The position numbers and the translations under genes are program-made. DNA of 64,000 bases from a virus: the IMG/VR virus record IMGVR_UViG_3300050821_001948, positions 62,001 through 126,000 of that record; one strand, 5' to 3'. The notes beneath the pieces are model-generated. The model searched no databases, had not been told where the DNA came from, and worked only from the letters and a program-made list of their open reading frames with translations. Every line of letters begins with the position of its first letter. The first letter of the stretch is position 1. This document shows positions 1-64,000 of the stretch, one piece after another.

Positions 1-150
1 GAATCCTTCACCTTCCCACTTAAACAGGTGGGGCTCGATCATCACTAGCGTCTCATTCATTCGCTCAGCGGCGACCATCGACGTGAGGTTGTGAACGTCC
101 ATCTCGTAAACCCAACCGTCGCGCGGCCGGGTAATCTTGAGGGTTAGCAC
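1..150 (-). CDS. unknown protein, 5' part only (runs off left edge)
   Basis: An open frame begins at a GTG at 150 on the minus strand and stays open for 50 codons to the window edge. A good Shine-Dalgarno (AGGAGAGG) lies just upstream. The visible part starts VLTLKITRPRDGWVYEMDV. I do not recognise the family. It is the last visible gene of the leftward operon and is separated from the previous gene by a 25-bp inverted repeat. Confidence 0.6.
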   Translation of the reverse strand, partial: MLTLKITRPRDGWVYEMDVHNLTSMVAAERMNETLVMIEPHLFKWEGEGF

Positions 151-171
151 AACGGTTTCCTCTCCTAAACG

Positions 172-256
172 GATGAGGATACAAATAACGGCGTGAGCTT
201 TGTCCGGGCTATAGGGTGAGCCGGATCGTCTTCACGCCGTTACTAATATCCTCATC
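172..256 (-). repeat. two-tier 25-bp inverted repeat between genes
   Basis: Arms 172-196 and 232-256 are complementary at 21 of 25 positions: a 10-bp outer stem (GATGAGGATA/TATCCTCATC), a 4-nt internal loop on each side, and an 11-bp inner stem (TAACGGCGTGA/TCACGCCGTTA). The 35-nt loop has a smaller imperfect hairpin (TCCGGGCT/AGCCGGA). It lies in the transcribed gap before the gene at 150. No U-run follows, so it looks like an RNA processing or regulatory element rather than a terminator. Confidence 0.8.
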
Positions 257-276
257 GGCAGATGGTTGAGTGTAGC

Positions 277-525
277 CTACTCCGGGGCGATCCACTCCCT
301 GTTGCCAGTCTCAACAAACCTAGCGAGGGCGTGGGCCGCGACTGCGCGTGTTTGGAACGCGTGGCGCCTACCGTCGAACGGTTCACCCGTGGGGACCGCA
401 ATCCACACACGGGAGGGATCGACACGCGCAACCTTGCCAATGTATCGCAGGGTCGATAGCTTGTCAGTGACCAAGTAGATACCGTCCGCGTTTCCTACCT
501 TTGTGTAGGTATACAGGCTTTTCAT
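277..525 (-). CDS. unknown protein, 82 aa
   Basis: ATG at 525 follows a GGAGAT Shine-Dalgarno and overlaps the stop of the upstream gene (ATGA). The protein starts MKSLYTYTKVGNADGIYLV and looks like a small mixed alpha/beta protein with no motif I can name. It is the fourth gene of a tightly overlapping leftward set (1176, 1015, 665, 525), so it is probably translated by coupling. Confidence 0.7.
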   Translation of the reverse strand: MKSLYTYTKVGNADGIYLVTDKLSTLRYIGKVARVDPSRVWIAVPTGEPFDGRRHAFQTRAVAAHALARFVETGNREWIAPE

Positions 526-665
526 TTAATATCTCCGCGCATGCGTAGTTCTTCATAGATTGCTTGTGCGGTTTCAAGGTCTAGCATGAGTACTAAGCGT
601 GCAAGTTCGTAGTCTGTGGTGCCATTGATCTGGTTGGCAATCTGCCGCGCGTGAGTCTCGTCCAT
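522..665 (-). CDS. unknown protein, 47 aa
   Basis: ATG at 665 overlaps the stop of the upstream gene (TAATG), and its TGA overlaps the next start (ATGA). It encodes MDETHARQIANQINGTTDYE and continues as an acidic, probably helical peptide. Support is positional: a short frame locked between two genes with one- and four-base overlaps. Function unknown. Confidence 0.65.
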   Translation of the reverse strand: MDETHARQIANQINGTTDYELARLVLMLDLETAQAIYEELRMRGDIK

Positions 666-1015
666 TACTCTACCCCTTCGGTTTCACACCATTCTGAATA
701 GGCAACGTCGATACGGTCGTATTCCGCCTGCGCGGTCTCAATCGTCTCATATCGTACGCAGTAAACGAATCCTTGATCGTTGGAGGATACGAGGTAAACA
801 CCCCACGGAATGGTCACGGTTACAGAGGCGTCGGCGTATGGGTCGATATCCTCGACCTGATCGACCTCAAACACCAATGGCGTGGTGCACCATACTCCGA
901 AGTCGGAGCTTCCGGTGTAGTCATTCTCGTCCATCGCAAACGAATACAGACATTCAGCTAGGCAGCTATCGAATTTCGCCAAATGTCCCTGACATCCGGG
1001 GTTGTCACACTTCAT
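665..1015 (-). CDS. unknown protein, 116 aa, Cys-rich N terminus
   Basis: The protein opens MKCDNPGCQGHLAKFDSCLA, with several Cys/His that could bind zinc, followed by an acidic region rich in aromatic residues. The start is set by the ATGA overlap with the upstream 54-aa gene. The family is not recognised. The operon is made of small proteins, two of which carry Cys pairs, typical of accessory phage genes. Confidence 0.7.
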   Translation of the reverse strand: MKCDNPGCQGHLAKFDSCLAECLYSFAMDENDYTGSSDFGVWCTTPLVFEVDQVEDIDPYADASVTVTIPWGVYLVSSNDQGFVYCVRYETIETAQAEYDRIDVAYSEWCETEGVE

Positions 1016-1176
1016 CGCTTACCCCTTAGGAGGTTAATCAGGCGGCTAAACAGTCGCGGGCGCTTGTAGCGGTCACACCGGCAGTACCAGAGTCCAACCT
1101 TTGCGGAGCAATGCGTACCAGAATGGTAGTACTGATGCGCCACCTTAGGGTGGTTACACGTCCAACAATTCGGCAT
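1012..1176 (-). CDS. small Cys-rich protein, 54 aa
   Basis: It encodes MPNCWTCNHPKVAHQYYHSG, later C23 and a YCRC motif at 31-34, with a basic C-terminal third. The CxxC...CxC pattern suggests a zinc-binding knuckle. A start-associated AAACACTCAC element lies directly before the ATG, with GGAAGG behind it. First gene of the 1176-to-277 overlapping set. Function unknown. Confidence 0.7.
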   Translation of the reverse strand: MPNCWTCNHPKVAHQYYHSGTHCSAKVGLWYCRCDRYKRPRLFSRLINLLRGKR

Positions 1177-1177
1177 A

Positions 1178-1187
1178 GTGAGTGTTT
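1178..1187 (-). promoter_or_regulatory. start-associated element AAACACTCAC
   Basis: Minus-strand AAACACTCAC lies 1 nt upstream of the ATG at 1176. The same element occurs before five other leftward genes (see 4280-4305, 4696, 5204, 5454 and 5795). Confidence 0.6.
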
Positions 1188-1194
1188 CCTTCCC

Positions 1195-1302
1195 TTACTT
1201 GCGGGGTGTTAGCGCCATTACAACCATTAGCATCCAGGTTAGCTGCATGCACCTATTAAGAATGACGCCAAACTCGGTTAGGTTTGAGATGAATCGTTTC
1301 AC
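1195..1302 (-). CDS. possible 35-aa peptide with hydrophobic segment
   Basis: A GTG at 1302, 2 nt after the stop of the 102-aa gene, opens a frame of 35 codons with the hydrophobic stretch LTWMLMVVMALT near its end. No Shine-Dalgarno is visible, so it would depend on coupling to the upstream gene. It fills the gap to the next gene but could be chance. Confidence 0.3.
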   Translation of the reverse strand: MKRFISNLTEFGVILNRCMQLTWMLMVVMALTPRK

Positions 1303-1304
1303 GG

Positions 1305-1613
1305 TTAGGACTCGTCAAGGAGGTAAAGCTTACCCTGATGCTGAGTCGTGGTCACGCTGAACTTTTGCGTTACCCTGTGTACGGTTCCATCCTTGAGAAC
1401 CCAGGCGATAGGCGTGTTATAGCTATACACAACGTAGGTGATACCTAACCGCTGCATACGGAATGCCTCAAGGTCTTCGCCTGACAATCGGCCGCTATCC
1501 CACACGTTTAGGCCATTGACGTTCTCAGCGCGCAATGCACCGTAGGTTGTCACATTCTCGCGTCGGCCAATGGCTTGAGCACATTCGCGCGACTTACTGG
1601 CAATCTTAGGCAT
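1305..1613 (-). CDS. unknown protein, 102 aa (resembles DUF8033-type phage proteins)
   Basis: ATG at 1613 follows AAGGGGAT. The sequence has a basic N-terminal third (MPKIASKSRECAQAI), a central GRLSGEDLEAF and a beta-rich end (YVVYSYNTPIAWV, VTQKFSVTTTQHQGK). The last two segments remind me of the DUF8033-like actinophage family, known only as conserved hypothetical. The match is from memory and weak. Monocistronic or linked to the 35-aa frame downstream. Confidence 0.7.
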   Translation of the reverse strand: MPKIASKSRECAQAIGRRENVTTYGALRAENVNGLNVWDSGRLSGEDLEAFRMQRLGITYVVYSYNTPIAWVLKDGTVHRVTQKFSVTTTQHQGKLYLLDES

Positions 1614-1631
1614 GATATCCCCTTAGGTTGT

Positions 1632-1696
1632 CTAGTATCGCAAAAAGCCGCATTAGGGACACTCACGAACCCTAATGCGGCCATTAACGATACTAG
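1632..1696. repeat. two-tier hairpin between genes
   Basis: Outer arms CTAGTATCG (1632-1640) and CGATACTAG (1688-1696) pair perfectly. Inner arms GCCGCATTAGGG (1647-1658) and CCCTAATGCGGC (1670-1681) pair perfectly over 12 bp. The arms are separated by 6-nt internal loops, with an 11-nt apical loop containing ACACTCAC. The architecture matches the repeat at 172-256. It overlaps the stop codon of the 43-aa gene and precedes the gene at 1613. Confidence 0.8.
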
Positions 1697-1824
1697 CTTA
1701 GGTGCAAGAAACAGTCCAATTCTTCACAAGCTTGGGACCATTCGTCCCGATTGTCTTCGGTTGGGTTGGCCGTGTAAACATCCCAGGCCACCTTAGCAGC
1801 CTCACTAGCTTCGGTGATACTCAT
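1693..1824 (-). CDS. unknown acidic peptide, 43 aa
   Basis: Starts MSITEASEAAKVAWDVYTAN and ends CFLHLS. It is acidic and probably helical. Its ATG overlaps the stop of the 56-aa gene (ATGA), and its stop lies in the outer arm of the hairpin at 1632-1696. Function unknown. Confidence 0.6.
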   Translation of the reverse strand: MSITEASEAAKVAWDVYTANPTEDNRDEWSQACEELDCFLHLS

Positions 1825-1991
1825 GCGGCCGTGACCATTCCCCAGGGTGAAACGCTCAAGTTGTGGTCGTGAGCGGCGCGCAAAGCGTCCTGTTTCGTGG
1901 CGAACGTCTCAGGCTCATCGCTCAGCGGAACAATTCTGTCTCCGACCGCGAATGAGTAAGTGTGGTTACGAGGGTCAAAGGCTAACTCCAT
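1821..1991 (-). CDS. unknown protein, 56 aa
   Basis: ATG at 1991 has AGGGGAT upstream. It encodes MELAFDPRNHTYSFAVGDRI and then an acidic/helical second half. The N-terminal FDPRNHTYSF phrase resembles openings of several phage hypothetical proteins, but I cannot assign a role. Coupled to the 43-aa gene by a 4-nt overlap. Confidence 0.6.
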   Translation of the reverse strand: MELAFDPRNHTYSFAVGDRIVPLSDEPETFATKQDALRAAHDHNLSVSPWGMVTAA

Positions 1992-2055
1992 GGGAATCAT
2001 CCCCTATTGTGCGATTATGGGCGATCCTGTCGTTTAGGTAATCGGCGGTCGATGT

Positions 2056-2259
2056 TCAGTAAAGCAAAGCCTCGTGGCAAAGGTCACAAACAGCCTCGTC
2101 GGAGCCTTCGTCAATGTCGAATACCGGCGTAATGAGGTTACCTTCGGTGTCTTTAGGTGACAATCCGATGCAATCAAAGTCGCCAGGCAAACGGTAGGTT
2201 TCACAAAGGCACGCAATGTGCCATACTGCGGCGTCGGCAGTCCAGCCGATAATAAACAT
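2056..2259 (-). CDS. unknown Cys-containing protein, 67 aa
   Basis: ATG at 2259 follows a strong AGGAGAAAGG. The protein has CLC near residue 18, a Cys at about 30 and CDLCHE near the C terminus, a pattern compatible with one zinc site. It follows the 63-aa gene with a 2-nt gap. Function unknown. Confidence 0.65.
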   Translation of the reverse strand: MFIIGWTADAAVWHIACLCETYRLPGDFDCIGLSPKDTEGNLITPVFDIDEGSDEAVCDLCHEALLY

Positions 2260-2261
2260 GG

Positions 2262-2453
2262 CTACGCCTTTCTCCTATGGAATGCGTCACCATGAATCGC
2301 GCACCGATTATCGTGGTGCAGTGGTGAGTGCTTATCCGTGGAAAAGGCGGCATCCAACCGATGCCACTCGGCGCAAATCTGCTCCGGTGTCGCCTTGTGA
2401 AAGTCCAGCGCGCCATATGACACGCGGGGAGCGTTATCAAGTACGTTAGACAT
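2262..2453 (-). CDS. unknown protein, 63 aa
   Basis: I place the start at the ATG at 2453 (MSNVLDNAPRVSYG), because GAGGAGGAT sits at ideal spacing before it; a longer frame upstream has no ribosome site. The protein is rich in His in its second half. First gene of the 2453-to-1305 leftward group. Confidence 0.6.
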   Translation of the reverse strand: MSNVLDNAPRVSYGALDFHKATPEQICAEWHRLDAAFSTDKHSPLHHDNRCAIHGDAFHRRKA

Positions 2454-3280
2454 GAGAATCCTCCTCAGGCATCCTAGTGAAAATTGGCGCACGTGAACAC
2501 CCTAGGACCGGACCAATGTCATCGACCCTAGGGAAAGGTAAGTCTCCAGGTATGTTAGCTGGCTCATATCGCTCGCGGCGATTTGTTGGGGTCCAGTGTC
2601 ATATGGAGACTAGAGACACGCCGGGTAATGCTCCCGGAATCCACTGTGATATCGTGGACGTAACTTTACCGTGCCGCCCTGCTATCACCTTTTTGGTGTG
2701 GTGACATAACACAGAGAGTCGATGTTATTTCGGCATCGCTTATCGGGACTTAATCCCGAATCATCGCGGATTCCCTTTTCAGGTGACCATATTCTCATTA
2801 TCCATGCGCGTGGCGCATTAACCTAGAGGATTGCTAGGTGGCTTAGGTCTGGCATGTAGTAAACCATCCTACCGTTTCAAGGATAGGCGACCTACTCCAC
2901 ACCAGAGGCTTTAAGGGAGGGTGACCGGGCACCATCCGTACTTGAATAGTCGCCACGTGAGCGTGATTCTGCTCTAACGTGAATCGACTAAAAACGTCCG
3001 TTTGCGTCGCATTCCGTATGCGTCGCGCCGTTGTCTCACTCATATAGGAACGCTGAACCGCGTTCTGCGCCGTGATTCTCGTATCAATTTGCAGCACCGC
3101 TGCGCCCTAGCTCCGCTCCCGCGTGAACTACTGCACCATGACTGTGCACACATGCGCCGCGCGCTTACCGCGCTTCGCTCGCACGCTCCGTCTCTCACTT
3201 AATAAGGAACGCTGCCCCCGGACATCCGCCACAATCCGCCGAGATATTTTCGATTCACTCTAATGGGCTAATCGTGATAC
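2454..3280. other. 830-nt region without a convincing gene
   Basis: No frame here has both a start and a plausible ribosome site. It holds several small hairpins (TCGGGA/TCCCGA at about 2740-2756, CCTAG/CTAGG at about 2822-2838), one AACGTCCGTT site (2993-3002), and two similar roughly 20-nt segments near 3031 and 3195, both with an AGGAACGCTG core. It lies upstream of the leftward genes at 2453, so it probably carries their promoter and leader, but I cannot place a -35/-10 pair with confidence. Confidence 0.5.
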
Positions 3281-3334
3281 AAAAAAAGGGGCGGACACGC
3301 GAGACCTGTCTAAGCGTCTCAGCGTGTCCGCCCC
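3281..3334 (-). terminator. rho-independent terminator
   Basis: Arms GGGGCGGACACGC (3288-3300) and GCGTGTCCGCCCC (3322-3334) pair over 13 bp and continue with GAGAC/GTCTC. On the minus strand the stem is followed by seven T (3287-3281). It ends the leftward transcript of the 310-aa gene. Confidence 0.9.
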
Positions 3335-3346
3335 GTGGCGAACCTG

Positions 3347-4279
3347 TCACACTCCAACTAGCTCCCGCATATCGAGCACACTCTCGTGCTCGATGGTTGC
3401 GGCGTACTCCGCGTGTGCCCGTTCGATCACCTTGAGACGCGCCGTAGCGGAGTGGTTACCGTACAGAGCGTCCGCCGCGCGTCCTACGGCGCTATCACAC
3501 AGTGCCAGCGCAGCTAGTGCCGGATTGACTAGCGTGCCCTTAGCGTTGACGTCGAGCGCCGCACCGATCACGCCGCGCGCCGCGTGAGACTGTGACACGT
3601 ACGTCGGCGCGCTCCCCTCTTGCTTGGGCAAGTCTGCGCCGCGCATGTTGACGTGACTCACGTCCTGCCGGACGTATGTCTCTCCATCGCCAGACGGAAC
3701 GTATGACTGACCGCGCGCAGCGTGCTTGGCAGCGTCCCGCGTACCCTTGATCGCAGAATGTCCTACCGTTGTCCTACGCACTCCGTCACGCGCGGCGCAC
3801 GCTACTAGGTACCGTGTAACCGATTCTGCGCCGCGCTCGTCGTGAATCCTTGCGCACACTTCCGCCCGTGACATGTACGCGCGTAGCGCACGCTCCGCGT
3901 TCGGTTCGTCACGCTCCACGGCTGAGGCAAGATCGTCCCATGATTCCGTGGCGTAGTGCGCGAGGATCAAGACCGCTTCGCTTACCGCGTCGTTCATTGC
4001 ATCATGCTGCGGCTGCGCCATGCCAGACGCGCGGATACCGGCGCGCACGTACTGCCGAGCGGATTGACCCGTACCGTTGATCGTCCCCGCGTTGCCGTGA
4101 ACGCGCCGCGCAACCAACACGCGCAACATGGCGTAGTCACTCTGCGTGATTCCGCACCATGTCCACGTGTCGACTAGCGCCGTGTCGTCATCGCCTTGCG
4201 CGTACGTGCTCGGCCTGTCTTCCGGCGTGGCCTGTAGTTCAGCCGCGCGGATCAATTCGTCGTGCGTGCGTGTAGTCAT
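3347..4279 (-). CDS. unknown protein, 310 aa
   Basis: I use the ATG at 4279 (MTTRTHDELIRAAELQ), because two tandem AAACACTCAC elements sit directly before it; the frame is open 26 codons further up. The product is alanine-rich and mostly helical by eye, with Arg/His-rich loops. No catalytic motif is recognisable. It is the last gene of the 5777-to-3347 leftward cluster and is followed at once by a strong terminator. The surrounding DNA is richer in CG dinucleotides than the rest of the window. Confidence 0.75.
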   Translation of the reverse strand: MTTRTHDELIRAAELQATPEDRPSTYAQGDDDTALVDTWTWCGITQSDYAMLRVLVARRVHGNAGTINGTGQSARQYVRAGIRASGMAQPQHDAMNDAVSEAVLILAHYATESWDDLASAVERDEPNAERALRAYMSRAEVCARIHDERGAESVTRYLVACAARDGVRRTTVGHSAIKGTRDAAKHAARGQSYVPSGDGETYVRQDVSHVNMRGADLPKQEGSAPTYVSQSHAARGVIGAALDVNAKGTLVNPALAALALCDSAVGRAADALYGNHSATARLKVIERAHAEYAATIEHESVLDMRELVGV

Positions 4280-4305
4280 GTGAGTGTTTCCAATCGTGAG
4301 TGTTT
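4280..4305 (-). promoter_or_regulatory. tandem start-associated elements
   Basis: Two copies of AAACACTCAC (minus strand, 4289-4280 and 4305-4296), the nearer one abutting the ATG at 4279. No ordinary Shine-Dalgarno is present. Confidence 0.6.
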
Positions 4306-4372
4306 GCTTGTCCCGATTAGACAGGCAACGAAACGCGCCGAACGTGTCGACGCGCAACGCAACCTAGCTAAG

Positions 4373-4678
4373 CTACTTCACTAGGCGAAGATTCCACCTT
4401 AGGTGTTTATTCATCGCGGCGTAATTGACTCCCGCCCGTGCATGGAATGCGGGGGAAGTAATCGACTCAAGGCGGTTAATCGCCTGCGCGGCCGAACAGA
4501 TTGAATCGTCCGGGCCGTACTCCGCGATTAGGTGTACTTTCACGTTTCCGCGTGTGGCGATAAGGTCCCGTAGGATTCCGAGGATTACCGTCGTTTGTGC
4601 TGATTCGCGCTTGATATAGCCGGTAGTTCTGACCGGAATAAGGCTAACCTTAGTGCCGGGTAGCAGTCTGGCAGTCAT
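4373..4678 (-). CDS. unknown protein, 101 aa
   Basis: Start ATG at 4678 (MTARLLPGTKVSLIPVR), chosen because GAAAGG and an AAACACTCAC element lie upstream. The longer frame up to 4753 would run back through that element. Basic protein, mixed alpha/beta, unknown function. Confidence 0.65.
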   Translation of the reverse strand: MTARLLPGTKVSLIPVRTTGYIKRESAQTTVILGILRDLIATRGNVKVHLIAEYGPDDSICSAAQAINRLESITSPAFHARAGVNYAAMNKHLRWNLRLVK

Positions 4679-4695
4679 GGCCGTAGCCTTTCTTT

Positions 4696-4705
4696 GTGAG
4701 TGTTT
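4696..4705 (-). promoter_or_regulatory. start-associated element AAACACTCAC
   Basis: Minus-strand copy followed by AAAGAAAGG and the ATG at 4678. Confidence 0.55.
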
Positions 4706-4752
4706 AGGATGACAAGGAACGACACGCGCGCGGCGTGCCGAACCTAGAGACA

Positions 4753-5202
4753 CTAAACGTAGTGCGGTGTGTGTACTCCATCCTTCGCTGTGTAGTCATC
4801 GCAGGATTCGCACGGGCGAGGATTCGCGTACTCTAGAGCCTCGGCCAACGTGAACGCATAGCCGGACATTCCGCCGTACATTCCCTTACCGTGCTCGTCC
4901 ACGCCTGCGAACGCTTCGCGCGTGCCATTGTCGGCGTACACGTACTCCGGCCATTCAACCGTTTCCGCCTCTGTGATCGCCGCGTCAAGCTGCGCGCGCA
5001 ATTCCCTAGCCTCTGCGACTGTGTACCAGAGGTGAAAACGCTTGTCCGTTTCGCCGTTACCCTGCGACACGTAGACGCACACTGTCGGATCGCTGATATC
5101 CGAGCCCGCGTATCCGTCAATACCGGCATGACCTTTATTACCGTCCGATGACGTCCGAACGTAAACCGCCGTGCCGCGTGCAAGGTTCGATTGTGTGCCC
5201 AT
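4753..5202 (-). CDS. unknown protein, 149 aa
   Basis: Start ATG at 5202 (MGTQSNLARGTAVYVR), with GAAAGG and AAACACTCACC immediately upstream. The frame upstream of 5202 is open but lacks a ribosome site. The protein looks beta-rich at the N terminus (VCVYVSQGNGETDKRFHLW), then helical and acidic, ending in a CESCDD Cys pair. No family recognised. Confidence 0.7.
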   Translation of the reverse strand: MGTQSNLARGTAVYVRTSSDGNKGHAGIDGYAGSDISDPTVCVYVSQGNGETDKRFHLWYTVAEARELRAQLDAAITEAETVEWPEYVYADNGTREAFAGVDEHGKGMYGGMSGYAFTLAEALEYANPRPCESCDDYTAKDGVHTPHYV

Positions 5203-5203
5203 G

Positions 5204-5213
5204 GTGAGTGTTT
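5204..5213 (-). promoter_or_regulatory. start-associated element AAACACTCAC
   Basis: Minus-strand copy one base before the ATG at 5202; a related CACTCACTCACG lies about 10 nt further upstream. Confidence 0.6.
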
Positions 5214-5232
5214 CCTTTCGTGAGTGAGTGGC

Positions 5233-5242
5233 AACGGACGTT
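5233..5242. promoter_or_regulatory. AACGGACGTT site extended to a 16-bp palindrome
   Basis: Here the 10-mer is embedded in GGCAACG-GA-CGTTGCC, a perfect 7-bp dyad with a 2-nt centre. It sits in the 94-nt gap between the genes at 5202 and 5437. It is one of nine exact copies of AACGGACGTT in the window. Confidence 0.6.
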
Positions 5243-5244
5243 GC

Positions 5245-5284
5245 CATCGTGCGCCGTGTCGGAATCGAACCGGCTTAAACCGTT
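5245..5284 (-). other. tRNA-fragment-like sequence (acceptor plus T-loop)
   Basis: On the minus strand, GCGCCG and CGGCGC pair around a segment holding GGTTCGATTCC, the T-loop consensus. It is only 40 nt, with no anticodon arm, so it is at best a tRNA remnant. Confidence 0.3.
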
Positions 5285-5296
5285 CGGCGCTGTGAA

Positions 5297-5437
5297 TCAA
5301 TCCGTGTAGGTGATCCGGTAGTCTGCCAAGTCGCGGTATTCATCCGTGGCTAGTTCCACCTGTACGTCGACTGCCTGCGACAGACTGTCACAATCCGCGC
5401 GGACGTTACCCTGAGAGTCGATTACTACGTATCGCAT
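5297..5437 (-). CDS. unknown acidic protein, 46 aa
   Basis: ATG at 5437 follows AACACTCAC and AGAAAGG. Encodes MRYVVIDSQGNVRADCDSLS and then an acidic helix ending RITYTD. Unknown function; one of the leftward genes that share the start-associated element. Confidence 0.65.
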   Translation of the reverse strand: MRYVVIDSQGNVRADCDSLSQAVDVQVELATDEYRDLADYRITYTD

Positions 5438-5453
5438 GTTAAAGCCTTTCTGT

Positions 5454-5462
5454 GTGAGTGTT
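5454..5462 (-). promoter_or_regulatory. start-associated element AACACTCAC
   Basis: Minus-strand copy followed by ACAGAAAGG and the ATG at 5437. Confidence 0.55.
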
Positions 5463-5528
5463 GTCTAGGTGTGCAACACGTAGCGCGCACCGTAGCGCGT
5501 GCCACATGCAACGAACCTAGCGCCGTGC

Positions 5529-5777
5529 TTAGCGCTCCGTGCCCCAGACAAGTTCGCCGTGTGCGTCGCGGCCGATGACGTTACCGCCGCAGAGCGCGTA
5601 CTCACGCTCGATCTCAGCGCCGAGCGTGCTCCAGAGTGAGACAGTCTCAACCGTCTCCGCCATAACCGTGGAGCGGCGGAAAGGGTTCGAGCCGACGTTC
5701 GTCCGTACTGCCGATGTCGCAGTAGCGCGCGGGTCGGCGCCGTTGTGCTTCACAACCTTGCGTCCGTTGAGTTCCAT
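5529..5777 (-). CDS. unknown protein, 82 aa
   Basis: Start ATG at 5777 (MELNGRKVVKHNGADPRAT), chosen because AACACTCACACAGAACGG lies just upstream; the longer frame beyond is not supported. The protein has a basic front and an acidic, aromatic-containing end. First gene of the leftward cluster that ends at the 3281 terminator, and so the one nearest the divergent control region. Confidence 0.65.
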   Translation of the reverse strand: MELNGRKVVKHNGADPRATATSAVRTNVGSNPFRRSTVMAETVETVSLWSTLGAEIEREYALCGGNVIGRDAHGELVWGTER

Positions 5778-5794
5778 GTCCGTATCCGTTCTGT

Positions 5795-5803
5795 GTGAGT
5801 GTT
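5795..5803 (-). promoter_or_regulatory. start-associated element AACACTCAC
   Basis: Minus-strand copy upstream of the ATG at 5777. Confidence 0.55.
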
Positions 5804-6235
5804 CGTATGGCGTGTGCCATCGTGCGCGCTGTGAGTGTGAGTCACTAGACCAGAATCGTCGGCGCGCGGACATGGCAGAGAATGAATCGGCCCGATGCAA
5901 TGATGCACACCCGATGTCTATTCCCTACCAGCTAATCGCGCGGCGCTTGTTAGGTGCCAGACCTTGCCAGCACTCTCGCCGCTAGGGTCGGGCATCACGG
6001 GGAGTTATTATCGCTGACTCCCAGGCCACTCGCCACCATCACGATGTCTTGCACTACCAGAATCGACCGATGCCTACGCCTGCCATACCGCCATTAGGGT
6101 GACGTTTCCGTCTCACTGTCTCGACGGCATCGGGCCAGTGAGAGTCTAGCCGCCTATGCAAGCAGTCTACCTGTCTATCTGGCCTAGCTGCCTATGCTTT
6201 GCGATTCGATATCGCAGATACACTACCTACAATGT

Positions 6236-6251
6236 TCGAACACCTGTTCGA
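6236..6251. promoter_or_regulatory. LexA (SOS) box
   Basis: TCGAAC-ACCT-GTTCGA is a perfect match to the TCGAAC-N4-GTTCGA LexA operator described in mycobacteria and other actinobacteria. A TACAAT -10-like hexamer lies directly upstream (6228-6233), so bound LexA would be placed to block rightward transcription. Confidence 0.7.
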
Positions 6252-6352
6252 TAGCCCCCCCGTTAGAAGTAGTCAAACCCTCAATTACTTTGTGTTATAA
6301 CGCCGGGACCGCTCGAACATTTTGGGCGATTTCAAATTCGGATTATTACGAA

Positions 6353-6362
6353 AACGGACGTT
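6353..6362. promoter_or_regulatory. AACGGACGTT site
   Basis: Exact copy of the repeated 10-mer in the control region, about 100 nt before the next copy. Confidence 0.5.
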
Positions 6363-6431
6363 TTAATTTCACCCGTTTGGCGGTTGTATTGGCCTTTATT
6401 TGACATGGCTGCTAAACTAAGCGCAAAGCGC

Positions 6432-6465
6432 TTGACACCCGGCGTAATCAGTAGTAACGGACGTT
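6432..6465 (+). promoter_or_regulatory. putative promoter overlapped by an AACGGACGTT site
   Basis: TTGACA (6432-6437), a 17-nt spacer and TAACGG (6455-6460) resemble a host sigma-A-type promoter for the genes at 6481 and onward. The repeated 10-mer (6456-6465) covers the -10, where a bound protein would block polymerase. Confidence 0.5.
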
Positions 6466-6480
6466 TGAATTGGAGTTGGA

Positions 6481-6639
6481 ATGAGTGGGGAAGCGCGAGA
6501 AATTGCCCGCATGCGGGAAGAGATGTATGGGATGATCGAATATCTGGAACTCGAACTCAAGGATGATCCCAGTTTCATGGTTCACCCGGTCGATGTAATC
6601 GTAGACCTTCGATATGCCCTTGGTGAGATTGAAAGATGA
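6481..6639 (+). CDS. unknown helical protein, 52 aa
   Basis: ATG at 6481 follows TTGGAGTTGG. Encodes MSGEAREIARMREEMYGMIE and continues as an acidic amphipathic helix. Its TGA overlaps the next ATG. First rightward gene after the control region. Function unknown. Confidence 0.65.
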   Translation: MSGEAREIARMREEMYGMIEYLELELKDDPSFMVHPVDVIVDLRYALGEIER

Positions 6640-6806
6640 CGACCCAAATGTTTGAGGAATACGATCCAACCCGAATCGATATCCAATTCGATCCAACCGC
6701 GAAGAGAATGGTTGGAGTTGCCTATCATGGCAACACTCCGTTTGACGTACCTTTATCTCGGAGATCGCGCCTAATATTTGGCAGGGTGGCTGCGAGAATG
6801 GATTAA
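6636..6806 (+). CDS. unknown protein, 56 aa
   Basis: Begins in an ATGA overlap with the previous gene: MTTQMFEEYDPTRIDIQFDP. Its last third overlaps the start of the broken phosphatase gene in another frame. Removing the extra T inferred at about 6752-6754 would shorten this product to about 45 residues. Unknown function. Confidence 0.5.
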   Translation: MTTQMFEEYDPTRIDIQFDPTAKRMVGVAYHGNTPFDVPLSRRSRLIFGRVAARMD

Positions 6807-7146
6807 TCCTTCCAGCACATATTCGACACTTGGTGTCACTTTATCCGTGGGAGCAGTACACCACCCATGACGATCTGGACTCGATCCTGGTTGTGAAAAT
6901 GTACGACTCGGTTGACCAGGGCTTTGGTCAGGTAGAACAGATCGCCCGATGGGTTGACTCAGTGGCTGACTCAGCTCCGGTATTAGTTCACTGCCAGGCC
7001 GGTTTAAACCGCAGCTCCCTGGTTGTGGCGCGCGCCCTTATGTTTCGCGGGTATAACGGAGAGGAAGCCATCGATCTGGTCGCGAGAAGCGTTCACCAGC
7101 ATGTTTATGTAATCCGGCCTTCGAAGAGTACCTACTAAATCTTTAA
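6727..7146 (+). pseudogene. dual-specificity/tyrosine protein phosphatase, two frameshifts
   Basis: The middle of this region encodes a clear cysteine phosphatase: HCQAGLNRS matches the HCxxGxxRS/T signature (nucleophile Cys, phosphate-binding Arg), preceded by VSLYPWE and MYDSVDQGF as in actinophage relatives. The core frame has no ordinary start before a TTG at 6830. Family-like N-terminal residues (MATLRLTYL then ISEIAPNIWQGG) join if one T is removed from CCTTTATC near 6752. At the 3' end the family-like tail (REKRSPACLCNPAFEEY) appears only if one C is added after GGTC near 7082. So it is either a decaying gene or an assembly with two indels. With both corrected it would run from the ATG at 6727, which has GGAG upstream, to the TAA at 7144-7146. 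Confidence 0.75.
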
Positions 7147-7170
7147 CATTAACTTCCGTTTTCGGTTGAG

Positions 7171-7184
7171 CCGATACAATGGGT
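7171..7184 (+). promoter_or_regulatory. late-type CCGATA element
   Basis: CCGATA, then 8 nt, then the ATG at 7185. No Shine-Dalgarno is present, so leaderless transcription of the lysin gene is likely. Confidence 0.55.
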
Positions 7185-8276
7185 ATGGCTAACCAACTAA
7201 AATACGGTCGTCGTCCGCCCAAGAATTCCCCCGCCCTCAAGTTTGCAAGCTTTCGCAGCGCGGTAGTTCCAACTCATCCAACCACCGAAGACTACCTCGC
7301 GCCACTCGCGGGCTGGCAGGTTCTTGGAAATGATGTTGCTGGTGACTGCAATGCAGTGGCTTGGGCTAACATGCGTCGCCTTGTAACTGCCACCTTAGCG
7401 ACTGAGAACTATCCGTCTCAGGACGAGGTGTGGGCTTTTTATAAGACGCAGAACCCAACTTTCGATCCGAACGGAACTTCTGCCGATAATGGCCCCGGCT
7501 CCAACGCTGACCAGGGTATGGATATTCAGAGTGGTCTTGAATATCTTCAGGCTAACGGTGGACCTGATGGGGTTAAGGCAATCGCTTTCGCTAAGGTTGA
7601 CCATACTAATCTCGCTGAGGTTGAGGCGGCGCTCGCGATCTTCGGTTCTCTTTGGCTCGGCATTACAGTCCTTGCGGCGAACCAGACGGAGTTCTCGAAC
7701 GGCCAACCGTGGAGCAATGTTCCCAACTCCCCTATTGATGGCGGTCACGCAATCCTTGGTGGCGGCTACACCCCAGATATTAGATTCATCACCTGGGGCC
7801 AAGAGACTGAATTCGACCCCAGCTTCTGGAGCGGCTCCGCTGGCGGTAGCCCGTTGGTTGAAGAGGCATGGGTTGTTATCTGGCCAGAGCACTTCGGTTC
7901 GAAAGAATTTCTTACGGGCGTAAATCTTGCTCAGCTCGCAATTGATTACAACGCCTTGACTGGCGGAACCCTGGTTGTTCCTACCCCTCAACCACCTACC
8001 CCGGCCCCAGTACCGGCCCCGGCTCCTCAACCAACGCCGACTCCGGAACCTATCCCAGCACCCCCTGCTCCACCAACACCCGTGCCACCCATCCCGGAGC
8101 CAACCCCTAGCCCAACTCCAGTTCCGGTACCGACGCCTCAGCCATCTCCTATCGTAGATAAGTTTGATCTTGCACTAGCCCAGGTGGCAACTTCGTGGGT
8201 TAAGAATCGCCACATCTTCAGTAATCACAAAATGGCAGTAGCTCTCAAGCAGTGGCTGGCCGGTAAGGGACTCTAA
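7185..8276 (+). CDS. endolysin, cysteine-peptidase-like, 363 aa
   Basis: The N-terminal ~250 residues look like a papain-fold/NlpC-type peptidase: GDCNAVAWANM supplies a candidate catalytic Cys at a helix start, and DGGHAILGGGY a candidate His. A 70-residue Pro-rich linker (PTPQPPTPAPVPAPAPQ and more) follows, then a short helical C-terminal segment (SWVKNRHIF...KQWLAGKGL), possibly a wall-binding unit. It lies directly before an amidase gene, so the pair is probably a two-protein lysin set cutting peptide cross-links and the amide bond. I take the ATG at 7185, not 7179, because CCGATA is then spaced as in nine other genes. Exact peptide specificity is unknown. Confidence 0.75.
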   Translation: MANQLKYGRRPPKNSPALKFASFRSAVVPTHPTTEDYLAPLAGWQVLGNDVAGDCNAVAWANMRRLVTATLATENYPSQDEVWAFYKTQNPTFDPNGTSADNGPGSNADQGMDIQSGLEYLQANGGPDGVKAIAFAKVDHTNLAEVEAALAIFGSLWLGITVLAANQTEFSNGQPWSNVPNSPIDGGHAILGGGYTPDIRFITWGQETEFDPSFWSGSAGGSPLVEEAWVVIWPEHFGSKEFLTGVNLAQLAIDYNALTGGTLVVPTPQPPTPAPVPAPAPQPTPTPEPIPAPPAPPTPVPPIPEPTPSPTPVPVPTPQPSPIVDKFDLALAQVATSWVKNRHIFSNHKMAVALKQWLAGKGL

Positions 8277-8278
8277 TA

Positions 8279-9382
8279 ATGACGACCATTGCCTACGATA
8301 AGCCCGTCGAGGATCTGGTTGCGCAGCTTAGCGCAACAGGTCACGTAACCCACGACGCATACAAAAAGACTTCTGTCACTATCCACCACAATGCTGGCAT
8401 CATGACCCATGAAGATATTCTTCGCGCCTGGGTAGTTCGACCATCCTCAGCACACTTCGACGTAGATGGTGCTGGTTCCGTGGCTCAGTATGTCAAGGTT
8501 GATGAGTACGCTTGGGCTGTCGGGAACACCGAAGGTAATCAGTTCTCAATCAGTATTGAAATGTGCAACTCGACCCTCAGCCCGGATTGGCAGGTTTCCG
8601 CGACTACATGGCAGGCCGCTGCCCGTCTAGCTGGATGGCTCTTCGCATTCGAAATCGGCGCTCGACCGGACTCAAATAACTTCTTCCAGCACGACCACTG
8701 GTCCGCTACTGGATGCCCAGGTCCCTATATCGCCTCTATTTGGGGTCAGGTTATGGCTGCGGCGCAGGCTGCTTATGATTCATTCGTGGGGCACTCTTCC
8801 CCGACCCCCGCTCCCACCCCAACCCCGGTGAGCCCACCGAGTTCGGTACTGAGTCTTGGTAGTAAGGGTGCGGCCGTTTCCGCCATGCAGGCGGAGTTGA
8901 ACGCTAAGGGCTTCGGGCCGGTTGTGGTAGATGGAGACTTTGGTCCAGCAACTCAGGCTACTCTGAAGGTTGCTCAGGCCGCGCTTCATCTAGCAGTAGT
9001 AGATGGTATTTATGGTCCGAACACTCAGGCGGCTCTCGCTGCGTATAGCAAGCCGCTGACTACGAACCCAGCCCTGGTGACAAATCTCCAGAACGACGTC
9101 CACGTGCTACCTGATGGCAAATGGGGCAATGGGACTGATGTTGCACTGACATGGGTAATGTCTGTTGCGCAGAGCCAGTCGCTACCTGGAGATATTAAGG
9201 CGCTCCAGACCTGGGTTGGCGCCACACCGGACGGATTCTGGGGTCAGCTCTCTAAGCTCGCGCTTGTTGCGACCGTGAGGAAGATCCAGGGATCTCTTGG
9301 GGTTGCGCAGGATGGGTCCGTTGGGCCGATCACTCTTGCGGCCTTCAACAAGGCTCGCGTAGCTAACCTTAACAAGTTCTGA
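8279..9382 (+). CDS. endolysin, N-acetylmuramoyl-L-alanine amidase, 367 aa
   Basis: Amidase_2/PGRP fold at residues ~1-165: IHHNAG carries the first zinc His, SAHFDVDG and QFSISIEMCN core strands, and HDHWSATGCPGPYI the second His and the Cys ligand. A short Pro/Thr linker is followed by a peptidoglycan-binding_1 repeat (LGSKGAAVSAMQAELNAKGF ... VDGDFGPATQATL, a second half VDGIYGPNTQAAL) and a degenerate second PGB-like unit at the C terminus (GSVGPITLAAFNK). It cleaves the MurNAc-L-Ala bond for host lysis. It starts 2 nt after the upstream lysin stop. No signal peptide, so it needs a holin. Confidence 0.9.
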   Translation: MTTIAYDKPVEDLVAQLSATGHVTHDAYKKTSVTIHHNAGIMTHEDILRAWVVRPSSAHFDVDGAGSVAQYVKVDEYAWAVGNTEGNQFSISIEMCNSTLSPDWQVSATTWQAAARLAGWLFAFEIGARPDSNNFFQHDHWSATGCPGPYIASIWGQVMAAAQAAYDSFVGHSSPTPAPTPTPVSPPSSVLSLGSKGAAVSAMQAELNAKGFGPVVVDGDFGPATQATLKVAQAALHLAVVDGIYGPNTQAALAAYSKPLTTNPALVTNLQNDVHVLPDGKWGNGTDVALTWVMSVAQSQSLPGDIKALQTWVGATPDGFWGQLSKLALVATVRKIQGSLGVAQDGSVGPITLAAFNKARVANLNKF

Positions 9383-9421
9383 TAGGTTGACGTGAAGTGC
9401 CCTAAGTGGGATGCTTGTTAA

Positions 9422-9589
9422 ATGACGGGACACCGCAAGTGGGGCGACATTTACGCCGAAGCTCTCGCCTCGGGTAGGATCACCGAAGAGGGCGTCAAAC
9501 GAGCGCGTAAGGAACTGCTCGCCCAGATTGAAGTATGGGATAATGAGGCATTGACTTCCGGTGAGCCCTGTGAGAAGATCGATGGATGA
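9422..9589 (+). CDS. unknown protein, 55 aa
   Basis: Encodes MTGHRKWGDIYAEALASGRI, an acidic helical middle and a C-terminal EPCEKIDG. Its TGA overlaps the ATG of the membrane protein downstream. The family is unknown; position suggests a lysis-module accessory. Confidence 0.65.
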   Translation: MTGHRKWGDIYAEALASGRITEEGVKRARKELLAQIEVWDNEALTSGEPCEKIDG

Positions 9590-9792
9590 GAGCCGTCCAC
9601 GGTAAAGAACGCTACATGCGTACTTTGTATGGGAAAAGGGACAGAAGGTCCGAAGTCCAGAAAGCCAATGATGAGGCACGGCGCAAGCGACACAAGATTA
9701 CATTCCTCAGCGTCGTAGCCATCTTATTGATTCTGATTGTCGCCGGTAATATTATTCATGGCCTGTTTATCCTGTTTGGATATCAGAGCTAA
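9586..9792 (+). CDS. small single-pass membrane protein, holin candidate, 68 aa
   Basis: A strongly basic N-terminal half (KRDRRSEVQ, ARRKRHK) is followed by one hydrophobic segment at ~40-64 (TFLSVVAILLILIVAGNII). Size, topology and position right after two lysin genes fit a holin or lysis regulator. Its stop codon (9790-9792) overlaps the stop of the convergent minus-strand gene. Confidence 0.65.
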   Translation: MRAVHGKERYMRTLYGKRDRRSEVQKANDEARRKRHKITFLSVVAILLILIVAGNIIHGLFILFGYQS

Positions 9793-9968
9793 AAGAGCGT
9801 TCCTTGCTCCATGGGGCGCGAACTCGGGAACATTATTCCGTCCTTGTGGTAAGCCCGCACATCCTCAGCGCGCTCCTTAGAAGTGAGAACGCCAGTCAAG
9901 GAACAGTTACTACACTCAACCAGGTAGCAGTCTCCGTTCCGAATAATCTTGACGGAGTGCTTACTCAT
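9789..9968 (-). CDS. small CxxC protein, 59 aa
   Basis: Starts MSKHSVKIIRNGDCYLVECS, with a CSNC pair and AYHKDG further on, suggesting a minimal zinc site. The start overlaps the end of the 63-aa gene by 8 nt. The stop overlaps that of the convergent membrane-protein gene, so no spacer separates the two operons. Confidence 0.65.
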   Translation of the reverse strand: MSKHSVKIIRNGDCYLVECSNCSLTGVLTSKERAEDVRAYHKDGIMFPSSRPMEQGTLF

Positions 9969-10152
9969 CCCCGAGGTACCCCATCTCCCACGTGGGATGA
10001 ACGGACACCATTTGGCCGGTATCGAGAAGGAGATTCAGCCGACCATTGTCAGCGCTAAGGATTCGCCCAGGGAAACCCTGAAATAATACTCGACCTCCGC
10101 GCTTAGCTGGAACGTTGTAGTAGTTCCGAACGTAAGCCATGTCGCCGCGCAT
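9961..10152 (-). CDS. conserved small actinophage protein, 63 aa
   Basis: The sequence VRNYYNVPAKRGGRVLFQG...VHPTWEMGYLGD has the look of a widespread actinophage family whose members open (M)RYVRNYYGVPAKRG; no function is known to me. It has beta-rich SH3-like proportions. The start at 10152 is coupled to the stop of the 104-aa gene (TAATG); an internal ATG at 10140 is an alternative. Confidence 0.75.
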   Translation of the reverse strand: MRGDMAYVRNYYNVPAKRGGRVLFQGFPGRILSADNGRLNLLLDTGQMVSVHPTWEMGYLGDE

Positions 10153-10466
10153 TATGCCCGCTTCATCGCCATAGGGTGCCCAGTGGAACGGGTACGCTGT
10201 GAGGCGGAAGAACCATGATGGTAAGGTAGCTGCACTTCGCGCGTGTTAGAAGGATTAGCAACCTCGCTAGCGGTCAGCGTAATAATCTTCCGACCCTTCC
10301 TCTTACCAATGAAGCCCTTACGGTAATTCGGGGGGCCAATCGGCGTTGGGTTCTGCCTACGCGGGGGAGTGGGTTCCCAAGGAGTATTGGCACTCTCGTT
10401 AATATCCGGCCCCGCAGTAGAGCCTTCATCGAAAATCATGATTGGGAGGGAACTCGTGTCATTCAT
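10152..10466 (-). CDS. unknown protein, 104 aa, proline-rich
   Basis: AAGGAGG precedes the ATG at 10466. The first half is acidic then Pro-rich (PWEPTPPRRQNPTPIGPP), the middle basic (FIGKRKGRKIITLTASE), the end probably disordered. Function unknown. Second gene of the 10636-to-9789 leftward operon. Confidence 0.6.
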   Translation of the reverse strand: MNDTSSLPIMIFDEGSTAGPDINESANTPWEPTPPRRQNPTPIGPPNYRKGFIGKRKGRKIITLTASEVANPSNTREVQLPYHHGSSASQRTRSTGHPMAMKRA

Positions 10467-10636
10467 CGTACAGCATCCTCCTTCGCCAACGCGTAAAGCT
10501 CAGCATGAGCTTCTGCCTCAGGGCCGGTGAACACACCAACCACCTTCGACGTCAAAGTATCAACGACTTCGAACCGCTTCCGGGTGGCACTCCGGTCGGG
10601 AAACGTGAAATCCTCACACGTGAAATATCTGTCCAT
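10463..10636 (-). CDS. unknown protein, 57 aa
   Basis: ATG at 10636 follows GGGAGGATAAGG. Encodes MDRYFTCEDFTFPDRSATRK and ends with an acidic helix. First gene of its leftward operon; stop overlaps the next start (ATGA). Function unknown. Confidence 0.65.
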   Translation of the reverse strand: MDRYFTCEDFTFPDRSATRKRFEVVDTLTSKVVGVFTGPEAEAHAELYALAKEDAVR

Positions 10637-10780
10637 ACCCTTATCCTCCCATATGCCGGTTTTAAGTGACCCCTGACACGCCGGTCAGGTTTTGATTTTC
10701 GAGGGATACGCTCAGTAGCCCTGTAACCTAATTCCTAAAATTTTCGCGATTGGAAAACATTTGATTCAACCGCTGACCTA

Positions 10781-10793
10781 CCGATAAATAGGT
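10781..10793 (+). promoter_or_regulatory. late-type CCGATA element
   Basis: CCGATA plus 7 nt to the ATG at 10794; no Shine-Dalgarno. Confidence 0.55.
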
Positions 10794-11024
10794 ATGAACC
10801 TTTCTGTGACAAACACTGCTACTCGCTTGACGCTTCCTCAGGGTGCTCTCGTTATTCTTCAGAACCTGGGAAGCGGTGCGGTCTACGTTGATCAAGACGA
10901 TAGCGTAAGTAGCACCACTTCTTTTAAGCTGGCGTCTGGTGACAAGTACCAGTTCCCTAGAACGGCTGGCTCAATCTGGGTAATTAGCGATGGTGCGGCT
11001 GATCTTCGGATTCTTGTTGCTTAG
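10794..11024 (+). CDS. small beta-rich protein, 76 aa, possible virion component
   Basis: Starts MNLSVTNTATRLTLPQGALV. Short polar beta strands (GAVYVDQDDSVS, SGDKYQFPRTAGSIWV) resemble small head-fibre or decoration proteins, but this is an impression only. The CCGATA element before it groups it with late genes. Its last 41 nt overlap the convergent zinc-ribbon gene. Confidence 0.6.
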   Translation: MNLSVTNTATRLTLPQGALVILQNLGSGAVYVDQDDSVSSTTSFKLASGDKYQFPRTAGSIWVISDGAADLRILVA

Positions 11025-11202
11025 GTAGTCGCTCTACATTACCGCAATTGTCCCACCTGGCGTTACACTCCCAATTTTCGCACTCAAATCCTGTTAAGTC
11101 TCGGTGCTCTGAATAGGCCATGGAAGTATAGGTAAGTTCAACCTCAATATCGTTTCCACAATATGGACATACGAGACGCCTAGGTTCTACCACATTATCC
11201 AT
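10984..11202 (-). CDS. zinc-ribbon protein, 72 aa
   Basis: CPYCGNDIEVELTYTSMAYS then CENWEC form a two-pair zinc ribbon (C-x2-C ... C-x4-C). I start at the ATG at 11202 (MDNVVEPRRL); a GTG at 11223 is possible. It lies downstream of the structured RNA at 11269-11398 on the same strand, so that RNA could be its 5' leader. Confidence 0.65.
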   Translation of the reverse strand: MDNVVEPRRLVCPYCGNDIEVELTYTSMAYSEHRDLTGFECENWECNARWDNCGNVERLPKQQESEDQPHHR

Positions 11203-11225
11203 TTCTCTCTCACAATTCCTCACTA

Positions 11226-11248
11226 AACCCGATTATCTCGGGTTTTTT
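11226..11248 (+). terminator. rho-independent terminator
   Basis: AACCCGA (11226-11232) and TCGGGTT (11238-11244) form a 7-bp stem with a 5-nt loop. A run of T continues to 11248 on the plus strand. It would end transcripts from the gene at 10794. In the minus direction the same hairpin lies just before the zinc-ribbon gene. Confidence 0.7.
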
Positions 11249-11261
11249 GCGTTTTTCCAAG

Positions 11262-11400
11262 TAATAAACGAGTGGCCCGTAGCCGCTCGGGCGCCGAGTT
11301 CCGAGACAAGCTACGAGCCACTCGCAACTGGCGGATCAGGTCACTTCGCACAGTGACCGATGCGCAGAGCGTGGCAGGCACCGCTCGTTGACCAGTTGAG
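11262..11400 (-). ncRNA. structured RNA with three-way junction (novel candidate)
   Basis: On the minus strand: P1 CAACUGG/CCAGUUG (11392-11398 with 11325-11331) closes two hairpins, P2 GAGC(G)GUG/CACGCUC (about 11367-11386) and P3 GGUCACU/AGUGACC (11339-11345 with 11352-11358). P4, 15 bp (11310-11324 with 11269-11283), stacks directly on P1. The single non-Watson-Crick position of P4 is a G-U pair in minus-strand RNA but a C-A mismatch in plus-strand RNA, which picks the minus strand. A consensus promoter places transcription start near 11398, at P1. It is either a free RNA ending after P4 (UUUAUU follows) or a leader of the gene at 11202. No known family comes to mind. Confidence 0.7.
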
Positions 11401-11404
11401 CAGA

Positions 11405-11433
11405 AACTTAGCCACCCCGGAAACATTTGTCAA
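11405..11433 (-). promoter_or_regulatory. promoter of the structured RNA
   Basis: Minus-strand TTGACA (11433-11428), exactly 17 nt, TAAGTT (11410-11405). Confidence 0.75.
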
Positions 11434-11499
11434 GCCCCTAGATCTGGGTGGAGTGTCGTGCTAGAGTCTCTCCTAGCCGAAATTTTCTTGGAGGAAACC

Positions 11500-11727
11500 A
11501 TGTCTACCGACGTTATGTCAGATCTGAGCATCTCACCTACCTCTACGGATGTTCCCGATGACCCAGATGGCCTAGCCCATGTTGCGGATGAGGTAGAAAT
11601 TACCCGGAGTGCAGTAGAGGGAACCGTAGTTACGGCTCTCTGCGGCTACAAGCTCCAACAGGTACGCGATGCGGTTGGTCTTCCCATCTGTGAAGAGTGT
11701 CGCAGGCTTAACCAACTACTTCTTTGA
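11500..11727 (+). CDS. DUF3039 family protein, 75 aa
   Basis: Start ATG at 11500 after TTGGAGGAAACC. The segment LAHVADEVEITRSAVEGTVV then ALCG...LPICEEC follows the DUF3039 pattern seen in many actinobacterial genomes: small proteins with a likely zinc site from the ALCG and CxxC cysteines. Its function is not established. The N-terminal 25 residues are Ser/Thr/Asp-rich and probably disordered. Confidence 0.8.
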   Translation: MSTDVMSDLSISPTSTDVPDDPDGLAHVADEVEITRSAVEGTVVTALCGYKLQQVRDAVGLPICEECRRLNQLLL

Positions 11728-11775
11728 CGGGTAAGTTATACTGAAGGTTACATATACTACTGGTCGGAGAAGATT

Positions 11776-12147
11776 ATGGGCTGGAACGAGCTGAGCGTAC
11801 CTGATGAGCCGGAAGGAACCGGCTGGGTTACAGCACCCCTTCTAACTACCTCAGAGATAGCCCAGGTAATTCTTTGTCGTTATACGGCTGAACGCCCATC
11901 GAGGGTAGACGTTGTGCACGGCATTGAATTAAACACCCCACCGGAGTGTTTAGCAAGGATGAAAGGCTTACACCCGGACGAAGACTGCCTGACGATTTTC
12001 GTCTCAGCTAGAAGTTTAGATGCTGGCATATCCGCAGAGGCTTTCACCTTAGAATTACGGACCAGCGACCCATCTAGTGAACCCCTTCATGCTGGACTCC
12101 TCTTCGAGGCTGACCTTGATGACGAGATTCCGCTCGCTGATGAGTAA
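11776..12147 (+). CDS. unknown protein, 123 aa
   Basis: ATG at 11776 after GGAGAAGATT. Acidic protein opening MGWNELSVPDEPEGTGWVTA, with alternating strand/helix character and no catalytic motif that I can see. It overlaps the DnaJ-type zinc gene by 8 nt, forming the set 11776, 12140, 12349. Confidence 0.65.
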   Translation: MGWNELSVPDEPEGTGWVTAPLLTTSEIAQVILCRYTAERPSRVDVVHGIELNTPPECLARMKGLHPDEDCLTIFVSARSLDAGISAEAFTLELRTSDPSSEPLHAGLLFEADLDDEIPLADE

Positions 12148-12352
12148 ATCCATCCCGTGCGTTTGTGGCGGTATAAATAGCGCGTGTACTCAATGTTCCG
12201 GTTCTGGGTTTGTCTTGAAAATTAACTGTCGTAGGTGTAATGGAACCGGAAACGACTCGGGTATTGCAAATGTCGGCGGAAAATGCGTAGATTGTCGCGG
12301 TTTAGGTTGGCGCGAGCTAGATAATCCTATTCTGACTGATGAGTTTGAGTGA
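12140..12352 (+). CDS. DnaJ-type zinc-finger protein, 70 aa
   Basis: Contains three CxxC-like pairs: CVCGG (7-11), CTQCSGSGF, CRRCNGTG and CVDCRGLGW. This is the CxxCxGxG pattern of the DnaJ cysteine-rich domain, here without a J domain. Stand-alone forms are common in actinophages and may hold or reduce client proteins; role not known. Start overlaps the upstream gene; its stop overlaps the next start (GTGA). Confidence 0.8.
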   Translation: MSKSIPCVCGGINSACTQCSGSGFVLKINCRRCNGTGNDSGIANVGGKCVDCRGLGWRELDNPILTDEFE

Positions 12353-12930
12353 TCTATCCTTGGAGTAAGGCTGTCGTAATAAATTTGCCCTCAAGGAAGG
12401 ATAGATTAGAACAATTCTCTCTTGGCGCCGAAAAGCAGGAGATCAATTTCACTACATGGCCAGCTATGGCTCATCCATTAGGAGCAGTTGGCTGCTTGGC
12501 GTCACATCGGGAGGTTTTAAGGGCATTCAAGGATTCCGGTGACGAATGTTGGGCCATATTCGAAGATGACTGCTTATTTGTGGACAACTTTCAAGAATTG
12601 TTCCATAACTTCTTCGATCTAGTTCCGGTGTGTTGGGATGCCCTGTGGCTTGGTGGTAGGCACTTGGATCATCCCATACGTATGCACGAGCACGCCCGAG
12701 TCATTACTAAGGTGAGCCTTAGTCATGCTTATGTGATATCACACCGCGCAGTAGATGCGCTACTCGGTTTAACGGAAAGAGGGTTGCCGGGTACCTCTCA
12801 CGTTGATAAGATGTGGAGTGACGCACTGGGTCCTCGTGGTTTAACTTATGCTCCAGTTCCTTGGCTTTGTGGGCAATCTGATGGATGGTCTGATATAATT
12901 CAGTCTCATTTGTCAGAAAGATGGGGTTAA
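12349..12930 (+). CDS. GT25-like glycosyltransferase, 193 aa
   Basis: GTG start inside the previous stop. AVVINLPSRKDRLEQF at the N terminus, GAVGCLASHREVLRAF and AIFEDDCLF (acidic metal/nucleotide-sugar motif) match glycosyltransferase family 25 (LgtB/LpsA-like), slightly shorter than usual. It could modify virion or host surface glycans or glucosylate a small molecule; substrate unknown. The neighbouring small genes give no further hint. Confidence 0.75.
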   Translation: MIYPWSKAVVINLPSRKDRLEQFSLGAEKQEINFTTWPAMAHPLGAVGCLASHREVLRAFKDSGDECWAIFEDDCLFVDNFQELFHNFFDLVPVCWDALWLGGRHLDHPIRMHEHARVITKVSLSHAYVISHRAVDALLGLTERGLPGTSHVDKMWSDALGPRGLTYAPVPWLCGQSDGWSDIIQSHLSERWG

Positions 12931-12934
12931 TCGC

Positions 12935-12963
12935 TTGACGGGGTAGAAGCTGTCTGATAACGT
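12935..12963 (+). promoter_or_regulatory. putative promoter before the tRNA island
   Basis: TTGACG, 17 nt, TAACGT. A near-match to the repeated 10-mer (AACGTCCGAT, about 12971-12980) and a CCGATA (12983-12988) follow, so the region may carry two promoters for the peptide gene at 13028 and the tRNA array. Confidence 0.55.
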
Positions 12964-13027
12964 ATGATTGCAACGTCCGATTCCGATAGTTGGACATTAT
13001 AACCGAGATAAGGTACAGGAGGTAATC

Positions 13028-13129
13028 ATGATTGATACGCGCGGACTAGGGACAAACCCATCCGTTAATCAGTCATGGGCGAAGCGATTCCAGCCCACCT
13101 CGGCCTACAGTGGTGAGGAGCAGGACTAG
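13028..13129 (+). CDS. 33-aa peptide
   Basis: ACAGGAGGTAATC gives a near-ideal ribosome site for MIDTRGLGTNPSVNQSWAKR, ending GEEQD. A terminator follows at once. The strong translation signal in such a short gene suggests a real peptide, function unknown. The ribosome-site context (AGGAGGTAAT) recurs before the gene at 20528 on the other side of the island. Confidence 0.6.
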   Translation: MIDTRGLGTNPSVNQSWAKRFQPTSAYSGEEQD

Positions 13130-13146
13130 ACTAAAATCTAAGCCTG

Positions 13147-13176
13147 CGCCCCTGTCCACTGGATGAGGGGCGTTTT
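13147..13176 (+). terminator. rho-independent terminator
   Basis: CGCCCCT (13147-13153) and AGGGGCG (13166-13172) followed by TTTT. It sits only 6 nt before the first tRNA, so it may attenuate entry into the array. Confidence 0.75.
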
Positions 13177-13182
13177 ACATAT

Positions 13183-13254
13183 AGGGGATTAGTTCAGCGG
13201 TAGAACAGCAGTCTCCAAAACTGCGTGTCGGGAGTTCAAGTCTCTCATCCCCTG
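13183..13254 (+). tRNA. tRNA-Trp(CCA)
   Basis: Acceptor AGGGGAT/ATCCCCT, anticodon stem GCAGT/ACTGC with loop CTCCAAA, standard T-loop TTCAAGT. No encoded CCA. Confidence 0.93.
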
Positions 13255-13380
13255 CTAGACCGCCAGACCGGAGCTTGAGGCCGAGGTTCGATGTGTCTCT
13301 GGTAAGACTTGAAAACTGGACAGTGTGACCAAACGGTGTAGAAACGAGCGTTACTTCTCGTTTTACTACTGCACCGTCAT

Positions 13381-13456
13381 CGGGATATGGAGGAGTATGG
13401 TCATCCTCGCCTGTTTTGGAAACAGGAGATCGCAGGTTCAAATCCTGCTATCCCGA
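13381..13456 (+). tRNA. tRNA-Pro(TGG)
   Basis: Acceptor CGGGATA/TATCCCG, anticodon stem CCTGT/ACAGG with loop TTTGGAA, T-loop TTCAAAT. Confidence 0.92.
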
Positions 13457-13462
13457 CTGGAG

Positions 13463-13534
13463 TCGTTAAGGGTGTTGAGGGCAGCATACCGGCCGGTGAG
13501 GACGGAGGCTTCGGTTCGAATCCGGATTAACGAT
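13463..13534 (+). tRNA. atypical tRNA, anticodon position GTG
   Basis: 72 nt with perfect acceptor TCGTTAA/TTAACGA and T arm TTCGG-TTCGAAT-CCGGA. The anticodon stem CCGGC/GACGG has one mismatch and position 33 is G instead of U. A normal tRNA-His exists at 15724, so this may be a decayed or reassigned copy. Confidence 0.5.
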
Positions 13535-13540
13535 TCGTTT

Positions 13541-13612
13541 GTGGTACAGGTGTTCTCGGTGACACGCCAGTCTTCCAAACTGGAGAACGGGGTTCGATCC
13601 CCCGGTGCCGCA
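13541..13612 (+). tRNA. tRNA-Gly(TCC)
   Basis: Acceptor GTGGTAC/GTGCCGC (two G-U), anticodon stem CCAGT/ACTGG with loop CTTCCAA. Confidence 0.9.
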
Positions 13613-13659
13613 CTAGACCCGGAGCGATCCCTAGTGAAAGTGGCTACATCGCCGGGTAT

Positions 13660-13726
13660 GCCAGACATTCTGGGACTAACGAGCCTTCGTACGGCTTGTA
13701 GTGGAGTTCGATTCTCCAGTTTGGCT
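13660..13726 (+). tRNA. tRNA-Thr(CGT) with shortened D arm
   Basis: 67 nt. Acceptor GCCAGAC/GTTTGGC, anticodon stem GAGCC/GGCTT with loop TTCGTAC, T arm TGGAG-TTCGATT-CTCCA. Only 11 nt remain for the D arm, with no good stem. Confidence 0.55.
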
Positions 13727-13734
13727 CGTATTTT

Positions 13735-13807
13735 GCCAGATTAGCTCAGTTGGAAGAGCGCCTCTCTTGTAAAGAGGATGTCGCGGGTTCGATTCCTGCA
13801 TCTGGCT
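13735..13807 (+). tRNA. tRNA-Thr(TGT)
   Basis: Acceptor GCCAGAT/ATCTGGC, anticodon stem CCTCT/AGAGG with loop CTTGTAA, T-loop TTCGATT. Confidence 0.93.
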
Positions 13808-13837
13808 CTGGTGATGTTTTGTTAGCATCACTCATTT

Positions 13838-13910
13838 GCTGCCGTAGCTCATCTGGTAGAGCACTTCCCTGGTACGGAAGAGGTGCAAGGTTCGAGTCCT
13901 TGTGGTAGCT
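13838..13910 (+). tRNA. tRNA-Thr(GGT)
   Basis: Acceptor GCTGCCG/TGGTAGC (two G-U), anticodon stem CTTCC/GGAAG with loop CTGGTAC. Confidence 0.92.
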
Positions 13911-13985
13911 CTTGAAGCGGTATTCAATAGGGACATCGGGCCATATGGAGCCCGATAGAACGCCGGTTTCCGGTGACCGCTCGTT

Positions 13986-14058
13986 GTGAAAGTAGCTCAG
14001 TTGGTAGAGCGCCACCTTGCCAAGGTGGAGGTCGCGGGTTCGAGCCCCGTCTTTCGCT
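13986..14058 (+). tRNA. tRNA-Gly(GCC)
   Basis: Acceptor GTGAAAG/CTTTCGC, anticodon stem CCACC/GGTGG with loop TTGCCAA. The spacer before it (13915-13979) folds as AGCGGT/ACCGCT around two hairpins but has no T-loop. Confidence 0.92.
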
Positions 14059-14197
14059 CAATGCACTAACTGGAACCCTGGCTGACGCTAACCACGCTCA
14101 GAGGGGTTCCGTGGTGGTGCAGGATGTATGGAAAGTGTTCTGCGGCAGGCGGTAGGTTGGTTACCTATGCGCACGTCGAAATTACTCCCGTACCTCT

Positions 14198-14269
14198 GGT
14201 TCTTTAGCTCAGTTGGTAGAGCAAGCGGTTGAAGCCCGCTGTGCGAAGGTTCAAGTCCTTCAGGAACCA
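14198..14269 (+). tRNA. tRNA-Phe(GAA)
   Basis: Acceptor GGTTCTT/AGGAACC, anticodon stem AGCGG/CCGCT with loop TTGAAGC. Confidence 0.92.
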
Positions 14270-14355
14270 CTGGAATCGATGGAAAAGAGGTAGTAGCCCA
14301 ACGCGGTTGCGTCTTACGGTAACCATTCCGTGATTATGGGAGATTGATTCCGTAT

Positions 14356-14428
14356 TGGAGAGTTGAGTAATTGGTAGCTCACCTGACTTTGAATCAGGCC
14401 GGTGTAGGTTCGAATCCTGCTTCTCCAG
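14356..14428 (+). tRNA. tRNA-Gln(TTG)
   Basis: Acceptor TGGAGAG/TTCTCCA, anticodon stem CCTGA/TCAGG with loop CTTTGAA. Confidence 0.92.
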
Positions 14429-14494
14429 CTAGAGTGGGTATCACGGCTGTCTTAGGACCGGATATTAAACGATCTACAGACGCCCGCTCGTTAT

Positions 14495-14567
14495 TGGCTA
14501 CTAGGGGAACGGTAGACCCACTCGGCTCTGACCCGAGATCTTCCTAGTTCGAATCTAGGGTAGCCAG
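14495..14567 (+). tRNA. tRNA-Gln(CTG)
   Basis: Acceptor TGGCTAC/GTAGCCA, anticodon stem CTCGG/CCGAG with loop CTCTGAC. Confidence 0.92.
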
Positions 14568-14591
14568 CTTATGCTACAATGTAGACAGCAT

Positions 14592-14664
14592 GTCCCACTA
14601 GCCCAACGGTAGAGGCAACGGGTTTAAGCCCCGTCTAGTGTCCGTTCGAATCGGACGTGGGATA
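14592..14664 (+). tRNA. tRNA-Leu(TAA), short variable arm
   Basis: Acceptor GTCCCAC/GTGGGAT, anticodon stem ACGGG/CCCGT with loop TTTAAGC, T arm GTCCG-TTCGAAT-CGGAC. It reads UUA. The variable region is about 5 nt, whereas bacterial tRNA-Leu normally has a long (class II) arm. Confidence 0.88.
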
Positions 14665-14680
14665 CGACATAGTAAGACGA

Positions 14681-14754
14681 GCGCCTGGGACCGAACGGTT
14701 TGACGGTACTGAGCTTATATCTCAGCGGACAAGGTTCAATTCCTTGCGGGCGTA
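14681..14754 (+). tRNA. tRNA-Ile(TAT)
   Basis: Acceptor GCGCCTG/CGGGCGT, anticodon stem CTGAG/CTCAG with loop CTTATAT; reads the AUA codon. Confidence 0.88.
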
Positions 14755-14762
14755 CGTAACAT

Positions 14763-14836
14763 GCAGGAGCATCCAAGCGGTTGAGGGAAACGTCTGATAA
14801 GCGTTAGCGGTGTAAGTTCGAATCTTACCTCCTGTA
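14763..14836 (+). tRNA. tRNA-Ile(GAT)
   Basis: Acceptor GCAGGAG/CTCCTGT, anticodon stem AACGT/GCGTT with loop CTGATAA. Confidence 0.9.
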
Positions 14837-14856
14837 CGTCGATATGATAGAATCAT

Positions 14857-14929
14857 GGTCCGTTAGTGTAGCGGTTATCACGCCTGCCTCTCACGCAGGA
14901 AATCGCCGGTTCGAATCCGGCACGGACTA
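14857..14929 (+). tRNA. tRNA-Glu(CTC)
   Basis: Acceptor GGTCCGT/ACGGACT, anticodon stem CCTGC/GCAGG with loop CTCTCAC. Confidence 0.92.
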
Positions 14930-14976
14930 CGACAGAACAGTACTGTTTTTGGTATAGTTCTGACACATAATAACGT

Positions 14977-15052
14977 CGCGGAGTGGACTGGAGTTCGGCC
15001 CCAGCACGGCCTCATAAGCCGTACGACGCAGGTTCGAATCCTGCCTCCGCCA
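14977..15052 (+). tRNA. tRNA-fMet(CAT), initiator-like
   Basis: Starts CGCGGAGTGGA like bacterial initiators. The first pair is a C-C mismatch (C1 against C72) while 2-7 pair, the hallmark of initiator tRNA. Anticodon stem ACGGC/GCCGT with loop CTCATAA has three G-C pairs next to the loop. Confidence 0.85.
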
Positions 15053-15106
15053 CTGGTTGATGAATAGCATGCTTCGAGGTGACGAGCCCCCGACATTAAC
15101 CGTTAT

Positions 15107-15182
15107 TGGCATGATGCTCTTGTCGGCTCAGGGCGCCTGGCTGTTAACCAGGACTTCGTAGGTTCGACTCCTACCATGCCAG
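15107..15182 (+). tRNA. tRNA-Asn(GTT)
   Basis: Acceptor TGGCATG/CATGCCA, anticodon stem CCTGG/CCAGG with loop CTGTTAA. Confidence 0.92.
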
Positions 15183-15221
15183 CAGGGTTACTATACGCAA
15201 GGTCGCTTAGTAACCTGATAT

Positions 15222-15291
15222 GGGCTTTACGCTAAGGTAGCGATCCTCTTTTGCAAGGAGGCTGTAAGGGGTTCGATTCCCCTAGGGTCCA
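15222..15291 (+). tRNA. tRNA-Ala(TGC)
   Basis: Acceptor GGGCTTT/AGGGTCC (several G-U), anticodon stem CCTCT/GGAGG with loop TTTGCAA. The HNH gene starts 1 nt downstream. Confidence 0.87.
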
Positions 15292-15292
15292 C

Positions 15293-15691
15293 GTGGGAAA
15301 TACCGAACGCAAAAGATTCATCCGAGATAAACGCAGACGAATTCTAGTCTCTGCGCTGGGTGGACTTTGTTCTAGTTGTGGTGTAGCTGAGAATCTTCAG
15401 TTTGATCACATCATCCCTGCTACAAAGGTCTTCGAAATGAGCGGTTATCATCTAGATAAGCCTTGGGTCATCCTAATAGATGAGTTGTCTAAGTGTCAGT
15501 TATTGTGTAACGATTGCCATCTCGATAAATCTAAACTAGAGGGTTCGCTCGGAACGGTAGATCACGGTGGTGGTATTAGTGGAAAGAAAAACTGCCCCTG
15601 TGTGCTATGTAAAACTCGCAAGGCTGAATATATGAAGAATTATCACTTGGGACGTTGGAGCAGCGGAGTGCTCGTCACCCTGTCAAGGTGA
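15293..15691 (+). CDS. HNH endonuclease in the tRNA array, 132 aa
   Basis: A CSSC pair (about residues 24-27), LQFDHIIPATKV (the D-H of the HNH core) and CQLLCNDCHLDKS (C-x4-C-x2-CH) form a treble-clef HNH nuclease. A basic KRFIRDKRRR precedes it, and a further Cys pair (CPCVLC) sits near the C terminus. I use the GTG at 15293, because the longer frame starts inside tRNA-Ala. The last 43 nt, with the stop, overlap tRNA-Asp. Probably a homing or free-standing mobile endonuclease; DNA target unknown. Confidence 0.85.
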   Translation: MGNTERKRFIRDKRRRILVSALGGLCSSCGVAENLQFDHIIPATKVFEMSGYHLDKPWVILIDELSKCQLLCNDCHLDKSKLEGSLGTVDHGGGISGKKNCPCVLCKTRKAEYMKNYHLGRWSSGVLVTLSR

Positions 15692-15721
15692 AGGTCACGG
15701 GTTCAAATCCCGTACGTCTCG
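15649..15721 (+). tRNA. tRNA-Asp(GTC)
   Basis: Acceptor GGGACGT/ACGTCTC, anticodon stem TCACC/GGTGA with loop CTGTCAA. Its first 43 nt are also the 3' end of the HNH gene. Confidence 0.92.
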
Positions 15722-15723
15722 CG

Positions 15724-15795
15724 GTGTCTATAGCTCAGTGGTTAGAGCGCCCGACTGTGACTCGGGATACGATGGTTCGACCCCATCTAGACACA
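15724..15795 (+). tRNA. tRNA-His(GTG)
   Basis: Acceptor GTGTCTA/TAGACAC with a G at -1, anticodon stem CCCGA/TCGGG with loop CTGTGAC. Confidence 0.9.
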
Positions 15796-15797
15796 CT

Positions 15798-15870
15798 GTG
15801 AGAGGTAGCCCAATAGAGAGGCAACCTGATAAGGGATCAAAGTGTCGGTGTCAAATCCGACCCTCTCACC
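15798..15870 (+). tRNA. tRNA-like element, isotype unclear
   Basis: 73 nt with perfect acceptor GTGAGAG/CTCTCAC (extendable to 8 bp) and a normal D-arm region. The T arm GTCGG/CCGAC has an 8-nt loop TGTCAAAT, and the anticodon region gives only TGAT/ATCA around a 5-nt loop. Probably decayed. Confidence 0.4.
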
Positions 15871-15873
15871 TAT

Positions 15874-15950
15874 GCCATGACTGCTGGGACAGACGCGGGT
15901 CTGTAAAACCTGCTCCTACGGATAGCGAGGTTCGATTCCTCGGCGTGGCA
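15874..15950 (+). tRNA. tRNA-Tyr(GTA)
   Basis: Anticodon stem CGGGT/ACCTG with loop CTGTAAA, a 13-nt variable arm and T arm CGAGG-TTCGATT-CCTCG. Acceptor GCCATGA/GCGTGGC has one mismatch at its base. Confidence 0.82.
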
Positions 15951-15952
15951 CT

Positions 15953-16024
15953 AGTGTGTAGCTCAGTAATAGAGCATCGGCACCACAGCCGAAGGTCCCC
16001 GGTCTGAAAACTCCGGGCGCGCTT
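15953..16024 (+). tRNA. tRNA-like element, isotype unclear
   Basis: Acceptor AGTGTGT/GCGCGCT pairs mostly through G-U, and the D region GCTCAGTAATAGAGC is normal. The anticodon stem TCGGC/GCCGA leaves only a 6-nt loop (ACCACA), and the T-loop lacks TTCRA (CCGG-TCTGAAAACT-CCGG). Likely degenerate. Confidence 0.4.
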
Positions 16025-16027
16025 CTT

Positions 16028-16108
16028 GGAAGGTAGCGCGAATGGTCGCAATCGGTCTTGAAAACCGTGCCAGGGTTAAACCTGAGGGTTCGATTCCTTT
16101 ACTTTCCG
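16028..16108 (+). tRNA. tRNA-Ser(TGA)
   Basis: Acceptor GGAAGGT/ACTTTCC, anticodon loop CTTGAAA, and a long variable arm (CCAGG/CCTGA), as expected for Ser. Confidence 0.88.
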
Positions 16109-16203
16109 CAAGAAGACAGTTAGTTGGAGGCCCACAGGTCAATGAAGACCCTGTTTTCTAGTCAGCCAGAAATACTTGTGCACAGTAATCTGGTTGGCGT
16201 CAT

Positions 16204-16274
16204 GCATCCGTAGCTGAGGGGATTAGCCGCTGACTCTTAATCAGCAGACGTTGGTTCGATTCCAACCGGGTGTA
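16204..16274 (+). tRNA. tRNA-Lys(CTT)
   Basis: Acceptor GCATCCG/CGGGTGT, anticodon stem GCTGA/TCAGC with loop CTCTTAA. Confidence 0.92.
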
Positions 16275-16298
16275 CTTGTGTTAGACTGCTAGAAACAA

Positions 16299-16370
16299 GC
16301 CTCGCTAGCTCAGAGGAAGAGCAGCCGACTTTTAATCGGCGGGTCGGGATATCGTAATTCTCGCGGGGTA
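16299..16370 (+). tRNA. tRNA-Lys(TTT), unusual T-loop
   Basis: Acceptor GCCTCGC/GCGGGGT, anticodon stem GCCGA/TCGGC with loop CTTTTAA. The T stem CGGGA/TCTCG encloses a 9-nt loop TATCGTAAT instead of 7 nt. The ArfB-like gene starts 2 nt downstream and may use the GGGG of the acceptor as ribosome site. Confidence 0.8.
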
Positions 16371-16371
16371 C

Positions 16372-16716
16372 ATGGTGAAAGAAAAGCTATTCTCGGTAAC
16401 GGTTAACGACTGCGAAGTGCAGACCTTCCGTTCTGGTGGTAATGGCGGTCAAAACCAGAACGTTCGCGATACTGGCGTTCGGATTATTCATCATCCATCG
16501 GGCGCTCGCGGTGAGTCACGCGAGGAGCGTTCTCAGCTACAAAATAAGAGAACCGCCTTCCGAAGAATGGCTGAGTCTGCTAAGTTTAAGATCTGGATTA
16601 CTCGGGTCGTCGGAAATCGACTTTCACCCGAACAGCAGGTAGAGAAAGATATGCAGGAAGCGAACTTGAAAGTTGAGGTTCGTGATGGTAAGGTTTGGAA
16701 AGTTGTGCCTCACTAG
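16372..16716 (+). CDS. arfB-like: ArfB/RF-1-domain peptidyl-tRNA hydrolase, 114 aa
   Basis: The core FRSGGNGGQNQNVRDTGVRI carries the GGQ catalytic motif of class I release factors. There is no codon-recognition domain; a C-terminal extension (FKIWITRVVGNRLSPEQQ ... DGKVWKVV) follows. Stand-alone GGQ proteins such as ArfB/YaeJ release peptides from ribosomes stalled without a stop codon. The basic tail of ArfB that enters the empty mRNA channel is not obvious here, so release-factor-H-like action is also possible. Start ATG at 16372, 2 nt after tRNA-Lys. The stop TAG (16714-16716) is bases 8-10 of tRNA-Arg, so RNase P cut at that tRNA would leave a non-stop mRNA. A tmRNA gene lies 3.2 kb away. 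Confidence 0.85.
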   Translation: MVKEKLFSVTVNDCEVQTFRSGGNGGQNQNVRDTGVRIIHHPSGARGESREERSQLQNKRTAFRRMAESAKFKIWITRVVGNRLSPEQQVEKDMQEANLKVEVRDGKVWKVVPH

Positions 16717-16780
16717 CTCAGTGGACTAGAGCACTTGGTTTCTACCCAAGGTGTCGCAGGTTCGAATCCTGCGTGGGGCT
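16707..16780 (+). tRNA. tRNA-Arg(TCT)
   Basis: Acceptor GCCTCAC/GTGGGGC, anticodon stem CTTGG/CCAAG with loop TTTCTAC. Overlaps the ArfB-like gene by 10 nt. Confidence 0.9.
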
Positions 16781-16907
16781 CGCGTTGGCCAAGCACGGCC
16801 ATAGGTTTGAGTGTCATAGTCTGTCAGATACGCTCGGAGTCATATGCCCGAAGACGGCTGGCTAAGCTCTTACCGAATTGGGAACTCGAAAGCCCTTTGC
16901 GCAGCAT

Positions 16908-16991
16908 GGAAGATGCCCGCACGGCGACGGAGCCTGAGTGCTAATCAGGTACGAGGTAAAACTCCGGTAGGTTCGACTCCTACATCTTCCG
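16908..16991 (+). tRNA. tRNA-Ser(GCT)
   Basis: Acceptor GGAAGAT/ATCTTCC, anticodon stem CCTGA/TCAGG with loop GTGCTAA, long variable arm. Confidence 0.9.
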
Positions 16992-17098
16992 CTGCATAGT
17001 TCAGGTAGCCAGCGTGTATTGATGTGATGACGGATCGATTGTGATAGAATCGTCCCGATCCATATTGAGCCCTCTCTTATGTTACTATCACCTACATA

Positions 17099-17163
17099 GA
17101 CTGGGTAACGCGAAAGAACACCGACTTCATACGTCGGAGACCTGTGAGTGGCGCACTCAGTCA
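17099..17163 (+). tRNA. tRNA-like element with Met anticodon CAT
   Basis: 65 nt. Acceptor GACTGGG/CTCAGTC and anticodon stem CCGAC/GTCGG with loop TTCATAC are good, but the T arm is reduced to TGTG/CGCA around AGTGG, and no D stem is clear. Confidence 0.4.
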
Positions 17164-17168
17164 AATTT

Positions 17169-17239
17169 GCCGCTGTTGCCGAATGGTTAGGCGCTGGATT
17201 GCAACCCCAGTTACGCAGGTCCGATTCCTGTCGGCGGCT
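17169..17239 (+). tRNA. tRNA-Cys(GCA)
   Basis: Acceptor GCCGCTG/CGGCGGC, anticodon loop TTGCAAC (one A-C pair at the loop edge), T-loop TCCGATT with C at position 55. Confidence 0.86.
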
Positions 17240-17282
17240 CGATATTCACTGTTATGCTATTATTTACCGATAGTGTAAATAT

Positions 17283-17356
17283 GGCCTACTACTCCAATAG
17301 GTAGAGGGGACGGATTCAAAACCCGTACAGTCTCAGTTCGAATCTGAGGTGGGCCA
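17283..17356 (+). tRNA. tRNA-Leu(CAA), short variable arm
   Basis: Acceptor GGCCTAC/GTGGGCC, anticodon loop TTCAAAA, T arm CTCAG-TTCGAAT-CTGAG; variable region about 5 nt. A CCGATA element (17267-17272) lies 10 nt upstream. Confidence 0.87.
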
Positions 17357-17369
17357 CGTAGTAAGATAT

Positions 17370-17443
17370 GCCGGTGTATCCCAATTGGTAGAGGAGCCTG
17401 ACTTAGAATCAGGATGTTGGAGGTTCGAGTCCTCTCATCGGTA
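17370..17443 (+). tRNA. tRNA-Leu(TAG), short variable arm
   Basis: Acceptor GCCGGTG/CATCGGT, anticodon stem CCTGA/TCAGG with loop CTTAGAA; variable region about 5 nt. Confidence 0.88.
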
Positions 17444-17546
17444 CAAGGGTTGTCAACGGTAGCTGCCTGTCGGCTACTGGCAATGCGGCTTAGACCACCG
17501 CGCCGCGCATGAAGCTTGGTCGGCGGATTGCTTGATGGCCCAGTTT

Positions 17547-17619
17547 GCCGGATTACGTCATGGGGTAGACTGGCTCCCTTACAAGGAGTTTGCGGAAGGT
17601 TCGAGTCCTTCATCCGGTA
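17547..17619 (+). tRNA. tRNA-Val(TAC)
   Basis: Acceptor GCCGGAT/ATCCGGT, anticodon stem GCTCC/GGAGT with loop CTTACAA. Confidence 0.9.
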
Positions 17620-17752
17620 CGCAGTTGCCTCGGCCTCCAGGGGCGAAGTTGGGTGTGGTTAGCGCATGAGGGATATTCTAGAAACACCCTGAAGTCAGCG
17701 TCATCCGGCGATCTGTGGGGATTGGTGTCCATAGAGACTGTACCCACTTAAG

Positions 17753-17781
17753 TTGACAATAGGCGAACGCCGTGTTAACTT
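17753..17781 (+). promoter_or_regulatory. promoter of the Rpf-like gene
   Basis: TTGACA (17753-17758), 17 nt, TAACTT (17776-17781). A 90-nt leader with a GCCCC/GGGG hairpin follows before the ATG at 17881. Confidence 0.7.
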
Positions 17782-17880
17782 ACTATAAGTAAATAGCAAG
17801 GAGCCCCACCAGGGGTTCAGCCAGGACGCCCCAAAATTCGATTTGAATGAGGGTGTCGCCGCAACTGCCTCTGGAGACAC

Positions 17881-18330
17881 ATGCCCTATGCTATCAAATT
17901 CCTTATTGTCCTAATCATCGCTGTAGTTTCGCCAGGTAAACCGCCGAATATTATCGCAGCTTCTGATACTCAGCCGGTAGTATTCAGTTATCAAGACTCC
18001 GTAAGTGCAGCATTCGCGTTCCATGATTTAATGGTTCAAGATGCACCTAAACCCAAACCTATTAAACCAACTCCGGTAGCATACAATACCGTATGGGATC
18101 ATCTAGCTCAGTGTGAGTCCTCTGGTAACTGGGCTGACACCGCTGGTATGTTTGAGGGCGGTCTCCAGTTCCTCCACTCTACATGGATCGAGTATGGCGG
18201 CGCGACCTTCGCTCAGCACGCCTACGAGGCCACCAGGGAGCAGCAGATCCTAGTGGCTACAAGAGCCTTAGCTGGGCGTCCAGACTGGTCAGCGTGGCCT
18301 GTGTGTAGCATCAAGCTTGGTCTACGATAA
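17881..18330 (+). CDS. Rpf-like secreted transglycosylase, 149 aa
   Basis: A hydrophobic N-terminal segment (KFLIVLIIAVVSPG) acts as signal peptide or anchor. A Pro/Lys linker (PKPKPIKPTPVAY) leads to the resuscitation-promoting-factor domain: VWDHLAQCESSGNW with the catalytic Glu, GGLQFLHSTWIEYGG, EQQILVATRAL and PVCSIKLGLR with the second disulfide Cys. Rpf domains are lysozyme-like enzymes that cut actinobacterial peptidoglycan and can wake dormant cells. It has its own sigma-A-type promoter inside the tRNA island, apart from the lysis genes. It may act from outside or on the wall during infection. Confidence 0.85.
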   Translation: MPYAIKFLIVLIIAVVSPGKPPNIIAASDTQPVVFSYQDSVSAAFAFHDLMVQDAPKPKPIKPTPVAYNTVWDHLAQCESSGNWADTAGMFEGGLQFLHSTWIEYGGATFAQHAYEATREQQILVATRALAGRPDWSAWPVCSIKLGLR

Positions 18331-18388
18331 ATCTTTCCCTTCATTGTGAAGGGAAAACGGCGTGAAGCCGTGAAAGAAAGGTGGCGTG

Positions 18389-18580
18389 ATGCCAAAAGAA
18401 AAGTTCTACGACAGCACTCGAATTGATGGAGATGGATTACCTCCAGATATTATCGTTGCTTGGGGAAATTCCCAACCAGAGGTCACCATCAATGGCATAG
18501 TGTATGATAGGTCTGGGGTAAATCGTTTGATCAGCACTCTTCGTAAGGCGCGAAATCAAACTTATGGACCCGATGAATAA
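18389..18580 (+). CDS. unknown protein, 63 aa
   Basis: GAAAGGTGG precedes the ATG at 18389. Encodes MPKEKFYDSTRIDGDGLPPD, then a beta-rich middle and a basic helix (VNRLISTLRKARNQ). Small hairpins CCCTTC/GAAGGG and ACGGC/GCCGT lie between it and the Rpf-like gene. Function unknown. Confidence 0.6.
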   Translation: MPKEKFYDSTRIDGDGLPPDIIVAWGNSQPEVTINGIVYDRSGVNRLISTLRKARNQTYGPDE

Positions 18581-18762
18581 AATGTGATATGATGAAGCTG
18601 CCCTGTGCGTGGGGCGCGCGACCTGTTGCGGGAAGCGGCACGTACCGGAAGGTCGGTAGGCTGGGGTAGCCGATCACCGTTAAACACTACCCAGACGCAA
18701 CCTCTTCATAGGCATTCGTGCCCGTCTCCCCGGCGCGTTGAAGAGTATGTAGCCGGGGTTTA
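18581..18762 (+). other. structured non-coding stretch before tRNA-Arg
   Basis: 180 nt without a gene. A TATGAT (-10-like) is near 18588. Paired segments include GGGTAG/CTACCC, CTCTTCA/TGAAGAG and CCCCGGC/GCCGGGG, the last followed by TTTAG directly before the tRNA. It could be an RNA or simply the leader of the next tRNAs. Confidence 0.35.
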
Positions 18763-18838
18763 GCTTCTATAGCTCAGTGGAAAGAGCGTCTGGCTACGAA
18801 CCAGAAGGTCGGGAGTTCGAATCTCTCTAGGGGCACCA
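18763..18838 (+). tRNA. tRNA-Arg(ACG) with encoded CCA
   Basis: Acceptor GCTTCTA/TAGGGGC, anticodon stem TCTGG/CCAGA with loop CTACGAA, ending ACCA. Confidence 0.92.
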
Positions 18839-18839
18839 T

Positions 18840-18882
18840 CGTTCAGAGGCCAAACGGTCAGGCACCGCTCTCATAAGGCGGG
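18840..18882 (+). tRNA. 5' half of a split tRNA(CAT)
   Basis: CGTTCAG acceptor strand, D arm GCCAAACGGTCAGGC, anticodon stem CCGCT/GGCGG with loop CTCATAA, then GG and an abrupt end in the variable loop. The matching 3' half is at 19411-19445. Confidence 0.75.
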
Positions 18883-18897
18883 CAACCCGCCGATATT

Positions 18898-19365
18898 ATG
18901 AAAGTGAAGAATTGTTCAAATTGCAAGCAAACCAAACCGCACAGTGAGTTTGGCCGTAACGTAGCTACGAAAGATGGTTTACAGTATCACTGTAAGCAGT
19001 GTCGAAACGCTTACCTGAAAACTTGGTACTCTGAGAACAAGGACTTACAAAAAAGTCGAGTCCAGAAAAATACCAAAAAGAAGGTTGATGACCGCAGAAA
19101 TTTGATACGGGAAATCAAAGAGTCGACACCATGCGCAGACTGTGGTATCCTCTACCCTCCGTACGTCATGGATTTCGACCACCTCCCCGGAAGTGAGAAG
19201 ATTACATCCATCTCATCCTTATCGCAAGGATGGCGTGGGAGCGTCGAGATACTAAAAGCGGAGATCCTAAAGTGTGAGCTTGTATGTGCCAACTGTCACA
19301 GAATTAGAACTCACAAAAGGCGCGTCAACGCTGGGAAGCCGAAGGGTGAGGCACCTCTCTCATAA
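18898..19365 (+). CDS. HNH endonuclease inserted in a tRNA, 155 aa
   Basis: N-terminal zinc finger CSNCKQTK...CKQCR (residues 5-39), a basic linker, then the HNH core: CADCGILYPPYVMDFDHLPG (C-x2-C and the D-H) and CELVCANCHRIRTHKRR (C-x4-C-x2-CH). No Shine-Dalgarno is visible before the ATG at 18898. The last 37 nt overlap tRNA-Met at 19329, and the stop TAA lies in its anticodon loop. Together with that tRNA it interrupts another tRNA(CAT), so a homing role is likely. Confidence 0.85.
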   Translation: MKVKNCSNCKQTKPHSEFGRNVATKDGLQYHCKQCRNAYLKTWYSENKDLQKSRVQKNTKKKVDDRRNLIREIKESTPCADCGILYPPYVMDFDHLPGSEKITSISSLSQGWRGSVEILKAEILKCELVCANCHRIRTHKRRVNAGKPKGEAPLS

Positions 19366-19403
19366 AGAGGCCGTCGTGGGCTCGACTCCCACTCCAGCGA
19401 CCA
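19329..19403 (+). tRNA. tRNA-Met(CAT) with encoded CCA
   Basis: Acceptor CGCTGGG/TCCAGCG, anticodon stem CCTCT/AGAGG with loop CTCATAA, T arm GTGGG-CTCGACT-CCCAC, ending ACCA. It could be elongator Met or the Ile2 precursor. It lies inside the element that splits the tRNA at 18840/19411. Confidence 0.88.
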
Positions 19404-19410
19404 TCTAACC

Positions 19411-19445
19411 GGGTATAGTTGGTTCGATTCCAACCTGGACGACCA
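19411..19445 (+). tRNA. 3' half of a split tRNA(CAT), with CCA
   Basis: Variable loop GTATA, T arm GTTGG-TTCGATT-CCAAC, acceptor strand CTGGACG that pairs over 7 bp (one G-U) with CGTTCAG at 18840, and ACCA. Joining the halves at their shared GGG gives a tRNA with a normal 5-nt variable loop. Confidence 0.75.
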
Positions 19446-19446
19446 T

Positions 19447-19518
19447 CGGCTCGTAGCTCAGAGGAAGAGCACGCGGTTCCTATCCGTGGTGTCGGGGGTT
19501 CGACTCCCTCCGGGCCGA
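19447..19518 (+). tRNA. tRNA-Arg(CCT)
   Basis: Acceptor CGGCTCG/CGGGCCG, anticodon stem CGCGG/CCGTG with loop TTCCTAT, T-loop TTCGACT. Confidence 0.88.
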
Positions 19519-19524
19519 CAATGG

Positions 19525-19848
19525 TCACACTGTCCTGGGTGCCCGTTCCCGTTCTTGACGACTCATCTCTAGGATGAAGTCAGTAATCTCGTCTTCGGTG
19601 ATAGCTGGGCCTTGGGGATTGGATTCTACCAGCTCTAGTGGTACATGGCTCAGTACGTGCTCAACCATAGGGAACAGAAGCGCCACTATTGCAGAGTTAG
19701 CATCCCTCTGGTAAGCTTGGGAACACTTAGAGCAAACGAATTCGTAATATGGTTTACCGTAGGGGTCGTCAAATAGATAGAGGGTCACACGCTCAGGCGT
19801 TAATTCAACCCTTCCATCTATCGGGCAAACTACAGCAATACCATTCAT
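19525..19848 (-). CDS. conserved actinobacterial/phage protein, 107 aa
   Basis: I start at the ATG at 19848 (MNGIAVVCPIDGRVELTPER). The phrase CPIDGRVELTPERVTLYLFD...YYEFVCSKC is typical of a small family in Streptomyces and its phages, with a Cys near the N terminus and a CxxC that may bind zinc. Function unknown. A longer frame would start at 19911 on top of the tmRNA 5' end. It is the only minus-strand gene in the tRNA island, divergent from the tmRNA. Confidence 0.7.
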   Translation of the reverse strand: MNGIAVVCPIDGRVELTPERVTLYLFDDPYGKPYYEFVCSKCSQAYQRDANSAIVALLFPMVEHVLSHVPLELVESNPQGPAITEDEITDFILEMSRQERERAPRTV

Positions 19849-19911
19849 AGTGTTATTATCGCACGTGACGCAAACCGATATGAATTCTACAACTGAATAG
19901 GGTTTACACAT

Positions 19912-20270
19912 GGGGGTGCCGGGTTTCGACGGCATCTGCTGATGTGAGAGAAGCGAGCAAGACCAAGGTAACACGGAAGTCTTTCAAAACTCTTGTTGCA
20001 TAAAATAAATGAGGCATTCGTGCCCGCTCGTTCTTACGCTCTCGTAGCCTAGGAACCGTCAGCCCGAGGATTCCTCGACTCGGTAACTGGCGTCAGCTAG
20101 AGGAACGCTCTCCGATTAGGTGTTCGAGTAGTCGGAGCTAAGATACACGAACTAAGCTCACCGGATGAGTCCCGCAATGCCGGAAGCTGACATTTAAGAC
20201 CGGGACTACGCTCGTAGAAGAAGCACAAACGTAATGTCGGACGGGAGTTCAACTCTCCCCACCTCCACCA
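19912..20270 (+). ncRNA. ssrA: tmRNA
   Basis: The 5' end GGGGGTGCCGGGTTTCGACGGC is the near-universal tmRNA start. The 3' end ACGGGAGTTCAACTCTCC plus CACCTCC and ACCA forms the T arm and acceptor (GGGGGTG/CACCTCC), with CCA encoded. The tag frame runs through GAG GCA TTC GTG CCC at 20011 and ends RSYALVA with stop TAG at 20050-20052; the hydrophobic end is the usual protease degron. GC-rich pseudoknot segments follow. It rescues ribosomes on non-stop mRNAs. A CCGATA at 19875 may be its promoter. Confidence 0.95.
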
Positions 20271-20324
20271 ACGCTCGATGGAACCCTATACGGGAGCTAA
20301 CTATTGCGTTTTCATCGAGCGTGT
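20271..20324 (+). other. long hairpin just after the tmRNA
   Basis: ACGCTCGATGGAA and TTTTCATCGAGCGT pair over 10 perfect bases plus three more, enclosing about 28 nt. It starts immediately after the tmRNA CCA and ends 3 nt before tRNA-Glu, so it is placed to define the tmRNA 3' end. Confidence 0.6.
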
Positions 20325-20326
20325 TT

Positions 20327-20398
20327 GGCCGATTGGGGTACTGGCTAGCCCTCCTGACCTTCACTCAGGGAGAAACGGATCGAAACCGTTATCGGCTA
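20327..20398 (+). tRNA. tRNA-Glu(TTC)
   Basis: Acceptor GGCCGAT/ATCGGCT, anticodon stem CCTGA/TCAGG with loop CCTTCAC (C at position 33), T-loop ATCGAAA with A at position 54. Slightly unusual. Confidence 0.83.
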
Positions 20399-20411
20399 CA
20401 AAGTGAGTCTT

Positions 20412-20483
20412 GTTTTCGTAGCTCAATGGAAGAGCGTAGCCCTCCGAAGGCTAAGGTTGCTGGTTCAAGTCCAGCCGGGAACA
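20412..20483 (+). tRNA. tRNA-Arg(CCG)
   Basis: Acceptor GTTTTCG/CGGGAAC, anticodon stem TAGCC/GGCTA with loop CTCCGAA. Last tRNA of the array. Confidence 0.92.
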
Positions 20484-20527
20484 CTTTTATCGGTTGAATG
20501 CCGATATACTCTTCAGGAGGTAATACA

Positions 20528-20704
20528 ATGGCTGAAGATAGAGTACTCGGAACCGGCGCACAGCATTTGTCCGCCGTTCAGGTTGGTAGATCACTCTTTG
20601 CTCACGAGTCCGCATTTGAAGTAGTGGCAGAACCAGCAACGGACGTTATTGAGGTAGTAGTTCCAGATCCCGTAATTTCGGAAGCTACTTCCACCGAAGA
20701 GTAA
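20528..20704 (+). CDS. unknown acidic protein, 58 aa
   Basis: CAGGAGGTAATACA is a near-ideal ribosome site for MAEDRVLGTGAQHLSAVQVG, followed by an acidic Val/Pro-rich tail. A CCGATA at 20504 lies upstream with a short leader. An AACGGACGTT site (20638-20647) is inside the gene. Small size and late-type promoter suggest a virion or accessory protein; unknown. Confidence 0.65.
   Translation: MAEDRVLGTGAQHLSAVQVGRSLFAHESAFEVVAEPATDVIEVVVPDPVISEATSTEE
20638..20647. promoter_or_regulatory. AACGGACGTT site (intragenic)
   Basis: Exact copy of the repeated 10-mer; here it is read as Thr-Asp-Val. Confidence 0.45.
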
Positions 20705-20730
20705 TAGGCTTTCATCTTATTCAAGAATAG

Positions 20731-20744
20731 CCGATAAAGTCTTC
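20731..20744 (+). promoter_or_regulatory. late-type CCGATA element
   Basis: CCGATA plus 8 nt to the GTG at 20745; no Shine-Dalgarno. Confidence 0.55.
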
Positions 20745-20936
20745 GTGACACTTATTACCGAGAAGGCTACCCATAACCTCGATTTGCCACATGCATTTTT
20801 TGGCGTCGGGGATATTGAGCTGTCTTCAATTCGCAAGTGCGTTTGTGGTCGGAACGGTAACGATCCTCTACATAGTTTCTCACAGACTGAATGGGCATCG
20901 TCTAACGAGCCCCTAATGACCGAAAAGGGGTCGTAA
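20745..20936 (+). CDS. unknown protein, 63 aa
   Basis: GTG at 20745 at the exact CCGATA spacing (8 nt). Encodes MTLITEKATHNLDLPHAFFG and KCVCGRNGNDPLH. Its stop lies 3 nt before the IPT/TIG gene, so the two are probably co-transcribed. Function unknown. Confidence 0.6.
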   Translation: MTLITEKATHNLDLPHAFFGVGDIELSSIRKCVCGRNGNDPLHSFSQTEWASSNEPLMTEKGS

Positions 20937-20939
20937 GAC

Positions 20940-21860
20940 ATGGCTGCACCGACAATTAGCTCAGTAACCCCCGCAGCGGGGCCAATTACAGGAACAACGA
21001 GCGTTGCTATCGTTGGAACCAACCTAGATACTGTGACCGCCGTAAACTTCGGTCTTGTTGCAGCCACTAGCTTTATTCTAACTGACCCGACCCATATGTC
21101 GGCTATTGCGCCTGCTCACGCGGCTGGTGTTGTTGATATAACCGTAATTAACCCGACTGCTACTTCTGCGACTTCAAGCGCCGACCACTTCACGTTCGAG
21201 CCGATCCCGGTTGTTTCAAGCGTAGCTCCGGGTGGTGGACCGACCGCTGGCGCGACTTCTGTAGTCATCCACGGTTCTGGCTTCACGGGTGTTACTGGTG
21301 CCGCTGGTGTGAAGTTTGGTGCTACAAACGCGACCTCTTACGTAGTAAATAGCGACACTCAGATCACCGCAGTAGCACCGGCACACTCTGCTGCAACTGT
21401 CGATATCACGGTTACGAGTCCAGGTGGTGTTTCTACTACCTCTGCGGCTGATGACTTCGTTTATGCGGGTCTACCGACTGTAACTTCAGTAACCCCTCTT
21501 CCTGGTGATGAAGATGTCGAAATTGTTGGTACTAACTTTCTAGGGGTTACGGATGTTGAGTTTGGCGGACATGACGCCACTTCCTTTACTGTTACTGACT
21601 CAACTCACATCGTTGCTACGTACGCCCCATTGAGCGCACCAGCTACCGTTGATGTGACCGTAACGGCATTCGGTGGAGTTTCCGCTACAAGCGGTGCTGA
21701 CCTGGTATTTGATGGCACCTACGTGCAGCCAGATGGTACTGAGGATGCAACTTACTTCATGGATGTGGAGATCTCACCAGCTACACTAGCTGATGGTTCC
21801 CTGTTCGCGCGTCTGAACCCTGATGTCTACCCTCAGGTTGGGGTAATCGCGAGTTCCTAG
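20940..21860 (+). CDS. IPT/TIG-repeat protein, probable virion decoration, 306 aa
   Basis: Three ~85-residue Ig-like IPT/TIG repeats, each opening P-x-(I/V)-x-SV-(T/A)-P and carrying G-x-T-S-V-x-I-x-G-x-(N/G)-(L/F): residues ~4-90 (ISSVTPAAGPITGTTSVAIV), ~92-185 (VSSVAPGGGPTAGATSVVIH) and ~186-265 (VTSVTPLPGDEDVEIVGTNF), then a ~40-residue tail ending FARLNPDVYPQVGVIASS. Such repeats decorate capsids or tails and bind surfaces weakly. The product is very Ala/Thr/Val-rich and lacks cysteine. Confidence 0.75.
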   Translation: MAAPTISSVTPAAGPITGTTSVAIVGTNLDTVTAVNFGLVAATSFILTDPTHMSAIAPAHAAGVVDITVINPTATSATSSADHFTFEPIPVVSSVAPGGGPTAGATSVVIHGSGFTGVTGAAGVKFGATNATSYVVNSDTQITAVAPAHSAATVDITVTSPGGVSTTSAADDFVYAGLPTVTSVTPLPGDEDVEIVGTNFLGVTDVEFGGHDATSFTVTDSTHIVATYAPLSAPATVDVTVTAFGGVSATSGADLVFDGTYVQPDGTEDATYFMDVEISPATLADGSLFARLNPDVYPQVGVIASS

Positions 21861-22152
21861 TCTCTAGGTTCGCATAAGCTCTCTTACGTTGCAAATGTAG
21901 GGATTCTCTTTCTACACCGAGGTCTCGACACTTACTTCCCGTTGGTTGGGAACACTTCGGACACCTGACTGTATCGATGACTCTTTGACGGTCGAGGTTA
22001 ACTGATTCTAGGGATTTCCCACTTCCGGGTAAGCACCTGGCGTGCACCCACTTATTATTCCGGTAGTTTCTGACTATCTCGTTACCTGGAAAAATCGTCT
22101 TTTTACATGCGCTACACGTCGTGAAACTTTTAGCTGCAACGTCCGTTTTCAT
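21781..22152 (-). CDS. double zinc-finger protein, 123 aa
   Basis: First finger CSACKKTIFPGNEIV...WVHARC. Second finger CPKCSQPTGSKCRDLG...SLHLQRKRAY, which fits the actinobacterial CPxC...G..C....G..H..R zinc-finger pattern. The last third is basic and probably disordered; it overlaps the convergent IPT/TIG gene by 80 nt. A minus-strand CCGATA (22221-22216) lies about 65 nt upstream. DNA or RNA binding is likely; role unknown. Confidence 0.7.
   Translation of the reverse strand: MKTDVAAKSFTTCSACKKTIFPGNEIVRNYRNNKWVHARCLPGSGKSLESVNLDRQRVIDTVRCPKCSQPTGSKCRDLGVERESLHLQRKRAYANLETRNSRLPQPEGRHQGSDARTGNHQLV
22138..22147. promoter_or_regulatory. AACGGACGTT site at a gene start
   Basis: Exact copy in minus orientation covering codons 2-5 of the gene at 22152. 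A related AACGCCCGTT lies at about 22254, also in the intergenic region. Confidence 0.5.
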
Positions 22153-22312
22153 TCGTTACCCCTGGCTCGTAACCGCTCGTCCTTCGGTGATTGATCGGAC
22201 TCGGTTTTTAGATCGTATCGGGTCTGTCAAATCGGTAGATCACTCTCACTAGAAACGCCCGTTACTACTTAGCCAGCACCTCAGCAAAGATTCTCCTAGT
22301 TGACATCTGCTA

Positions 22313-22327
22313 CCGATACTGTATGGT
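22313..22327 (+). promoter_or_regulatory. late-type CCGATA element
   Basis: CCGATA plus 9 nt to the ATG at 22328; a TTGACA sits 7 nt upstream of it. Confidence 0.5.
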
Positions 22328-22552
22328 ATGAAGCCTACGACGCTTACAGCAGAGCTACCTACTCTGTCCTGGCAGGATGAGCCCGCCATGGAGACGATTG
22401 ATAGGATGCTGAAGTTCCTCTCGACTATAGACAGGAACATGAAGGTCGGAGATGTTTTAGACGAGTGGCTTGACGTCCGGGTGGACCTAGGGAGACTTCT
22501 AAGCAATGGCCCAGCGCGACTACCTCATGAAGCAGGTTCAGCAGGAAATTGA
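22328..22552 (+). CDS. unknown protein, 74 aa
   Basis: Start fixed by the CCGATA element. Encodes MKPTTLTAELPTLSWQDEPA and a helical segment (RMLKFLSTIDRNMKVGDVLD). It overlaps the next gene by 47 nt in another frame. First gene of the rightward RNA-repair operon; function unknown. Confidence 0.6.
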   Translation: MKPTTLTAELPTLSWQDEPAMETIDRMLKFLSTIDRNMKVGDVLDEWLDVRVDLGRLLSNGPARLPHEAGSAGN

Positions 22553-23069
22553 CAAAGGTCAACTTAAGCCCGTATGGCAAGAGGTCGACACCCGAGTATT
22601 TACTATCGAGCACTTAAGTGAAGATCCGGATTTAGTCTATACATATCATGAGCCTTCCGCATTTACATGGGGTCGCGAGTTCACTAAGATCTATATAGCG
22701 CCCCCCTTGTGGGAATCACTCAGGGAAATGCCCCAGGTACAACTAGTTACAACATTTCTAGAATTCTTGGGTCCTAAAACCGGACTATGGGACAGTGGGC
22801 TATACACTGCTAACGTGGTAAAGAAGAACCCAGCTATTATTTACTCAGACCGGATAACCTCCCTTCTAAATGATATGTCCGCAGTCTTGAATGTCATTAG
22901 TACAACTAATATCCATGGCGTATCCGAAACAGATAAGGTGGGGTTAATCCTTCGCCTCCATGAAATTGAAGAAAAGTATTACGATCTTAATTCTGAATTC
23001 AATCAGTGTCGTGTCGGTTTGGATCTGATAAAAGTAAGCCTATCTGAGGAGATAAAGAGTGCCTCCTAA
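22506..23069 (+). CDS. unknown protein, 187 aa
   Basis: Starts MAQRDYLMKQVQQEIDKGQL, mostly helical with several aromatic residues (YTYHEPSAFTWGREF). No catalytic motif recognised. It is in the operon with the RNA ligase and kinase-phosphatase, so a link to nucleic-acid repair is possible but unproven. Confidence 0.7.
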   Translation: MAQRDYLMKQVQQEIDKGQLKPVWQEVDTRVFTIEHLSEDPDLVYTYHEPSAFTWGREFTKIYIAPPLWESLREMPQVQLVTTFLEFLGPKTGLWDSGLYTANVVKKNPAIIYSDRITSLLNDMSAVLNVISTTNIHGVSETDKVGLILRLHEIEEKYYDLNSEFNQCRVGLDLIKVSLSEEIKSAS

Positions 23070-23355
23070 GACCCAGAAGAAATGGGTCCATAAAAAGCAC
23101 GAACACTGTTTCGTCTGGACAGATGTAGATGGGCAGTTGATAATTAGATGTGCTCACTGTGAATTTGTGAAGGTCTCCATTGATGTCAGCTTGACAACTT
23201 CGGAAGAGTTGCTAGAGTATCTAGTGAGGTGCTCTAGGTTTCAGCACAAGCAGAACAAACATGTTCCCGTCAAAGATCCTGCCGCCGTTGCGATCCGTAA
23301 ACACTTCAGCCCCGAGCGCATCGCGCGTATGAGTTATAACCCAATGGCGAGGTAG
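23059..23355 (+). CDS. unknown protein with possible zinc site, 98 aa
   Basis: GTG start overlapping the previous gene by 11 nt. Basic N terminus (KTQKKWVHKKHEHCFVW), then RCAHCEFVKV, giving a CxxC with upstream His/Cys. The C terminus is basic (RKHFSPERIARMSY). Possibly nucleic-acid binding. Directly precedes the RNA ligase. Confidence 0.65.
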   Translation: MPPKTQKKWVHKKHEHCFVWTDVDGQLIIRCAHCEFVKVSIDVSLTTSEELLEYLVRCSRFQHKQNKHVPVKDPAAVAIRKHFSPERIARMSYNPMAR

Positions 23356-23359
23356 AGCT

Positions 23360-24586
23360 GTGCAGTTAGACGATCTGATTGATCCAGAAGCCCTACGTAA
23401 GAAAATAGATCTTGGCCACGTAGCTGAGCGCCACCACTGTACCCTCCCCCTAGCTATCCTAAATTACACGGCCCGATGCCAGTACGCTAACGACTGGGAT
23501 GAGGTCACCTCAAAGACTCGTGGTTTAATTTACAACACTGAGACAGGTAAGATTGTCGCTAGGCCCTTCGAGAAGTTCTTCAATCTGGGTCAGCACACTG
23601 ATGATGAGATCCCTACTGGACCCATACGTGTCTTAGAGAAGATGGACGGTTCTCTTGGGATTCTTTATGACACACCGGATGGGTTAGCTATCGCAACTCG
23701 CGGATCATTTCATAGCGAACAGGCTGAGCACGCAACTGAGGTTCTCCGATTCAACATAGAGCACTATTATGGTCCAGGCTCTAAGCTTCCGTTTAGTCCA
23801 GACCTTGAGAATCATACATATCTTTTCGAGATCATCTATCCAGCGAATCGCATCGTTGTGGATTATGGATCAAAAGATCTGTTAGTGCTTTTGGATGTTT
23901 TGGATATTGAGACAGGAATGGCAGTTCCTGAGTTCGATCTGTATGATCAGCGTTATTATTTTGGACCTCATGTTTATCGTCATGAGGGGATTAAAAGCCT
24001 TTCTGAATTGATCGACAGAGATGTGCCAAATGCCGAAGGCTATGTCGTTGTTTTTGACAATAACTTCCGTGTTAAGGTCAAGCACGCTGAGTATGTTCGG
24101 CTACATAGAATTCTAACGAACGTTACTGCTCGTAGTATTTATGAGTGTATAGCTGTAGAGGATCTAAAGAAGAGGGGCTTCGGAGCCAAGGAGATAGCAC
24201 GATCTATTAGTATTAGCGACGAAGAGGTTGAAGATTATCCCTCACTAGCGCAGCTTCTAGACGGAGTTCCGGATGAGTTCTACTCTTGGGTCCACAAGGT
24301 GGTTCATCGACTAGAAACGGCATTCTCCGAGATTGAATCTGAGGCCAAGATTGAGTTCTTGAATAATTTAGCCTTCATCGATGTCCCCCTTCCCGGCTTT
24401 GAAGAATTCGATCAGCAGCCAGTGAAGGATGGTCGAGCTGAGTTCGCTAAGGTTGCGCAGAAGAGTAAGTATGCTAGTATGATGTTCCTGATGTATGATG
24501 GTAAGCCTTACCACCAAGCTATCTGGAAGATATTGCGCCCCGAGCACGAGAAGCCATTTGGAGAAAGGACAGAGGATGTATCGTGA
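23360..24586 (+). CDS. T4 Rnl1-like RNA ligase, 408 aa
   Basis: LEKMDGSLGILYDTPDGLAI carries nucleotidyltransferase motif I (K-x-DGS; Lys is adenylated). SKTRGLIYNTETGKIVARPF upstream and the later LFEIIYPANRIVVDYG (motif IIIa-like) and EGYVVVFDNNFRVKVKHAEY (motifs IV-V) complete the ligase core; the last ~150 residues are helical. It seals 3'-OH/5'-PO4 RNA ends. With the end-healing enzyme directly downstream (4-nt overlap), it is the classical T4-type pair that restores tRNAs cut by anticodon nucleases. GTG start. Confidence 0.9.
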   Translation: MQLDDLIDPEALRKKIDLGHVAERHHCTLPLAILNYTARCQYANDWDEVTSKTRGLIYNTETGKIVARPFEKFFNLGQHTDDEIPTGPIRVLEKMDGSLGILYDTPDGLAIATRGSFHSEQAEHATEVLRFNIEHYYGPGSKLPFSPDLENHTYLFEIIYPANRIVVDYGSKDLLVLLDVLDIETGMAVPEFDLYDQRYYFGPHVYRHEGIKSLSELIDRDVPNAEGYVVVFDNNFRVKVKHAEYVRLHRILTNVTARSIYECIAVEDLKKRGFGAKEIARSISISDEEVEDYPSLAQLLDGVPDEFYSWVHKVVHRLETAFSEIESEAKIEFLNNLAFIDVPLPGFEEFDQQPVKDGRAEFAKVAQKSKYASMMFLMYDGKPYHQAIWKILRPEHEKPFGERTEDVS

Positions 24587-25467
24587 GTGATCGTAGAGAT
24601 TTCTACATGACCAAGGGCCTCCCTGGCTCCGGGAAGAGCACCTGGGCAGCCGAGTACGTCCTGAATAGGGCTCCTGGTAAGGCTGTTAGGGTCAACCAAG
24701 ATTTACTTCGGATTATGTTGCACCTTGACCGCTTCGGTGGAGGTAAGACCGAGCCTCTCGTTCAGGGCGGTCGTAGCCTGTTAATCGAACTCGCTATGCA
24801 AAACAACGTTGAGGTTGTTATTAGTGACGATACCAACTTTCATCCCGATTGCGAAAAGGAATTTCGTAGGTTATGTGAGAAGCATGGTTATCAGTTCACG
24901 ATTAAGGACTTCACTGATGTTCCTGTTGAGGAATGCATCAAGCGTGACTTGAAGCGCACAGCCTCTGTTGGTGAACAGGTCATCCGCAAGATGTGGCGTC
25001 GTTACTTAGTTCCTCCGAAGGCTCCCACTAACCCGGAGGACTTCGATCCCAACCTACCGACAGCCGTTATGGTAGATATTGACGGAACTGTGGCTATTAT
25101 GAATGGTCGAGGTCCCTATGACCCAACTCTCTACCACACCGATATTCCACACAAACCCGTAGTTCAGCTAGTTAAGGACTTACACGCTGCTGGTGAGGAG
25201 ATAGTTTTCTGCTCGGGTCGAGATGATACTTACTGGCAGGAAACTCATAATTGGCTCACTACCCACCTTGGGTTCCTTCCTAATCACCTCTTCATGCGTC
25301 CGGCCGCTGATAAGCGTAAGGATGCCATCGTAAAGAAGGAACTCTACGAGGCAAAGATAAAAGGTAAGTTCAATATTCGTTTCGTTCTAGATGACCGTAA
25401 TCAGGTTGTTGAGATGTGGCGCGATGAGGGGCTTACTTGCCTCCAGGTTGCTGATGGGAATTTCTAA
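24583..25467 (+). CDS. polynucleotide kinase-phosphatase (T4 PseT-like), 294 aa
   Basis: N-terminal kinase with P-loop GLPGSGKSTWAA (residues ~13-24) and SDDTNFHP. C-terminal HAD phosphatase with VMVDIDGTVA (D-x-D nucleophile motif), VFCSGRDD and RFVLDDRNQVVEMWRD. The same kinase-then-phosphatase order as T4 Pnkp: it phosphorylates 5'-OH and removes 3' or 2',3'-cyclic phosphate ends, preparing RNA for the upstream ligase. Overlaps the ligase stop. Confidence 0.92.
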   Translation: MSDRRDFYMTKGLPGSGKSTWAAEYVLNRAPGKAVRVNQDLLRIMLHLDRFGGGKTEPLVQGGRSLLIELAMQNNVEVVISDDTNFHPDCEKEFRRLCEKHGYQFTIKDFTDVPVEECIKRDLKRTASVGEQVIRKMWRRYLVPPKAPTNPEDFDPNLPTAVMVDIDGTVAIMNGRGPYDPTLYHTDIPHKPVVQLVKDLHAAGEEIVFCSGRDDTYWQETHNWLTTHLGFLPNHLFMRPAADKRKDAIVKKELYEAKIKGKFNIRFVLDDRNQVVEMWRDEGLTCLQVADGNF

Positions 25468-25661
25468 TGACGCGAATTCCAGTAATCTATGATGAGGGTT
25501 CTTTTGCGACTCTGGTCAGGGCTGTTTGGACGCGCGAGGCGGTTATATATGGAGGAGAATGCTCACATGGAGCAGACGGTCCAGACTGCTTTAGCTGTTC
25601 AGAGGCGACAGAGCGACTGGTAATCGGTGCAGCGATGCACTTGAATGTGAAAAGATCGTGA
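25467..25661 (+). CDS. unknown small Cys-rich protein, 64 aa
   Basis: Starts at the last base of the kinase gene. A central CSHGADGPDCFSC cluster may bind a metal. It overlaps the next gene by 4 nt. Function unknown; operon context is RNA repair. Confidence 0.65.
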   Translation: MTRIPVIYDEGSFATLVRAVWTREAVIYGGECSHGADGPDCFSCSEATERLVIGAAMHLNVKRS

Positions 25662-26026
25662 GCCTAGAAGACATTCCTATTTGTGGCGCAAGTAAGGGCT
25701 CCCTGGTTTGCCTAAAGGAGCAGCATCGCGGTAGACATCTATTCAGACCAACTCCTCATGTGCCACCTCCTCGCTCTTGGTCTGGAATCGATTTTATTGA
25801 GATTGAAACAGGTCTCATTCGTAACCCAACTGCTAGAATTACTGTTGGGGATGTCGTTGGTGTCATCGGGAAACAGGGCGACTGGCGTGTCATTAGAATA
25901 GAGCAGCATACGGAGTCTATGGTTATAAACGTGGAGGTAAAGGCTCCGAATACTGGCCACTCTCATGTGTATAGGGTTGAGGATATCCGTTACCGTAGAC
26001 CAATAAAGGTGAAGCAATATGCCTGA
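25658..26026 (+). CDS. unknown protein, 122 aa
   Basis: GTG start. N-terminal ICGASKGSLVCLKEQHRGRH (two Cys and two His, possible zinc knuckle), Pro-rich linker, then a beta-rich domain (DVVGVIGKQGDWRVIRI) resembling a small barrel. Overlaps the nucleotidyltransferase gene by 8 nt. Function unknown. Confidence 0.65.
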   Translation: MSLEDIPICGASKGSLVCLKEQHRGRHLFRPTPHVPPPRSWSGIDFIEIETGLIRNPTARITVGDVVGVIGKQGDWRVIRIEQHTESMVINVEVKAPNTGHSHVYRVEDIRYRRPIKVKQYA

Positions 26027-26702
26027 CAGGGACTATATATTCAAAGGAATCACTGGGTCTGTAGCTTACGGTTTAGATACCGAGGATAGCGATGTTGACC
26101 GGAAGGGTATATTCGTTTTCCGAACTGAAGAAATATTTGGGTTGAAGACACCCGATGAGACGGTGACTAGCAGCTCTCCTGACTTTCAGGGCCACGAAAT
26201 AGGTAAGTTCTTCAGACTGGCGCTTGGATGTAACCCTAACCTTATTGAGTTGATGTTCCTTCCTCAGAATTGTGTTGAGCTGGAGGATTCAGTTTTTACT
26301 TTCATCAGGGCAAATAGAACAAAGTTCTTATCAGAGGGAGCGGTCAGAGCTGCCTACGGCGGATATGCACGTCAGCAACTATCTCGTATCGAGAGACGGA
26401 TGTCTGTTGATGGTGAAACAGCTAGTGAGACAGATAAGCGGGTCAAGAAGCATGCCAGGCATTGTTTTCGACTATTTGATCAGGGGGCTCAGTTACTTCG
26501 CGACGGGGTTATGGATGTCCGTGTAACGAAGGAAAAGCGCGAGGAGCTTTTCGCCCTTGGTGACGTTCCTTTTCCTCGTCTATCTGAAATGTTCTTGGAA
26601 AAGGATGCAGAGTTTAAGGCGATCCCGTCTAACCTACCCGATTCTCCTGATTCAGAATGGGTTAACGAACTCCTAGTCGAGATTAGGAAGATGCGTGTCT
26701 GA
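26019..26702 (+). CDS. RlaP-like nucleotidyltransferase, 227 aa
   Basis: GSVAYGLDTEDSDVDRKGI is the GS-x-D-x-D signature of the DNA-polymerase-beta superfamily, in the form found in the YcgL/RlaP family annotated as RNA-repair-pathway nucleotidyltransferases. NPNLIELMFLP and the helical second half also fit. It lies in the same operon as the RNA ligase and kinase-phosphatase, so addition of nucleotides to damaged RNA is a reasonable guess; substrate not known. Confidence 0.8.
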   Translation: MPDRDYIFKGITGSVAYGLDTEDSDVDRKGIFVFRTEEIFGLKTPDETVTSSSPDFQGHEIGKFFRLALGCNPNLIELMFLPQNCVELEDSVFTFIRANRTKFLSEGAVRAAYGGYARQQLSRIERRMSVDGETASETDKRVKKHARHCFRLFDQGAQLLRDGVMDVRVTKEKREELFALGDVPFPRLSEMFLEKDAEFKAIPSNLPDSPDSEWVNELLVEIRKMRV

Positions 26703-27141
26703 GCGCCCAGGTTGGGACGACTATTTCCTGGGCATAGCACACAGCGTCTCAGCTCGCGCCGATTGTACTAGACGCCGCGTAGGCGCCGTCTTAGTGAAGG
26801 ACAATAGGATTGTAGCAACTGGGTACAATGGTGCTCCCGCTGGCGATTCTGGCTGCTTAGAAGGTGCATGCCCGCGTGGTCAGCTTTCATATGAAGAGCT
26901 ACAAGAGCATTCCGACTATGAGCGCGGTCCTGGTAGGTGTATTTCAATCCATGCGGAAGTAAATACCCTTCTTTACTCATCACTTGATGATAGACGAGGT
27001 GCGGTCCTGTATATAACTGACGCACCGTGTCCAGCGTGCATGAAGGTAATTCGCGGGAGTGGTGTCGCTCGTGCCCACTGGACCGATGGCGGTAACTCGG
27101 CCGGTTGGGATCGTTCCACTGGAGAATTTTACTCCCAGTAA
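26695..27141 (+). CDS. dCMP deaminase family, 148 aa
   Basis: Zinc-dependent deaminase: HAEVNTLL (His ligand and catalytic Glu) and PCPACMKVI (two Cys ligands), with YNGAPAGDSGC as in deoxycytidylate deaminases. It makes dUMP from dCMP for thymidylate supply. GTG start overlapping the upstream stop region by 8 nt. Last gene of the operon. Confidence 0.9.
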   Translation: MSERPGWDDYFLGIAHSVSARADCTRRRVGAVLVKDNRIVATGYNGAPAGDSGCLEGACPRGQLSYEELQEHSDYERGPGRCISIHAEVNTLLYSSLDDRRGAVLYITDAPCPACMKVIRGSGVARAHWTDGGNSAGWDRSTGEFYSQ

Positions 27142-27148
27142 CGACAAA

Positions 27149-27167
27149 ACCCGCCATATAGGCGGGT
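27149..27167 (-). terminator. terminator of a minus-strand small RNA
   Basis: ACCCGCC/GGCGGGT with a 5-nt loop. On the minus strand it is followed by TTTTG; on the plus strand there is no T-run. Confidence 0.65.
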
Positions 27168-27179
27168 CTGCCGAGATTT

Positions 27180-27191
27180 TGGATCACCTCC
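27180..27191. other. 12-nt identity to the 16S rRNA 3' tail
   Basis: TGGATCACCTCC on the plus strand is identical to the conserved 3' end of bacterial 16S rRNA. The minus strand (GGAGGTGATCCA) is therefore its full complement, far longer than a normal Shine-Dalgarno, and no start codon follows it. Confidence 0.6.
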
Positions 27192-27263
27192 CTAGTTGGG
27201 GGAAATACCTGGTGCCTTTCGATGTATGGACTCAAGGGTCCTATAGGCTGAGGGTATATTCAC
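27192..27263 (-). CDS. possible 23-aa peptide
   Basis: A perfect AAAGGAGGT ribosome site precedes a GTG at 27263; the frame reads VNIPSAYRTLESIHRKAPGI and ends SPN. It lies in a short transcript unit with its own CCGATA (27309-27304) and terminator. It could instead be incidental to an RNA function. Confidence 0.4.
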   Translation of the reverse strand: MNIPSAYRTLESIHRKAPGISPN

Positions 27264-27285
27264 AAGCAACCTCCTTTAACTAGGG

Positions 27286-27309
27286 CGATACTGTCAACTA
27301 CTGTATCGG
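27286..27309 (-). promoter_or_regulatory. promoter/operator-like palindrome
   Basis: CGATAC and GTATCG flank 11 nt (a dyad at about 27286-27308). On the minus strand it contains CCGATA at 27309-27304, placing a start near 27296. Confidence 0.5.
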
Positions 27310-27344
27310 GAATATGGCCAACCTATTCTAGCACAGGCTAAATG

Positions 27345-27357
27345 CCGATTTATTAGC
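27345..27357 (+). promoter_or_regulatory. late-type element (CCGATT)
   Basis: CCGATT plus 7 nt to the ATG at 27358; no Shine-Dalgarno. Confidence 0.5.
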
Positions 27358-27711
27358 ATGGACCTGTTTACCTTCACTCATTTCGAAGACCCGGTTGTGA
27401 AGGGTCGACCAAGATTTTCTAAATGGGGTGCTTATACCCCCAAGAAGACTCTTGATGCAGAGAAACGCCTAAGAGAGACGGCGATAGAAGCAGGTATACC
27501 AAAGTTTGAGGTCCCGGTCGAGATGTCCCTTATCTTCTACACGAAGACTAAGCGCCGATCGGATGCGAGTAACCTAGCTAAACTGGTTGAGGATGCTCTT
27601 AATAACGTGGCCTATTCAGATGATTACCTTATTGAATCTCTTCATGTTCGCGTCTTCCGCGCACTATCGGGTGAAGTTCCCCGCAGTGAGGTAATGATAA
27701 AAGAATTGTGA
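27358..27711 (+). CDS. RusA-like Holliday junction resolvase, 117 aa
   Basis: KGRPRFSKWGAYTPKKTLDA and RSDASNLAKLVEDALNNVAY followed by SDDYLI match RusA: D-x-x-N-L-x-K, D-A-L-N and the Y-x-D-D metal-binding acidic residues. RusA resolves four-way DNA junctions. Phages place it near terminase to debranch DNA before packaging, as here. Start fixed by the CCGATT element. Confidence 0.87.
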   Translation: MDLFTFTHFEDPVVKGRPRFSKWGAYTPKKTLDAEKRLRETAIEAGIPKFEVPVEMSLIFYTKTKRRSDASNLAKLVEDALNNVAYSDDYLIESLHVRVFRALSGEVPRSEVMIKEL

Positions 27712-27759
27712 TGGCAGTTTTAGCATCTTAATTTGACAGGCGTTATAGTATAGTACCAA

Positions 27760-28401
27760 ATGACTACGCCATCTATACCACATCCAATCCTTAAGCACCA
27801 GTCTGTTAAATTGGTGTCCGGAAAAGACACTGTTGTTCAAACTGACCTAGAAGCCGAATGGTTCAATGAAACACGCGATCTCTACTTAAAAGATCTAAAG
27901 TTTACTGAGCAAACGGACTTAGCTGACCTGGATAGAGTTCTAATTCAGGAGTTAATGGTATTCAGATGGACGCAGCAACTATCTAAGGGCGAGGACTACG
28001 AGGGAGACCCTATAGATGCTAAGCAAATGGCTATGGATCTGAGAGGGTACTCGGATCAGATCTCTAAGCTAAAAGAAAACATGGCTATCTCAAAGAAGCA
28101 GCGAGATTCTGCTGCAAACGATGGTAACTTCTCCGCATGGTTTCAGCAGACCAAGCAAAGGGCTATGAAGTTCGGAATCCACAGGCAGCAACAGTTGAAT
28201 CAGATGATTTCCTTAGGGAAAGAACTTTTCTATATCGTTGATACCTTCAAGAGATCGGATGAAGAAGAGCGCGTTAAGATGGGCTTTCCTACTGAGCACT
28301 CTATCTTTGAGTGGGTTGATGGAACCATGCGTCCCGAGTTTGATGCTCTCGATAAGTATTTCAGAGAACACGAACAAAAGCTCTGGGTTAGGGAGATGTA
28401 G
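27760..28401 (+). CDS. probable small terminase or terminase-associated protein, 213 aa
   Basis: Largely helical and charged. LRGYSDQISKLKENMAISKKQRD resembles a segment I associate with actinophage small terminase subunits, and the gene lies three genes before the large subunit. No clear HTH, so the assignment rests mainly on position. Confidence 0.5.
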   Translation: MTTPSIPHPILKHQSVKLVSGKDTVVQTDLEAEWFNETRDLYLKDLKFTEQTDLADLDRVLIQELMVFRWTQQLSKGEDYEGDPIDAKQMAMDLRGYSDQISKLKENMAISKKQRDSAANDGNFSAWFQQTKQRAMKFGIHRQQQLNQMISLGKELFYIVDTFKRSDEEERVKMGFPTEHSIFEWVDGTMRPEFDALDKYFREHEQKLWVREM

Positions 28402-28952
28402 TGGCTAAAGCAAATCTTGACGCAGCCAAAGAAGCCTATCCAAGTGTTGACTTGGATGTTGAGGGCTGGAGAATATTCTTCGGTACCCCCGAGGGTTTCT
28501 CGGCAATGGGTAGGATAATTGGTGATATCTACGATGAGCTTCTTGCTATAGAAGATAAAGAAAAGGGATTTCGAAGCTTAGGGCGCCGCCCTTCTAGGGT
28601 TGAGGTTCCTCTTGATGAGGTATTCGCAAAGGTGTTTGGGGTTCCGCAGAGTAACGAACCTTTCCGGATTGCTCTAGCAAGTCTCTTAGTGGGGAAGTCC
28701 CAGAGACAATTTGCTAGTCGTGTCCCCATGGACCAGTCAACCCTTTCCAGGCTTCTGTCTGGAGCTAAGGAGCCCTCCAGGGATGTAATGGAACTCATTG
28801 CTGCGGCAGCTCGGGTCGATCCAGCTTATTTTGTTGAGTGGCGCGCGGATTTCGTTTCAGGCTTAGTAAACGATTGCCTACGTATGAGTCCAAACGTAGG
28901 AGTCAAGATTGTCAAGCACATAAGGTCAGCGAGGAAGCGAAATGAATCCTGA
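28401..28952 (+). CDS. HTH (XRE-type) DNA-binding protein, 183 aa
   Basis: GTG start at the last base of the preceding stop. Residues ~95-150 form a helix-turn-helix: SQRQFASRVPMDQSTLSRLLSG, with flanking helices. The N terminus is unrelated. Its position between the helical protein and terminase large subunit makes it an alternative candidate for the DNA-recognising small terminase. Otherwise a regulator. Confidence 0.7.
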   Translation: MAKANLDAAKEAYPSVDLDVEGWRIFFGTPEGFSAMGRIIGDIYDELLAIEDKEKGFRSLGRRPSRVEVPLDEVFAKVFGVPQSNEPFRIALASLLVGKSQRQFASRVPMDQSTLSRLLSGAKEPSRDVMELIAAAARVDPAYFVEWRADFVSGLVNDCLRMSPNVGVKIVKHIRSARKRNES

Positions 28953-29103
28953 CGGGTTAAATGAGGAACAGGTTCGTGAGCTTGCTGATTACTTCGGGTG
29001 TCTTTTAGCTGAGCATTCTATTATTGAGTCAACTCGTGCAGTTGAGCAGTTATGGCCTTTGGTTCTAGACGCTCCGGAGCCATTCGGTCCATTGGTTCTG
29101 TAA
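28942..29103 (+). CDS. unknown protein, 53 aa
   Basis: Overlaps the HTH gene by 11 nt; its stop overlaps the terminase start (TAATG). Encodes MNPDGLNEEQVRELADYFGC, an acidic helical peptide ending PFGPLVL. Function unknown. Confidence 0.6.
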   Translation: MNPDGLNEEQVRELADYFGCLLAEHSIIESTRAVEQLWPLVLDAPEPFGPLVL

Positions 29104-30800
29104 TGGCTGTTATTACCTGTCCTGACGAGGAGGAGCTATACCTTCTTGCTATTCTTGAAGACCCAACAGGTCTTGATCTAGCTGAGTTGTTTTGGCAGGA
29201 TCATGAGGCTGATGATGGCTGTTATAGAGCTTGGGACTACCAGTGGCCCTGGTATATGTGTCAAGACCAATTCCAGGTTGACCAGGGTGGTCGATCAACG
29301 GGGAAAACCGTTGGTATCCAGATGAGGGCCTGCTCTTTTCCTTTTGTCTTCCCTGGCGGCGAGATGCTAGTTACGGCCCCAGAACTCAATCACCTTCAGC
29401 CTTTGACTGCCGCAATTGAGGGAAGGTTAATATCTTCTCGTCTCCTTAGAGAGATGCTACCCGATACGAAGGGTCGCGGTGTAATTCGTAATCCCCACTG
29501 GGAGATTAAGTTCAATAACGGAACTAGGATCATCAGTAGGCTTCCAGGACTTACGGGCAAGGGCGTTAAGGGCCAGCACGTGGTCAGGGTAGAGATGGAT
29601 GAGGCACAGAACTATCCTAATCCAGGATGGGTTGAGATCATTCCTACACTAAAGCGCAATATACCAGGTAATGCATTCTACGCCCATGGTGTACCCACTG
29701 GTGTGCGTGGACAGTACTACGAGGTTAGTCAGGATTCGTCCAACTGGACAGTTCATCGCCCTATGGGTTTCATGAGGCCATCCTGGACACCGGAGGAGCG
29801 CGCAGATCTTGTCTCTCAGTACGGTGGTTCGAGACAGAACATCGACTACAAGAGAAACGTCTATGGCGACCACGGTGATATGACTCACAGCGTCTTCGTT
29901 CTCTCTCGCTTAATTGCTTGCGTCGATATTGATGATGCCAGTTTCTACAACAACAATGTTTACACTCATATATCACTGATTTTCGAGTCAATTCCAAAGG
30001 GTCTATCTAACGAGGAGACCACTTTCTACCTCAAGGGGCTCATTGACCCCCCTGGGGAGCACAAGACCGGATGGTCCCAGAAGGTAACTAGAACTGAGGG
30101 GGGTAAATCATCCCAAGTCGAGATAGGGGCAACCAAGGGGTATTCTGCCTACTTCGGTGGCATGGACGTCGGTGTCACCAACCACCCCAGCGAGATACTA
30201 ATTTTTGGTCAGAGGGAAGACAACGATAAGGTCGATCTTCTTCTCAGGGTAAACATGCAACGAATAGATACAGATGACCAGAAGGTTGTAATTGAAAAGT
30301 GCTTCGAGTTCTATGGATCTAAACTAAAATGGTTCGCACTGGATAAGAGCGGTGTCGGGTTCCCTATTTGGAATGAGATAGCTAAGTATCCTGGTATTGG
30401 TTCAAGGATTATGGGTATCGGTTTCTCTGAGAAGCGTATTGTTGCTTTTGAAGACCGAGAAATGAAGCCGGGGGAAACCTGGGAAGATCTTGGAATCCAG
30501 CGAAGTGTTATCGAACAGGCAACTGACTGGTTAAGAAATAACTTGGTTGACTCGAAGCGCCTATTGCTTCCTAATGATAACGAGTTGATTATGGAATTCC
30601 AGGGACAGTCTTACACCACAGTTAAGGATACTGGTGACCCATATGGTCGAAAGAGGATCTTCAGTGGTGGGAGTTTTCATACACTGGACGCGGCGAAAAT
30701 GTTTGCATGTTCCCTATTCTTACCTCCAATCGAAGAAAGGTTAGCAGCAGTTAAACCCGCTGAACCAATTCTGGACGTATTTATTGGTGGCATGATGTAA
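29103..30800 (+). CDS. terL: terminase large subunit, 565 aa
   Basis: ATPase with Walker A-like GGRSTGKTVG (residues ~72-81) and Walker B VVRVEMDEAQ. A C-terminal RNase H-like nuclease has acidic residues in YSAYFGGMDVGVTNHP, ALDKSG and LDAAKMFA. It packages DNA into proheads. I use the ATG at 29103, which overlaps the upstream stop; a longer frame from 29052 would overlap the 53-aa gene. Confidence 0.9.
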   Translation: MAVITCPDEEELYLLAILEDPTGLDLAELFWQDHEADDGCYRAWDYQWPWYMCQDQFQVDQGGRSTGKTVGIQMRACSFPFVFPGGEMLVTAPELNHLQPLTAAIEGRLISSRLLREMLPDTKGRGVIRNPHWEIKFNNGTRIISRLPGLTGKGVKGQHVVRVEMDEAQNYPNPGWVEIIPTLKRNIPGNAFYAHGVPTGVRGQYYEVSQDSSNWTVHRPMGFMRPSWTPEERADLVSQYGGSRQNIDYKRNVYGDHGDMTHSVFVLSRLIACVDIDDASFYNNNVYTHISLIFESIPKGLSNEETTFYLKGLIDPPGEHKTGWSQKVTRTEGGKSSQVEIGATKGYSAYFGGMDVGVTNHPSEILIFGQREDNDKVDLLLRVNMQRIDTDDQKVVIEKCFEFYGSKLKWFALDKSGVGFPIWNEIAKYPGIGSRIMGIGFSEKRIVAFEDREMKPGETWEDLGIQRSVIEQATDWLRNNLVDSKRLLLPNDNELIMEFQGQSYTTVKDTGDPYGRKRIFSGGSFHTLDAAKMFACSLFLPPIEERLAAVKPAEPILDVFIGGMM

Positions 30801-30915
30801 TGTCGTTTCCCCATATTTACGTCTATGTGAGATAATGATATCTGGCTTATTTTTGTCCAGAATCTTGGTTTTTGGTTTCATTTTGCCGAACTTATAGATA
30901 GAGCGGAGGCTAGTA

Positions 30916-31311
30916 ATGGTAGTGTCAGTACTCGCAGAGGATAGAAGTGATCCAGATTCAATCGCCTATATCCCTGATTTAGTCCCAGACATTGCTTCAA
31001 CGCTAGCTGAGGGTGAGCTTATAGATAAGCAGCACGTAGAGGAAGAGATTGATCTGATCCTTAGAACACTTCGCGAGATGTGGAATATGGAGCCGGATCA
31101 GGTTATGAGAATGTCCTCTGCTTTAAGTTCAAGGGCAACAGAATTAGCTGTTCATCTTCATCGTGCTGAGAACGCTAAAGGTCCAGGTAGGCTTCAGTGG
31201 AAGCAGATTAGGACCTTGCAGATCGGCCCCGTTATTGCGGAACTTGATCGTCAGTTCCGAGTGGCTAGTCGAATTGTTGAATTGAGAAGGCAAGATCTTG
31301 CTAGCCTATAG
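30916..31311 (+). CDS. unknown helical protein, 131 aa
   Basis: GCGGAGG precedes the ATG at 30916. All-helical and acidic (LREMWNMEPDQVMRMSSALS, ATELAVHLHRAENAKG). Located between terminase and portal. The 115-nt gap upstream is AT-rich with TTTTGCCGAAC, possibly a variant of the late element. Function unknown. Confidence 0.65.
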   Translation: MVVSVLAEDRSDPDSIAYIPDLVPDIASTLAEGELIDKQHVEEEIDLILRTLREMWNMEPDQVMRMSSALSSRATELAVHLHRAENAKGPGRLQWKQIRTLQIGPVIAELDRQFRVASRIVELRRQDLASL

Positions 31312-31326
31312 AGTAGAGGTTCTTAG

Positions 31327-33177
31327 ATGGCTGTGATGGAAGTAGAGGCATCGTCTGAGATTTTTATAGCCGGTCAGCCTATGCAGTTCATAAATGACTC
31401 AGGCTTACCGTCCTCACAGCTTATTGAGGACCCTGGTATGCGCGAACTAGCTAGTTCGCTTTCACACTGGGTTGATAATGCACGTGCCGCTACTGGTAGA
31501 AACACCATGTTCGACCGAGGAGCGTTTACCCCCCCTAACAACTATTACGACGAAGTTCGCGCAGCTCGTCATGCCGTTCAATATGACTCAATCGTTAGCG
31601 GTGTTGCTGAAATCACCGAAGCATTCGCATTCCAGGGGATCAAATGGGAGTCTCCGGATGCAGATGAGGCTGATGTATTCAATCAACTAGCTATTGATCA
31701 GAACCTTGACTCTATTATTCGCAAGATGTGGAAAGAGGAGTTTACTGGATCTCAGGCTATTATGGCTAAGATCTGGGGATGGAGTGAGTACACCTCCCGC
31801 GTTCAGACTGAAAGCGGAAATAAGAAGAAGAAGAAGTACAAGATCTGGGCACCCCAGCAAATCCGTACACTGGATAGCTGCAAGGTTGTTCCAGTTGGCG
31901 TTGGCCCACTTGGTGGAGAGGCGCTTGCATGGCAAGCTACCCCCGGCGAGATTGGGCACTACACGTCAGCATTCTTGGGGGATAAAATTGATCCACTGAT
32001 GATCACCTATTTCCAAGGGCCTTATGAGCCAGGTTTTGAAGAGGCTTCTGAGCTTTCACGTCTAGGGGTAGTGACTAGTCGTCTTCTCGTTATGAATCCG
32101 GAGTGGGTTTTTCGGCATGTAGTTACTAAGCCAGATTACGAAAGATTCCCAGAGGTTCGCTTAAAGTCCATCTTTGCGCTATTGGACCTAAAGCGCCAGT
32201 TGATGCAAGCCGATAGGGCTAGCCTTATTGGGGCGGCTAACTATATCCTTCACGTAAAGAAGGGTCTACCTAATGAGCCAGCACTTGCTCCCGAGATTCA
32301 GCACCTCCAGGACAGTTACAACTACATCGTTAAGATGCCTGTTATTATCTCAGACCATCGCCTGAATATTGAGATCATTTCCCCCAAGACGGACCTGACC
32401 CTAAATCCGGATAAGTACGAGATGCTCGACCAACGTATTCTCAACCGGCTTCTTGGGACACTTTCACCCGGTGGTAGAAACTCTGGACGCAGCGAGAATC
32501 AGGACACATTGTCAGCGTCGGTTGCGCAGGTTATGGAGAACCGGCGCCACATGCTCAAGAGGACGATGGAGATTGAGGTTGCTCGCGCAATTATTAATCA
32601 CCCCAAGAATAAGGGTATCTTCGAATATGAGCCGAATCTAGTTTATACACCTAGGCGCATTGCTCTTAACATGGATGCTGCGTATGCGCAGGCACTCCAG
32701 GCATTGAGAACCCAGCGTGAGATTTCAAGAGAGACAATTCTTGAGTTCTTTGGGTTGGATGAATCGGTCGAGGCGATGCGTCTTGAGATGGAAGCGAAGA
32801 TGTATGACGACATCTTTAAGACTGAAATTCCATACTCAAAGGGTCAGCCAAGCCAGGATGTGGATGCAAACCTAGATAAGAAGGATGCACCTTCTGCGGT
32901 TACTGTTGCACCTGATGGGACACTCAAGGTGGCACCAGCCGCTCCATCAAAGACTGCAACTACAAAGGATGGCCCAAACAAGGGTGGGGCTGCTTCAACT
33001 CCCGCTTCCGGTCAACCGTCTAATGGTAAAGCAAAGACTGGACCGAACGGAACCCCAGAGTCGCCAAAGGTGTCTGGAGCCCGTGGTGGTCGCCCCGTTG
33101 GTGGAGGAACTTCACCGAAATCACCAGCGGCGACCGCAAAACCGAAGACGCCTAGAGGAAATCCGAGGAGTGGCTGA
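31327..33177 (+). CDS. portal protein, 616 aa
   Basis: Size, position between terminase and the protease fusion, and features such as DSIVSGVAEITEAFAFQGI, PEWVFRHVVTKPDYERFPEV and a long helical stem region fit a phage portal (dodecameric DNA channel at the capsid vertex). The last ~110 residues are low complexity (Pro, Gly, Lys, Ser), presumably disordered. SD GAGG before the ATG. Confidence 0.82.
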   Translation: MAVMEVEASSEIFIAGQPMQFINDSGLPSSQLIEDPGMRELASSLSHWVDNARAATGRNTMFDRGAFTPPNNYYDEVRAARHAVQYDSIVSGVAEITEAFAFQGIKWESPDADEADVFNQLAIDQNLDSIIRKMWKEEFTGSQAIMAKIWGWSEYTSRVQTESGNKKKKKYKIWAPQQIRTLDSCKVVPVGVGPLGGEALAWQATPGEIGHYTSAFLGDKIDPLMITYFQGPYEPGFEEASELSRLGVVTSRLLVMNPEWVFRHVVTKPDYERFPEVRLKSIFALLDLKRQLMQADRASLIGAANYILHVKKGLPNEPALAPEIQHLQDSYNYIVKMPVIISDHRLNIEIISPKTDLTLNPDKYEMLDQRILNRLLGTLSPGGRNSGRSENQDTLSASVAQVMENRRHMLKRTMEIEVARAIINHPKNKGIFEYEPNLVYTPRRIALNMDAAYAQALQALRTQREISRETILEFFGLDESVEAMRLEMEAKMYDDIFKTEIPYSKGQPSQDVDANLDKKDAPSAVTVAPDGTLKVAPAAPSKTATTKDGPNKGGAASTPASGQPSNGKAKTGPNGTPESPKVSGARGGRPVGGGTSPKSPAATAKPKTPRGNPRSG

Positions 33178-33178
33178 T

Positions 33179-34900
33179 ATGGCTAATTTGATCCCAGAAG
33201 ACAGTGTGCCACCCCATGGTTTTCATACTGGCTATAACGGTAAGTGCTTAATCTGTAATGGTCAGCCCGGTGGGCCTATTCACGAGGACTGGCTGGATAA
33301 TCAGACACCCGAATTTACCAGCAAGCTGGTAGATAACCTTCCCGATGAGGATTATGGGAAGAGCGAGTACTCATCTGATGGTGATGACGATGAGGAGGAA
33401 ACTCATTCAGGGGTAATGATCGCTTTAATGGTCGATCCTTCTGTCGCAGATATCTTAGCCATTCCTGGCGGGGAGCCAGCTAATAACATGCACGTAACGC
33501 TTGCCTACCTAGGTGATGCGGTTGATTTACAGAACCCTGATGATCTAATTTCTACAGTTAAGCAGTTTGCCACAGATGAGGGTAAGCCCTTAAGTGGTAA
33601 AGTGAATGGCCTTGGTTTATTCACTGGCGGCGAGACTACGGTTACCTATGCAAACGCTGATGTCCCAGGTCTACCAGTACTTCGCCAGCAATTACTTCAG
33701 GTACTTGATGCTGCCGGATTCATTGTGGACAATTCTCATGGATTCACCCCTCATATCACGCTAGCCTTTTCGGATGAGCGTAATATAGATGTACCGAATC
33801 TTCCATTGGAATTTACTACGATGACTGTCGCCATCGCCGGGAAGAAGACTACTTTCCCACTCGGTGAGTCACCAGAGGTATCTGGTGTTCATAAGAAGCA
33901 TAAGTACAAGCATCCAGTCGGTGAACCATTGAAGGAACATCGTGAGAGCTTTGTCGGATTCCCGATGGCAGCACAGTATCCCCCTTGCGCTGATTGCGGG
34001 GGTGCCAAAGATTCGGATGATCATATTCCCGATAATGATGTTGATGACACTGCTGTCAGTGGTATGCCAGAACCAGCGAGCGCCGGGAGTAGTACGCTTC
34101 AGAAGTTTACAACTGGCTACCTTCAGGTCGTAGATCGCCAGCCTATTATAACCCCAAAACCTGAGGTTCAGACTGCGTTCATTTCTGAGGTAAACGGTCA
34201 TACACTACTCACTGGCCCAGCTCATGTGGATAATATTTGGGAAAAGGCTCTAACTCCAAATCAGCATATGATGTGGTTACAGGGTCGTCTTGTTGGCGCT
34301 GATGAGGCTAATAGGAACAAGGCGTATTGGTCCAGCGATGATCTTGAGTTTGGTGAGCCAACTGTTTCCCACGGGCCACTTAACTGGCTTCATGAGTCAC
34401 GTCATATCATCGGAGCGATCGCGGACCAGCAACTAATTCATGCTCCGGAGAGGTCTTCTACTACTAAGAGTCTACCTACACACGTGGCGGCGGTTGCTGG
34501 TATTTGGAAGTGGATATATCCAGATGAGGCGTATGTGGTAGAGCAGGCTAGTGATCAGGGTAGACTCTATTTCTCTATGGAATGCATCTCTGAGAACGTA
34601 GAGTGCATCGGAGATAATGGGTGCGGCGAGAAGGCGTCCTACAGTGACTATCTAAAGGGTCGCGGTTGCCAGCACATGCGGGAGAAGTCGGCGGTTCGTC
34701 GGTTTGAGAACCCCACGTTTTTGGGGGCAGCGGTTATCGTTCCACCAGTGCGTCCAGGTTGGGCGGATGCTGACGCTCGTATAATTAGGGAAGCTGCGTC
34801 ATTAGCTGAGGTTGCCTTTGAGAAGGTTAACCCAGATATGGCGGCTACTGAGTGGGAGGCGCTGATGCGCCAGGTGGTTGGATACGCGCACACCATTTAA
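33179..34900 (+). CDS. 2H phosphoesterase fused to putative capsid maturation protease, 573 aa
   Basis: N-terminal Cys/His-containing lead (HGFHTGYNGKCLICNG), acidic linker, then a 2H phosphoesterase domain at ~75-230 with both H-x-T motifs: MHVTLAYLGD and FTPHITLAFSD. After a second Cys-bearing linker (CADCGG), the C-terminal ~230 residues (GPAHVDNIWEKALTP, GPLNWLHESRHIIGAI, PVRPGWADADARIIREA) look like a prohead/MuF-region protease, as expected right after the portal. ATG at 33179, 1 nt after the portal stop. 2H enzymes open or join 2',5' and cyclic phosphates in RNA and nucleotides. Fusion to a virion-assembly protein is unusual. Confidence 0.72.
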   Translation: MANLIPEDSVPPHGFHTGYNGKCLICNGQPGGPIHEDWLDNQTPEFTSKLVDNLPDEDYGKSEYSSDGDDDEEETHSGVMIALMVDPSVADILAIPGGEPANNMHVTLAYLGDAVDLQNPDDLISTVKQFATDEGKPLSGKVNGLGLFTGGETTVTYANADVPGLPVLRQQLLQVLDAAGFIVDNSHGFTPHITLAFSDERNIDVPNLPLEFTTMTVAIAGKKTTFPLGESPEVSGVHKKHKYKHPVGEPLKEHRESFVGFPMAAQYPPCADCGGAKDSDDHIPDNDVDDTAVSGMPEPASAGSSTLQKFTTGYLQVVDRQPIITPKPEVQTAFISEVNGHTLLTGPAHVDNIWEKALTPNQHMMWLQGRLVGADEANRNKAYWSSDDLEFGEPTVSHGPLNWLHESRHIIGAIADQQLIHAPERSSTTKSLPTHVAAVAGIWKWIYPDEAYVVEQASDQGRLYFSMECISENVECIGDNGCGEKASYSDYLKGRGCQHMREKSAVRRFENPTFLGAAVIVPPVRPGWADADARIIREAASLAEVAFEKVNPDMAATEWEALMRQVVGYAHTI

Positions 34901-34949
34901 ATGGGTGTTTTCTGACCGGCGTGTCGGCTTCATTCTGGCTGATAAGTGA

Positions 34950-34962
34950 CCGATACTGAGGC
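34950..34962 (+). promoter_or_regulatory. late-type CCGATA element
   Basis: CCGATA plus 7 nt to the ATG at 34963. Confidence 0.55.
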
Positions 34963-35205
34963 ATGGCCTTATTTGATGATCTTCCAGTAAGTCAGTCCGA
35001 GGCGAGCAATCGTTGCACTATTAATCAAATCAAGCTTAAGGTCGAGCAAGAGGATTGTAACATCCTCGACCAGGCCCTCGCATCGGGGGCGGCTCACAGC
35101 ACCCTTGCTAAAGCTCTCCGAGCTAAGGGTTTCAAAACCAGTGAGTCTAGTGTGGGAAGACATCGTCGTGGCGAATGCTCATGCCCCAAGAAGGTGGCCG
35201 AATGA
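34963..35205 (+). CDS. small helical, HTH-like protein, 80 aa
   Basis: MALFDDLPVSQSEASNRCTI then ALASGAAHSTLAKALRAKGF and SESSVGRHRRGECSC: a compact helical segment reminiscent of transposase/terminase-type HTH folds, with a basic Cys-containing tail. Leaderless by the CCGATA rule. Overlaps the next gene (ATGA). Role unknown. Confidence 0.65.
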   Translation: MALFDDLPVSQSEASNRCTINQIKLKVEQEDCNILDQALASGAAHSTLAKALRAKGFKTSESSVGRHRRGECSCPKKVAE

Positions 35206-36512
35206 CCGAGAGTATTGAAAATACCGATAGCATCTTTGCTGACCTACCTACTGACCCACCCCCTCATTTATTAAAGCCCTCCTGGGAGGGTGTGAACGAA
35301 AACGAGAACTGGAAGGTAACTGTAACTTCTGATTCCGCCGAACTAGAAACGGACGTTACTACTCAAAAATTAGTGGCGGCAGATGACTGGGATGGGGTTC
35401 TTCGTCATTTCGGTCTAAATCCTAACGAATTCAAGATCTTAGATGACTCGGTTCGGATGTCCTCCTGGCAGCAGTCTAAGCGCCTAGAAAACGGGGATCG
35501 CGATACTATTACTCTATACTCCTATCGCGCTCGATTCGGACGTGTTACTAATCGTCTAGCCGAAATGGACATAACTGCCCTTTCTGACAAGGTGTATAAA
35601 TGGAAGCCTCTTATTCGGAAGACTCCAGGTAGCGGATTAGGTGAGCCTTGCACTTTTTACGAGGGCTGGGCAGACTGGCAGTTGGGTAAGAGTGCGGGCG
35701 GCGGCTCCATTGGTACTACACAGCGTGTTCTGGACACAATTGAAATGACAGTCAAACGTATTAAGGAACTCCGTAGGGTCGGACGCAATATCGAAAGCAT
35801 TAGCGTCTGGAATATGGGTGACCCGAATGAGTCCTGTGATGGCCACTATGCTTCTCAGCTATTTACCGTGGAACTAACCAGAAGGCAGCAATTAAATCTA
35901 GCCCTTGATTTGTGGCTAGTTGGAATTCGGGAGTTAGCCCCCCTGGTTGACGATTTTGAATTTGGTTCCGTTTTATGTAACCATGGAGAATGGTCACGGC
36001 AAGGTGGCGCTGGATCAAAGCCCGTCACGTCAGATAGTGATAACATTGGTGGTTACTTAGCTGATACTATAAAGACGGTGTTAGCGGGTCGCCCGGACTT
36101 TGAGCACGTGAGGTTTACTATTCCTCACGACCAGATGAGCCTACAGACGTTTATGAGTGGTGTTCCGGTAGCGTTAGCTCATGGACACAAGGCACCATCT
36201 GGTTCAGCAAAGGAACTTGAATGGCTCCGTGGGCAGTCTTTGAGGTTACTTCGTGAGTCTGGAGTGGAACCAAGGTTATGGCTTACAGCCCACCGCCACC
36301 ATTACGAAATTAAAGATTACGGTCCTTGGACTAGAATTCAGCACCCCAGCCTCGATTATGGAAGTAAATGGTTTGAGGATACTACGGGGAATTGGTCCAC
36401 TCCTGGAACATTCACCTGCCTAGTTGGTCAGCATGAAGAGGCTGGTGGTCGTTTGGAGGGTAACACTGCAACAGGGTTTAGTGATGAAATGGTATTGATT
36501 CCTCCGAGTTAA
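35202..36512 (+). CDS. calcineurin-like metallophosphoesterase, 436 aa
   Basis: Metal-binding motifs in order: WNMGDPNESCDGHY (GD-x-x-D-like), SVLCNHGEWSR (the GNHE position, here CNHGE), ALAHGHKA and LTAHRHHYE (GH-x-H position, here AHRHH). This matches the metallophosphoesterase proteins encoded by many actinophages between portal and capsid genes; SbcD-type nuclease activity has been suggested for relatives. Start ATG 35202 in overlap with the previous stop. It contains two adjacent TTA leucine codons near residue 23 and an AACGGACGTT site (35348). Confidence 0.75.
   Translation: MTESIENTDSIFADLPTDPPPHLLKPSWEGVNENENWKVTVTSDSAELETDVTTQKLVAADDWDGVLRHFGLNPNEFKILDDSVRMSSWQQSKRLENGDRDTITLYSYRARFGRVTNRLAEMDITALSDKVYKWKPLIRKTPGSGLGEPCTFYEGWADWQLGKSAGGGSIGTTQRVLDTIEMTVKRIKELRRVGRNIESISVWNMGDPNESCDGHYASQLFTVELTRRQQLNLALDLWLVGIRELAPLVDDFEFGSVLCNHGEWSRQGGAGSKPVTSDSDNIGGYLADTIKTVLAGRPDFEHVRFTIPHDQMSLQTFMSGVPVALAHGHKAPSGSAKELEWLRGQSLRLLRESGVEPRLWLTAHRHHYEIKDYGPWTRIQHPSLDYGSKWFEDTTGNWSTPGTFTCLVGQHEEAGGRLEGNTATGFSDEMVLIPPS
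35348..35357. promoter_or_regulatory. AACGGACGTT site (intragenic)
   Basis: Exact copy; the flanks (ACTAGAAACG..GTTACTACT) match the near-copy at about 22254. Confidence 0.45.
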
Positions 36513-36527
36513 TATAAGTTCCATCTA

Positions 36528-36568
36528 GAAAACAGCGTCTCGTCGTAATTTGGCGGGGCGCTGTTTTC
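36528..36568 (+). terminator. rho-independent terminator
   Basis: GAAAACAGCG (36528-36537) pairs with CGCTGTTTTC (36559-36568), followed by ATTTATTT. Ends the terminase-portal-phosphoesterase transcript before the scaffold gene. Confidence 0.8.
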
Positions 36569-36585
36569 ATTTATTTCCTAAGGTG

Positions 36586-36599
36586 CCGATAAACATTTT
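36586..36599 (+). promoter_or_regulatory. late-type CCGATA element
   Basis: CCGATA plus 8 nt to the GTG at 36600, just after the terminator. Confidence 0.6.
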
Positions 36600-37331
36600 G
36601 TGCCAATTAGTAGCGTAAAAGAAGCTCACGACGAGCTACTTCAATCCATGCCCGCTGGTGCGGTACACGAAGATTGTCCGATCTGCGAGAGCGGACATCG
36701 CGAGAGAGCAGAGGAGGACAGTATGGCTGACACTAAGGTATTCACCGAGGAGCAGCACGTACAGCTTCTGGAGTCGGCTATTGAGCGGGAGACCGCTTCC
36801 CTTACGGCTGCTACCCAGGAACTTACAGTTAAGGTCGAGACCCTGACTTCAGAGAAGGCGGCTGTTGAGACTGAGAACACCGAACTTCAGAACAAGCTTG
36901 ATGTAGTTGAGTCCGAGAAGGCTGCCGAGACCGCTCGCGCAGATGCTGCCGAGAAGGCGCTTACTGACTTCCAGGACGAAATTGCTGAGAAGGCTGCAAT
37001 CCAGGAGCGTAAGGAAGAGCGTCTAGCCGCAGTTAAGGCCGCTGACGAGAACCTTGACGACGAATACTTCACAGATGGTCGCGTTCAGCGTTGGGCAGAA
37101 ATGTCTGATGACAGCTTCGCAGCACTTGTGGAAGACCTTAGTGAGGCAGCGGCTAAAAAGAAGCCAGCTTTCCTTAACAAGGAAGATATGAAGGATGGCG
37201 GCGCTGATGACTCTACTGAGAAGTCTAGCCGCGAAACTGCCGCATTCAAGGGTGGCGAAGCTCCGACCGCTGTTTCTGGCGGTCTCCGTGCACTGTTAGA
37301 GGCGACGGGCAAACTGCCCGCGTCAGTCTGA
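36600..37331 (+). CDS. capsid scaffolding protein, 243 aa (second start at 36723)
   Basis: A central 120-residue acidic coiled coil (residues ~50-150, heptads such as TENTELQNKLDVVESEKAAE) and position directly before decoration and capsid genes fit a scaffold. The GTG at 36600 is placed by the CCGATA element. An internal ATG at 36723 (MADTKVFTEEQHVQ) has a strong GAGGAGGACAGT ribosome site, so a 202-aa form is probably the main product. The extra 41 N-terminal residues hold a CPICESGH pair and may be a second role. Confidence 0.8.
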   Translation: MPISSVKEAHDELLQSMPAGAVHEDCPICESGHRERAEEDSMADTKVFTEEQHVQLLESAIERETASLTAATQELTVKVETLTSEKAAVETENTELQNKLDVVESEKAAETARADAAEKALTDFQDEIAEKAAIQERKEERLAAVKAADENLDDEYFTDGRVQRWAEMSDDSFAALVEDLSEAAAKKKPAFLNKEDMKDGGADDSTEKSSRETAAFKGGEAPTAVSGGLRALLEATGKLPASV

Positions 37332-37345
37332 AGGGAGGGTAAGTA

Positions 37346-37876
37346 ATGGCTAGCGACTATGGTATTAACTTCGGCTTTCGTCGGAGTGATGAAAGCGTCC
37401 GTGTCTCCGAAGGGCGTCTAAAGACTCCTGTCGGCAGCGCTCTCCAGCAGGGCACGCTTGTTACTTTTGATACTTCTAGTGCGGGTTACCTGAAGCAGGC
37501 TGTGGCGAGTGCCCCAGTTGTGCCTGGTTACACCGGACTTCTTGTTCAGGAAGAAATTTGGGACCGCCCAATTTACTCGCCGGAACTCGTTGACAGCTAC
37601 CAGATTGGTATCTGCCTACCGAACCGTCTGTCTGTTATTTCGACAGGTGCGGGTGTGAAGTTCTGGATCAAGAACACCGCAGGTTTCACTCAGGCCGATG
37701 GCCGAGTGGTTGCAGCCGTGACTATGTTCGACCCAACCAGCATCGCTGTTGGTGACGGTATCGCATGGAACGGCACTGAATATGTCCATGTCGCAGCGGG
37801 TGACGCAACTGAGATTGCGCGCGTTACTTTCTACGATTCCACCGCGCTCGTTCTCGAAGCCGTTCTAGTTAAGTAA
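37346..37876 (+). CDS. probable capsid decoration/accessory head protein, 176 aa
   Basis: GGGAGGGTAAGTA precedes the ATG at 37346. Beta-rich, Gly/Val-rich (GSALQQGTLVTFDTSSAGYL), no catalytic motif. Genes of this size between scaffold and major capsid are usually decoration or stabilisation proteins. The assignment is positional. Confidence 0.65.
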   Translation: MASDYGINFGFRRSDESVRVSEGRLKTPVGSALQQGTLVTFDTSSAGYLKQAVASAPVVPGYTGLLVQEEIWDRPIYSPELVDSYQIGICLPNRLSVISTGAGVKFWIKNTAGFTQADGRVVAAVTMFDPTSIAVGDGIAWNGTEYVHVAAGDATEIARVTFYDSTALVLEAVLVK

Positions 37877-37890
37877 GGGGTGAAATAACC

Positions 37891-38874
37891 GTGACTACGA
37901 CTACTACTGCTGCTGAGCTTATTGCTCACCGCAGCGCAGTTAACCCCTTCGGTGGTAAGGATGGCGCTCACATCGCTGAGCATGCTGCTCTTATCCAGAA
38001 GCTTAACGAAGAGGCTCTTGCTAACTGGGATAACGAGGCATGGCACCGTCAGGTTGCAGCAGATGTTGCAACGGCGTTGGACTATGGTTTCACATTCGAC
38101 AATCTGTTCTCTACCTACTTCCAGGTTGAGACTGTTGGAGAGTTTGATCGTGTTATTCTTCGCGAGCGTAGGGGCCTTAAGGTCTTCTACACCTCTCGTG
38201 GTGGGTACCTAGAGGAAAGCCAGCTTCGTACTGAGAACTGGCAGCTTCCTCGGGACACCCTAGGTTTCCACGTTTCAGAGCACACCGATAAGCTTCGTGC
38301 AAACTTCGGTACTGCGATGAACGATATGGTTACCCTTGGTGAGGCTCGCCTTGAGGCTGAGGTTAACCGTCGTATCTTCTCGCTACTTCAGGCGGCAATC
38401 CCGTCCAGCAGCGCGTACTACGTGGCAACTTCTGGTCTTACGAAGACTGAGCTTGACGCTGCGATCCGTGAGGTTCGTGACGCTATCAAGCCGAACGGTC
38501 TTGGTCCGATTCCGGTTACCGTTATTGCTCGCGCAAGCATGGTTGACCAGATTTCCGACTTCAACCTTGGGTTCGACCCTGAGGCTACGAGCGAGATTCG
38601 CGCAAAGGGACGCCTTGGTGTCTACCGTGGTGCGAACATCGTTCAGGTTATTAACTACACCGACGAAGATGGTTCTAGCTACATCCCAGCGAACGAGCTG
38701 TGGGTCTTCGGTGGTACTGTTGGTAAGTTCGCTCTTTACGGCGCCATGCAGGTTAAGTCGTGGGAAGAGAACACGGTTGACTACAGACACTACCGTGCTC
38801 GCAAGGATGTTGGTGGACTTGTTCACCACCCAGAGCAGGCACGTCGTATCGTGGACAGTAGCGTTACTCCGTAG
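37891..38874 (+). CDS. major capsid protein, 327 aa
   Basis: GTG start after AAGGGGTG. Follows scaffold and decoration genes; features of an HK97-fold capsid: N-terminal helical arm, RGLKVFYTSRGGYLEESQLR (E-loop region), PVTVIARASMVDQISDF and a GTVGKFALYGAMQVKSWEE strand region. Codon use is strongly biased, as in highly expressed genes. A strong terminator follows. Confidence 0.85.
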   Translation: MTTTTTAAELIAHRSAVNPFGGKDGAHIAEHAALIQKLNEEALANWDNEAWHRQVAADVATALDYGFTFDNLFSTYFQVETVGEFDRVILRERRGLKVFYTSRGGYLEESQLRTENWQLPRDTLGFHVSEHTDKLRANFGTAMNDMVTLGEARLEAEVNRRIFSLLQAAIPSSSAYYVATSGLTKTELDAAIREVRDAIKPNGLGPIPVTVIARASMVDQISDFNLGFDPEATSEIRAKGRLGVYRGANIVQVINYTDEDGSSYIPANELWVFGGTVGKFALYGAMQVKSWEENTVDYRHYRARKDVGGLVHHPEQARRIVDSSVTP

Positions 38875-38882
38875 TTTTAATA

Positions 38883-38922
38883 GAAAAAGCCCCTCCACCT
38901 TCACGGGTCGGGGGGCTTTTTC
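38883..38922. terminator. bidirectional terminator
   Basis: GAAAAAGCCCC (38883-38893) and GGGGCTTTTTC (38912-38922) form an 11-bp stem with A/T runs on both sides. It ends the capsid transcript and the convergent gene at 39220. Confidence 0.9.
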
Positions 38923-38938
38923 GTTACCCTTGGTGGGT

Positions 38939-39220
38939 TTACGGTTCTTGGTAGCGCGGAAAAGCGGAGAGTTCGATGATCGGAGCCTCTCCAATCTTGG
39001 TGAGTGCCCTAACTTCCTTCATGGCACACACCATGGCGCTCGTCTGCTCTCTGTGGGCGTGTTCACAGACGAAGCTTCGGGGAGCCTTCTTGACTCCAGC
39101 CCATTGAACAATACCTTGCCAGTATGGGCTGCGAATCTCGTTGACCCTTCCCGTACCTGCCTTACTTGCTACCTTGCGGCCCGTGCTAGCCGTCTTGCGG
39201 TCGAGCGTGGCTGTTGACAT
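38939..39220 (-). CDS. unknown protein, 93 aa
   Basis: GGGAGG ribosome site before the ATG at 39220. Basic N-terminal 35 residues (DRKTASTGRKVASKAG), then a helical region with two Cys and two His (CEHAHREQTSAMVCAM). It has its own consensus promoter and sits alone on the minus strand between capsid and later genes. Possibly a regulator or nucleic-acid-binding protein. Confidence 0.75.
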   Translation of the reverse strand: MSTATLDRKTASTGRKVASKAGTGRVNEIRSPYWQGIVQWAGVKKAPRSFVCEHAHREQTSAMVCAMKEVRALTKIGEAPIIELSAFPRYQEP

Positions 39221-39288
39221 TTGTCCCCAACCTCCCTCTCTCTGTTTAACTTCTGGCGCTTAGTCTGGACCAGAAGATTCATAGACTG

Positions 39289-39317
39289 AAGGTACGGCGC
39301 TTCGAGATATCTGTCAA
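39289..39317 (-). promoter_or_regulatory. promoter of the minus-strand gene at 39220
   Basis: Minus-strand TTGACA (39317-39312), exactly 17 nt, TACCTT (39294-39289). Confidence 0.75.
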
Positions 39318-39442
39318 GGGCTAATTTTTGTGAAGTCCGACACGGTAAGTTCATGCGTTTGTTGCCTGGATTTTCCTACTTTGGGTGCTAGGGTTACCAC
39401 TCGTAGTAGATCCGGGCCTTGAGCCCTAGGGGATGGGGAGTT

Positions 39443-39742
39443 ATGCAAACTGATATTCAGAACTCTGATGTTGACAGATTCAACGAGGCATGGAAGAATC
39501 TCCAGGCTTCTATACAGATCATGACCGCCGATGGCCTTTTCCCCAGTGATACCCTAGGTGCTTCTGTTGGTCGAGTGGATCAGGGGGTGCTAGAGGCGGC
39601 ATCTAAGGGTATGTGTGATTCTGTGATAGACTCCCTGGGTGGCCACGTGAGCTGCGATGTTCATGGCGCCATGGCAGCTCTGTTCTCAATGGGGGTTCTG
39701 TGCGGCATCGAGTTCCAGCGCCTAGGTGGTACCAGCACGTAG
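39443..39742 (+). CDS. unknown protein, 99 aa
   Basis: GGGGAGTT precedes the ATG at 39443 (MQTDIQNSDVDRFNEAWKNL). Helical N-terminal half, then a Ser/Gly/Cys-containing hydrophobic end. Function unknown. Confidence 0.6.
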   Translation: MQTDIQNSDVDRFNEAWKNLQASIQIMTADGLFPSDTLGASVGRVDQGVLEAASKGMCDSVIDSLGGHVSCDVHGAMAALFSMGVLCGIEFQRLGGTST

Positions 39743-39764
39743 GTTGGAAAACCGCTCCAGGGTG

Positions 39765-39778
39765 CCGATATTCATGGT
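39765..39778 (+). promoter_or_regulatory. late-type CCGATA element
   Basis: CCGATA plus 8 nt to the ATG at 39779. Confidence 0.55.
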
Positions 39779-40285
39779 ATGAAATCTGGAGACTTCGGCC
39801 TCATCGCCACTAGCGACATCTTCGGTCGCCTCATACGCCTCGTAACTGGTGGTTCAGTCAACCACGCCTTCATCGTTGTAAACGACAGCATTATAGAGAT
39901 GCAACCTTCCGGTGTCAAGCTTTCTCCTATAGATCAGTACGGCCCGAAGACGATCTGGGTAACCGTCCCGCTCCCACCACTATCAGATGAGGCGCGCCAG
40001 CTCGTAGTTCAAGCCGCCCAGGGTCTGTACCAGCGTCAAGTCAGGTACTCGTTCAAGGATATCGCCGCACAGCTCCTGTACCGCACCTTCCACGTGCGCC
40101 CGAGGTGGCTGGCTGAGTTCATAAGCAGCACCAAGAGTATGGTGTGCTCACAGTCGGTGGACTGGTGTTACTCCCAAGCTGGTGTGCAGCTATTTAACGA
40201 TGGCCGACTTCCTGGCCTGGTCGCACCGAGTGATCTCCTAACCTTAGCTAAGCAGAATGGATGGGTCAATGACGGTTCACGATAA
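39779..40285 (+). CDS. YiiX/NlpC-P60-like permuted papain-fold hydrolase, 168 aa
   Basis: GDFGLIATSDIFGRLIRLVT with SVNHAFIVV (His) near the N terminus and MVCSQSVDWCYSQAG (Cys) late give the permuted NlpC/P60 order His-then-Cys of the YiiX/LRAT-like group. Members cleave amide bonds in peptidoglycan or lipids. No signal peptide. It overlaps a membrane-protein gene. It might act on the wall during entry or exit; substrate unknown. Confidence 0.72.
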   Translation: MKSGDFGLIATSDIFGRLIRLVTGGSVNHAFIVVNDSIIEMQPSGVKLSPIDQYGPKTIWVTVPLPPLSDEARQLVVQAAQGLYQRQVRYSFKDIAAQLLYRTFHVRPRWLAEFISSTKSMVCSQSVDWCYSQAGVQLFNDGRLPGLVAPSDLLTLAKQNGWVNDGSR

Positions 40286-40673
40286 GATTTGGAAGAAGCA
40301 TCCTGCTGTATCTAAGGGCGAGAAGCTGAGTATTGGACAGAGGTCTGCCGACCACATGAAGGGCGTTCTGGCTACATGGCCAGCACTTATCCTTGTTTCA
40401 GTCTCTATAGTTGCTTGGATGGTTACGAATGGCGGCGGAATAGACAAGAGTCCTTGGATTCTTCTAAACCTATGCTTATCTTGTTTTGCGGCCCTTCAGT
40501 GCTTCGTGCTACTTATTGCTAATAAGCGCGGTGAGCAAATTGCCGCCGAAATAGCTCAGCACACATATGAGAATACCCAAAAGCTGACTCAGCTACTGGA
40601 AGAGAATACCACACTCACCGCAACGGTTAATCAGTTAACGACAGATATCCATACACATATCATGAATTCCTAG
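40257..40673 (+). CDS. DUF1003-like membrane protein, 138 aa
   Basis: ADHMKGVLATWPALILVSVS and ILLNLCLSCFAALQCFVLLI form two transmembrane segments, followed by ANKRGEQIAAEIAQHTYENT and a C-terminal coiled coil: the DUF1003 pattern, of unknown function. It overlaps the hydrolase gene by 29 nt. An ATG at 40269 is an alternative start. Confidence 0.77.
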   Translation: MDGSMTVHDKIWKKHPAVSKGEKLSIGQRSADHMKGVLATWPALILVSVSIVAWMVTNGGGIDKSPWILLNLCLSCFAALQCFVLLIANKRGEQIAAEIAQHTYENTQKLTQLLEENTTLTATVNQLTTDIHTHIMNS

Positions 40674-40729
40674 AACTAAATTCTTAGCATACTAGGTGTC
40701 GATAAATATTATTGAGAGGACGGTTGGAA

Positions 40730-41320
40730 ATGATTGAGAATTCTGAGTCAACCGTTCCTGGTGCCAACGCTCCTTATAAGATTCAGAGGCGCGGTAATAA
40801 GTATGTTGTGGTAAATAATGCTGGTTTGACTAAAGCTACATTCACCACTAGGGCGGAAGCCCTAGCTTACCAGCGAGCGTTATATGTCAATGTTCCAGGC
40901 GCAGCCAAGAGGGCTGATGAGACTAAGTTTACGGGAAAGGCCCGTAATCGTATACCGGAGGCTGCTATGTGGCGCGTAGAGGATTCAAAGGTTATTCGTG
41001 CTATAGACGATAGTGTTGTGCGTATTTGTGCTAATACCGAGGATGCAGTAGAATATGCTGCTAATTTGGAGTCGCATCTCTACCTAGAGAAGGCGCGCAA
41101 GTTTGATACCGCTACTCGGAAGAAGCTTGCATCCACAGGTGCAGCTCTTCCTGATGGTTCGTACCCAATCGAGAACACTGAAGACCTTCGTAATGCTGTG
41201 CGTGCATACGGTCGCGCAAATGACCCAGATGAGGTAAAGGCGCACATCAAGAAGAGGGCAGCGGCTCTCGGTGCATCAGATATACTTCCGGTTGCATGGA
41301 AGAGCGCTGGCGGCTATTAG
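40730..41320 (+). CDS. DUF6582-like protein, 197 aa
   Basis: Start ATG at 40730 (MIENSESTVPGANAPYKIQR), with AGAGGA about 10 nt before. The C-terminal half (LPDGSYPIENTEDLRNAVRA, KKRAAALGASDILPVAW) resembles DUF6582-type segments found in phage capsid-region proteins. The first half has a small beta domain. A GTCGATA element is upstream. Probably structural or assembly-related; weak assignment. Confidence 0.6.
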   Translation: MIENSESTVPGANAPYKIQRRGNKYVVVNNAGLTKATFTTRAEALAYQRALYVNVPGAAKRADETKFTGKARNRIPEAAMWRVEDSKVIRAIDDSVVRICANTEDAVEYAANLESHLYLEKARKFDTATRKKLASTGAALPDGSYPIENTEDLRNAVRAYGRANDPDEVKAHIKKRAAALGASDILPVAWKSAGGY

Positions 41321-41377
41321 AGTGAGCGACCTTTCGGGATCTGTTGGTTCTACGGTAGTCCACCCGAACCCTGTCAG

Positions 41378-41830
41378 GTGAAGCACGTTCGTCGCCTTTC
41401 TCGTGATCAGATTGGCGAGGCTATCTTTGGTATTGAAGATGGTGTTGTTTCCATCCTTGGTGTGGAAATTGGATTTCTTTCATCTGGTGGACATACTCAT
41501 TTGCTTGCAATTGTCTTAGGACTCGCTGTAGCGGCTACCGTTTCCATGGCTGGTGGTCAGTATCTTGGGGATGATAAGAAGCGCTTAGGTTTAGCTCTAG
41601 TCATGGGGTTATCAACACTAATTGGTACTGTCATTCCAGCCGTTCCAATTATCCTATTTGGAACTGGGTGGCTCGGGGTGACAGCTATGATTGGCGTAGT
41701 CATGGCGACAGGAGCAAGTATCGCGGCTATACGTCCAGGTGGCATTAGGTCATGGTTGGAGACGTTTGGAATCCTCGGAATAGCTAGTCTAGCCGCCATT
41801 TTGGTTCCCTTATTTACTGGGGCCGCTTAA
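41378..41830 (+). CDS. VIT1/CCC1-like metal-transporter-like membrane protein, 150 aa
   Basis: GEAIFGIEDGVVSILGVEIG matches the first-helix signature of the VIT1/CCC1 iron/manganese transporter family (FGxxDGxVS). SMAGGQYLG corresponds to the second-helix motif, and two more membrane pairs follow (about five segments in all). The cytosolic metal-binding domain of plant members is absent. Metal uptake or sequestration at the membrane is possible. GTG start without a clear ribosome site. Confidence 0.72.
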   Translation: MKHVRRLSRDQIGEAIFGIEDGVVSILGVEIGFLSSGGHTHLLAIVLGLAVAATVSMAGGQYLGDDKKRLGLALVMGLSTLIGTVIPAVPIILFGTGWLGVTAMIGVVMATGASIAAIRPGGIRSWLETFGILGIASLAAILVPLFTGAA

Positions 41831-41896
41831 TTCATTAGCATTTGGTGTCGAATGATATAATGGAAGCAAGACTGGAACTGGAAAAGGAGTATAGAA

Positions 41897-42430
41897 ATGA
41901 CTGACGAAAAGGCTGAGTTCGACGCCGAGAAGAACATTGAGACCTGGGAATCCGTATTCCCTGGCACCGTGTGGCTGCTGGTACGTGATCCTAGGGATTC
42001 ATCCGGCTACAAGAAGGTGCGAGTTGGGGGTCGCCAAGGCGGCTCCAAGAGGGTTCGTCTTTCAACGGACGATCGCCGTTACAACCAAGAACAGGTTGTT
42101 GACGAAATGTCTGAGCACGATCCGTTCACTAGTGGCGCACTTCGCCTAGTTGATGAGAAGCATGCGGATGACGTTAATGCGACTTACCATCTGACTAATG
42201 CAGACCTCGAAGAGTTCCTTGCGCTCAAGGACACTGATCTATTTACTCAGCAGGTCAATGATATTAAGTCGGAACTGATCGTTAGGCGCCTTTATGCCAT
42301 TGCCGAAAAGAGTGGTACGGGTACTCAGGTTGAAATAATCCGGGACATCATTGATGAGCGTTACGGATTCGCTAAGTCGCAGGAGTCAACATTGGATGAT
42401 TCTAAGGGTATTAGGCTTAGCGAGTTCTAA
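41897..42430 (+). CDS. unknown protein, 177 aa
   Basis: AAAAGGAGTA precedes the ATG at 41897. Acidic N terminus, a basic beta segment (VRVGGRQGGSKRVRLSTDDR) and an acidic helical C-terminal half. Its stop overlaps the next start. A TATAAT-containing GTCGAATGATATAAT lies upstream. No family recognised. Confidence 0.65.
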   Translation: MTDEKAEFDAEKNIETWESVFPGTVWLLVRDPRDSSGYKKVRVGGRQGGSKRVRLSTDDRRYNQEQVVDEMSEHDPFTSGALRLVDEKHADDVNATYHLTNADLEEFLALKDTDLFTQQVNDIKSELIVRRLYAIAEKSGTGTQVEIIRDIIDERYGFAKSQESTLDDSKGIRLSEF

Positions 42431-42738
42431 TGTTTAACCGTAAAGCCCTCAGGAGAGCTGAGGCCGATCTGGAGCGTACCCAGCAAAAATTAGATAACGT
42501 AAGATCATGGCTCGAAGGTCTCGTGGATGAAGCTGGAAGTATATATGCTAAGGAAAGATGGATGGTACGTCGCTCTAGGCTCCGTCAGGCTATGAACTTC
42601 GATGTACCATACGTTCCGCTTGCGAATCCATTTGTCTCAAAGATAGATGAATCTAGTAATGCGGGTTCCCAGTTTCTCAATATTCGGGCAGATCGCATGA
42701 AGCTTACCCCCGAAGATATCGCTATCATTAGCACCTAA
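42430..42738 (+). CDS. unknown coiled-coil protein, 102 aa
   Basis: Residues ~5-45 form a basic/acidic coiled coil (RRAEADLERTQQKLDNVRSW). The rest is basic and Pro-containing. Coupled to the previous gene by a one-base overlap. Function unknown. Confidence 0.65.
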   Translation: MFNRKALRRAEADLERTQQKLDNVRSWLEGLVDEAGSIYAKERWMVRRSRLRQAMNFDVPYVPLANPFVSKIDESSNAGSQFLNIRADRMKLTPEDIAIIST

Positions 42739-42768
42739 ATTGGTGCATCAGATTTACTTGATGTTTGG

Positions 42769-42782
42769 CCGATACATAACAT
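42769..42782 (+). promoter_or_regulatory. late-type CCGATA element
   Basis: CCGATA plus 8 nt to the ATG at 42783. Confidence 0.55.
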
Positions 42783-43154
42783 ATGGCTGCTGGAACACAG
42801 GATATTATCATTGAGGTTGGGTCTTCTTTTCGCATGTCCTTAACTTGGGATGATGAGCATGGGAATCCAATTGATCTTACCGGGAAGACTGCGCATATGC
42901 AGATCCGGCCGAAGGCTGGAACGGGTGGTACTCCTCTTTTGGACGCAACGAATGTTGCTAATCCAACCACTGGAACCGTCTTGGCTCTCGGTGGTGTTCT
43001 TGGAACGATTAACATATTCCTTTCTAGCGCAGACACCGTGAGTATCACTGGAAAGAAGGCTGAGTGGGATCTATATGTGATCACCTCACCCACTGATGCA
43101 GTGCGCGTTCTTGAGGGTAAGGTAACGCTTTCTCCTAGCACAACGGTGAACTAA
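42783..43154 (+). CDS. tail/baseplate-type beta protein, 123 aa
   Basis: FRMSLTWDDEHGNPIDLTGK and TAHMQIRPKAG form the N-terminal jelly-roll pattern seen in phage baseplate-upper-like proteins, which link fibres to the tail. It is the first gene of the tail-fibre block 42783-47453. No catalytic motif. Confidence 0.65.
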   Translation: MAAGTQDIIIEVGSSFRMSLTWDDEHGNPIDLTGKTAHMQIRPKAGTGGTPLLDATNVANPTTGTVLALGGVLGTINIFLSSADTVSITGKKAEWDLYVITSPTDAVRVLEGKVTLSPSTTVN

Positions 43155-43155
43155 T

Positions 43156-43596
43156 ATGACAGTAGTAGTAGTTGATACAGAGATTGTTGTTGTTGAGCAG
43201 GATCGACCTGTAAATATCACGGTCAGCGAGACACCTAATACCGTTTCGGTTACCGATATGTCTATTGGTGAAACAGTTCGATCAGATAATCTTGTAGATG
43301 TAGTTGAGGAAGCTGACTCTGTTGTTGTTCAGGGCGTCGGAATCCAGGGACCACCTGGGGCTGACGGCCCACAGGGTCCACCTGGCATTGGGGTTGATTC
43401 AAGATACATACATACCCAGATTCTTCCGAATACTATATGGACAGTTAATCATAACCTTAATCGTGATGTGGCCGTCATTCGCTTACAAGACTCAGCGGGA
43501 ACAGTCTATGAAGATCCAGCATACTCAATAGTTGATTCTAATAACCTGATCATTAATCTTTACTACCCGATAGGCGGAAAGGCGGTTATCCTATAA
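43156..43596 (+). CDS. collagen-like fibre linker protein, 146 aa
   Basis: A short Gly-X-Y triple-helix segment at ~73-88 (GIQGPPGADGPQGPPGIG) lies between a Val/Glu-rich N-terminal domain and a C-terminal beta domain (SRYIHTQILPNTIWTVNHNL) that resembles fibre trimerisation tips. One base after the previous stop. Probable trimeric tail-fibre part. Confidence 0.75.
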   Translation: MTVVVVDTEIVVVEQDRPVNITVSETPNTVSVTDMSIGETVRSDNLVDVVEEADSVVVQGVGIQGPPGADGPQGPPGIGVDSRYIHTQILPNTIWTVNHNLNRDVAVIRLQDSAGTVYEDPAYSIVDSNNLIINLYYPIGGKAVIL

Positions 43597-44822
43597 TGGG
43601 ACAGCATTTATCACAGGAGAACTTCCTTTCCATTCCTCTACTGGGTGTCGTAGATGAGCAGCTTGCATCTGCTCCTTCAACCCCCGCAACGGGACGTATG
43701 TACTATGACACAACCTTGGGTTATGAATTAATCAACACTGGAACCTCGGGTTCCCCTGTTTGGGTTCCCATGGCCCTTGTTGCTGGTATTGTTACGAATG
43801 CCATGCTCGCTGGTTCGATTGCTAATAGTAAGCTTGCAACTAACCCCCTAGCTCGTGCTAACCACACCGGCACGCAGACCGCTAGCACAATTTCTGACCT
43901 TGCGACAGTTGTTCAGGCATATACACTGGATCAGTTCGCTGCGGCTGCCGCAAGTATAAATCTTAACAGCCACAAGCTAATCAACGTAACGGACCCGACT
44001 TCGGCTCAGGATGCTGCAACTAAGGCATACGTTGACTCTGTTGCTTCGGGTCTAAGTGTTCATGGTTCAGTGCGAGCTTCCACGGTCGGAACTGAAACGT
44101 TCACGGTTGTCTCGGGCTCAGTAACGGTTATCACCGGAACAACTATTGATGGTGTTTCACCATCAGTTAACGATCGTATCCTTATTAAGGATGCCCCTTC
44201 TGCTACGGGGGTTGGATCTGCCAACTCTACACAGCCTGGTAACGGTGTCTATGTTGTTACCTCGAACACCACAAACCTATCAGTTTCTCGTGCGACAGAT
44301 ATGTCTGGAACGAACCTTCCGGCCGGTGTATTCGTCTTTGTTGAAGCTGGTACCGTTAACGGTTCCGGTGGTTTCGTCGTTAGCACTCCGAGTTCTGGGG
44401 CTGCATTCACTTATGGAACTAACAACATTGCATGGACCCAATTCTCTGGTGCCGGGGAGATTACTGCTGGAACCGGCCTTACGAAGTCTGGTAACACAAT
44501 CTCACTTAGCACTCCCGTAAGCGCCGCAAACGGTGGTACTGGTGTTTCCTCATTAGCTGCCCTTAAGACTGCCCTTGGCGTTCCTGGCGTGTTCTCCGCA
44601 TCCATTCCAGCTATCTCTGCTGGTGGTACGAACACTCTAGTCCATAGTCTTGGAACCACCTCAGTCATGGTGGCCTTCCTTCCAGCCTCTGGTGGTGTTG
44701 TTACAGCAGACGCTTCCGCCGTAGATCTGGACTGGTCTGTGCACGATTCAAACACCTTGACTATTGGACCCCCGGCTTCTGCTATCTCCGCAGGTGCCTA
44801 TAGGGTCGTAGTTGTTGGGTAA
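43596..44822 (+). CDS. tail fibre protein, 408 aa
   Basis: Contains LARANHTGTQTASTISDLATVV and NSHKLINVTDPTSAQDAATKAYVDS, phrases common in phage tail fibres, and a C-terminal beta tip (HSLGTTSVMVAFLPASGG). Ser/Thr/Gly-rich throughout. Forms the receptor-binding apparatus with its neighbours. Confidence 0.82.
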   Translation: MGQHLSQENFLSIPLLGVVDEQLASAPSTPATGRMYYDTTLGYELINTGTSGSPVWVPMALVAGIVTNAMLAGSIANSKLATNPLARANHTGTQTASTISDLATVVQAYTLDQFAAAAASINLNSHKLINVTDPTSAQDAATKAYVDSVASGLSVHGSVRASTVGTETFTVVSGSVTVITGTTIDGVSPSVNDRILIKDAPSATGVGSANSTQPGNGVYVVTSNTTNLSVSRATDMSGTNLPAGVFVFVEAGTVNGSGGFVVSTPSSGAAFTYGTNNIAWTQFSGAGEITAGTGLTKSGNTISLSTPVSAANGGTGVSSLAALKTALGVPGVFSASIPAISAGGTNTLVHSLGTTSVMVAFLPASGGVVTADASAVDLDWSVHDSNTLTIGPPASAISAGAYRVVVVG

Positions 44823-44837
44823 TGGTATAATCATTAC

Positions 44838-47453
44838 ATGCCCAGTACTAGCTTAAGTAAGAATGGTGAATCCCTAGTCGGTCCCCTATCCGTAAATGGG
44901 GGAACTGGTGTTATCGCTGGCCGCTACATGGGATCAACCGCCTCAGGTATACCAACTTCTGGGACTTTTAATACTGGGGACTTTATAGCTTCCCAGGACG
45001 GTGCCTTATATATTTGCACCGCAGGTGGGTCACCTGGAACCTGGAAGCAGCTTGGAACAAGTGCAACATCAACTAAAACAGCAAGTTTTACTCTCGTCAC
45101 TCGTACCGCCTACCAGGTAACCCCAGCGGCGGCGGTAACAGCAACCCTCCCCGCTGCAAGCGCAACAGCGGCGGGGGATTGGGTAATAATCACTTTAATT
45201 GATCCTACGAATGGATCAATTACCATCGCTCCAAATGGTGCTGATACAATAGATGCCGTTAATGCTTCCATTGGAATGGATAAGTATAATCAGGTATTCC
45301 AGCTCATTTCAGATGGATCATCCGGCTGGAGGGCGTTCCGTGATGGCATAGGCACAGCATCATCTACTGCTATGAGTATTATGTCGAGAGACTCATCTGG
45401 GTCTACCGCAGCGACTATGTTTAAGGCGGGCGGAAGTACTGGAACTACTACTGGTCGATACGTTGGGTGCACGAACCCTTCGGGGCCACCTACTACGGGT
45501 ACATTCCAGGCTGGTGATTATGTTGTATCGGTAGACGGCGGGTTATATGTTTGCACTACTGGTGGATCTCCTGGAACGTGGACCGTTCCTAATATCCCAG
45601 TTGGTTCCATCTATATGTATGGTGGATCTCTTCCTAATGGAACGTTATCCTGTGATGGTTCGGCTGTTTCTAGAACAACCTATGCAACTCTATTTGCTTC
45701 TATTGGTACAACCTTTGGCGCGGGTGACGGATCAACCACCTTTAATCTACCAAACTTGAAAGATAGTGTTCCAGTTGGTCTTGATTCTGGTGGTGGTTTC
45801 GCCATGGGTGCAACAGGAGGTTCAGCAACTCACACCCATACTGAAGCCGCCCATACACACCCATTGAGTGATAATGGTGCAGCAGCAATCTCATTAGCGG
45901 CGGCAACGCCAGGATTTTACTTGCGCCGCGTGACGACGGGATCATGGGTAGAAACTCATACGGCAACCACACCTACGGGGTTTGCAACCGGGTCTTCAGC
46001 ACAAACTTCAGGTGCTGGCCTGACTGGTAACACTGACTCCACGACTCCCGGAGCCACAGGGTCCGCTAGTGAGTACCCACCCTATCAGGTTGTCGGTTTC
46101 TGTATTCGTTATCTAGCTGGCCCTCCAACCAGTGGTAGCTGGACGGTGGGGGCTCTTTCGATAAGTGGAGTGAGCCATCCGAGTATTAGTTTTGCAGATA
46201 CAGGATCAGACACCGCCCTGATTGAATTAGCTTCAGCAACGAATGATGGAATTACAGGTTCCGCTGCCGGTGATCTTGTGGTTAAGTCTACAGGCAAAAT
46301 ACGTTTCGCACCCGATGGGCGCACTACCTCTGCTTTGGTGATAGGTCGCCTCGGTATTGAATCTACACAGGGATCAACTCCGGATAACAGGTGGCATTAC
46401 CCAGGCCAAACTGGTGAGCCTACGATGACCCAATTCTCCTATGATCAGCAGAACCATAACCTTATGGAATCATTCGGACGTATTCGTTTTCGTCTTGACG
46501 AGGTTGGTTGCGTCTGGCTGGAAGGTTTACTTGCTTCAGGTACATGGACGGGGGGAACGCTATTTACGTTGCCGGTAGGGTATCGCCCGGCTTATACTTT
46601 AGCTTTCAACTGTGTAACAGACGTTGGTTGTGGAAAGATTCAAGTTCTAGCAAACGGTAACGTAAACCTATTCACCAATGGTACTGCGGGTTCTTATATT
46701 TCTTTAACTGGGGTTACATTTATGGCTGAAGATTTAGTGGCCCCTGCATGGACTAGCCTCACTAGCGCTTTAGCTTCCGGTTGGTCGGCCGCAGGTAGTG
46801 GATTAGCACCTCCTAGAGCCTTTATTGATGACTGTGGTGATATGCACCTATCTGGAGCTATTACGAAAGCCGGATCATCCACTACTCTTGCTTTAACGTT
46901 GCCTTCCGGTTTTCATAATACTGATCTACAGGATCTATTTCTTGTTGCTTCCGGTTCTGGAACGACAGGTACAGCCAGACTCGACTTCGACGTGTCTGGT
47001 GGTGTGACCGTTCAGAGCTACAAGAATGGTGGAAACAGCTCATCATACGTAAGTCTTGAGGGTATCGTTCTTCCAAGTGTTAATAACGGGTGGTTCTGGA
47101 GCAACCCAACTATGGCTAACTCTTGGGTTAACTATGACGCTGCGCAGACAACCTGGATGGGTATGTCATTTGGCGTAAATAAGAACGGGATTGGAAGTTT
47201 TCGAGGTCTGATTAAGAGCGGAACTGTTAGTGTTAGTGTTAACACCGCAGCTCTTGGCGCGCTTCCAAAGAATCAGTTGCTGTTTATCCTTGAATGCCAA
47301 ACCGGGCTTGCCCGCTCAGATATTCAAGGATTAGCCGAGCTAGGGTCCGGAGTTGGTTCCCCAGGATCACTTAGCGTCGGTCCGTATTTTAACAGTGGAA
47401 CAAATGGGTACGTTAGTCTTAGCGCGCTCCGCTGGAACTCGAAGCAACTGTGA
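44838..47453 (+). CDS. tail fibre with tail-collar domain, 871 aa
   Basis: Two ~45-residue repeats (AGRYMGSTASG...GGSPGTW and TGRYVGCTNPSG...GGSPGTW) precede a phage tail-collar domain (VGSIYMYGGSLPNGTLSCDG, FNLPNLKDSVPVGL, THTHTEAAHTHPL with the His cluster, YPPYQVVGFCIRYL). Further beta domains follow to the C terminus, three of them similar (LDEVGCVWLEG, IDDCGDMHLSG, VNKNGIGSFRG). Likely host-recognition fibre. TATAAT lies 8 nt before the ATG. Confidence 0.85.
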   Translation: MPSTSLSKNGESLVGPLSVNGGTGVIAGRYMGSTASGIPTSGTFNTGDFIASQDGALYICTAGGSPGTWKQLGTSATSTKTASFTLVTRTAYQVTPAAAVTATLPAASATAAGDWVIITLIDPTNGSITIAPNGADTIDAVNASIGMDKYNQVFQLISDGSSGWRAFRDGIGTASSTAMSIMSRDSSGSTAATMFKAGGSTGTTTGRYVGCTNPSGPPTTGTFQAGDYVVSVDGGLYVCTTGGSPGTWTVPNIPVGSIYMYGGSLPNGTLSCDGSAVSRTTYATLFASIGTTFGAGDGSTTFNLPNLKDSVPVGLDSGGGFAMGATGGSATHTHTEAAHTHPLSDNGAAAISLAAATPGFYLRRVTTGSWVETHTATTPTGFATGSSAQTSGAGLTGNTDSTTPGATGSASEYPPYQVVGFCIRYLAGPPTSGSWTVGALSISGVSHPSISFADTGSDTALIELASATNDGITGSAAGDLVVKSTGKIRFAPDGRTTSALVIGRLGIESTQGSTPDNRWHYPGQTGEPTMTQFSYDQQNHNLMESFGRIRFRLDEVGCVWLEGLLASGTWTGGTLFTLPVGYRPAYTLAFNCVTDVGCGKIQVLANGNVNLFTNGTAGSYISLTGVTFMAEDLVAPAWTSLTSALASGWSAAGSGLAPPRAFIDDCGDMHLSGAITKAGSSTTLALTLPSGFHNTDLQDLFLVASGSGTTGTARLDFDVSGGVTVQSYKNGGNSSSYVSLEGIVLPSVNNGWFWSNPTMANSWVNYDAAQTTWMGMSFGVNKNGIGSFRGLIKSGTVSVSVNTAALGALPKNQLLFILECQTGLARSDIQGLAELGSGVGSPGSLSVGPYFNSGTNGYVSLSALRWNSKQL

Positions 47454-47477
47454 GTCTTTTCTAACTAACATCAGGAG

Positions 47478-47491
47478 CCGATAAGTTAATC
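47478..47491 (+). promoter_or_regulatory. late-type CCGATA element
   Basis: CCGATA plus 8 nt to the ATG at 47492. Confidence 0.55.
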
Positions 47492-48040
47492 ATGACCACT
47501 ACCGACTTGTCCGACTGGACTGACTCTTTGCGCCGAATGGTGGCAACGCCTGGAACTTTTGCGACCGTGTTTCCAAACACGTCAGATGACGATCTGGTTG
47601 GCTCCCTAATGGACGGTATGGCGGAAGCTCAGATGGATGGGTTTTTCATCAACCCGACCCTATTCTCCTACGACCCCGATTCAGGTATAGTTACACCAGC
47701 TCTTACTCCTCCCCAAATTTCCCTAATCGTCCTCTATGCTGGTTCACGCATCATTAGAGCTGAGTTGATGGCTCGTAATACCACATTCCGCGCGAAGGCA
47801 GGCCCAGTCGAGTTCGAGACTCAGCAGGGTTCGAACGTCCTGACAACAATCTTGAAGGATCTTGAGCAGCGCAAGATAGATATCCTCAAGCTGTTCCGCA
47901 ACTTCGGCGCCGGTATGGCCTTTAGCATGGCTGATGCTTACTTCATCAAGGCTACCGGATATTACCCAGGATTTGACTTCAGCTACAGCGATGACATCGA
48001 TCGTGCATACGACTATCATGATCCTTACGGACAAGTTTGA
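47492..48040 (+). CDS. head-tail connector, 182 aa
   Basis: Helical protein (PPQISLIVLYAGSRIIRAEL, ILKDLEQRKIDILKLF) of the size and order of head-tail adaptor proteins, the first of four connector-type genes before the major tail protein. The assignment relies on synteny. Confidence 0.7.
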   Translation: MTTTDLSDWTDSLRRMVATPGTFATVFPNTSDDDLVGSLMDGMAEAQMDGFFINPTLFSYDPDSGIVTPALTPPQISLIVLYAGSRIIRAELMARNTTFRAKAGPVEFETQQGSNVLTTILKDLEQRKIDILKLFRNFGAGMAFSMADAYFIKATGYYPGFDFSYSDDIDRAYDYHDPYGQV

Positions 48041-48480
48041 TGGCGGGCAGTAACCCGCAGTTCGATTCAGCAGCTTTTCGAACTGGGATCAAATTCGCCA
48101 TGCAGATGGCGTCTCCTGAAACTCTGGATGAGCAGGCTGCGTTCTATATGCCCACTACAACAACGTACAATAAGGGTGTTGACGGGGAGAATTTTCCCTT
48201 CGATCCGACTGCAACAAAAACGTCCGTTACTCCTCCATCTATCAAGGTCGATTGCGCTATCGAGTTTAGAAATGCAGACGATCAACAGACCCCTTTTGGT
48301 GAAATAACCCCTGCTAAGGTGGTTATTACGCTACTTGATGTGGATTACGCGCAAGTTGTTGGATTCTCCCATGTTCTTATTCGTGGAGAGAAATACATCT
48401 ACCATCACACAGAGCCGTCAGTTGGCCTTTTCGATGCTACGGTTTACACCGTTCACGCGCTTGCTGAGTTGGAAACGTAA
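48040..48480 (+). CDS. head-closure/connector protein, 146 aa
   Basis: ATG overlaps the previous stop (TGATG). Beta-rich second half (VVITLLDVDYAQVVGFSHVL, GEKYIYHHTEPSVGLFDATV) as in head-closure (gp16/stopper) proteins. Contains an AACGTCCGTT site at 48219-48228. Assigned by position. Confidence 0.62.
   Translation: MAGSNPQFDSAAFRTGIKFAMQMASPETLDEQAAFYMPTTTTYNKGVDGENFPFDPTATKTSVTPPSIKVDCAIEFRNADDQQTPFGEITPAKVVITLLDVDYAQVVGFSHVLIRGEKYIYHHTEPSVGLFDATVYTVHALAELET
48219..48228. promoter_or_regulatory. AACGGACGTT site (minus orientation, intragenic)
   Basis: Exact copy; here read as Thr-Ser-Val in the plus-strand gene. Confidence 0.45.
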
Positions 48481-48482
48481 TC

Positions 48483-49004
48483 ATGACTACTTTGAGGTTT
48501 AGGGATAGGCATCTCCATAGGTCAATCTTTGAGACCATAAAGGGTGAGTTGACAACACTCGGGTGGTCTGGATCAACCCCCCCAATGCAATCTACTCCAG
48601 TCACTTACATAGATTTCCAGCCAGATGAAGAGGATGTTCCGGGTTATCAGATAGTTCCAAATGTTGTTTCAGTTTCTATCGGGGTACCTGGGGTTCGTAA
48701 ACCATCTGAGATGGGTGATGGTCTATTCAATTACAATGTTCCAGTTTTTATAGACATCTATGGTGAGAATCGTGGTGTTGCTTGGAGCATAGGGCTCGAT
48801 GTAATGGATATTCTGCGTAAGTATCGAGATACATCTTATATAAATGACTACACGAATCCTTCTTCACCCGTCCCTTCGGGTGATACCTGGGAAGTTGACA
48901 ACGAACAGGGGCCATTATTAACTCCAGCAGCAGCCCAGGCTCAGGACTTTAGGAAGTTTTGGAGAGTGTGCCGTTTTGAGGCTCATGTAGAATATCTACA
49001 ATAG
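48483..49004 (+). CDS. tail terminator-like protein, 173 aa
   Basis: Alpha/beta protein (HRSIFETIKGELTTLGW, VVSVSIGVPGVRKPSEMGDG, YNVPVFIDIYGENRGVAWSI) of the size and place of tail-terminator proteins. No sequence signature beyond that. Confidence 0.62.
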   Translation: MTTLRFRDRHLHRSIFETIKGELTTLGWSGSTPPMQSTPVTYIDFQPDEEDVPGYQIVPNVVSVSIGVPGVRKPSEMGDGLFNYNVPVFIDIYGENRGVAWSIGLDVMDILRKYRDTSYINDYTNPSSPVPSGDTWEVDNEQGPLLTPAAAQAQDFRKFWRVCRFEAHVEYLQ

Positions 49005-49310
49005 ATGAGATTGGAATTGGATATGGCTGAAGACGTAGTAATAAAGCTAATTACCGAGCAGCGCAAGCGTCTTGTGGCGTCCATTATGGGTGCCGCAGAG
49101 CAGAAGGCTTGGTGGAGTAAACTCACCCCGCAGGACCAGCAGCAGTATCGCCAGAAGGTTCTTGATTCAATTGGCGTATTCTATGATCTCATCCGGGATG
49201 TTGTGAAGGTAACCAATGAGGGTTGGATGGTTTCTGAGGAAGCGATTAAGCTCTTAAGTCAAGTTCATGCCAGCCAGCAGCGCTTAGAGCGAGGGAAAAA
49301 TGGCCTCTAA
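49005..49310 (+). CDS. unknown helical protein, 101 aa
   Basis: ATG directly follows the previous stop; an ATG at 49023 (MAEDVVIKLITEQRK) is an alternative. Entirely helical and charged. Overlaps the next gene by 11 nt. Possibly a connector accessory. Confidence 0.6.
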   Translation: MRLELDMAEDVVIKLITEQRKRLVASIMGAAEQKAWWSKLTPQDQQQYRQKVLDSIGVFYDLIRDVVKVTNEGWMVSEEAIKLLSQVHASQQRLERGKNGL

Positions 49311-49959
49311 GAATATCAAGTTCTCTGCTACTATCAATAATACTAAGAGTAGCAGATTGGTTGAATTCTTTTCGGGGGACCAGAATATTTCCGTTTGGGA
49401 AAGTGAAGCTAAACTTCTGCAAGAGTTTCAACAGAAGGCGCTCCAAGATAGGGTGCGCGAAAGGGATCGTCCCCAGGAGCGCGGCAATCATCTGGTAGAG
49501 GCAATTGTTGCATCTGATAACCGTCAAGTACGTGGAGATGGGTTTATCGTCGGCCAGGGGTTAGCCGAAGGGTCCGCTCAGCGATACTTTCGACTAATCG
49601 ACCAGGGTACTGATATCTTTGTTGGAAGAACCCTGTTAGGTTTCTTTTTAGATGAGGGGGGGCGCAGACTCCCTCCCCGTCCTGATGCACATGATGCCGC
49701 TAAGCTGGTTCAGTTGACTCAGGGTGGTGGTTTACGTAATACAAAAGGCCAGTTTCGAAGTCGCGCATTAAAGAGTGACGAGTCTGCTCACGAGGGAGGG
49801 CGCAATGGAGAGCTTCCACGAGGGGTGTTCTTAATTACTATCAATAAGCCAATACAACCGTACGACTATATTCAAGTCGGTTTTAATAATTGGCTCGAAG
49901 GCGCCAAGGAGCGTATAGTCACAAAATTACGAGAAAATCTTCGCCGTAATTTTAGGTAG
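49300..49959 (+). CDS. tail-completion/minor tail protein candidate, 219 aa
   Basis: Basic protein with a beta-rich N terminus (SATINNTKSSRLVEFF), a central GFFLDEGGRRLPP and an amphipathic C-terminal helix (KERIVTKLRENLRRNFR) typical of tail-completion (HK97 gp10-like) proteins at this position. Confidence 0.6.
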   Translation: MASKNIKFSATINNTKSSRLVEFFSGDQNISVWESEAKLLQEFQQKALQDRVRERDRPQERGNHLVEAIVASDNRQVRGDGFIVGQGLAEGSAQRYFRLIDQGTDIFVGRTLLGFFLDEGGRRLPPRPDAHDAAKLVQLTQGGGLRNTKGQFRSRALKSDESAHEGGRNGELPRGVFLITINKPIQPYDYIQVGFNNWLEGAKERIVTKLRENLRRNFR

Positions 49960-50015
49960 GTTTGTTTACGTAGGAAATTAGCCGATATAGAAGTGAGGCT
50001 AAGAGGTCTAACTAT

Positions 50016-51317
50016 TTGGCGGCTTGCGCCGGGAAAATTGAGGAGGCGATTTCTTTGGCTACCAAGGCTGGCCAGCTTATTACAGTTGGAAACCAAGTTC
50101 TTATTGAGCGCGCTCAGACCGTGGGTCCGGGTACGATTAACCGTAACGCCACGAAGGTCTATGAGTGCGGTAACTACTTCGGTGTTGCTACCGTTTTCGA
50201 TATTCCGGACCTGAGCTGGACGCTACAGTCATATGACGCTTCTGCGGCTACTGAGGCCCTTCTGACTAACACTACGGCTACAGCGCACGTACCGATTGAT
50301 CTTGCTGCAAACATCCCGATCGATGTTCTTGGTGAGTTCAAGAAGGGCCGCACGGACTCAGCCCCCTACGATGTTTCACAGTCGATTGTTACCCCTTACC
50401 TGACTCTTGAGTCAATGTCTTACAAGTACGGTGTTTCAGCTCTTGCTGAGCAGACTGCTACCCTTAAGGGTGACTCGATCTTCTACACACCTGGTTCAGC
50501 TTACACCCAAGAATTTGTCGGAACTAACGCGATCAACCAGAGCTGTGCAGTGACACACGAGGCTTACCAGTACAATGGAGACGTTCTAACTGGAACTCGT
50601 TATGCGCTTGGCGTTTCCCTTTCAAACGGTACACGTCTTCGTTACGGCGTGGACTACACTGAGACTGTTGGTACAGTTACTTCTGGTCACGCAACCCTTA
50701 CGGTCGTTATCCTCGCGGCAGTTCCGTCTACCGAGAAGATCCGCATTTGTTACTCTTCTAACACTGTTGCGAACTATCCTCAGAGTGTTCACACGATCGA
50801 CAGCATTGTTAAGCCAGCCGCTATCCGTGGTTACCAGATTGAGGTTTATGTCGGTGCGCTTCTAACTGGTAGCACTGGAGCTGACGCTGTTGACCCAAGT
50901 AAGTTGTGGATTTCCGTTCAGGCTGTTACTGCGGACTGGAAGGTGACCCTCGACAAGAATGAGGAGTTCGGAAACACTCAGGTTGTTTCTCAGGACTTTG
51001 ACGTTCCGGCCGTTTCTGGAACCATTCAGATTCGTCCTCGCAACGTAGCTGAGATGATCCAGCGTGCTCGGCAGGCTGGCGGTGTAGCAACGGCGACTGA
51101 GGTTGCGGGTGCCCTTAACACGGCTACCGTTCCGATTGTTATTCGTCTTACCTCACCGATTGATGGTTCGATTCTGAAGGATCTCTACATTCCAGACGCT
51201 CTTCTCACCGTTCCGCCAGTTTCTGGTGCAGCGAATAAGAAGTTGGAATACACCTTCCCATTCGAATCAAACCAGGGCTTCTTCTACGTTGTACCAGAGG
51301 GTCTTGTCCAGGCTTAA
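50016..51317 (+). CDS. major tail protein, 433 aa
   Basis: Highly biased codons, large beta-rich protein just before the tail chaperones: the usual place of the tail-tube subunit. Longer than many (~250-350), so it may carry an extra Ig-like domain. The start is a TTG at 50016 with AAGAGGT 8 nt upstream; no ATG or GTG lies in frame before residue ~70. A CCGATA element (49982-49987) and a short leader precede it. Confidence 0.78.
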   Translation: MAACAGKIEEAISLATKAGQLITVGNQVLIERAQTVGPGTINRNATKVYECGNYFGVATVFDIPDLSWTLQSYDASAATEALLTNTTATAHVPIDLAANIPIDVLGEFKKGRTDSAPYDVSQSIVTPYLTLESMSYKYGVSALAEQTATLKGDSIFYTPGSAYTQEFVGTNAINQSCAVTHEAYQYNGDVLTGTRYALGVSLSNGTRLRYGVDYTETVGTVTSGHATLTVVILAAVPSTEKIRICYSSNTVANYPQSVHTIDSIVKPAAIRGYQIEVYVGALLTGSTGADAVDPSKLWISVQAVTADWKVTLDKNEEFGNTQVVSQDFDVPAVSGTIQIRPRNVAEMIQRARQAGGVATATEVAGALNTATVPIVIRLTSPIDGSILKDLYIPDALLTVPPVSGAANKKLEYTFPFESNQGFFYVVPEGLVQA

Positions 51318-51343
51318 TCTTTGAATTGGTTTTTGCTCTACAA

Positions 51344-51397
51344 GAAAGCAGGGAATTGATTCGCCTTAATCGGCGTCTCGTCCCTGCTTTCTGTTTT
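51344..51397 (+). terminator. rho-independent terminator
   Basis: GAAAGCAGGGA (51344-51354) pairs with TCCCTGCTTTC (51381-51391), with an inner CGCC/GGCG hairpin, followed by TGTTTT. Placed between the major tail protein and the chaperones, allowing high expression of the former. Confidence 0.88.
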
Positions 51398-51445
51398 ATG
51401 GGGATGATACAATGAGGTAAATGGAAAAGAAATTGGAGGATCTAA

Positions 51446-52318
51446 ATGGCTAAGGCCAAGTACAAGAAGTTAACGGATTTATATGTTCGCGGAACCGTTA
51501 AAGAGTTTGATGATGGTACCGTTATGTGGATTCAAGTTATGAATCCGTTTGAGGCTGATGAGGCCAAGAGAAATGCTCAGGCTGTGCGTGCTAGGATTGT
51601 TGGTGCTCTAGAGTCTGGTATTTCGAATGAGATTGAAGCAATGACCGATAATTTTCATCTTAGATCTCGCAAAGAGTCTATCGATGATATTCTGAATACC
51701 AATTATATAAAGTGGTACCAGGAGTCGGTGGACGAAATTCAGGTACACGAGGATTGGTCTGAGCGTGTAGAAATGCTCAAAAGGGCTGATAATGACACTT
51801 CCCATGTTAGCCCAGAAGAGCAAGAATATCTTGCTCAGGTAAACAGGGAATGGGTTATAGAACTTGAGCGCCGGTTAGACGAGAAGATTTCATATGAGCG
51901 TAGTATTTGTGAAAGAATGAGCCCAGAGGATCTTCTTAAAGAGTATCGAGAACTCTACTTGCAGCGTCGGGGAACTGAACACGCTATAGCAGAGTTCAAC
52001 CTTAACGAAGTTTACTTTTCTACTCGTGAATGTAATGCCCAGAAGGGTGATGAAGATAGTTCTTTCACTGTAGATTCTCATTCTAAGTGTAATCATAGTA
52101 TTAGGGTGTTCGATTCAGTGGAAGAGGTCCGAGATTTACCAGTTGAACTCTTCCAGGAGTTATTGTCATCAATTGGGTCCATCGGGATGTCGGCACGTGA
52201 TGCCCGTTTCTCGGACAGGCAGGAGAGTTCCTCAGCGTCGTCTCCTCTGCCAAGCGTGGTGGCGGAATCGACGCACTCTATCCGGATAGAAGTATCGGAG
52301 AGTGTCCTTGGTATTTAA
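51446..52318 (+). CDS. tail assembly chaperone G, 290 aa
   Basis: Acidic, largely helical protein (LKKYRELYLQRRG-like helices; PEDLLKEYRELYLQRRGTEH) between the major tail and tape-measure genes, with an overlapping downstream frame: the lambda G/GT arrangement. TTGGAGG precedes the ATG. The C-terminal ~38 residues after the shift point are Ser-rich and of low complexity. Confidence 0.8.
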   Translation: MAKAKYKKLTDLYVRGTVKEFDDGTVMWIQVMNPFEADEAKRNAQAVRARIVGALESGISNEIEAMTDNFHLRSRKESIDDILNTNYIKWYQESVDEIQVHEDWSERVEMLKRADNDTSHVSPEEQEYLAQVNREWVIELERRLDEKISYERSICERMSPEDLLKEYRELYLQRRGTEHAIAEFNLNEVYFSTRECNAQKGDEDSSFTVDSHSKCNHSIRVFDSVEEVRDLPVELFQELLSSIGSIGMSARDARFSDRQESSSASSPLPSVVAESTHSIRIEVSESVLGI

Positions 52319-52533
52319 ACGTTGCAGTTAGTCATGCTCTAAGTGTTTTAGGTTGGATGGAGCTAGGTGACGATTGCCCACCAGAAGATATTTGGCTTGA
52401 CGATGAGGCGTTAGAAGCGTATTTCGGACAATTAAAGATTAAGGGAAGCGGTGGTTCAGGTTCTATCGAGGCGGTAGAAGAGGTTCCCCTAATGGATAAT
52501 TTTGATCCAGTAATTGAGATGTGGAAGAGGTGA
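52201..52533 (+). CDS. tail assembly chaperone T segment (made by -1 frameshift)
   Basis: This frame is -1 relative to the G gene and is open from 52201 (after a TGA at 52198) to the TGA at 52531. It reads FLGQAGEFLSVVSSAKRGGG then LYPDRSIGECPWYLNVAVSH, which looks like real protein and lacks its own start. A GT fusion of about 360 residues would form if ribosomes slip between 52201 and 52318. I see no classical X-XXY-YYZ heptamer, so the exact site is open. Confidence 0.72.
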   Translation, partial: CPFLGQAGEFLSVVSSAKRGGGIDALYPDRSIGECPWYLNVAVSHALSVLGWMELGDDCPPEDIWLDDEALEAYFGQLKIKGSGGSGSIEAVEEVPLMDNFDPVIEMWKR

Positions 52534-52536
52534 GAA

Positions 52537-55500
52537 GTGAGTAACGAAGACTTTATTATAACAAGCGGGTTCGAACCCGGCGATACCCTTAGCGCCCTCG
52601 AAGCTATGTTCGAGAAGGCGCGGCAGATAGCAGCCTCTTCCGGCGATGGTGCCCAGCTCGGTATAATAAACGTCCTAGTCTCACAGTTGGAGACTAAACT
52701 TCGTCCTGCTATTACGGAACTCAATGAGCAACTCCATACTATAGGGGAAGGGACGGAAGTTGGCGCAGGGTTTTTATCTTCTCTGAATAAAGTAAAGGAG
52801 GAGATTAATACTTTCACTAAAGAGGTCCCCTCCCTCTTGCAGGTCCGTGACCCTGAAGTAGGAAAGAGCCTGGGAACTGCCTACACTCAGGTTTTTAATC
52901 AGATTAAGGTAGAAGCGGCAGCCACGGGAAAGTTTGCCGCTGAACAATTAAAGCTGATTGGTAACGCGGCTAATAGTACCAGGGTAACAGCACAGCGTGC
53001 TTTTCCACTTGTTCAGACACCTACCTCTGCACGCGATACGGGATACGTATTCCCTGCGCTTACTCCCGAACAGAAGCTTCAACAGTCCACTGGTGTAAAA
53101 CAAACACAAGCTGAAGCTGAGGCCCAGAAGCGCGCCAATGCTGAACTAAAGGCGCAGCAGGAGGCTGGTAAGGAGCTATTCTCACAGGGTGTTCTGAATG
53201 GAGAATATCTTAGACTCAACCAGCAGTATGGGGTAAGTCAAGAAGGTCGCCTAGTGCGCACTGACCTTCAGCCCATATTGTCATCCCAAGATCAAGAGGC
53301 AGCTCAGAGAGCTGCTGTAACAAGATTAGCTGCCGCGCAGGCTGAGCAGGCTAAGCTCGATAATATCAATAACCCTAATCCAGGTCTTCTGAGAACCTAT
53401 CTTGGTGGTGCCACGGGTAGAGGTTTTGAGGCGCCTAAGACTGATTCGTTCGTGGGAGCCCTAGCCGGTACTGCCGGTGTTTTAACCAAGTACGCAGCGG
53501 CAGGTGCGGGTATTGGTATCGCAACCCAAGGTCTGCATGAGTTAATCTCTCAGACAGAGACTTATGAGGCAGCTCTTGTTAATCTATCGGGCGTTGAGAG
53601 TCAAGCAGGTATTGGTCAACTAAGTATCAATGGAGCTATCGCGGACGGGGCGAAGTATGGGCTAGATGCTTCTCAGGCCCTGGATGCTGGTACCGCTGGT
53701 GTAAAGAATTATAGTTCTGCCATTGCACAAGGTGCTTCAGCGCAGGATGTATTCAATGAGTCGGTAAAGCAAGCCGGAATCATTGCCACAATTACAGGCG
53801 AGGAAGTCCAGAAGGCGCAACAACAGCTTTTAGCTGTATCTAATGCGTTCAACCTTTCGTACAGTCAGCAGGGTCAAGTTTCAGATGCGGTGCTAGCTGC
53901 ATCTAGGGCGTTCAACGCCTCCCCCACTGATGTCCTATCGGGTCTTCAGTCAAGCGGTGATCTCGCGGGTGTATCTGGCTTCTCTGTGGCAAGCCTTGCT
54001 GCTACGGCGGCAGCGGCTAAGGGTCAAGGAGCAGACCCCTCTGGCCTGGGTCGCCTTCTTGCTAAAGGGGGAAGCGCCCAGTTTGAGACAGGTCTTCAGA
54101 CACTGGGTGTTCAGAACACTGGAAACGTCGCCACCGAACTTCAGCAAGCTGCGGGAGCTTACGCTAAGCTAACCGATGCTGAGAAAGCCCACTTCGCGCA
54201 GACGATTGGTGGCGCGCGCTCCGGAGATCTTCTTATCTCAGTCTTGAAGTCTCAGGCGCAGATAACTGATACGGTTGCTTTTGCTAATACACATGCAGGG
54301 TTGGCACAACAGGAAGCTATAAATCAGCAGAACACACTAGGTGGTCAACTGCGGCAGTTCTCGGCTGACCTGAAGGATTTAGCTTCTGAGATTACCAACA
54401 CTGGGGCATTTACCCTACTAGGGTTAACCTTTGAGTCTGTAAAGACTGGACTACAGGGAATTGATCAGGCTCTTGGTGTTTTCAACACTCTTCCGGGAAC
54501 GTTGAAGGAGATAGTTGTTGGTGGAACTGAACTCCTACTTGTCCTGTCTGCCTTAAGCAGGGAGGGTGGAGAGCAGGGCGGTATTAGGGGTGGTCTATCT
54601 ACTCTCGGATCATTCATTAAGGGTCAGTTAACAGCTAGTCGCGGTGTTGTTGCTACAGACGTTACTTCAGCGGAGGGTACCAAGAAGGCAACTTCTGCTA
54701 CTCAAACTGTTCGCTTCACCGAGGCACTCGCTGTAGCGACAAAGGCAATTCAGGATCATACTGTTGCCGTTGTTAGCGATACAGAGAGCACCGTTCCACA
54801 CACCGTAGCCGTAGACGGAGATACCGTTTCGGAAGAGGAAAATATAGTAGCCCAGAAGGGCGGCGCTTTAGCGCAGCTTACTGGTTCCGTTGGTGGCTTC
54901 TTGGGCGCCTCTCGTGCTAGCCTGGGTGGGGCTTCGATAGGCGGAACAGCCCTCATTGGGGGGGCGGTAGCGATCGGTGCTGCTGAGATTAACAAGGCTA
55001 TCTACAATGCGGCCGGATCTCAGAGTAGGGCAATTGACTCAATTAACAACCTTGCCGCAACAGGTATTAATGCCACAGATGCTAATTCGCTTCAGCAGTC
55101 AGCAAAAGATGCTTCAACTGCTGCATCTGCTGCAAAGCAATCCTCGGGTGGTGTTATTGGTAGTTACACCAACTTTGTTTCTGGAATTGCGGGACTTGGA
55201 ACAACTGATCAGGCTGCTAAGGTAGCCCAGAATCAGGCTGATACTGCACAAGCTCTTGCCGCGCAGCAGAAGGTTTACAACCCAACGGGACAGTTTAACT
55301 TCAATAATTCAGATGTCTTTACTGCTGGTACGCAGAATATTAAGCAGCTTGGTCTAGATCCTGCTGGAATTGTAAAGCAACAACAGGATGCGCTAGCAGC
55401 TTTTATTAAAGAGTCTTCTGAGGGTAGGTCATTCCTGGGCGCTGGTCAAGGAGCGTCTTTTGCTGCGAATATTGGTGCGAGGACAATTTCACAGTTCCAG

Positions 55501-57537
55501 GGATCTTCCGCAGAAGCAGCCCTAGGTGTATCTAAGAATGGAAATCCTGAGCTAACCGCTGGTCAGAAATCTGATCTTGCTGCTTCTGTTACAAAAGCGA
55601 CAAACGACTATATCAGTAAGAATAAGCTTGAGAATACAGATCTTTCTAAGAACCCGGAGGCACTAAAGGGTCTCAGGGACGCAACACATGCAGCACTTGA
55701 GCAGCAGCTTGCAACAGAGGGGTTTAAGAAGAGTGTCATTGCTCAACTAGCTCCTGAGTTGAGTGGGCTTGCTGCTTTTGGTGTGCAATCTGGTCGTGAA
55801 AACGTTAATCCATTTGGGGGAACAAATCTAAACCAGACCCAGGTTGGAGATATATCCAACATTGGCATAAGCTCACAGCAGTCCCTAGAGGCTCTAAATC
55901 TTCAGAAGAATACTGCAAACGCTGGTCGAAACCCTCTTGTTGATTCAGAGGGTGCTGCACTGACCACTCAGTTGGACAACTTGAAAACCCTTAGGTCTCA
56001 GTTAGCAGCGGCCGATCCGGGTGCCGACTTAAGTGCTATTGATGATGAGATTCAGAAGGTTAAACTAGCCCAAGGGACGGCGCTGGCAACATATGCCAAG
56101 AATGCTGCCGCCTTCCAGGCTGGTCTATTGGCTCCTAATGATGTAGCCGCCAACCTAGCCACTCAGCTAAAGGGGCTTACCACAGCGGCCCAAACAGACA
56201 CCGGGCAGGCGCTCCAGCAGGATCTAGACCAAGCTGCCCAGATTAAGTTTCAGCAGAGTTTACTTTCTAGCACCACTACGCCAATCTCGACCCTTCTGAA
56301 TAAGACAGCCAGTGGTTCCGCTCCCTCCGTAGATACTCAAGCAGCGGCCCTAGCAAAGCAGGCTGGTGTAAGTGCTTCCCAACTAGCTGCCGTTTCTTCT
56401 CCTGGATCTTCTATTGGACAGGCAACCCAGACGGTCTTAGCCGCACAGGGTCAGTATAATGAGGACCTAAAGAATCAGATTACTGATCAGAATACTTTAA
56501 ATAGGGATAAGGCTGCTATCGCGCAGAATCAGCTTGCTCTTGCCCAGGCTCAACAACAAGATTCCGCCGCTCAGTTAGAGGCGAGCGTCGCAATTGGGGA
56601 TGTTGTTGGTCAGGCTAAGGCTCAGCAGCAGGCCCTGTTAGCTCAGGCGAACGTAACAGCAGATCCCGGTGCTGCGGCTTCCTTGCGTAGGCAAGCTGCT
56701 CAACAGGGAGCAACGGCAGCAATCGATGTTACTAACATCGCCGGTCTACAAGCCCTCGCCGCTATCCAGCCAGGAAACGACCTAGGTACCGCAAGTCAGC
56801 AACTTGCAAATGATAGGGCTAAACTGGCGACACTTAGATCTACGACTCCAGGGGATTTGCAGGCTATAGCGCAAGCCCAGCAGTCTATTAATCAGGACAT
56901 TATTTCTGTTGTAAGTGCTTATACTGCATATGCGGGTGCTGTTAATACATCGAACATCGATCAAACTAACCCGGTTGCCGTTGCCCAAGCGGCGGCAAGG
57001 ACGGCCGCTCAAGCAGTTGCTAAGGATGTTTCTACGGGCGTTGGTGGCACTAAGCTTATTCAGGATCAGAATGCGGCGGCAGCAGCGGTTTCCAATGCCA
57101 GTCAGGCAGCTTTTAGTCAGCAGTTCACTGATCAACAGAATCAATTTAATCTCCATCAGATAACAGCCTCTGCGTATATTAACTATCTTGATTCGACTAG
57201 AGATTCATTAAAGGCTCAGCTTACCGCTATGAAGGCTGGTTCCCAAGGAGCACGCCAGATTCTGGATGAGCTAACTCAGGTTAATCAGACGATTCTTTCT
57301 GTTGCCAATCAGGCATCAGGGCAGTTCAACTTGGGTAACATAAATATCCCAACTCCTTATGAGGTGCAGCGGTCGATTGCGGCAAGTGGCGTTGGAGCAG
57401 GGTATAATGTTATGCCTATAACAAACAATACTTCTATTGTAATCAACGGTACTGATCTAGCAGCCGTGCAGGCTATATTGTCACAGTACCTAGCTAACCC
57501 GTTGACAACGGTTACGACAGCACCTCGGAAGGTTTGA
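52537..57537 (+). CDS. tape measure protein, 1666 aa
   Basis: Longest gene in the window, GTG start 3 nt after the GT stop. Long helical Ala/Gln-rich stretches, hydrophobic segments (GVLTKYAAAGAGIGIATQGL near 310; ASIGGTALIGGAVAIGAAE near 800) and a Gln/Ala/Asp-rich C-terminal half are typical. It sets tail length (at ~1.5 A per residue, about 250 nm) and is ejected at infection. No obvious lytic domain. Confidence 0.93.
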   Translation: MSNEDFIITSGFEPGDTLSALEAMFEKARQIAASSGDGAQLGIINVLVSQLETKLRPAITELNEQLHTIGEGTEVGAGFLSSLNKVKEEINTFTKEVPSLLQVRDPEVGKSLGTAYTQVFNQIKVEAAATGKFAAEQLKLIGNAANSTRVTAQRAFPLVQTPTSARDTGYVFPALTPEQKLQQSTGVKQTQAEAEAQKRANAELKAQQEAGKELFSQGVLNGEYLRLNQQYGVSQEGRLVRTDLQPILSSQDQEAAQRAAVTRLAAAQAEQAKLDNINNPNPGLLRTYLGGATGRGFEAPKTDSFVGALAGTAGVLTKYAAAGAGIGIATQGLHELISQTETYEAALVNLSGVESQAGIGQLSINGAIADGAKYGLDASQALDAGTAGVKNYSSAIAQGASAQDVFNESVKQAGIIATITGEEVQKAQQQLLAVSNAFNLSYSQQGQVSDAVLAASRAFNASPTDVLSGLQSSGDLAGVSGFSVASLAATAAAAKGQGADPSGLGRLLAKGGSAQFETGLQTLGVQNTGNVATELQQAAGAYAKLTDAEKAHFAQTIGGARSGDLLISVLKSQAQITDTVAFANTHAGLAQQEAINQQNTLGGQLRQFSADLKDLASEITNTGAFTLLGLTFESVKTGLQGIDQALGVFNTLPGTLKEIVVGGTELLLVLSALSREGGEQGGIRGGLSTLGSFIKGQLTASRGVVATDVTSAEGTKKATSATQTVRFTEALAVATKAIQDHTVAVVSDTESTVPHTVAVDGDTVSEEENIVAQKGGALAQLTGSVGGFLGASRASLGGASIGGTALIGGAVAIGAAEINKAIYNAAGSQSRAIDSINNLAATGINATDANSLQQSAKDASTAASAAKQSSGGVIGSYTNFVSGIAGLGTTDQAAKVAQNQADTAQALAAQQKVYNPTGQFNFNNSDVFTAGTQNIKQLGLDPAGIVKQQQDALAAFIKESSEGRSFLGAGQGASFAANIGARTISQFQGSSAEAALGVSKNGNPELTAGQKSDLAASVTKATNDYISKNKLENTDLSKNPEALKGLRDATHAALEQQLATEGFKKSVIAQLAPELSGLAAFGVQSGRENVNPFGGTNLNQTQVGDISNIGISSQQSLEALNLQKNTANAGRNPLVDSEGAALTTQLDNLKTLRSQLAAADPGADLSAIDDEIQKVKLAQGTALATYAKNAAAFQAGLLAPNDVAANLATQLKGLTTAAQTDTGQALQQDLDQAAQIKFQQSLLSSTTTPISTLLNKTASGSAPSVDTQAAALAKQAGVSASQLAAVSSPGSSIGQATQTVLAAQGQYNEDLKNQITDQNTLNRDKAAIAQNQLALAQAQQQDSAAQLEASVAIGDVVGQAKAQQQALLAQANVTADPGAAASLRRQAAQQGATAAIDVTNIAGLQALAAIQPGNDLGTASQQLANDRAKLATLRSTTPGDLQAIAQAQQSINQDIISVVSAYTAYAGAVNTSNIDQTNPVAVAQAAARTAAQAVAKDVSTGVGGTKLIQDQNAAAAAVSNASQAAFSQQFTDQQNQFNLHQITASAYINYLDSTRDSLKAQLTAMKAGSQGARQILDELTQVNQTILSVANQASGQFNLGNINIPTPYEVQRSIAASGVGAGYNVMPITNNTSIVINGTDLAAVQAILSQYLANPLTTVTTAPRKV

Positions 57538-57538
57538 T

Positions 57539-57961
57539 ATGCCACTAGGTAGTAGTACGTCGAAGCAGGCGCGAGGTATAGCCTTGGATGCTTTTTATGG
57601 GGACGGTAGGGCTGCCGGTACACCGGCTCTAATTGACATGGCCCTCTTCGTTGGAGACCCTACTGGCGCAGGTACGGAGTTAACTTCAACAGGTGGTTAT
57701 GCCCGAGTTCAATTAGGGAATAATAGTACCATCTTTCCTAACGCCCTACCTACAAACAGTTATGCTAAACTGGTAGGTATTCCGATTAGGTTCCCGGTTT
57801 CCACGGCAGCTTGGTCTGGTACTCCTGATCACTGGGCTTTCTTTGATCATGCGACTAGCGACTTACTAGATTCTGGAACAATCACGGGATCTGCAACTAT
57901 TAGTGCAGCTAATCAGATTTTACGTTTTGATACCAACACGATTGAGATTACCGTAGCCTAA
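57539..57961 (+). CDS. minor tail protein, 140 aa
   Basis: Beta-rich (IDMALFVGDPTGAGTELTST, SGTPDHWAFFDHATSDLL) with similarity in style to tail-tip proteins that pack next to the distal tail protein. One base after the tape-measure stop. Confidence 0.7.
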   Translation: MPLGSSTSKQARGIALDAFYGDGRAAGTPALIDMALFVGDPTGAGTELTSTGGYARVQLGNNSTIFPNALPTNSYAKLVGIPIRFPVSTAAWSGTPDHWAFFDHATSDLLDSGTITGSATISAANQILRFDTNTIEITVA

Positions 57962-57962
57962 T

Positions 57963-59357
57963 ATGCCAACGACAATAGATGTAAGTGGATCGGGCGCTGA
58001 AACGCGCTCCGCTTCTGCGACTTCCGCTGTCTACAATCCACCGTCTAACGATAATGTAGCCAGTGCTACAATGATAACTTATCATCTTGCGGATATCGGG
58101 GGATCTCCTGTTACGGTTGCTTTTTCAACTATAGCTTCAAGTAGGGAATCTGGAGAGAATATTCTTGGTGGAACTGCACCTTCTGGTGGTTTGAGCCAAG
58201 GAACGATCTGGTATCGCATAGTAAACGCCTCCGTTCCGGCTGGTAACATCGTTCGCTTTGTTTCAAATGATCCTGTATTCATGGAGGTTTTCGCGCTCCC
58301 CGCAGGAGGTCCTGCTACTACGGCAGATTTTCCTTCGATGGCTCTTCGTGGTACGTCTTCCGAACCCGGAGTTGTTTACGATTCTACCCAATCTGCCATA
58401 ATCCCAAATCATGGATATACCATAACTCCCGTTACTGGTGGTCCAGTATTGGCGTGGACAATCAAAGCGGGAGAACAGTATTACGTCCGGGTTCATTCAT
58501 TAGGGTACTATTCGGAGCCGCTTGATGGTCACCTTACTTATGACCTAGAGGCTCCCGTTCTTCAACTACGTTTAACGAGTTCTGTGCTTACTAGTACGCC
58601 CAACGTTCTAATTGCTTCGATTACAGGTGGTACACCTAACGCAATTATTACCTTTGAGATAGACGGAACCCCTCAACTCGGTGACCGCCAGCTTGATTCT
58701 GACGGAGATCTTATTGGTTCACCTATTCAGGTTCCATTTATGGCATCAGGTAGTCATATTCTGTTAATGACAGATAGTACTAGTGGGTATACATCAGGAA
58801 CATTGGGGACCTTTACTGTTTCGGATCAGTTTGCTTACTATGACGATCCGCTTCCTCCGACCTTTATGCTTCCCGGAACTCCAGTTCCTGATTCTGACGG
58901 AGTGCTCCGATTCCAGCTAAATGACCCTACCACTAACACATCATTCTCGTTCCCGATTAACCCAGCTCAGGTTTCAACGATGGCATCTCAGAGGACTATT
59001 ACTTCAGGAACTACAACATCTCCGGTAGGAACTCCTATTTTATGGGAGGGTGGTAAGCGTGGTCGAGCCGTTACTCTTACAGGTGATGTGTTAACATTAG
59101 CTCAGTTGAATGATTTAAGAAGTTGGTGTGCTAAGCCTTATAGAGTTTTCATGAGCGACGAAATTGGTCGACAATGGGTTGTAATGTTTAGATCAATAAA
59201 AGCAACGCCAGTTCACGATAATCGAAACCCGGAGCATCACACATATATTTTAACCCTATTACTTCTCGGGAGAGTTCAGGATTTGGATATTCCAGACCCT
59301 GATTATCCAGAGTTACACCTTTATCCAGCCGAAAACCTATACCCAGTTAATCTATAA
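57963..59357 (+). CDS. minor tail protein with distal-tail-like end, 464 aa
   Basis: N-terminal Ig-like/CUB-like beta domains (NDNVASATMITYHLADIGGS, PNVLIASITGGTPNAIITFE) lead to a C-terminal domain (GRAVTLTGDVLTLAQLNDLR, RVFMSDEIGRQWVVMF, YILTLLLLGRV) that looks like a distal-tail/tail-tube fold. Part of the tail tip. Confidence 0.75.
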   Translation: MPTTIDVSGSGAETRSASATSAVYNPPSNDNVASATMITYHLADIGGSPVTVAFSTIASSRESGENILGGTAPSGGLSQGTIWYRIVNASVPAGNIVRFVSNDPVFMEVFALPAGGPATTADFPSMALRGTSSEPGVVYDSTQSAIIPNHGYTITPVTGGPVLAWTIKAGEQYYVRVHSLGYYSEPLDGHLTYDLEAPVLQLRLTSSVLTSTPNVLIASITGGTPNAIITFEIDGTPQLGDRQLDSDGDLIGSPIQVPFMASGSHILLMTDSTSGYTSGTLGTFTVSDQFAYYDDPLPPTFMLPGTPVPDSDGVLRFQLNDPTTNTSFSFPINPAQVSTMASQRTITSGTTTSPVGTPILWEGGKRGRAVTLTGDVLTLAQLNDLRSWCAKPYRVFMSDEIGRQWVVMFRSIKATPVHDNRNPEHHTYILTLLLLGRVQDLDIPDPDYPELHLYPAENLYPVNL

Positions 59358-59368
59358 GAAGGAATAAT

Positions 59369-61180
59369 ATGCCTACTCCACCTTACGTAGAACAGACGTG
59401 GAATAATGGCGCCCTGGGTGGGACGCCGTTGGCTGCTAGGCGCCTCAATCCCATGGAGGTTGGTATCTTCAATGCAACCCAGGGCGTTATTGCCCTAGAG
59501 GCTGCGGTGGCTACTTTGACGTCCCCTTCTGGTATTGTTCAGGTTGGTAGTGGTGCGCCAGGTATTGGAACCCCAACTTTCCCTCCCATCTACCTAGATA
59601 CTAGTGTTACCCCTCGCGCTACCTGGATGTACGAGACGGATACGGCCGTCTGGATCGAGGTTGTATCCGACCTGTTTCAGCATGCGAGTGGTGCACCAAC
59701 TGGTCTTACCCCCACATTCCCTAAGTTCTACATTGATAGCTCTACAACACCTTGGCATATTTACGCATATGACGGATCAGCGTGGCACCTAGTTGGTGAC
59801 AGCGACACAGTTCCTAGTGCTATTCAGTTTGGTTCTGGCGCACCCGGTTCCACCACGAGCCCACCCGTCCTCTACGCGGACACGAGCACTACACCATGGT
59901 CAGTCTACGTATACCATTCTGGCGCTTGGCACATAACGGGTGATAGTGATGTGGACTCTGCTCCAATCCAGTTCGGGGCTGGTACACCTGGGGTAACATC
60001 TCCCCCGACGACTCCTATTATCTATGCAGATACAACTACAGTTCCGTTTACAATCTGGGTGTATGAAGCATCAGCTTGGAACCAAGCTGGTGGGAGTGCA
60101 CCGATTCAGTTTGGAGCCGGAACTCCCGCTGTCACAACTCCACCAACTACTCCGATTCTTTATGCTGATACCACGACTACACCGTGGGAGATTTGGGTTT
60201 ACGATTCAGGAACCTGGCATTTAACCGGAGATGGTTCGGGAGGCGGTGGAACCCCGGTTCAATTTGGTTCGGGAACCCCAGCTATAACTAGCCCGACCTC
60301 TCCGCCTATGATTTATGTAGATAGCTCTACGGTTCCCGAGACCCCTTATGCCTGGGATGGTTCTGTGTGGCAACTGCTAGTTCCATCTATTTTGAACCCC
60401 ACAGCGTCTACTCATATCTTAACTTCAACTCGTGGGGTTAATGATCCTTCGATTAATGCAGGCGCTGTTGCGCAAGATACCTTAACGGGAGGCGTGGCTT
60501 ACACTGTTGATTTTCCTAACACTGGGTTATATGTCGGAGATGTTCCAACAGGGCAAGATTTCCAGATAGTCGATGCAGAGGCTGCAATCATAACCATCCT
60601 AACGTTTAAGGGAATTTCGAATTGCTTGGTAAGAATAGATGAGATTGTCACATTTTATGGGCTAGCGCAGGGTGACACCGTATATGTATCTACGTGGGAT
60701 CAAAGTTTTACGCAGGTAGATACGTCAGGCGTTTTGGTCTGTCGGGCGATCTTTAGTGATAACCAGATTCCAAGTACTGATGTTTGTATTGATCAAGTTT
60801 TCACAAACACACTAGTTCCTCAAATTGGATTCATTTTAGATACGGCATCAACTACAGTTGGTGTAGATGCTCAGGTTATCTGTAGGGTTCAGGCTGGTGT
60901 TCCTAATTCTGATACGACCTTGCGTGCCACGGCTGTTACGGGTTTATCAGGTAACACCAGCGTTTCTGGCCAGATTACCCTCTCTTGGACCGCTGGTGTT
61001 GGTGGTGGAGCCGTGCTGGACTTTGTAGTCCAAGATCTATCTTCTGGACTGAGCTATGTGACCACGTCGTCACCTAAGCTCATTACTGGTCTTTCTGCTG
61101 GCTCTAGAACATTTGTCGTTACAGCCAGAAGTGCGTATGGCTATAGCGCTCAGACTTCCGGAACGTACACAATAACGTGA
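59369..61180 (+). CDS. repeat-containing tail-tip/adhesin protein, 603 aa
   Basis: Six ~40-45-residue repeats (about residues 48-345), each with (I/V)QFGSGAPG, PPxLYADTSTTPW and a VYxxGAWHxxGD core, the pattern of short beta modules in fibres. A central beta domain follows, then a C-terminal fibronectin-III-like domain (GQITLSWTAGVGGGAVLDFV, SRTFVVTARSAYGYS). Probably exposed and glycan-binding. The repeats would allow recombination-driven length change. Confidence 0.8.
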   Translation: MPTPPYVEQTWNNGALGGTPLAARRLNPMEVGIFNATQGVIALEAAVATLTSPSGIVQVGSGAPGIGTPTFPPIYLDTSVTPRATWMYETDTAVWIEVVSDLFQHASGAPTGLTPTFPKFYIDSSTTPWHIYAYDGSAWHLVGDSDTVPSAIQFGSGAPGSTTSPPVLYADTSTTPWSVYVYHSGAWHITGDSDVDSAPIQFGAGTPGVTSPPTTPIIYADTTTVPFTIWVYEASAWNQAGGSAPIQFGAGTPAVTTPPTTPILYADTTTTPWEIWVYDSGTWHLTGDGSGGGGTPVQFGSGTPAITSPTSPPMIYVDSSTVPETPYAWDGSVWQLLVPSILNPTASTHILTSTRGVNDPSINAGAVAQDTLTGGVAYTVDFPNTGLYVGDVPTGQDFQIVDAEAAIITILTFKGISNCLVRIDEIVTFYGLAQGDTVYVSTWDQSFTQVDTSGVLVCRAIFSDNQIPSTDVCIDQVFTNTLVPQIGFILDTASTTVGVDAQVICRVQAGVPNSDTTLRATAVTGLSGNTSVSGQITLSWTAGVGGGAVLDFVVQDLSSGLSYVTTSSPKLITGLSAGSRTFVVTARSAYGYSAQTSGTYTIT

Positions 61181-61566
61181 GCGCTAACGGACGTTGGAAA
61201 TTCCATGACCCAGAGGGTAATCTTGCTGATTACATATTCCACACAAACCCCAACCAGCAAGATGCTGCGGATATCCCACTTGACCAAGATACACCCATCC
61301 CTACCCAGGACGGCACGCAGGGTGTAATGACAGCAATCCAGGGGCCACAGCCTTGGACATTCTCTGGAACGTCTATGACTCAGGCTCAGATTGATATGTT
61401 CCAGACTTGGATTGACAATGGGCGTAACATAGAGGTAACTGACCATTACAATCAAACCTGGCTTATTCAATTGAGTGACATTTCTACGATTACCCGAAAG
61501 AATGCACACCACTCTTCTGCCAGAATTAATTGGACCCTAACAGGATTCATGATAGGTAGAATTTAA
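61177..61566 (+). CDS. minor tail protein, 129 aa
   Basis: GTG start overlapping the previous stop (GTGA). MSANGRWKFHDPEGNLADYI, then QPWTFSGTSMTQAQIDMFQT and NYNQTWLIQL-like strands (DHYNQTWLIQLSDISTI) form a compact tail-tube-like domain. An AACGGACGTT site covers codons 4-7. Confidence 0.72.
   Translation: MSANGRWKFHDPEGNLADYIFHTNPNQQDAADIPLDQDTPIPTQDGTQGVMTAIQGPQPWTFSGTSMTQAQIDMFQTWIDNGRNIEVTDHYNQTWLIQLSDISTITRKNAHHSSARINWTLTGFMIGRI
61186..61195. promoter_or_regulatory. AACGGACGTT site at a gene start
   Basis: Exact copy, read as Asn-Gly-Arg-Trp, a different reading frame from the Thr-Asp-Val copies. Confidence 0.45.
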
Positions 61567-63758
61567 TGCGTCTCCTACAAGATACCACTCAACACGACAC
61601 GTGGCTCTCAGGCCAGTATACTGGGCGCAATAAGCCCTACGCGAGAGCTACTGTTCAGCGCACCAACATCCACGTTGGTTCAGCATGGACCCCACGTAAG
61701 CCATTGGATGGTAGCATAACTACAGATAATAGTTTCACGGCTAGCAGTAATAGTAATGATGCTTATGCATCATATTATTGGGGTAACCTAGATGCGCCTC
61801 GTGAGCTTCCTAATATAAAGTCTATTACATGGAATCGTAGCATTGGTCAGGATGCCGGGACCTTGACGATGGTTCTCTATAACACTCGCGCACTTCCTCT
61901 TGGTGTGGCTCCAGATCCGGATGATACTGCCGTTGATCAAGCTGGTTTTTATGACTTCCATAGGGGAAGCGGGGGTAACCGTTGGGATCATTCACCCACA
62001 GCCTGGACTAACCGGCTATACCCTGATGCGATGATTAAGACTTATGAAGGTTATGGTATTGATCGCGATCTTCCTCCTGATCTAGATACTCATATGACAC
62101 CTTCTGGTGTTTGGTTCATTGATAAGATCGAAATTAATACGGACAAGACTATTACCGTAACGGCGCGCGATTCAATGCGCCTACTTATCGATCAAATCTG
62201 CTTCCCGCCAATTATCCCCGTGGGAATGTATCCAGTCCTCTTCTCTCACAAGCACCCTGTTGCTAATCCCCCTATAGCACACGTATCTACAGCCTGGGTT
62301 CATCCTACATATTTCCACGATTCAGATGTACCTTATATTGGAGCTAACGGTAACGAGCACGGTCATCATGCAACTGATTCATTCGATGGCGACTTAAATA
62401 CATACTGGCTTTCCATTGGTAACGGTAGCCCGGTTTCAGATTATGCCTTTGAATACGTCGAGGGTACTATTCCTAGTAGCACTGTTAGCGCATTTAGAAT
62501 AGCCGTCAAGGGTGGCCCATATCAGGTATTTGTTTCAGTTGGAGATGGAACGAACTGGCAGGGTGGCGCTGTCATACCTTACAACCCCAGAGACCCGGTG
62601 TCAGCTCCCAACGGTAGCGATGTACCCTATGTGCTTTCCACTTCAGTGGCAGCAGATTCAACAACTGTAATTCCACTACCTACATTCAGTGGTATTTCTC
62701 ATGTGCGTATCACCTTCCATGACTTGTGGAATTCTGGTATAGGTCCGTTTAGATACAGGGCTGCCCTTAGGGACTTCCAGGTTGCCACTGGGGTTACCAC
62801 TTACACCGATGGTGGTACGCACATCGAGGGTAACTACCAGGACTTCAGCGATATCCCTGAGATGTTCGCTGCGTATGCTGGGTTCTGGTGGCCAGATGAC
62901 ACCAACGACTTCTATTTAGATAGCGATGGTGGTAGGCACGTCTACCCCCCAACTCCTGATCCCGTTCTTGCTAGGGGTGCATTATGGGGAGATATAGAGA
63001 AGTCAGGAACTTTTGCAGGTGCAGGTGCAGGCCCGCTGGATGCTGGGATTGACATACCGTATGATGTCTTTGATAAGAAACCACTCATGGATGGCGTCAG
63101 TTATATCCGGGACATCCTAGGATTCATTTGTTATTGTGATGAGACTGGTGGATTCATCTTCAGAAGCCCCAACATTTGGTCTGTTGGAAATAACTTGATT
63201 CTTCCTGGTCATCGTATTCTAACAGAGGGCAGTAGGACTGCCGACTCAGTTGTTATCGATGAGAACCAAACCATCATCTCCCTTACGACGACACTGGATA
63301 GTAGCAATGTGCGAGAGCGTATCGTTGTTGCTAACATTGGAGGGTCATTTGGAGCCGTAACTGCGGGCTTCAATCCTTACAACCTACCCCCAACTGGGTT
63401 TAGGCGTGTCGGTGTTTGGTCCGACCAGTACTTTACCACCGAAGAGGAATGCCAGAAAATGGCCGATCTCATCGCACTTCGCCAGCTATTCACGTATTAC
63501 ACTGATAAGATAACGATCCCCGGAAATCCAGAGATTCAAATTGATGACCAGGTAACTGTTATAGAAAGAGTAACTGAAGCGGCTGACCAGCATTACGTGA
63601 TTGGTATAACTTCTTCGCTCGACAATGAGACGGGTAAGTGGACCTATGAATTAGATACCCACTGGCTGGGAATCTCCGCCTTCTCTAACTGGGCGTTTGA
63701 TCCGGCGAATCTGTCTGAAGAAACTCAGTTGTATCTTACCGAGCTAGGGAAACTCTAA
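61566..63758 (+). CDS. minor tail/tail-tip hub protein, 730 aa
   Basis: Starts at the last base of the previous stop. N-terminal barrel-type region (KSITWNRSIGQDAGTLTMVL; VWFIDKIEINTDKTITVTAR; DSMRLLIDQICFPPI) resembles phage tail hub proteins. A central galactose-binding-like/discoidin-like domain (DSFDGDLNTYWLS, EYVEGTIPSSTVSAFRIAVK, ISHVRITFHDLW) could bind host glycans. The C terminus returns to hub-like strands (GNPEIQIDDQVTVIERVTEA). Confidence 0.77.
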   Translation: MRLLQDTTQHDTWLSGQYTGRNKPYARATVQRTNIHVGSAWTPRKPLDGSITTDNSFTASSNSNDAYASYYWGNLDAPRELPNIKSITWNRSIGQDAGTLTMVLYNTRALPLGVAPDPDDTAVDQAGFYDFHRGSGGNRWDHSPTAWTNRLYPDAMIKTYEGYGIDRDLPPDLDTHMTPSGVWFIDKIEINTDKTITVTARDSMRLLIDQICFPPIIPVGMYPVLFSHKHPVANPPIAHVSTAWVHPTYFHDSDVPYIGANGNEHGHHATDSFDGDLNTYWLSIGNGSPVSDYAFEYVEGTIPSSTVSAFRIAVKGGPYQVFVSVGDGTNWQGGAVIPYNPRDPVSAPNGSDVPYVLSTSVAADSTTVIPLPTFSGISHVRITFHDLWNSGIGPFRYRAALRDFQVATGVTTYTDGGTHIEGNYQDFSDIPEMFAAYAGFWWPDDTNDFYLDSDGGRHVYPPTPDPVLARGALWGDIEKSGTFAGAGAGPLDAGIDIPYDVFDKKPLMDGVSYIRDILGFICYCDETGGFIFRSPNIWSVGNNLILPGHRILTEGSRTADSVVIDENQTIISLTTTLDSSNVRERIVVANIGGSFGAVTAGFNPYNLPPTGFRRVGVWSDQYFTTEEECQKMADLIALRQLFTYYTDKITIPGNPEIQIDDQVTVIERVTEAADQHYVIGITSSLDNETGKWTYELDTHWLGISAFSNWAFDPANLSEETQLYLTELGKL

Positions 63759-63760
63759 CC

Positions 63761-64000
63761 ATGGCGCAGAATGATGTTTTCAATAGCATGGAATCTCGCC
63801 GTGCAAAGGTCGCTCAGGTACAAGAGAACTCGGCTCGCCCCGGACGGGTTCTTTCTAGCTATACCGCAACCGGATTGGGAACGGTAATTGAGCCCCAGTG
63901 TTTTACTTTCGGTGCCGCCTTCACGGATAAGCCTCATTTTTCCTTTGGTTCAGAGATACTTACGGATATAACATCCGTACCACAGCAACCTCCACTATGT
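63761..64000 (+). CDS. minor tail protein, 5' part only (runs off right edge)
   Basis: ATG at 63761, 2 nt after the previous stop; 80 codons are visible without a stop. Starts MAQNDVFNSMESRRAKVAQV and continues FTFGAAFTDKPHFSFGSEIL, a beta-rich segment. Position in the tail-tip block suggests another minor tail protein. Confidence 0.65.
   Translation, partial: MAQNDVFNSMESRRAKVAQVQENSARPGRVLSSYTATGLGTVIEPQCFTFGAAFTDKPHFSFGSEILTDITSVPQQPPLC

What the first reader, a model, noticed from the sequence alone, without database searches (positions are those of the whole stretch)
18840..19445. tRNA(CAT) split in its variable loop by a cassette carrying an HNH gene and an intact tRNA(CAT)
The 5' half (18840-18882) and 3' half (19411-19445) have complementary acceptor strands (CGTTCAG/CTGGACG). 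Joined at their shared GGG they give a canonical tRNA with a 5-nt variable loop and CCA. Between them lie an HNH endonuclease gene and a complete tRNA-Met(CAT). This looks like a homing element that destroys a tRNA and brings a substitute with the same anticodon. If the RNA halves are ever rejoined (the phage encodes RNA ligase and kinase-phosphatase), it would be a bacterial-virus split tRNA.
Basis: partly seen in the sequence, partly recalled or inferred. Interest (0 to 1): 0.85.

Follow-up and report, generated by a model that had tools for sequence, protein, structure and literature searches.

The report
tRNA-splitting HNH cassette with replacement tRNA
In this phage a selfish DNA-cutting gene has landed inside a tRNA gene and carries its own complete tRNA with the same anticodon; related phages with the empty site, and many similar cassettes at other tRNAs in phages and bacteria, suggest a widespread 'break it but bring a spare' kind of mobile element.

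Summary
18840-18881 and 19413-19445 join into a tRNA(CAT) that ARAGORN accepts, with 7/7 acceptor pairing and an unbroken anticodon stem. Between them lie an HNH gene and an intact tRNA(CAT); the HNH stop codon lies in that tRNA's anticodon loop.

No close relative shows this phage's own empty site. Three relatives of the cassette in Streptomyces phages do have filled/empty pairs: Wofford/Karimac, Jada/Gilson and TunaTartare/Faust. In Wofford, tRNA-Met(CAT) is split just 3' of the anticodon loop by HNH + substitute tRNA-Met(CAT) + a small ORF, both halves kept: the window's anatomy.

In 81 non-redundant HNH loci with a tRNA downstream, that tRNA's anticodon region recurs in the gap before the HNH gene (z = 8.7), for many isoacceptors, in phages and bacteria. 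HNH phylogeny tracks anticodon. The gap often also holds an inverted anticodon-loop copy near a promoter, resembling I-TevI operators.

Best reading: intronless homing into the anticodon region of tRNA genes, carrying a same-anticodon replacement. Rejoining of the RNA halves is unsupported: halves decay elsewhere, Wofford's junction lost 3 nt, and the window's 5' half is predicted to fold into a hairpin over the HNH start. Cleavage itself is untested.

The parts
18840..18881 (+). 5' half of the split tRNA(CAT): acceptor strand, D arm, anticodon arm
   Evidence: ARAGORN on joined halves; structure scan; homologous core in intact tRNA-Met(CAT) of seven viral contigs
18866..18906 (+). Inverted repeat: the anticodon loop and 3' stem of the 5' half pair with a near-complementary copy over the HNH start; candidate operator or start-sequestering hairpin
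   Evidence: RNA fold -24.3 kcal/mol, z -2.7; antisense anticodon-loop copies enriched family-wide
18892..18897 (+). Possible -10 hexamer GATATT, 6 nt before the GTG start (weak in this locus)
   Evidence: Position fits the family-wide TATAAT-like hexamer 12 nt before the start codon
18904..19365 (+). HNH endonuclease gene (ORF can start at ATG 18898); stop TAA lies in the anticodon loop of the intact tRNA
   Evidence: phrog_2255 E 6e-35; alignments; model pLDDT 94
19329..19403 (+). Intact substitute tRNA(CAT), overlapped by the HNH 3' end
   Evidence: ARAGORN, Rfam 48.9 bits
19411..19445 (+). 3' half of the split tRNA(CAT): variable loop, T arm, acceptor strand CTGGACG, CCA
   Evidence: sequence unique in viral contigs

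Best explanation
A free-standing HNH homing cassette has inserted just 3' of the anticodon in a tRNA(CAT) gene. It carries a complete tRNA with the same anticodon, so the phage loses the old gene but keeps the decoding function. Inferred mechanism: (1) the HNH protein recognises the anticodon region of a tRNA gene and nicks or cuts 3' of the loop; (2) repair from a coinfecting cassette-bearing genome copies HNH + substitute tRNA between the halves, which act as homology arms; (3) the substitute differs 3' of the loop and so escapes cutting; (4) an inverted copy of the anticodon loop beside the HNH start limits expression, as an operator like that of I-TevI or as a start-codon hairpin. Shown here: the anatomy, insertion into tRNA genes by related cassettes with empty sites, same-anticodon pairing across the family, and HNH phylogeny tracking anticodon. 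Inferred: cleavage, resistance of the substitute, autoregulation, and homing by coinfection.
For: Split tRNA confirmed. Wofford/Karimac: the same anatomy with the empty site; alignment breaks at ...CTCATAATCT and resumes 3 nt later in the empty allele, about 700 nt later in the filled one. Anedea and Riptide carry the cassette at 95% identity in a background about 73% identical to Wofford, with a 46-nt stretch that holds the tRNA 5' half identical to Karimac, as co-conversion predicts. Jada/Gilson and TunaTartare/Faust: two more filled/empty pairs at tRNA-Met(CAT) and tRNA-Arg(ACG). Survey: own-anticodon core before the HNH gene, z 8.7, 0 of 20,000 permutations; both halves by strict criteria in 2 loci against 0.04 expected. 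HNH tree tracks anticodon, 43 changes against 58.9 shuffled, 0 of 200.
Against: No empty site for this phage itself: its only terminase relatives are an identical contig and a 44% relative without detected tRNAs. Nuclease activity, target site and resistance of the substitute are untested. The anticodon loop itself is shared by target and substitute, so specificity must lie outside it. Some relatives restore the tRNA on one side only (TunaTartare) or lie beside an intact tRNA without a visible remnant, so the architecture varies.
Confidence: 0.83

Rival explanations
1. Functional split tRNA: the two RNA halves are cut out of the transcript and joined by the phage's RNA ligase and kinase-phosphatase, giving a split tRNA in a bacterial virus.
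For: Both halves are well preserved with full acceptor pairing; RNA ligase, PNKP and RlaP genes lie in the window.
Against: A same-anticodon tRNA sits inside. Halves in relatives are decayed or lack a partner. Wofford's halves have lost 3 nt of the junction. The 5' half is predicted to pair with the HNH start region instead of forming its anticodon arm.
Confidence: 0.04
2. Local rearrangement without homing: HNH cutting and microhomology repair duplicated or shuffled neighbouring tRNAs, as SegB-driven segmental amplification does in T6, leaving halves as debris.
For: SegB of T6 cuts within tRNA genes and amplifies a tRNA-segB unit with microhomology between the segB 3' end and the tRNA 5' end (PMC13096335). 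One-sided restorations such as TunaTartare look like repair outcomes.
Against: The substitutes are different tRNAs rather than copies of the split one. Anedea/Riptide and Wofford share the unit at 95% in diverged genomes. Flanks in filled/empty pairs are otherwise undisturbed.
Confidence: 0.1
3. A self-splicing or other intron carrying the HNH gene, removed from the tRNA precursor.
For: Group I introns with an endonuclease specific for the tRNA-fMet anticodon region exist in bacteria (Bonocora and Shub 2001, cited in PMC3984707).
Against: No intron family matches at gathering or relaxed thresholds. There is a complete tRNA inside, and base loss at the break in Wofford. A 2014 review reports no phage introns in tRNA genes (PMC3984707).
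Confidence: 0.02
4. Chance arrangement: two unrelated tRNA fragments flank an HNH-tRNA pair.
For: tRNA arrays are dense, and fragments of different tRNAs could lie near each other.
Against: 7/7 pairing occurs in 9 of 1056 mismatched pairs, neither half fits another partner, and the architecture recurs.
Confidence: 0.01

Closest known systems
Intronless homing by free-standing T4 endonucleases (SegF, SegG, MobE)
   Same: Endonuclease gene outside introns, moving with flanking DNA into an allele that lacks it (PMC2988022, PMC3984707).
   Different: In the T4 cases the gene sits next to its target gene. Here it sits inside a tRNA gene, leaves halves as scars and brings a different tRNA with the same anticodon.
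T4/T6 SegB in the tRNA region
   Same: Homing endonuclease in a phage tRNA array that cuts within tRNA genes (PMC13096335).
   Different: GIY-YIG family; listed as sitting between tRNA-Arg and tRNA-Ile (PMC2988022). No split tRNA with a same-anticodon spare is described in the text found.
Group I intron endonuclease specific for the tRNA-fMet anticodon region (Bonocora and Shub 2001)
   Same: Homing into the anticodon region of a tRNA gene (title cited in PMC3984707).
   Different: Intron-encoded, so the tRNA is rescued by splicing; here there is no intron and rescue is by a second tRNA gene.
I-TevI autorepression by a homing-site-like operator
   Same: A copy of target-like sequence overlaps the endonuclease's own promoter (PMC2988022).
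   Different: Here only the sequence pattern is seen (inverted anticodon loop near a -10 hexamer); binding is not shown.
tRNA-targeting integrative islands
   Same: Insertion in a tRNA gene with the tRNA restored by element-borne sequence (own knowledge); TunaTartare resembles this.
   Different: The only recognised gene in the insert is an HNH endonuclease; no integrase.
Engineered home-and-rescue gene drives (PMC7968924)
   Same: Similar logic: a nuclease in a target gene together with a functional copy.
   Different: Analogy only; synthetic Cas9 constructs in Drosophila, no kinship.

Membership tests
Intronless homing endonuclease | Endonuclease gene free-standing, not in an intron or intein | tested here: met
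   No intron family in 18700-19550; own start and stop codons
Intronless homing endonuclease | Filled and empty alleles at the target | tested here: met
   Met for related cassettes: Wofford/Karimac, Jada/Gilson, TunaTartare/Faust; no empty allele found for the window itself
Intronless homing endonuclease | Enzyme nicks or cuts the empty allele and spares the resident one | not testable with these tools
   Needs the purified protein
Intronless homing endonuclease | Preferential inheritance in mixed infection | not testable with these tools
   46-nt identity around the tRNA 5' half in a diverged genome is only suggestive
HNH endonuclease (phrog_2255) | Profile match and D-H...N...H catalytic motif with Cys4 metal site | tested here: met
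   E 6e-35; C77, C80, D92, H93, C128, N130, C131, H132 invariant in 34 sequences. Pfam HNH not reached and PDB fold match weak
Group I intron with homing endonuclease | Self-splicing intron RNA around the gene | tested here: not met
Trans-spliced split tRNA | Halves fold into tRNA halves and are joined into a mature tRNA | tested here: inconclusive
   The 5' half is predicted to fold into another hairpin; no RNA data
tRNA-integrating island | Integrase gene in the element | tested here: not met
   The only recognised gene in the insert is HNH

The most novel reading that the evidence does not exclude
A widespread, apparently undescribed class of natural home-and-rescue elements: HNH endonucleases, each specialised for the anticodon region of one tRNA isoacceptor, travel fused to a different tRNA of that same anticodon and regulate themselves through an inverted copy of the anticodon loop at their own promoter, in phages and in bacterial genomes.
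Probability: 0.55. Interest if true: 0.82.

Novelty: new variant of a known kind. Interest (0 to 1): 0.74.

Why it matters
HNH genes in tRNA arrays have been noted as widespread, with only a general role in spreading tRNA genes proposed (PMC5966550, PMC6409571). This anatomy gives a concrete mechanism: they target the anticodon region of a tRNA gene and pay with a spare tRNA. It would explain how phage tRNA arrays gain duplicates, chimaeras and broken tRNAs, offers a natural parallel to engineered rescue drives, and predicts from the neighbouring anticodon what each of many HNH enzymes cuts, which is directly testable.

Tried and rejected
Nucleotide search of the region against phages gave only tRNA-level hits. 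A direct empty site through terminase relatives failed: only an identical contig and a 44% relative without tRNAs. The 3' half sequence is unique to this phage. Intron hypothesis: no match. Chance pairing of halves: rejected. The strict automatic test for both halves is too narrow (it misses Wofford, L009, L117 and L005), so those rest on reading the sequence and, for Wofford, on alignment to Karimac. ARAGORN misses the intact tRNA of L009, so that locus was mis-scored in the permutation tests. The PDB fold search was uninformative beyond a weak HNH nickase hit. Literature searches for split or substituted tRNAs with homing endonucleases found no prior description in the open library. The original SegB paper and the Cluster M mycobacteriophage paper (cited as linking HNH to tRNA diversity; DOI from memory) were not retrievable, so novelty is provisional.

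Full report
Observation. The window lies in a 130,643-base viral contig with a large tRNA array (34 ARAGORN genes including a tmRNA). After tRNA-Arg(ACG) (18763-18838) come the 5' half of a tRNA(CAT) (18840-18881), an HNH gene, an intact tRNA(CAT) (19329-19403), the 3' half of the first tRNA (19411-19445) and tRNA-Arg(CCT) (19447-19519). The joined halves are accepted by ARAGORN. A structure scanner finds only this pair locally. Acceptor pairing of 7/7 is seen in 9 of 1056 mismatched pairs from the phage's own tRNAs, and neither half fits any other partner. Intact tRNA-Met(CAT) genes of other viruses share the 21-base core of the 5' half and continue through GGCGGG into a TAT-containing variable loop, as the joined halves do.

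The protein. It matches phrog_2255 HNH endonucleases (E 6e-35). Cysteine pairs and the DH..N.H motif are invariant in an alignment of 34 relatives, and the AlphaFold2 model is confident (pLDDT 94). Pfam misses it, and the PDB fold search is weak with an HNH nickase on top. Homology suggests GTG 18904 as the start. The stop is inside the anticodon loop of the intact tRNA; the HNH 3' end overlaps the next tRNA in many family members, often by 9-38 nt.

Empty sites. The phage itself has no useful relative, but its HNH has. The best hit among sequenced phages is Wofford (44%). Karimac and Wofford align up to ...CTCATAATCT in tRNA-Met(CAT) and again from ATTCCTGTTCGAATC..., which is 3 nt on in Karimac and about 700 nt on in Wofford. 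The insert is HNH, a different intact tRNA-Met(CAT) and a small ORF. Both halves of the old tRNA remain. Among 95 records matching this region, those that match over the HNH stretch are the two Wofford records, Anedea and Riptide. Anedea and Riptide carry the cassette at 95% identity in a background about 73% identical to Wofford, with a 46-nt stretch holding the tRNA 5' half identical to Karimac, as co-conversion predicts. Jada (and Forrest) against Gilson shows a tRNA-Met(CAT) replaced by an anticodon-loop remnant, HNH and a different tRNA-Met(CAT), with flanks 99-100% identical. TunaTartare against Faust shows tRNA-Arg(ACG) rebuilt with a new T arm, then HNH, then the displaced old 3' half.

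Generality. Relatives in viral contigs and bacterial genomes often lie against tRNA genes; 56 of 79 bacterial loci inspected have one nearby. In 81 non-redundant loci with a tRNA within 150 bp downstream, the 15-base anticodon core of that tRNA was compared with the gap before the HNH gene. Same-strand matches exceed permutation by z = 8.7 (0 of 20,000), with 15 loci at 8 or more bases against 0.7 expected. Examples: Asn(GTT) L115, Arg(ACG) L096/L097, Arg(CCT) L104, Gly(TCC) L103/L168/L071, Lys(CTT) L124/L219/L250, Val(TAC) L117, His(GTG) L005, Arg(TCT) L009, Phe(GAA) L188/L197/L198/L207. A strict test for both halves finds the window and Nostoc L250 (0.04 expected); L009, L117 and L005 were found by eye. 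HNH phylogeny follows the anticodon (43 changes against 58.9 shuffled, 0 of 200). Caveats: the second viral scan and the bacterial scan used an alignment built from tRNA-adjacent members, and loci are related (the Phe(GAA) set is one clade), so the counts are not a prevalence.

Regulation. Between the remnant and the HNH start there is often a reverse-complement copy of the anticodon loop (z = 5.0; long perfect cases in IchabodCrane and Nostoc). A TATAAT-like hexamer 12 nt before the start codon is enriched (10 of 44 at that offset), suggesting leaderless transcripts. T4 intron endonucleases have proven or putative operators that resemble their homing sites over their own promoters, and several homing endonuclease genes have start-sequestering hairpins (PMC2988022). 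In the window the copy spans the start region and the RNA hairpin is stable (-24.3 kcal/mol, z -2.7). Either role is inference.

Function of the halves. They are best seen as homology arms and scars. Elsewhere they decay or lose a partner, Wofford's junction has lost bases, and here the 5' half is predicted to fold into the hairpin. RNA ligase, PNKP and RlaP (23360-26702) fit a phage that repairs cut tRNAs and do not by themselves argue for joining.

Known or new. Intronless homing, SegB in tRNA regions, and anticodon-region endonucleases inside tRNA introns are known. HNH genes in phage tRNA arrays have been noted as widespread. I found no description of HNH cassettes that split a tRNA gene and bring a same-anticodon spare, but two likely relevant papers were not held, so I rate it a new variant of intronless homing, provisionally undescribed.

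Noticed in passing
L088:1937-2012 and L009:3410-3483 (approximate): tRNA-like genes downstream of HNH in Mildred21 (annotated Phe) and in L009 (Arg TCT anticodon arm) have an odd order: an anticodon-like hairpin soon after the acceptor strand and a D-loop-like stretch after it. Not explained; possibly a chimaera left by these elements.
   Followed up: no
L262:849-905 (IchabodCrane), L200 and L206 (Acidobacteriota): HNH genes placed after an intact tRNA-Arg(ACG), with inverted repeats containing the CTACGAA anticodon loop in the gap and no tRNA after the gene: a variant without a visible broken tRNA.
   Followed up: partly
L250/L256 (Nostoc tRNA arrays): A cyanobacterial tRNA array carries the same architecture at tRNA-Lys(CTT) with both halves kept, so the element also occurs in bacterial replicons.
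   Followed up: yes
window 23360-26702: RNA repair set next to the tRNA array: T4 Rnl1-type RNA ligase, PNKP-like kinase-phosphatase and RlaP nucleotidyltransferase.
   Followed up: partly
window 16372-16716: RF-1 domain (release-factor-like) gene inside the tRNA array.
   Followed up: no
window 14681-14754 and 16299-16370: Two tRNA genes found by Rfam but missed by ARAGORN.
   Followed up: no
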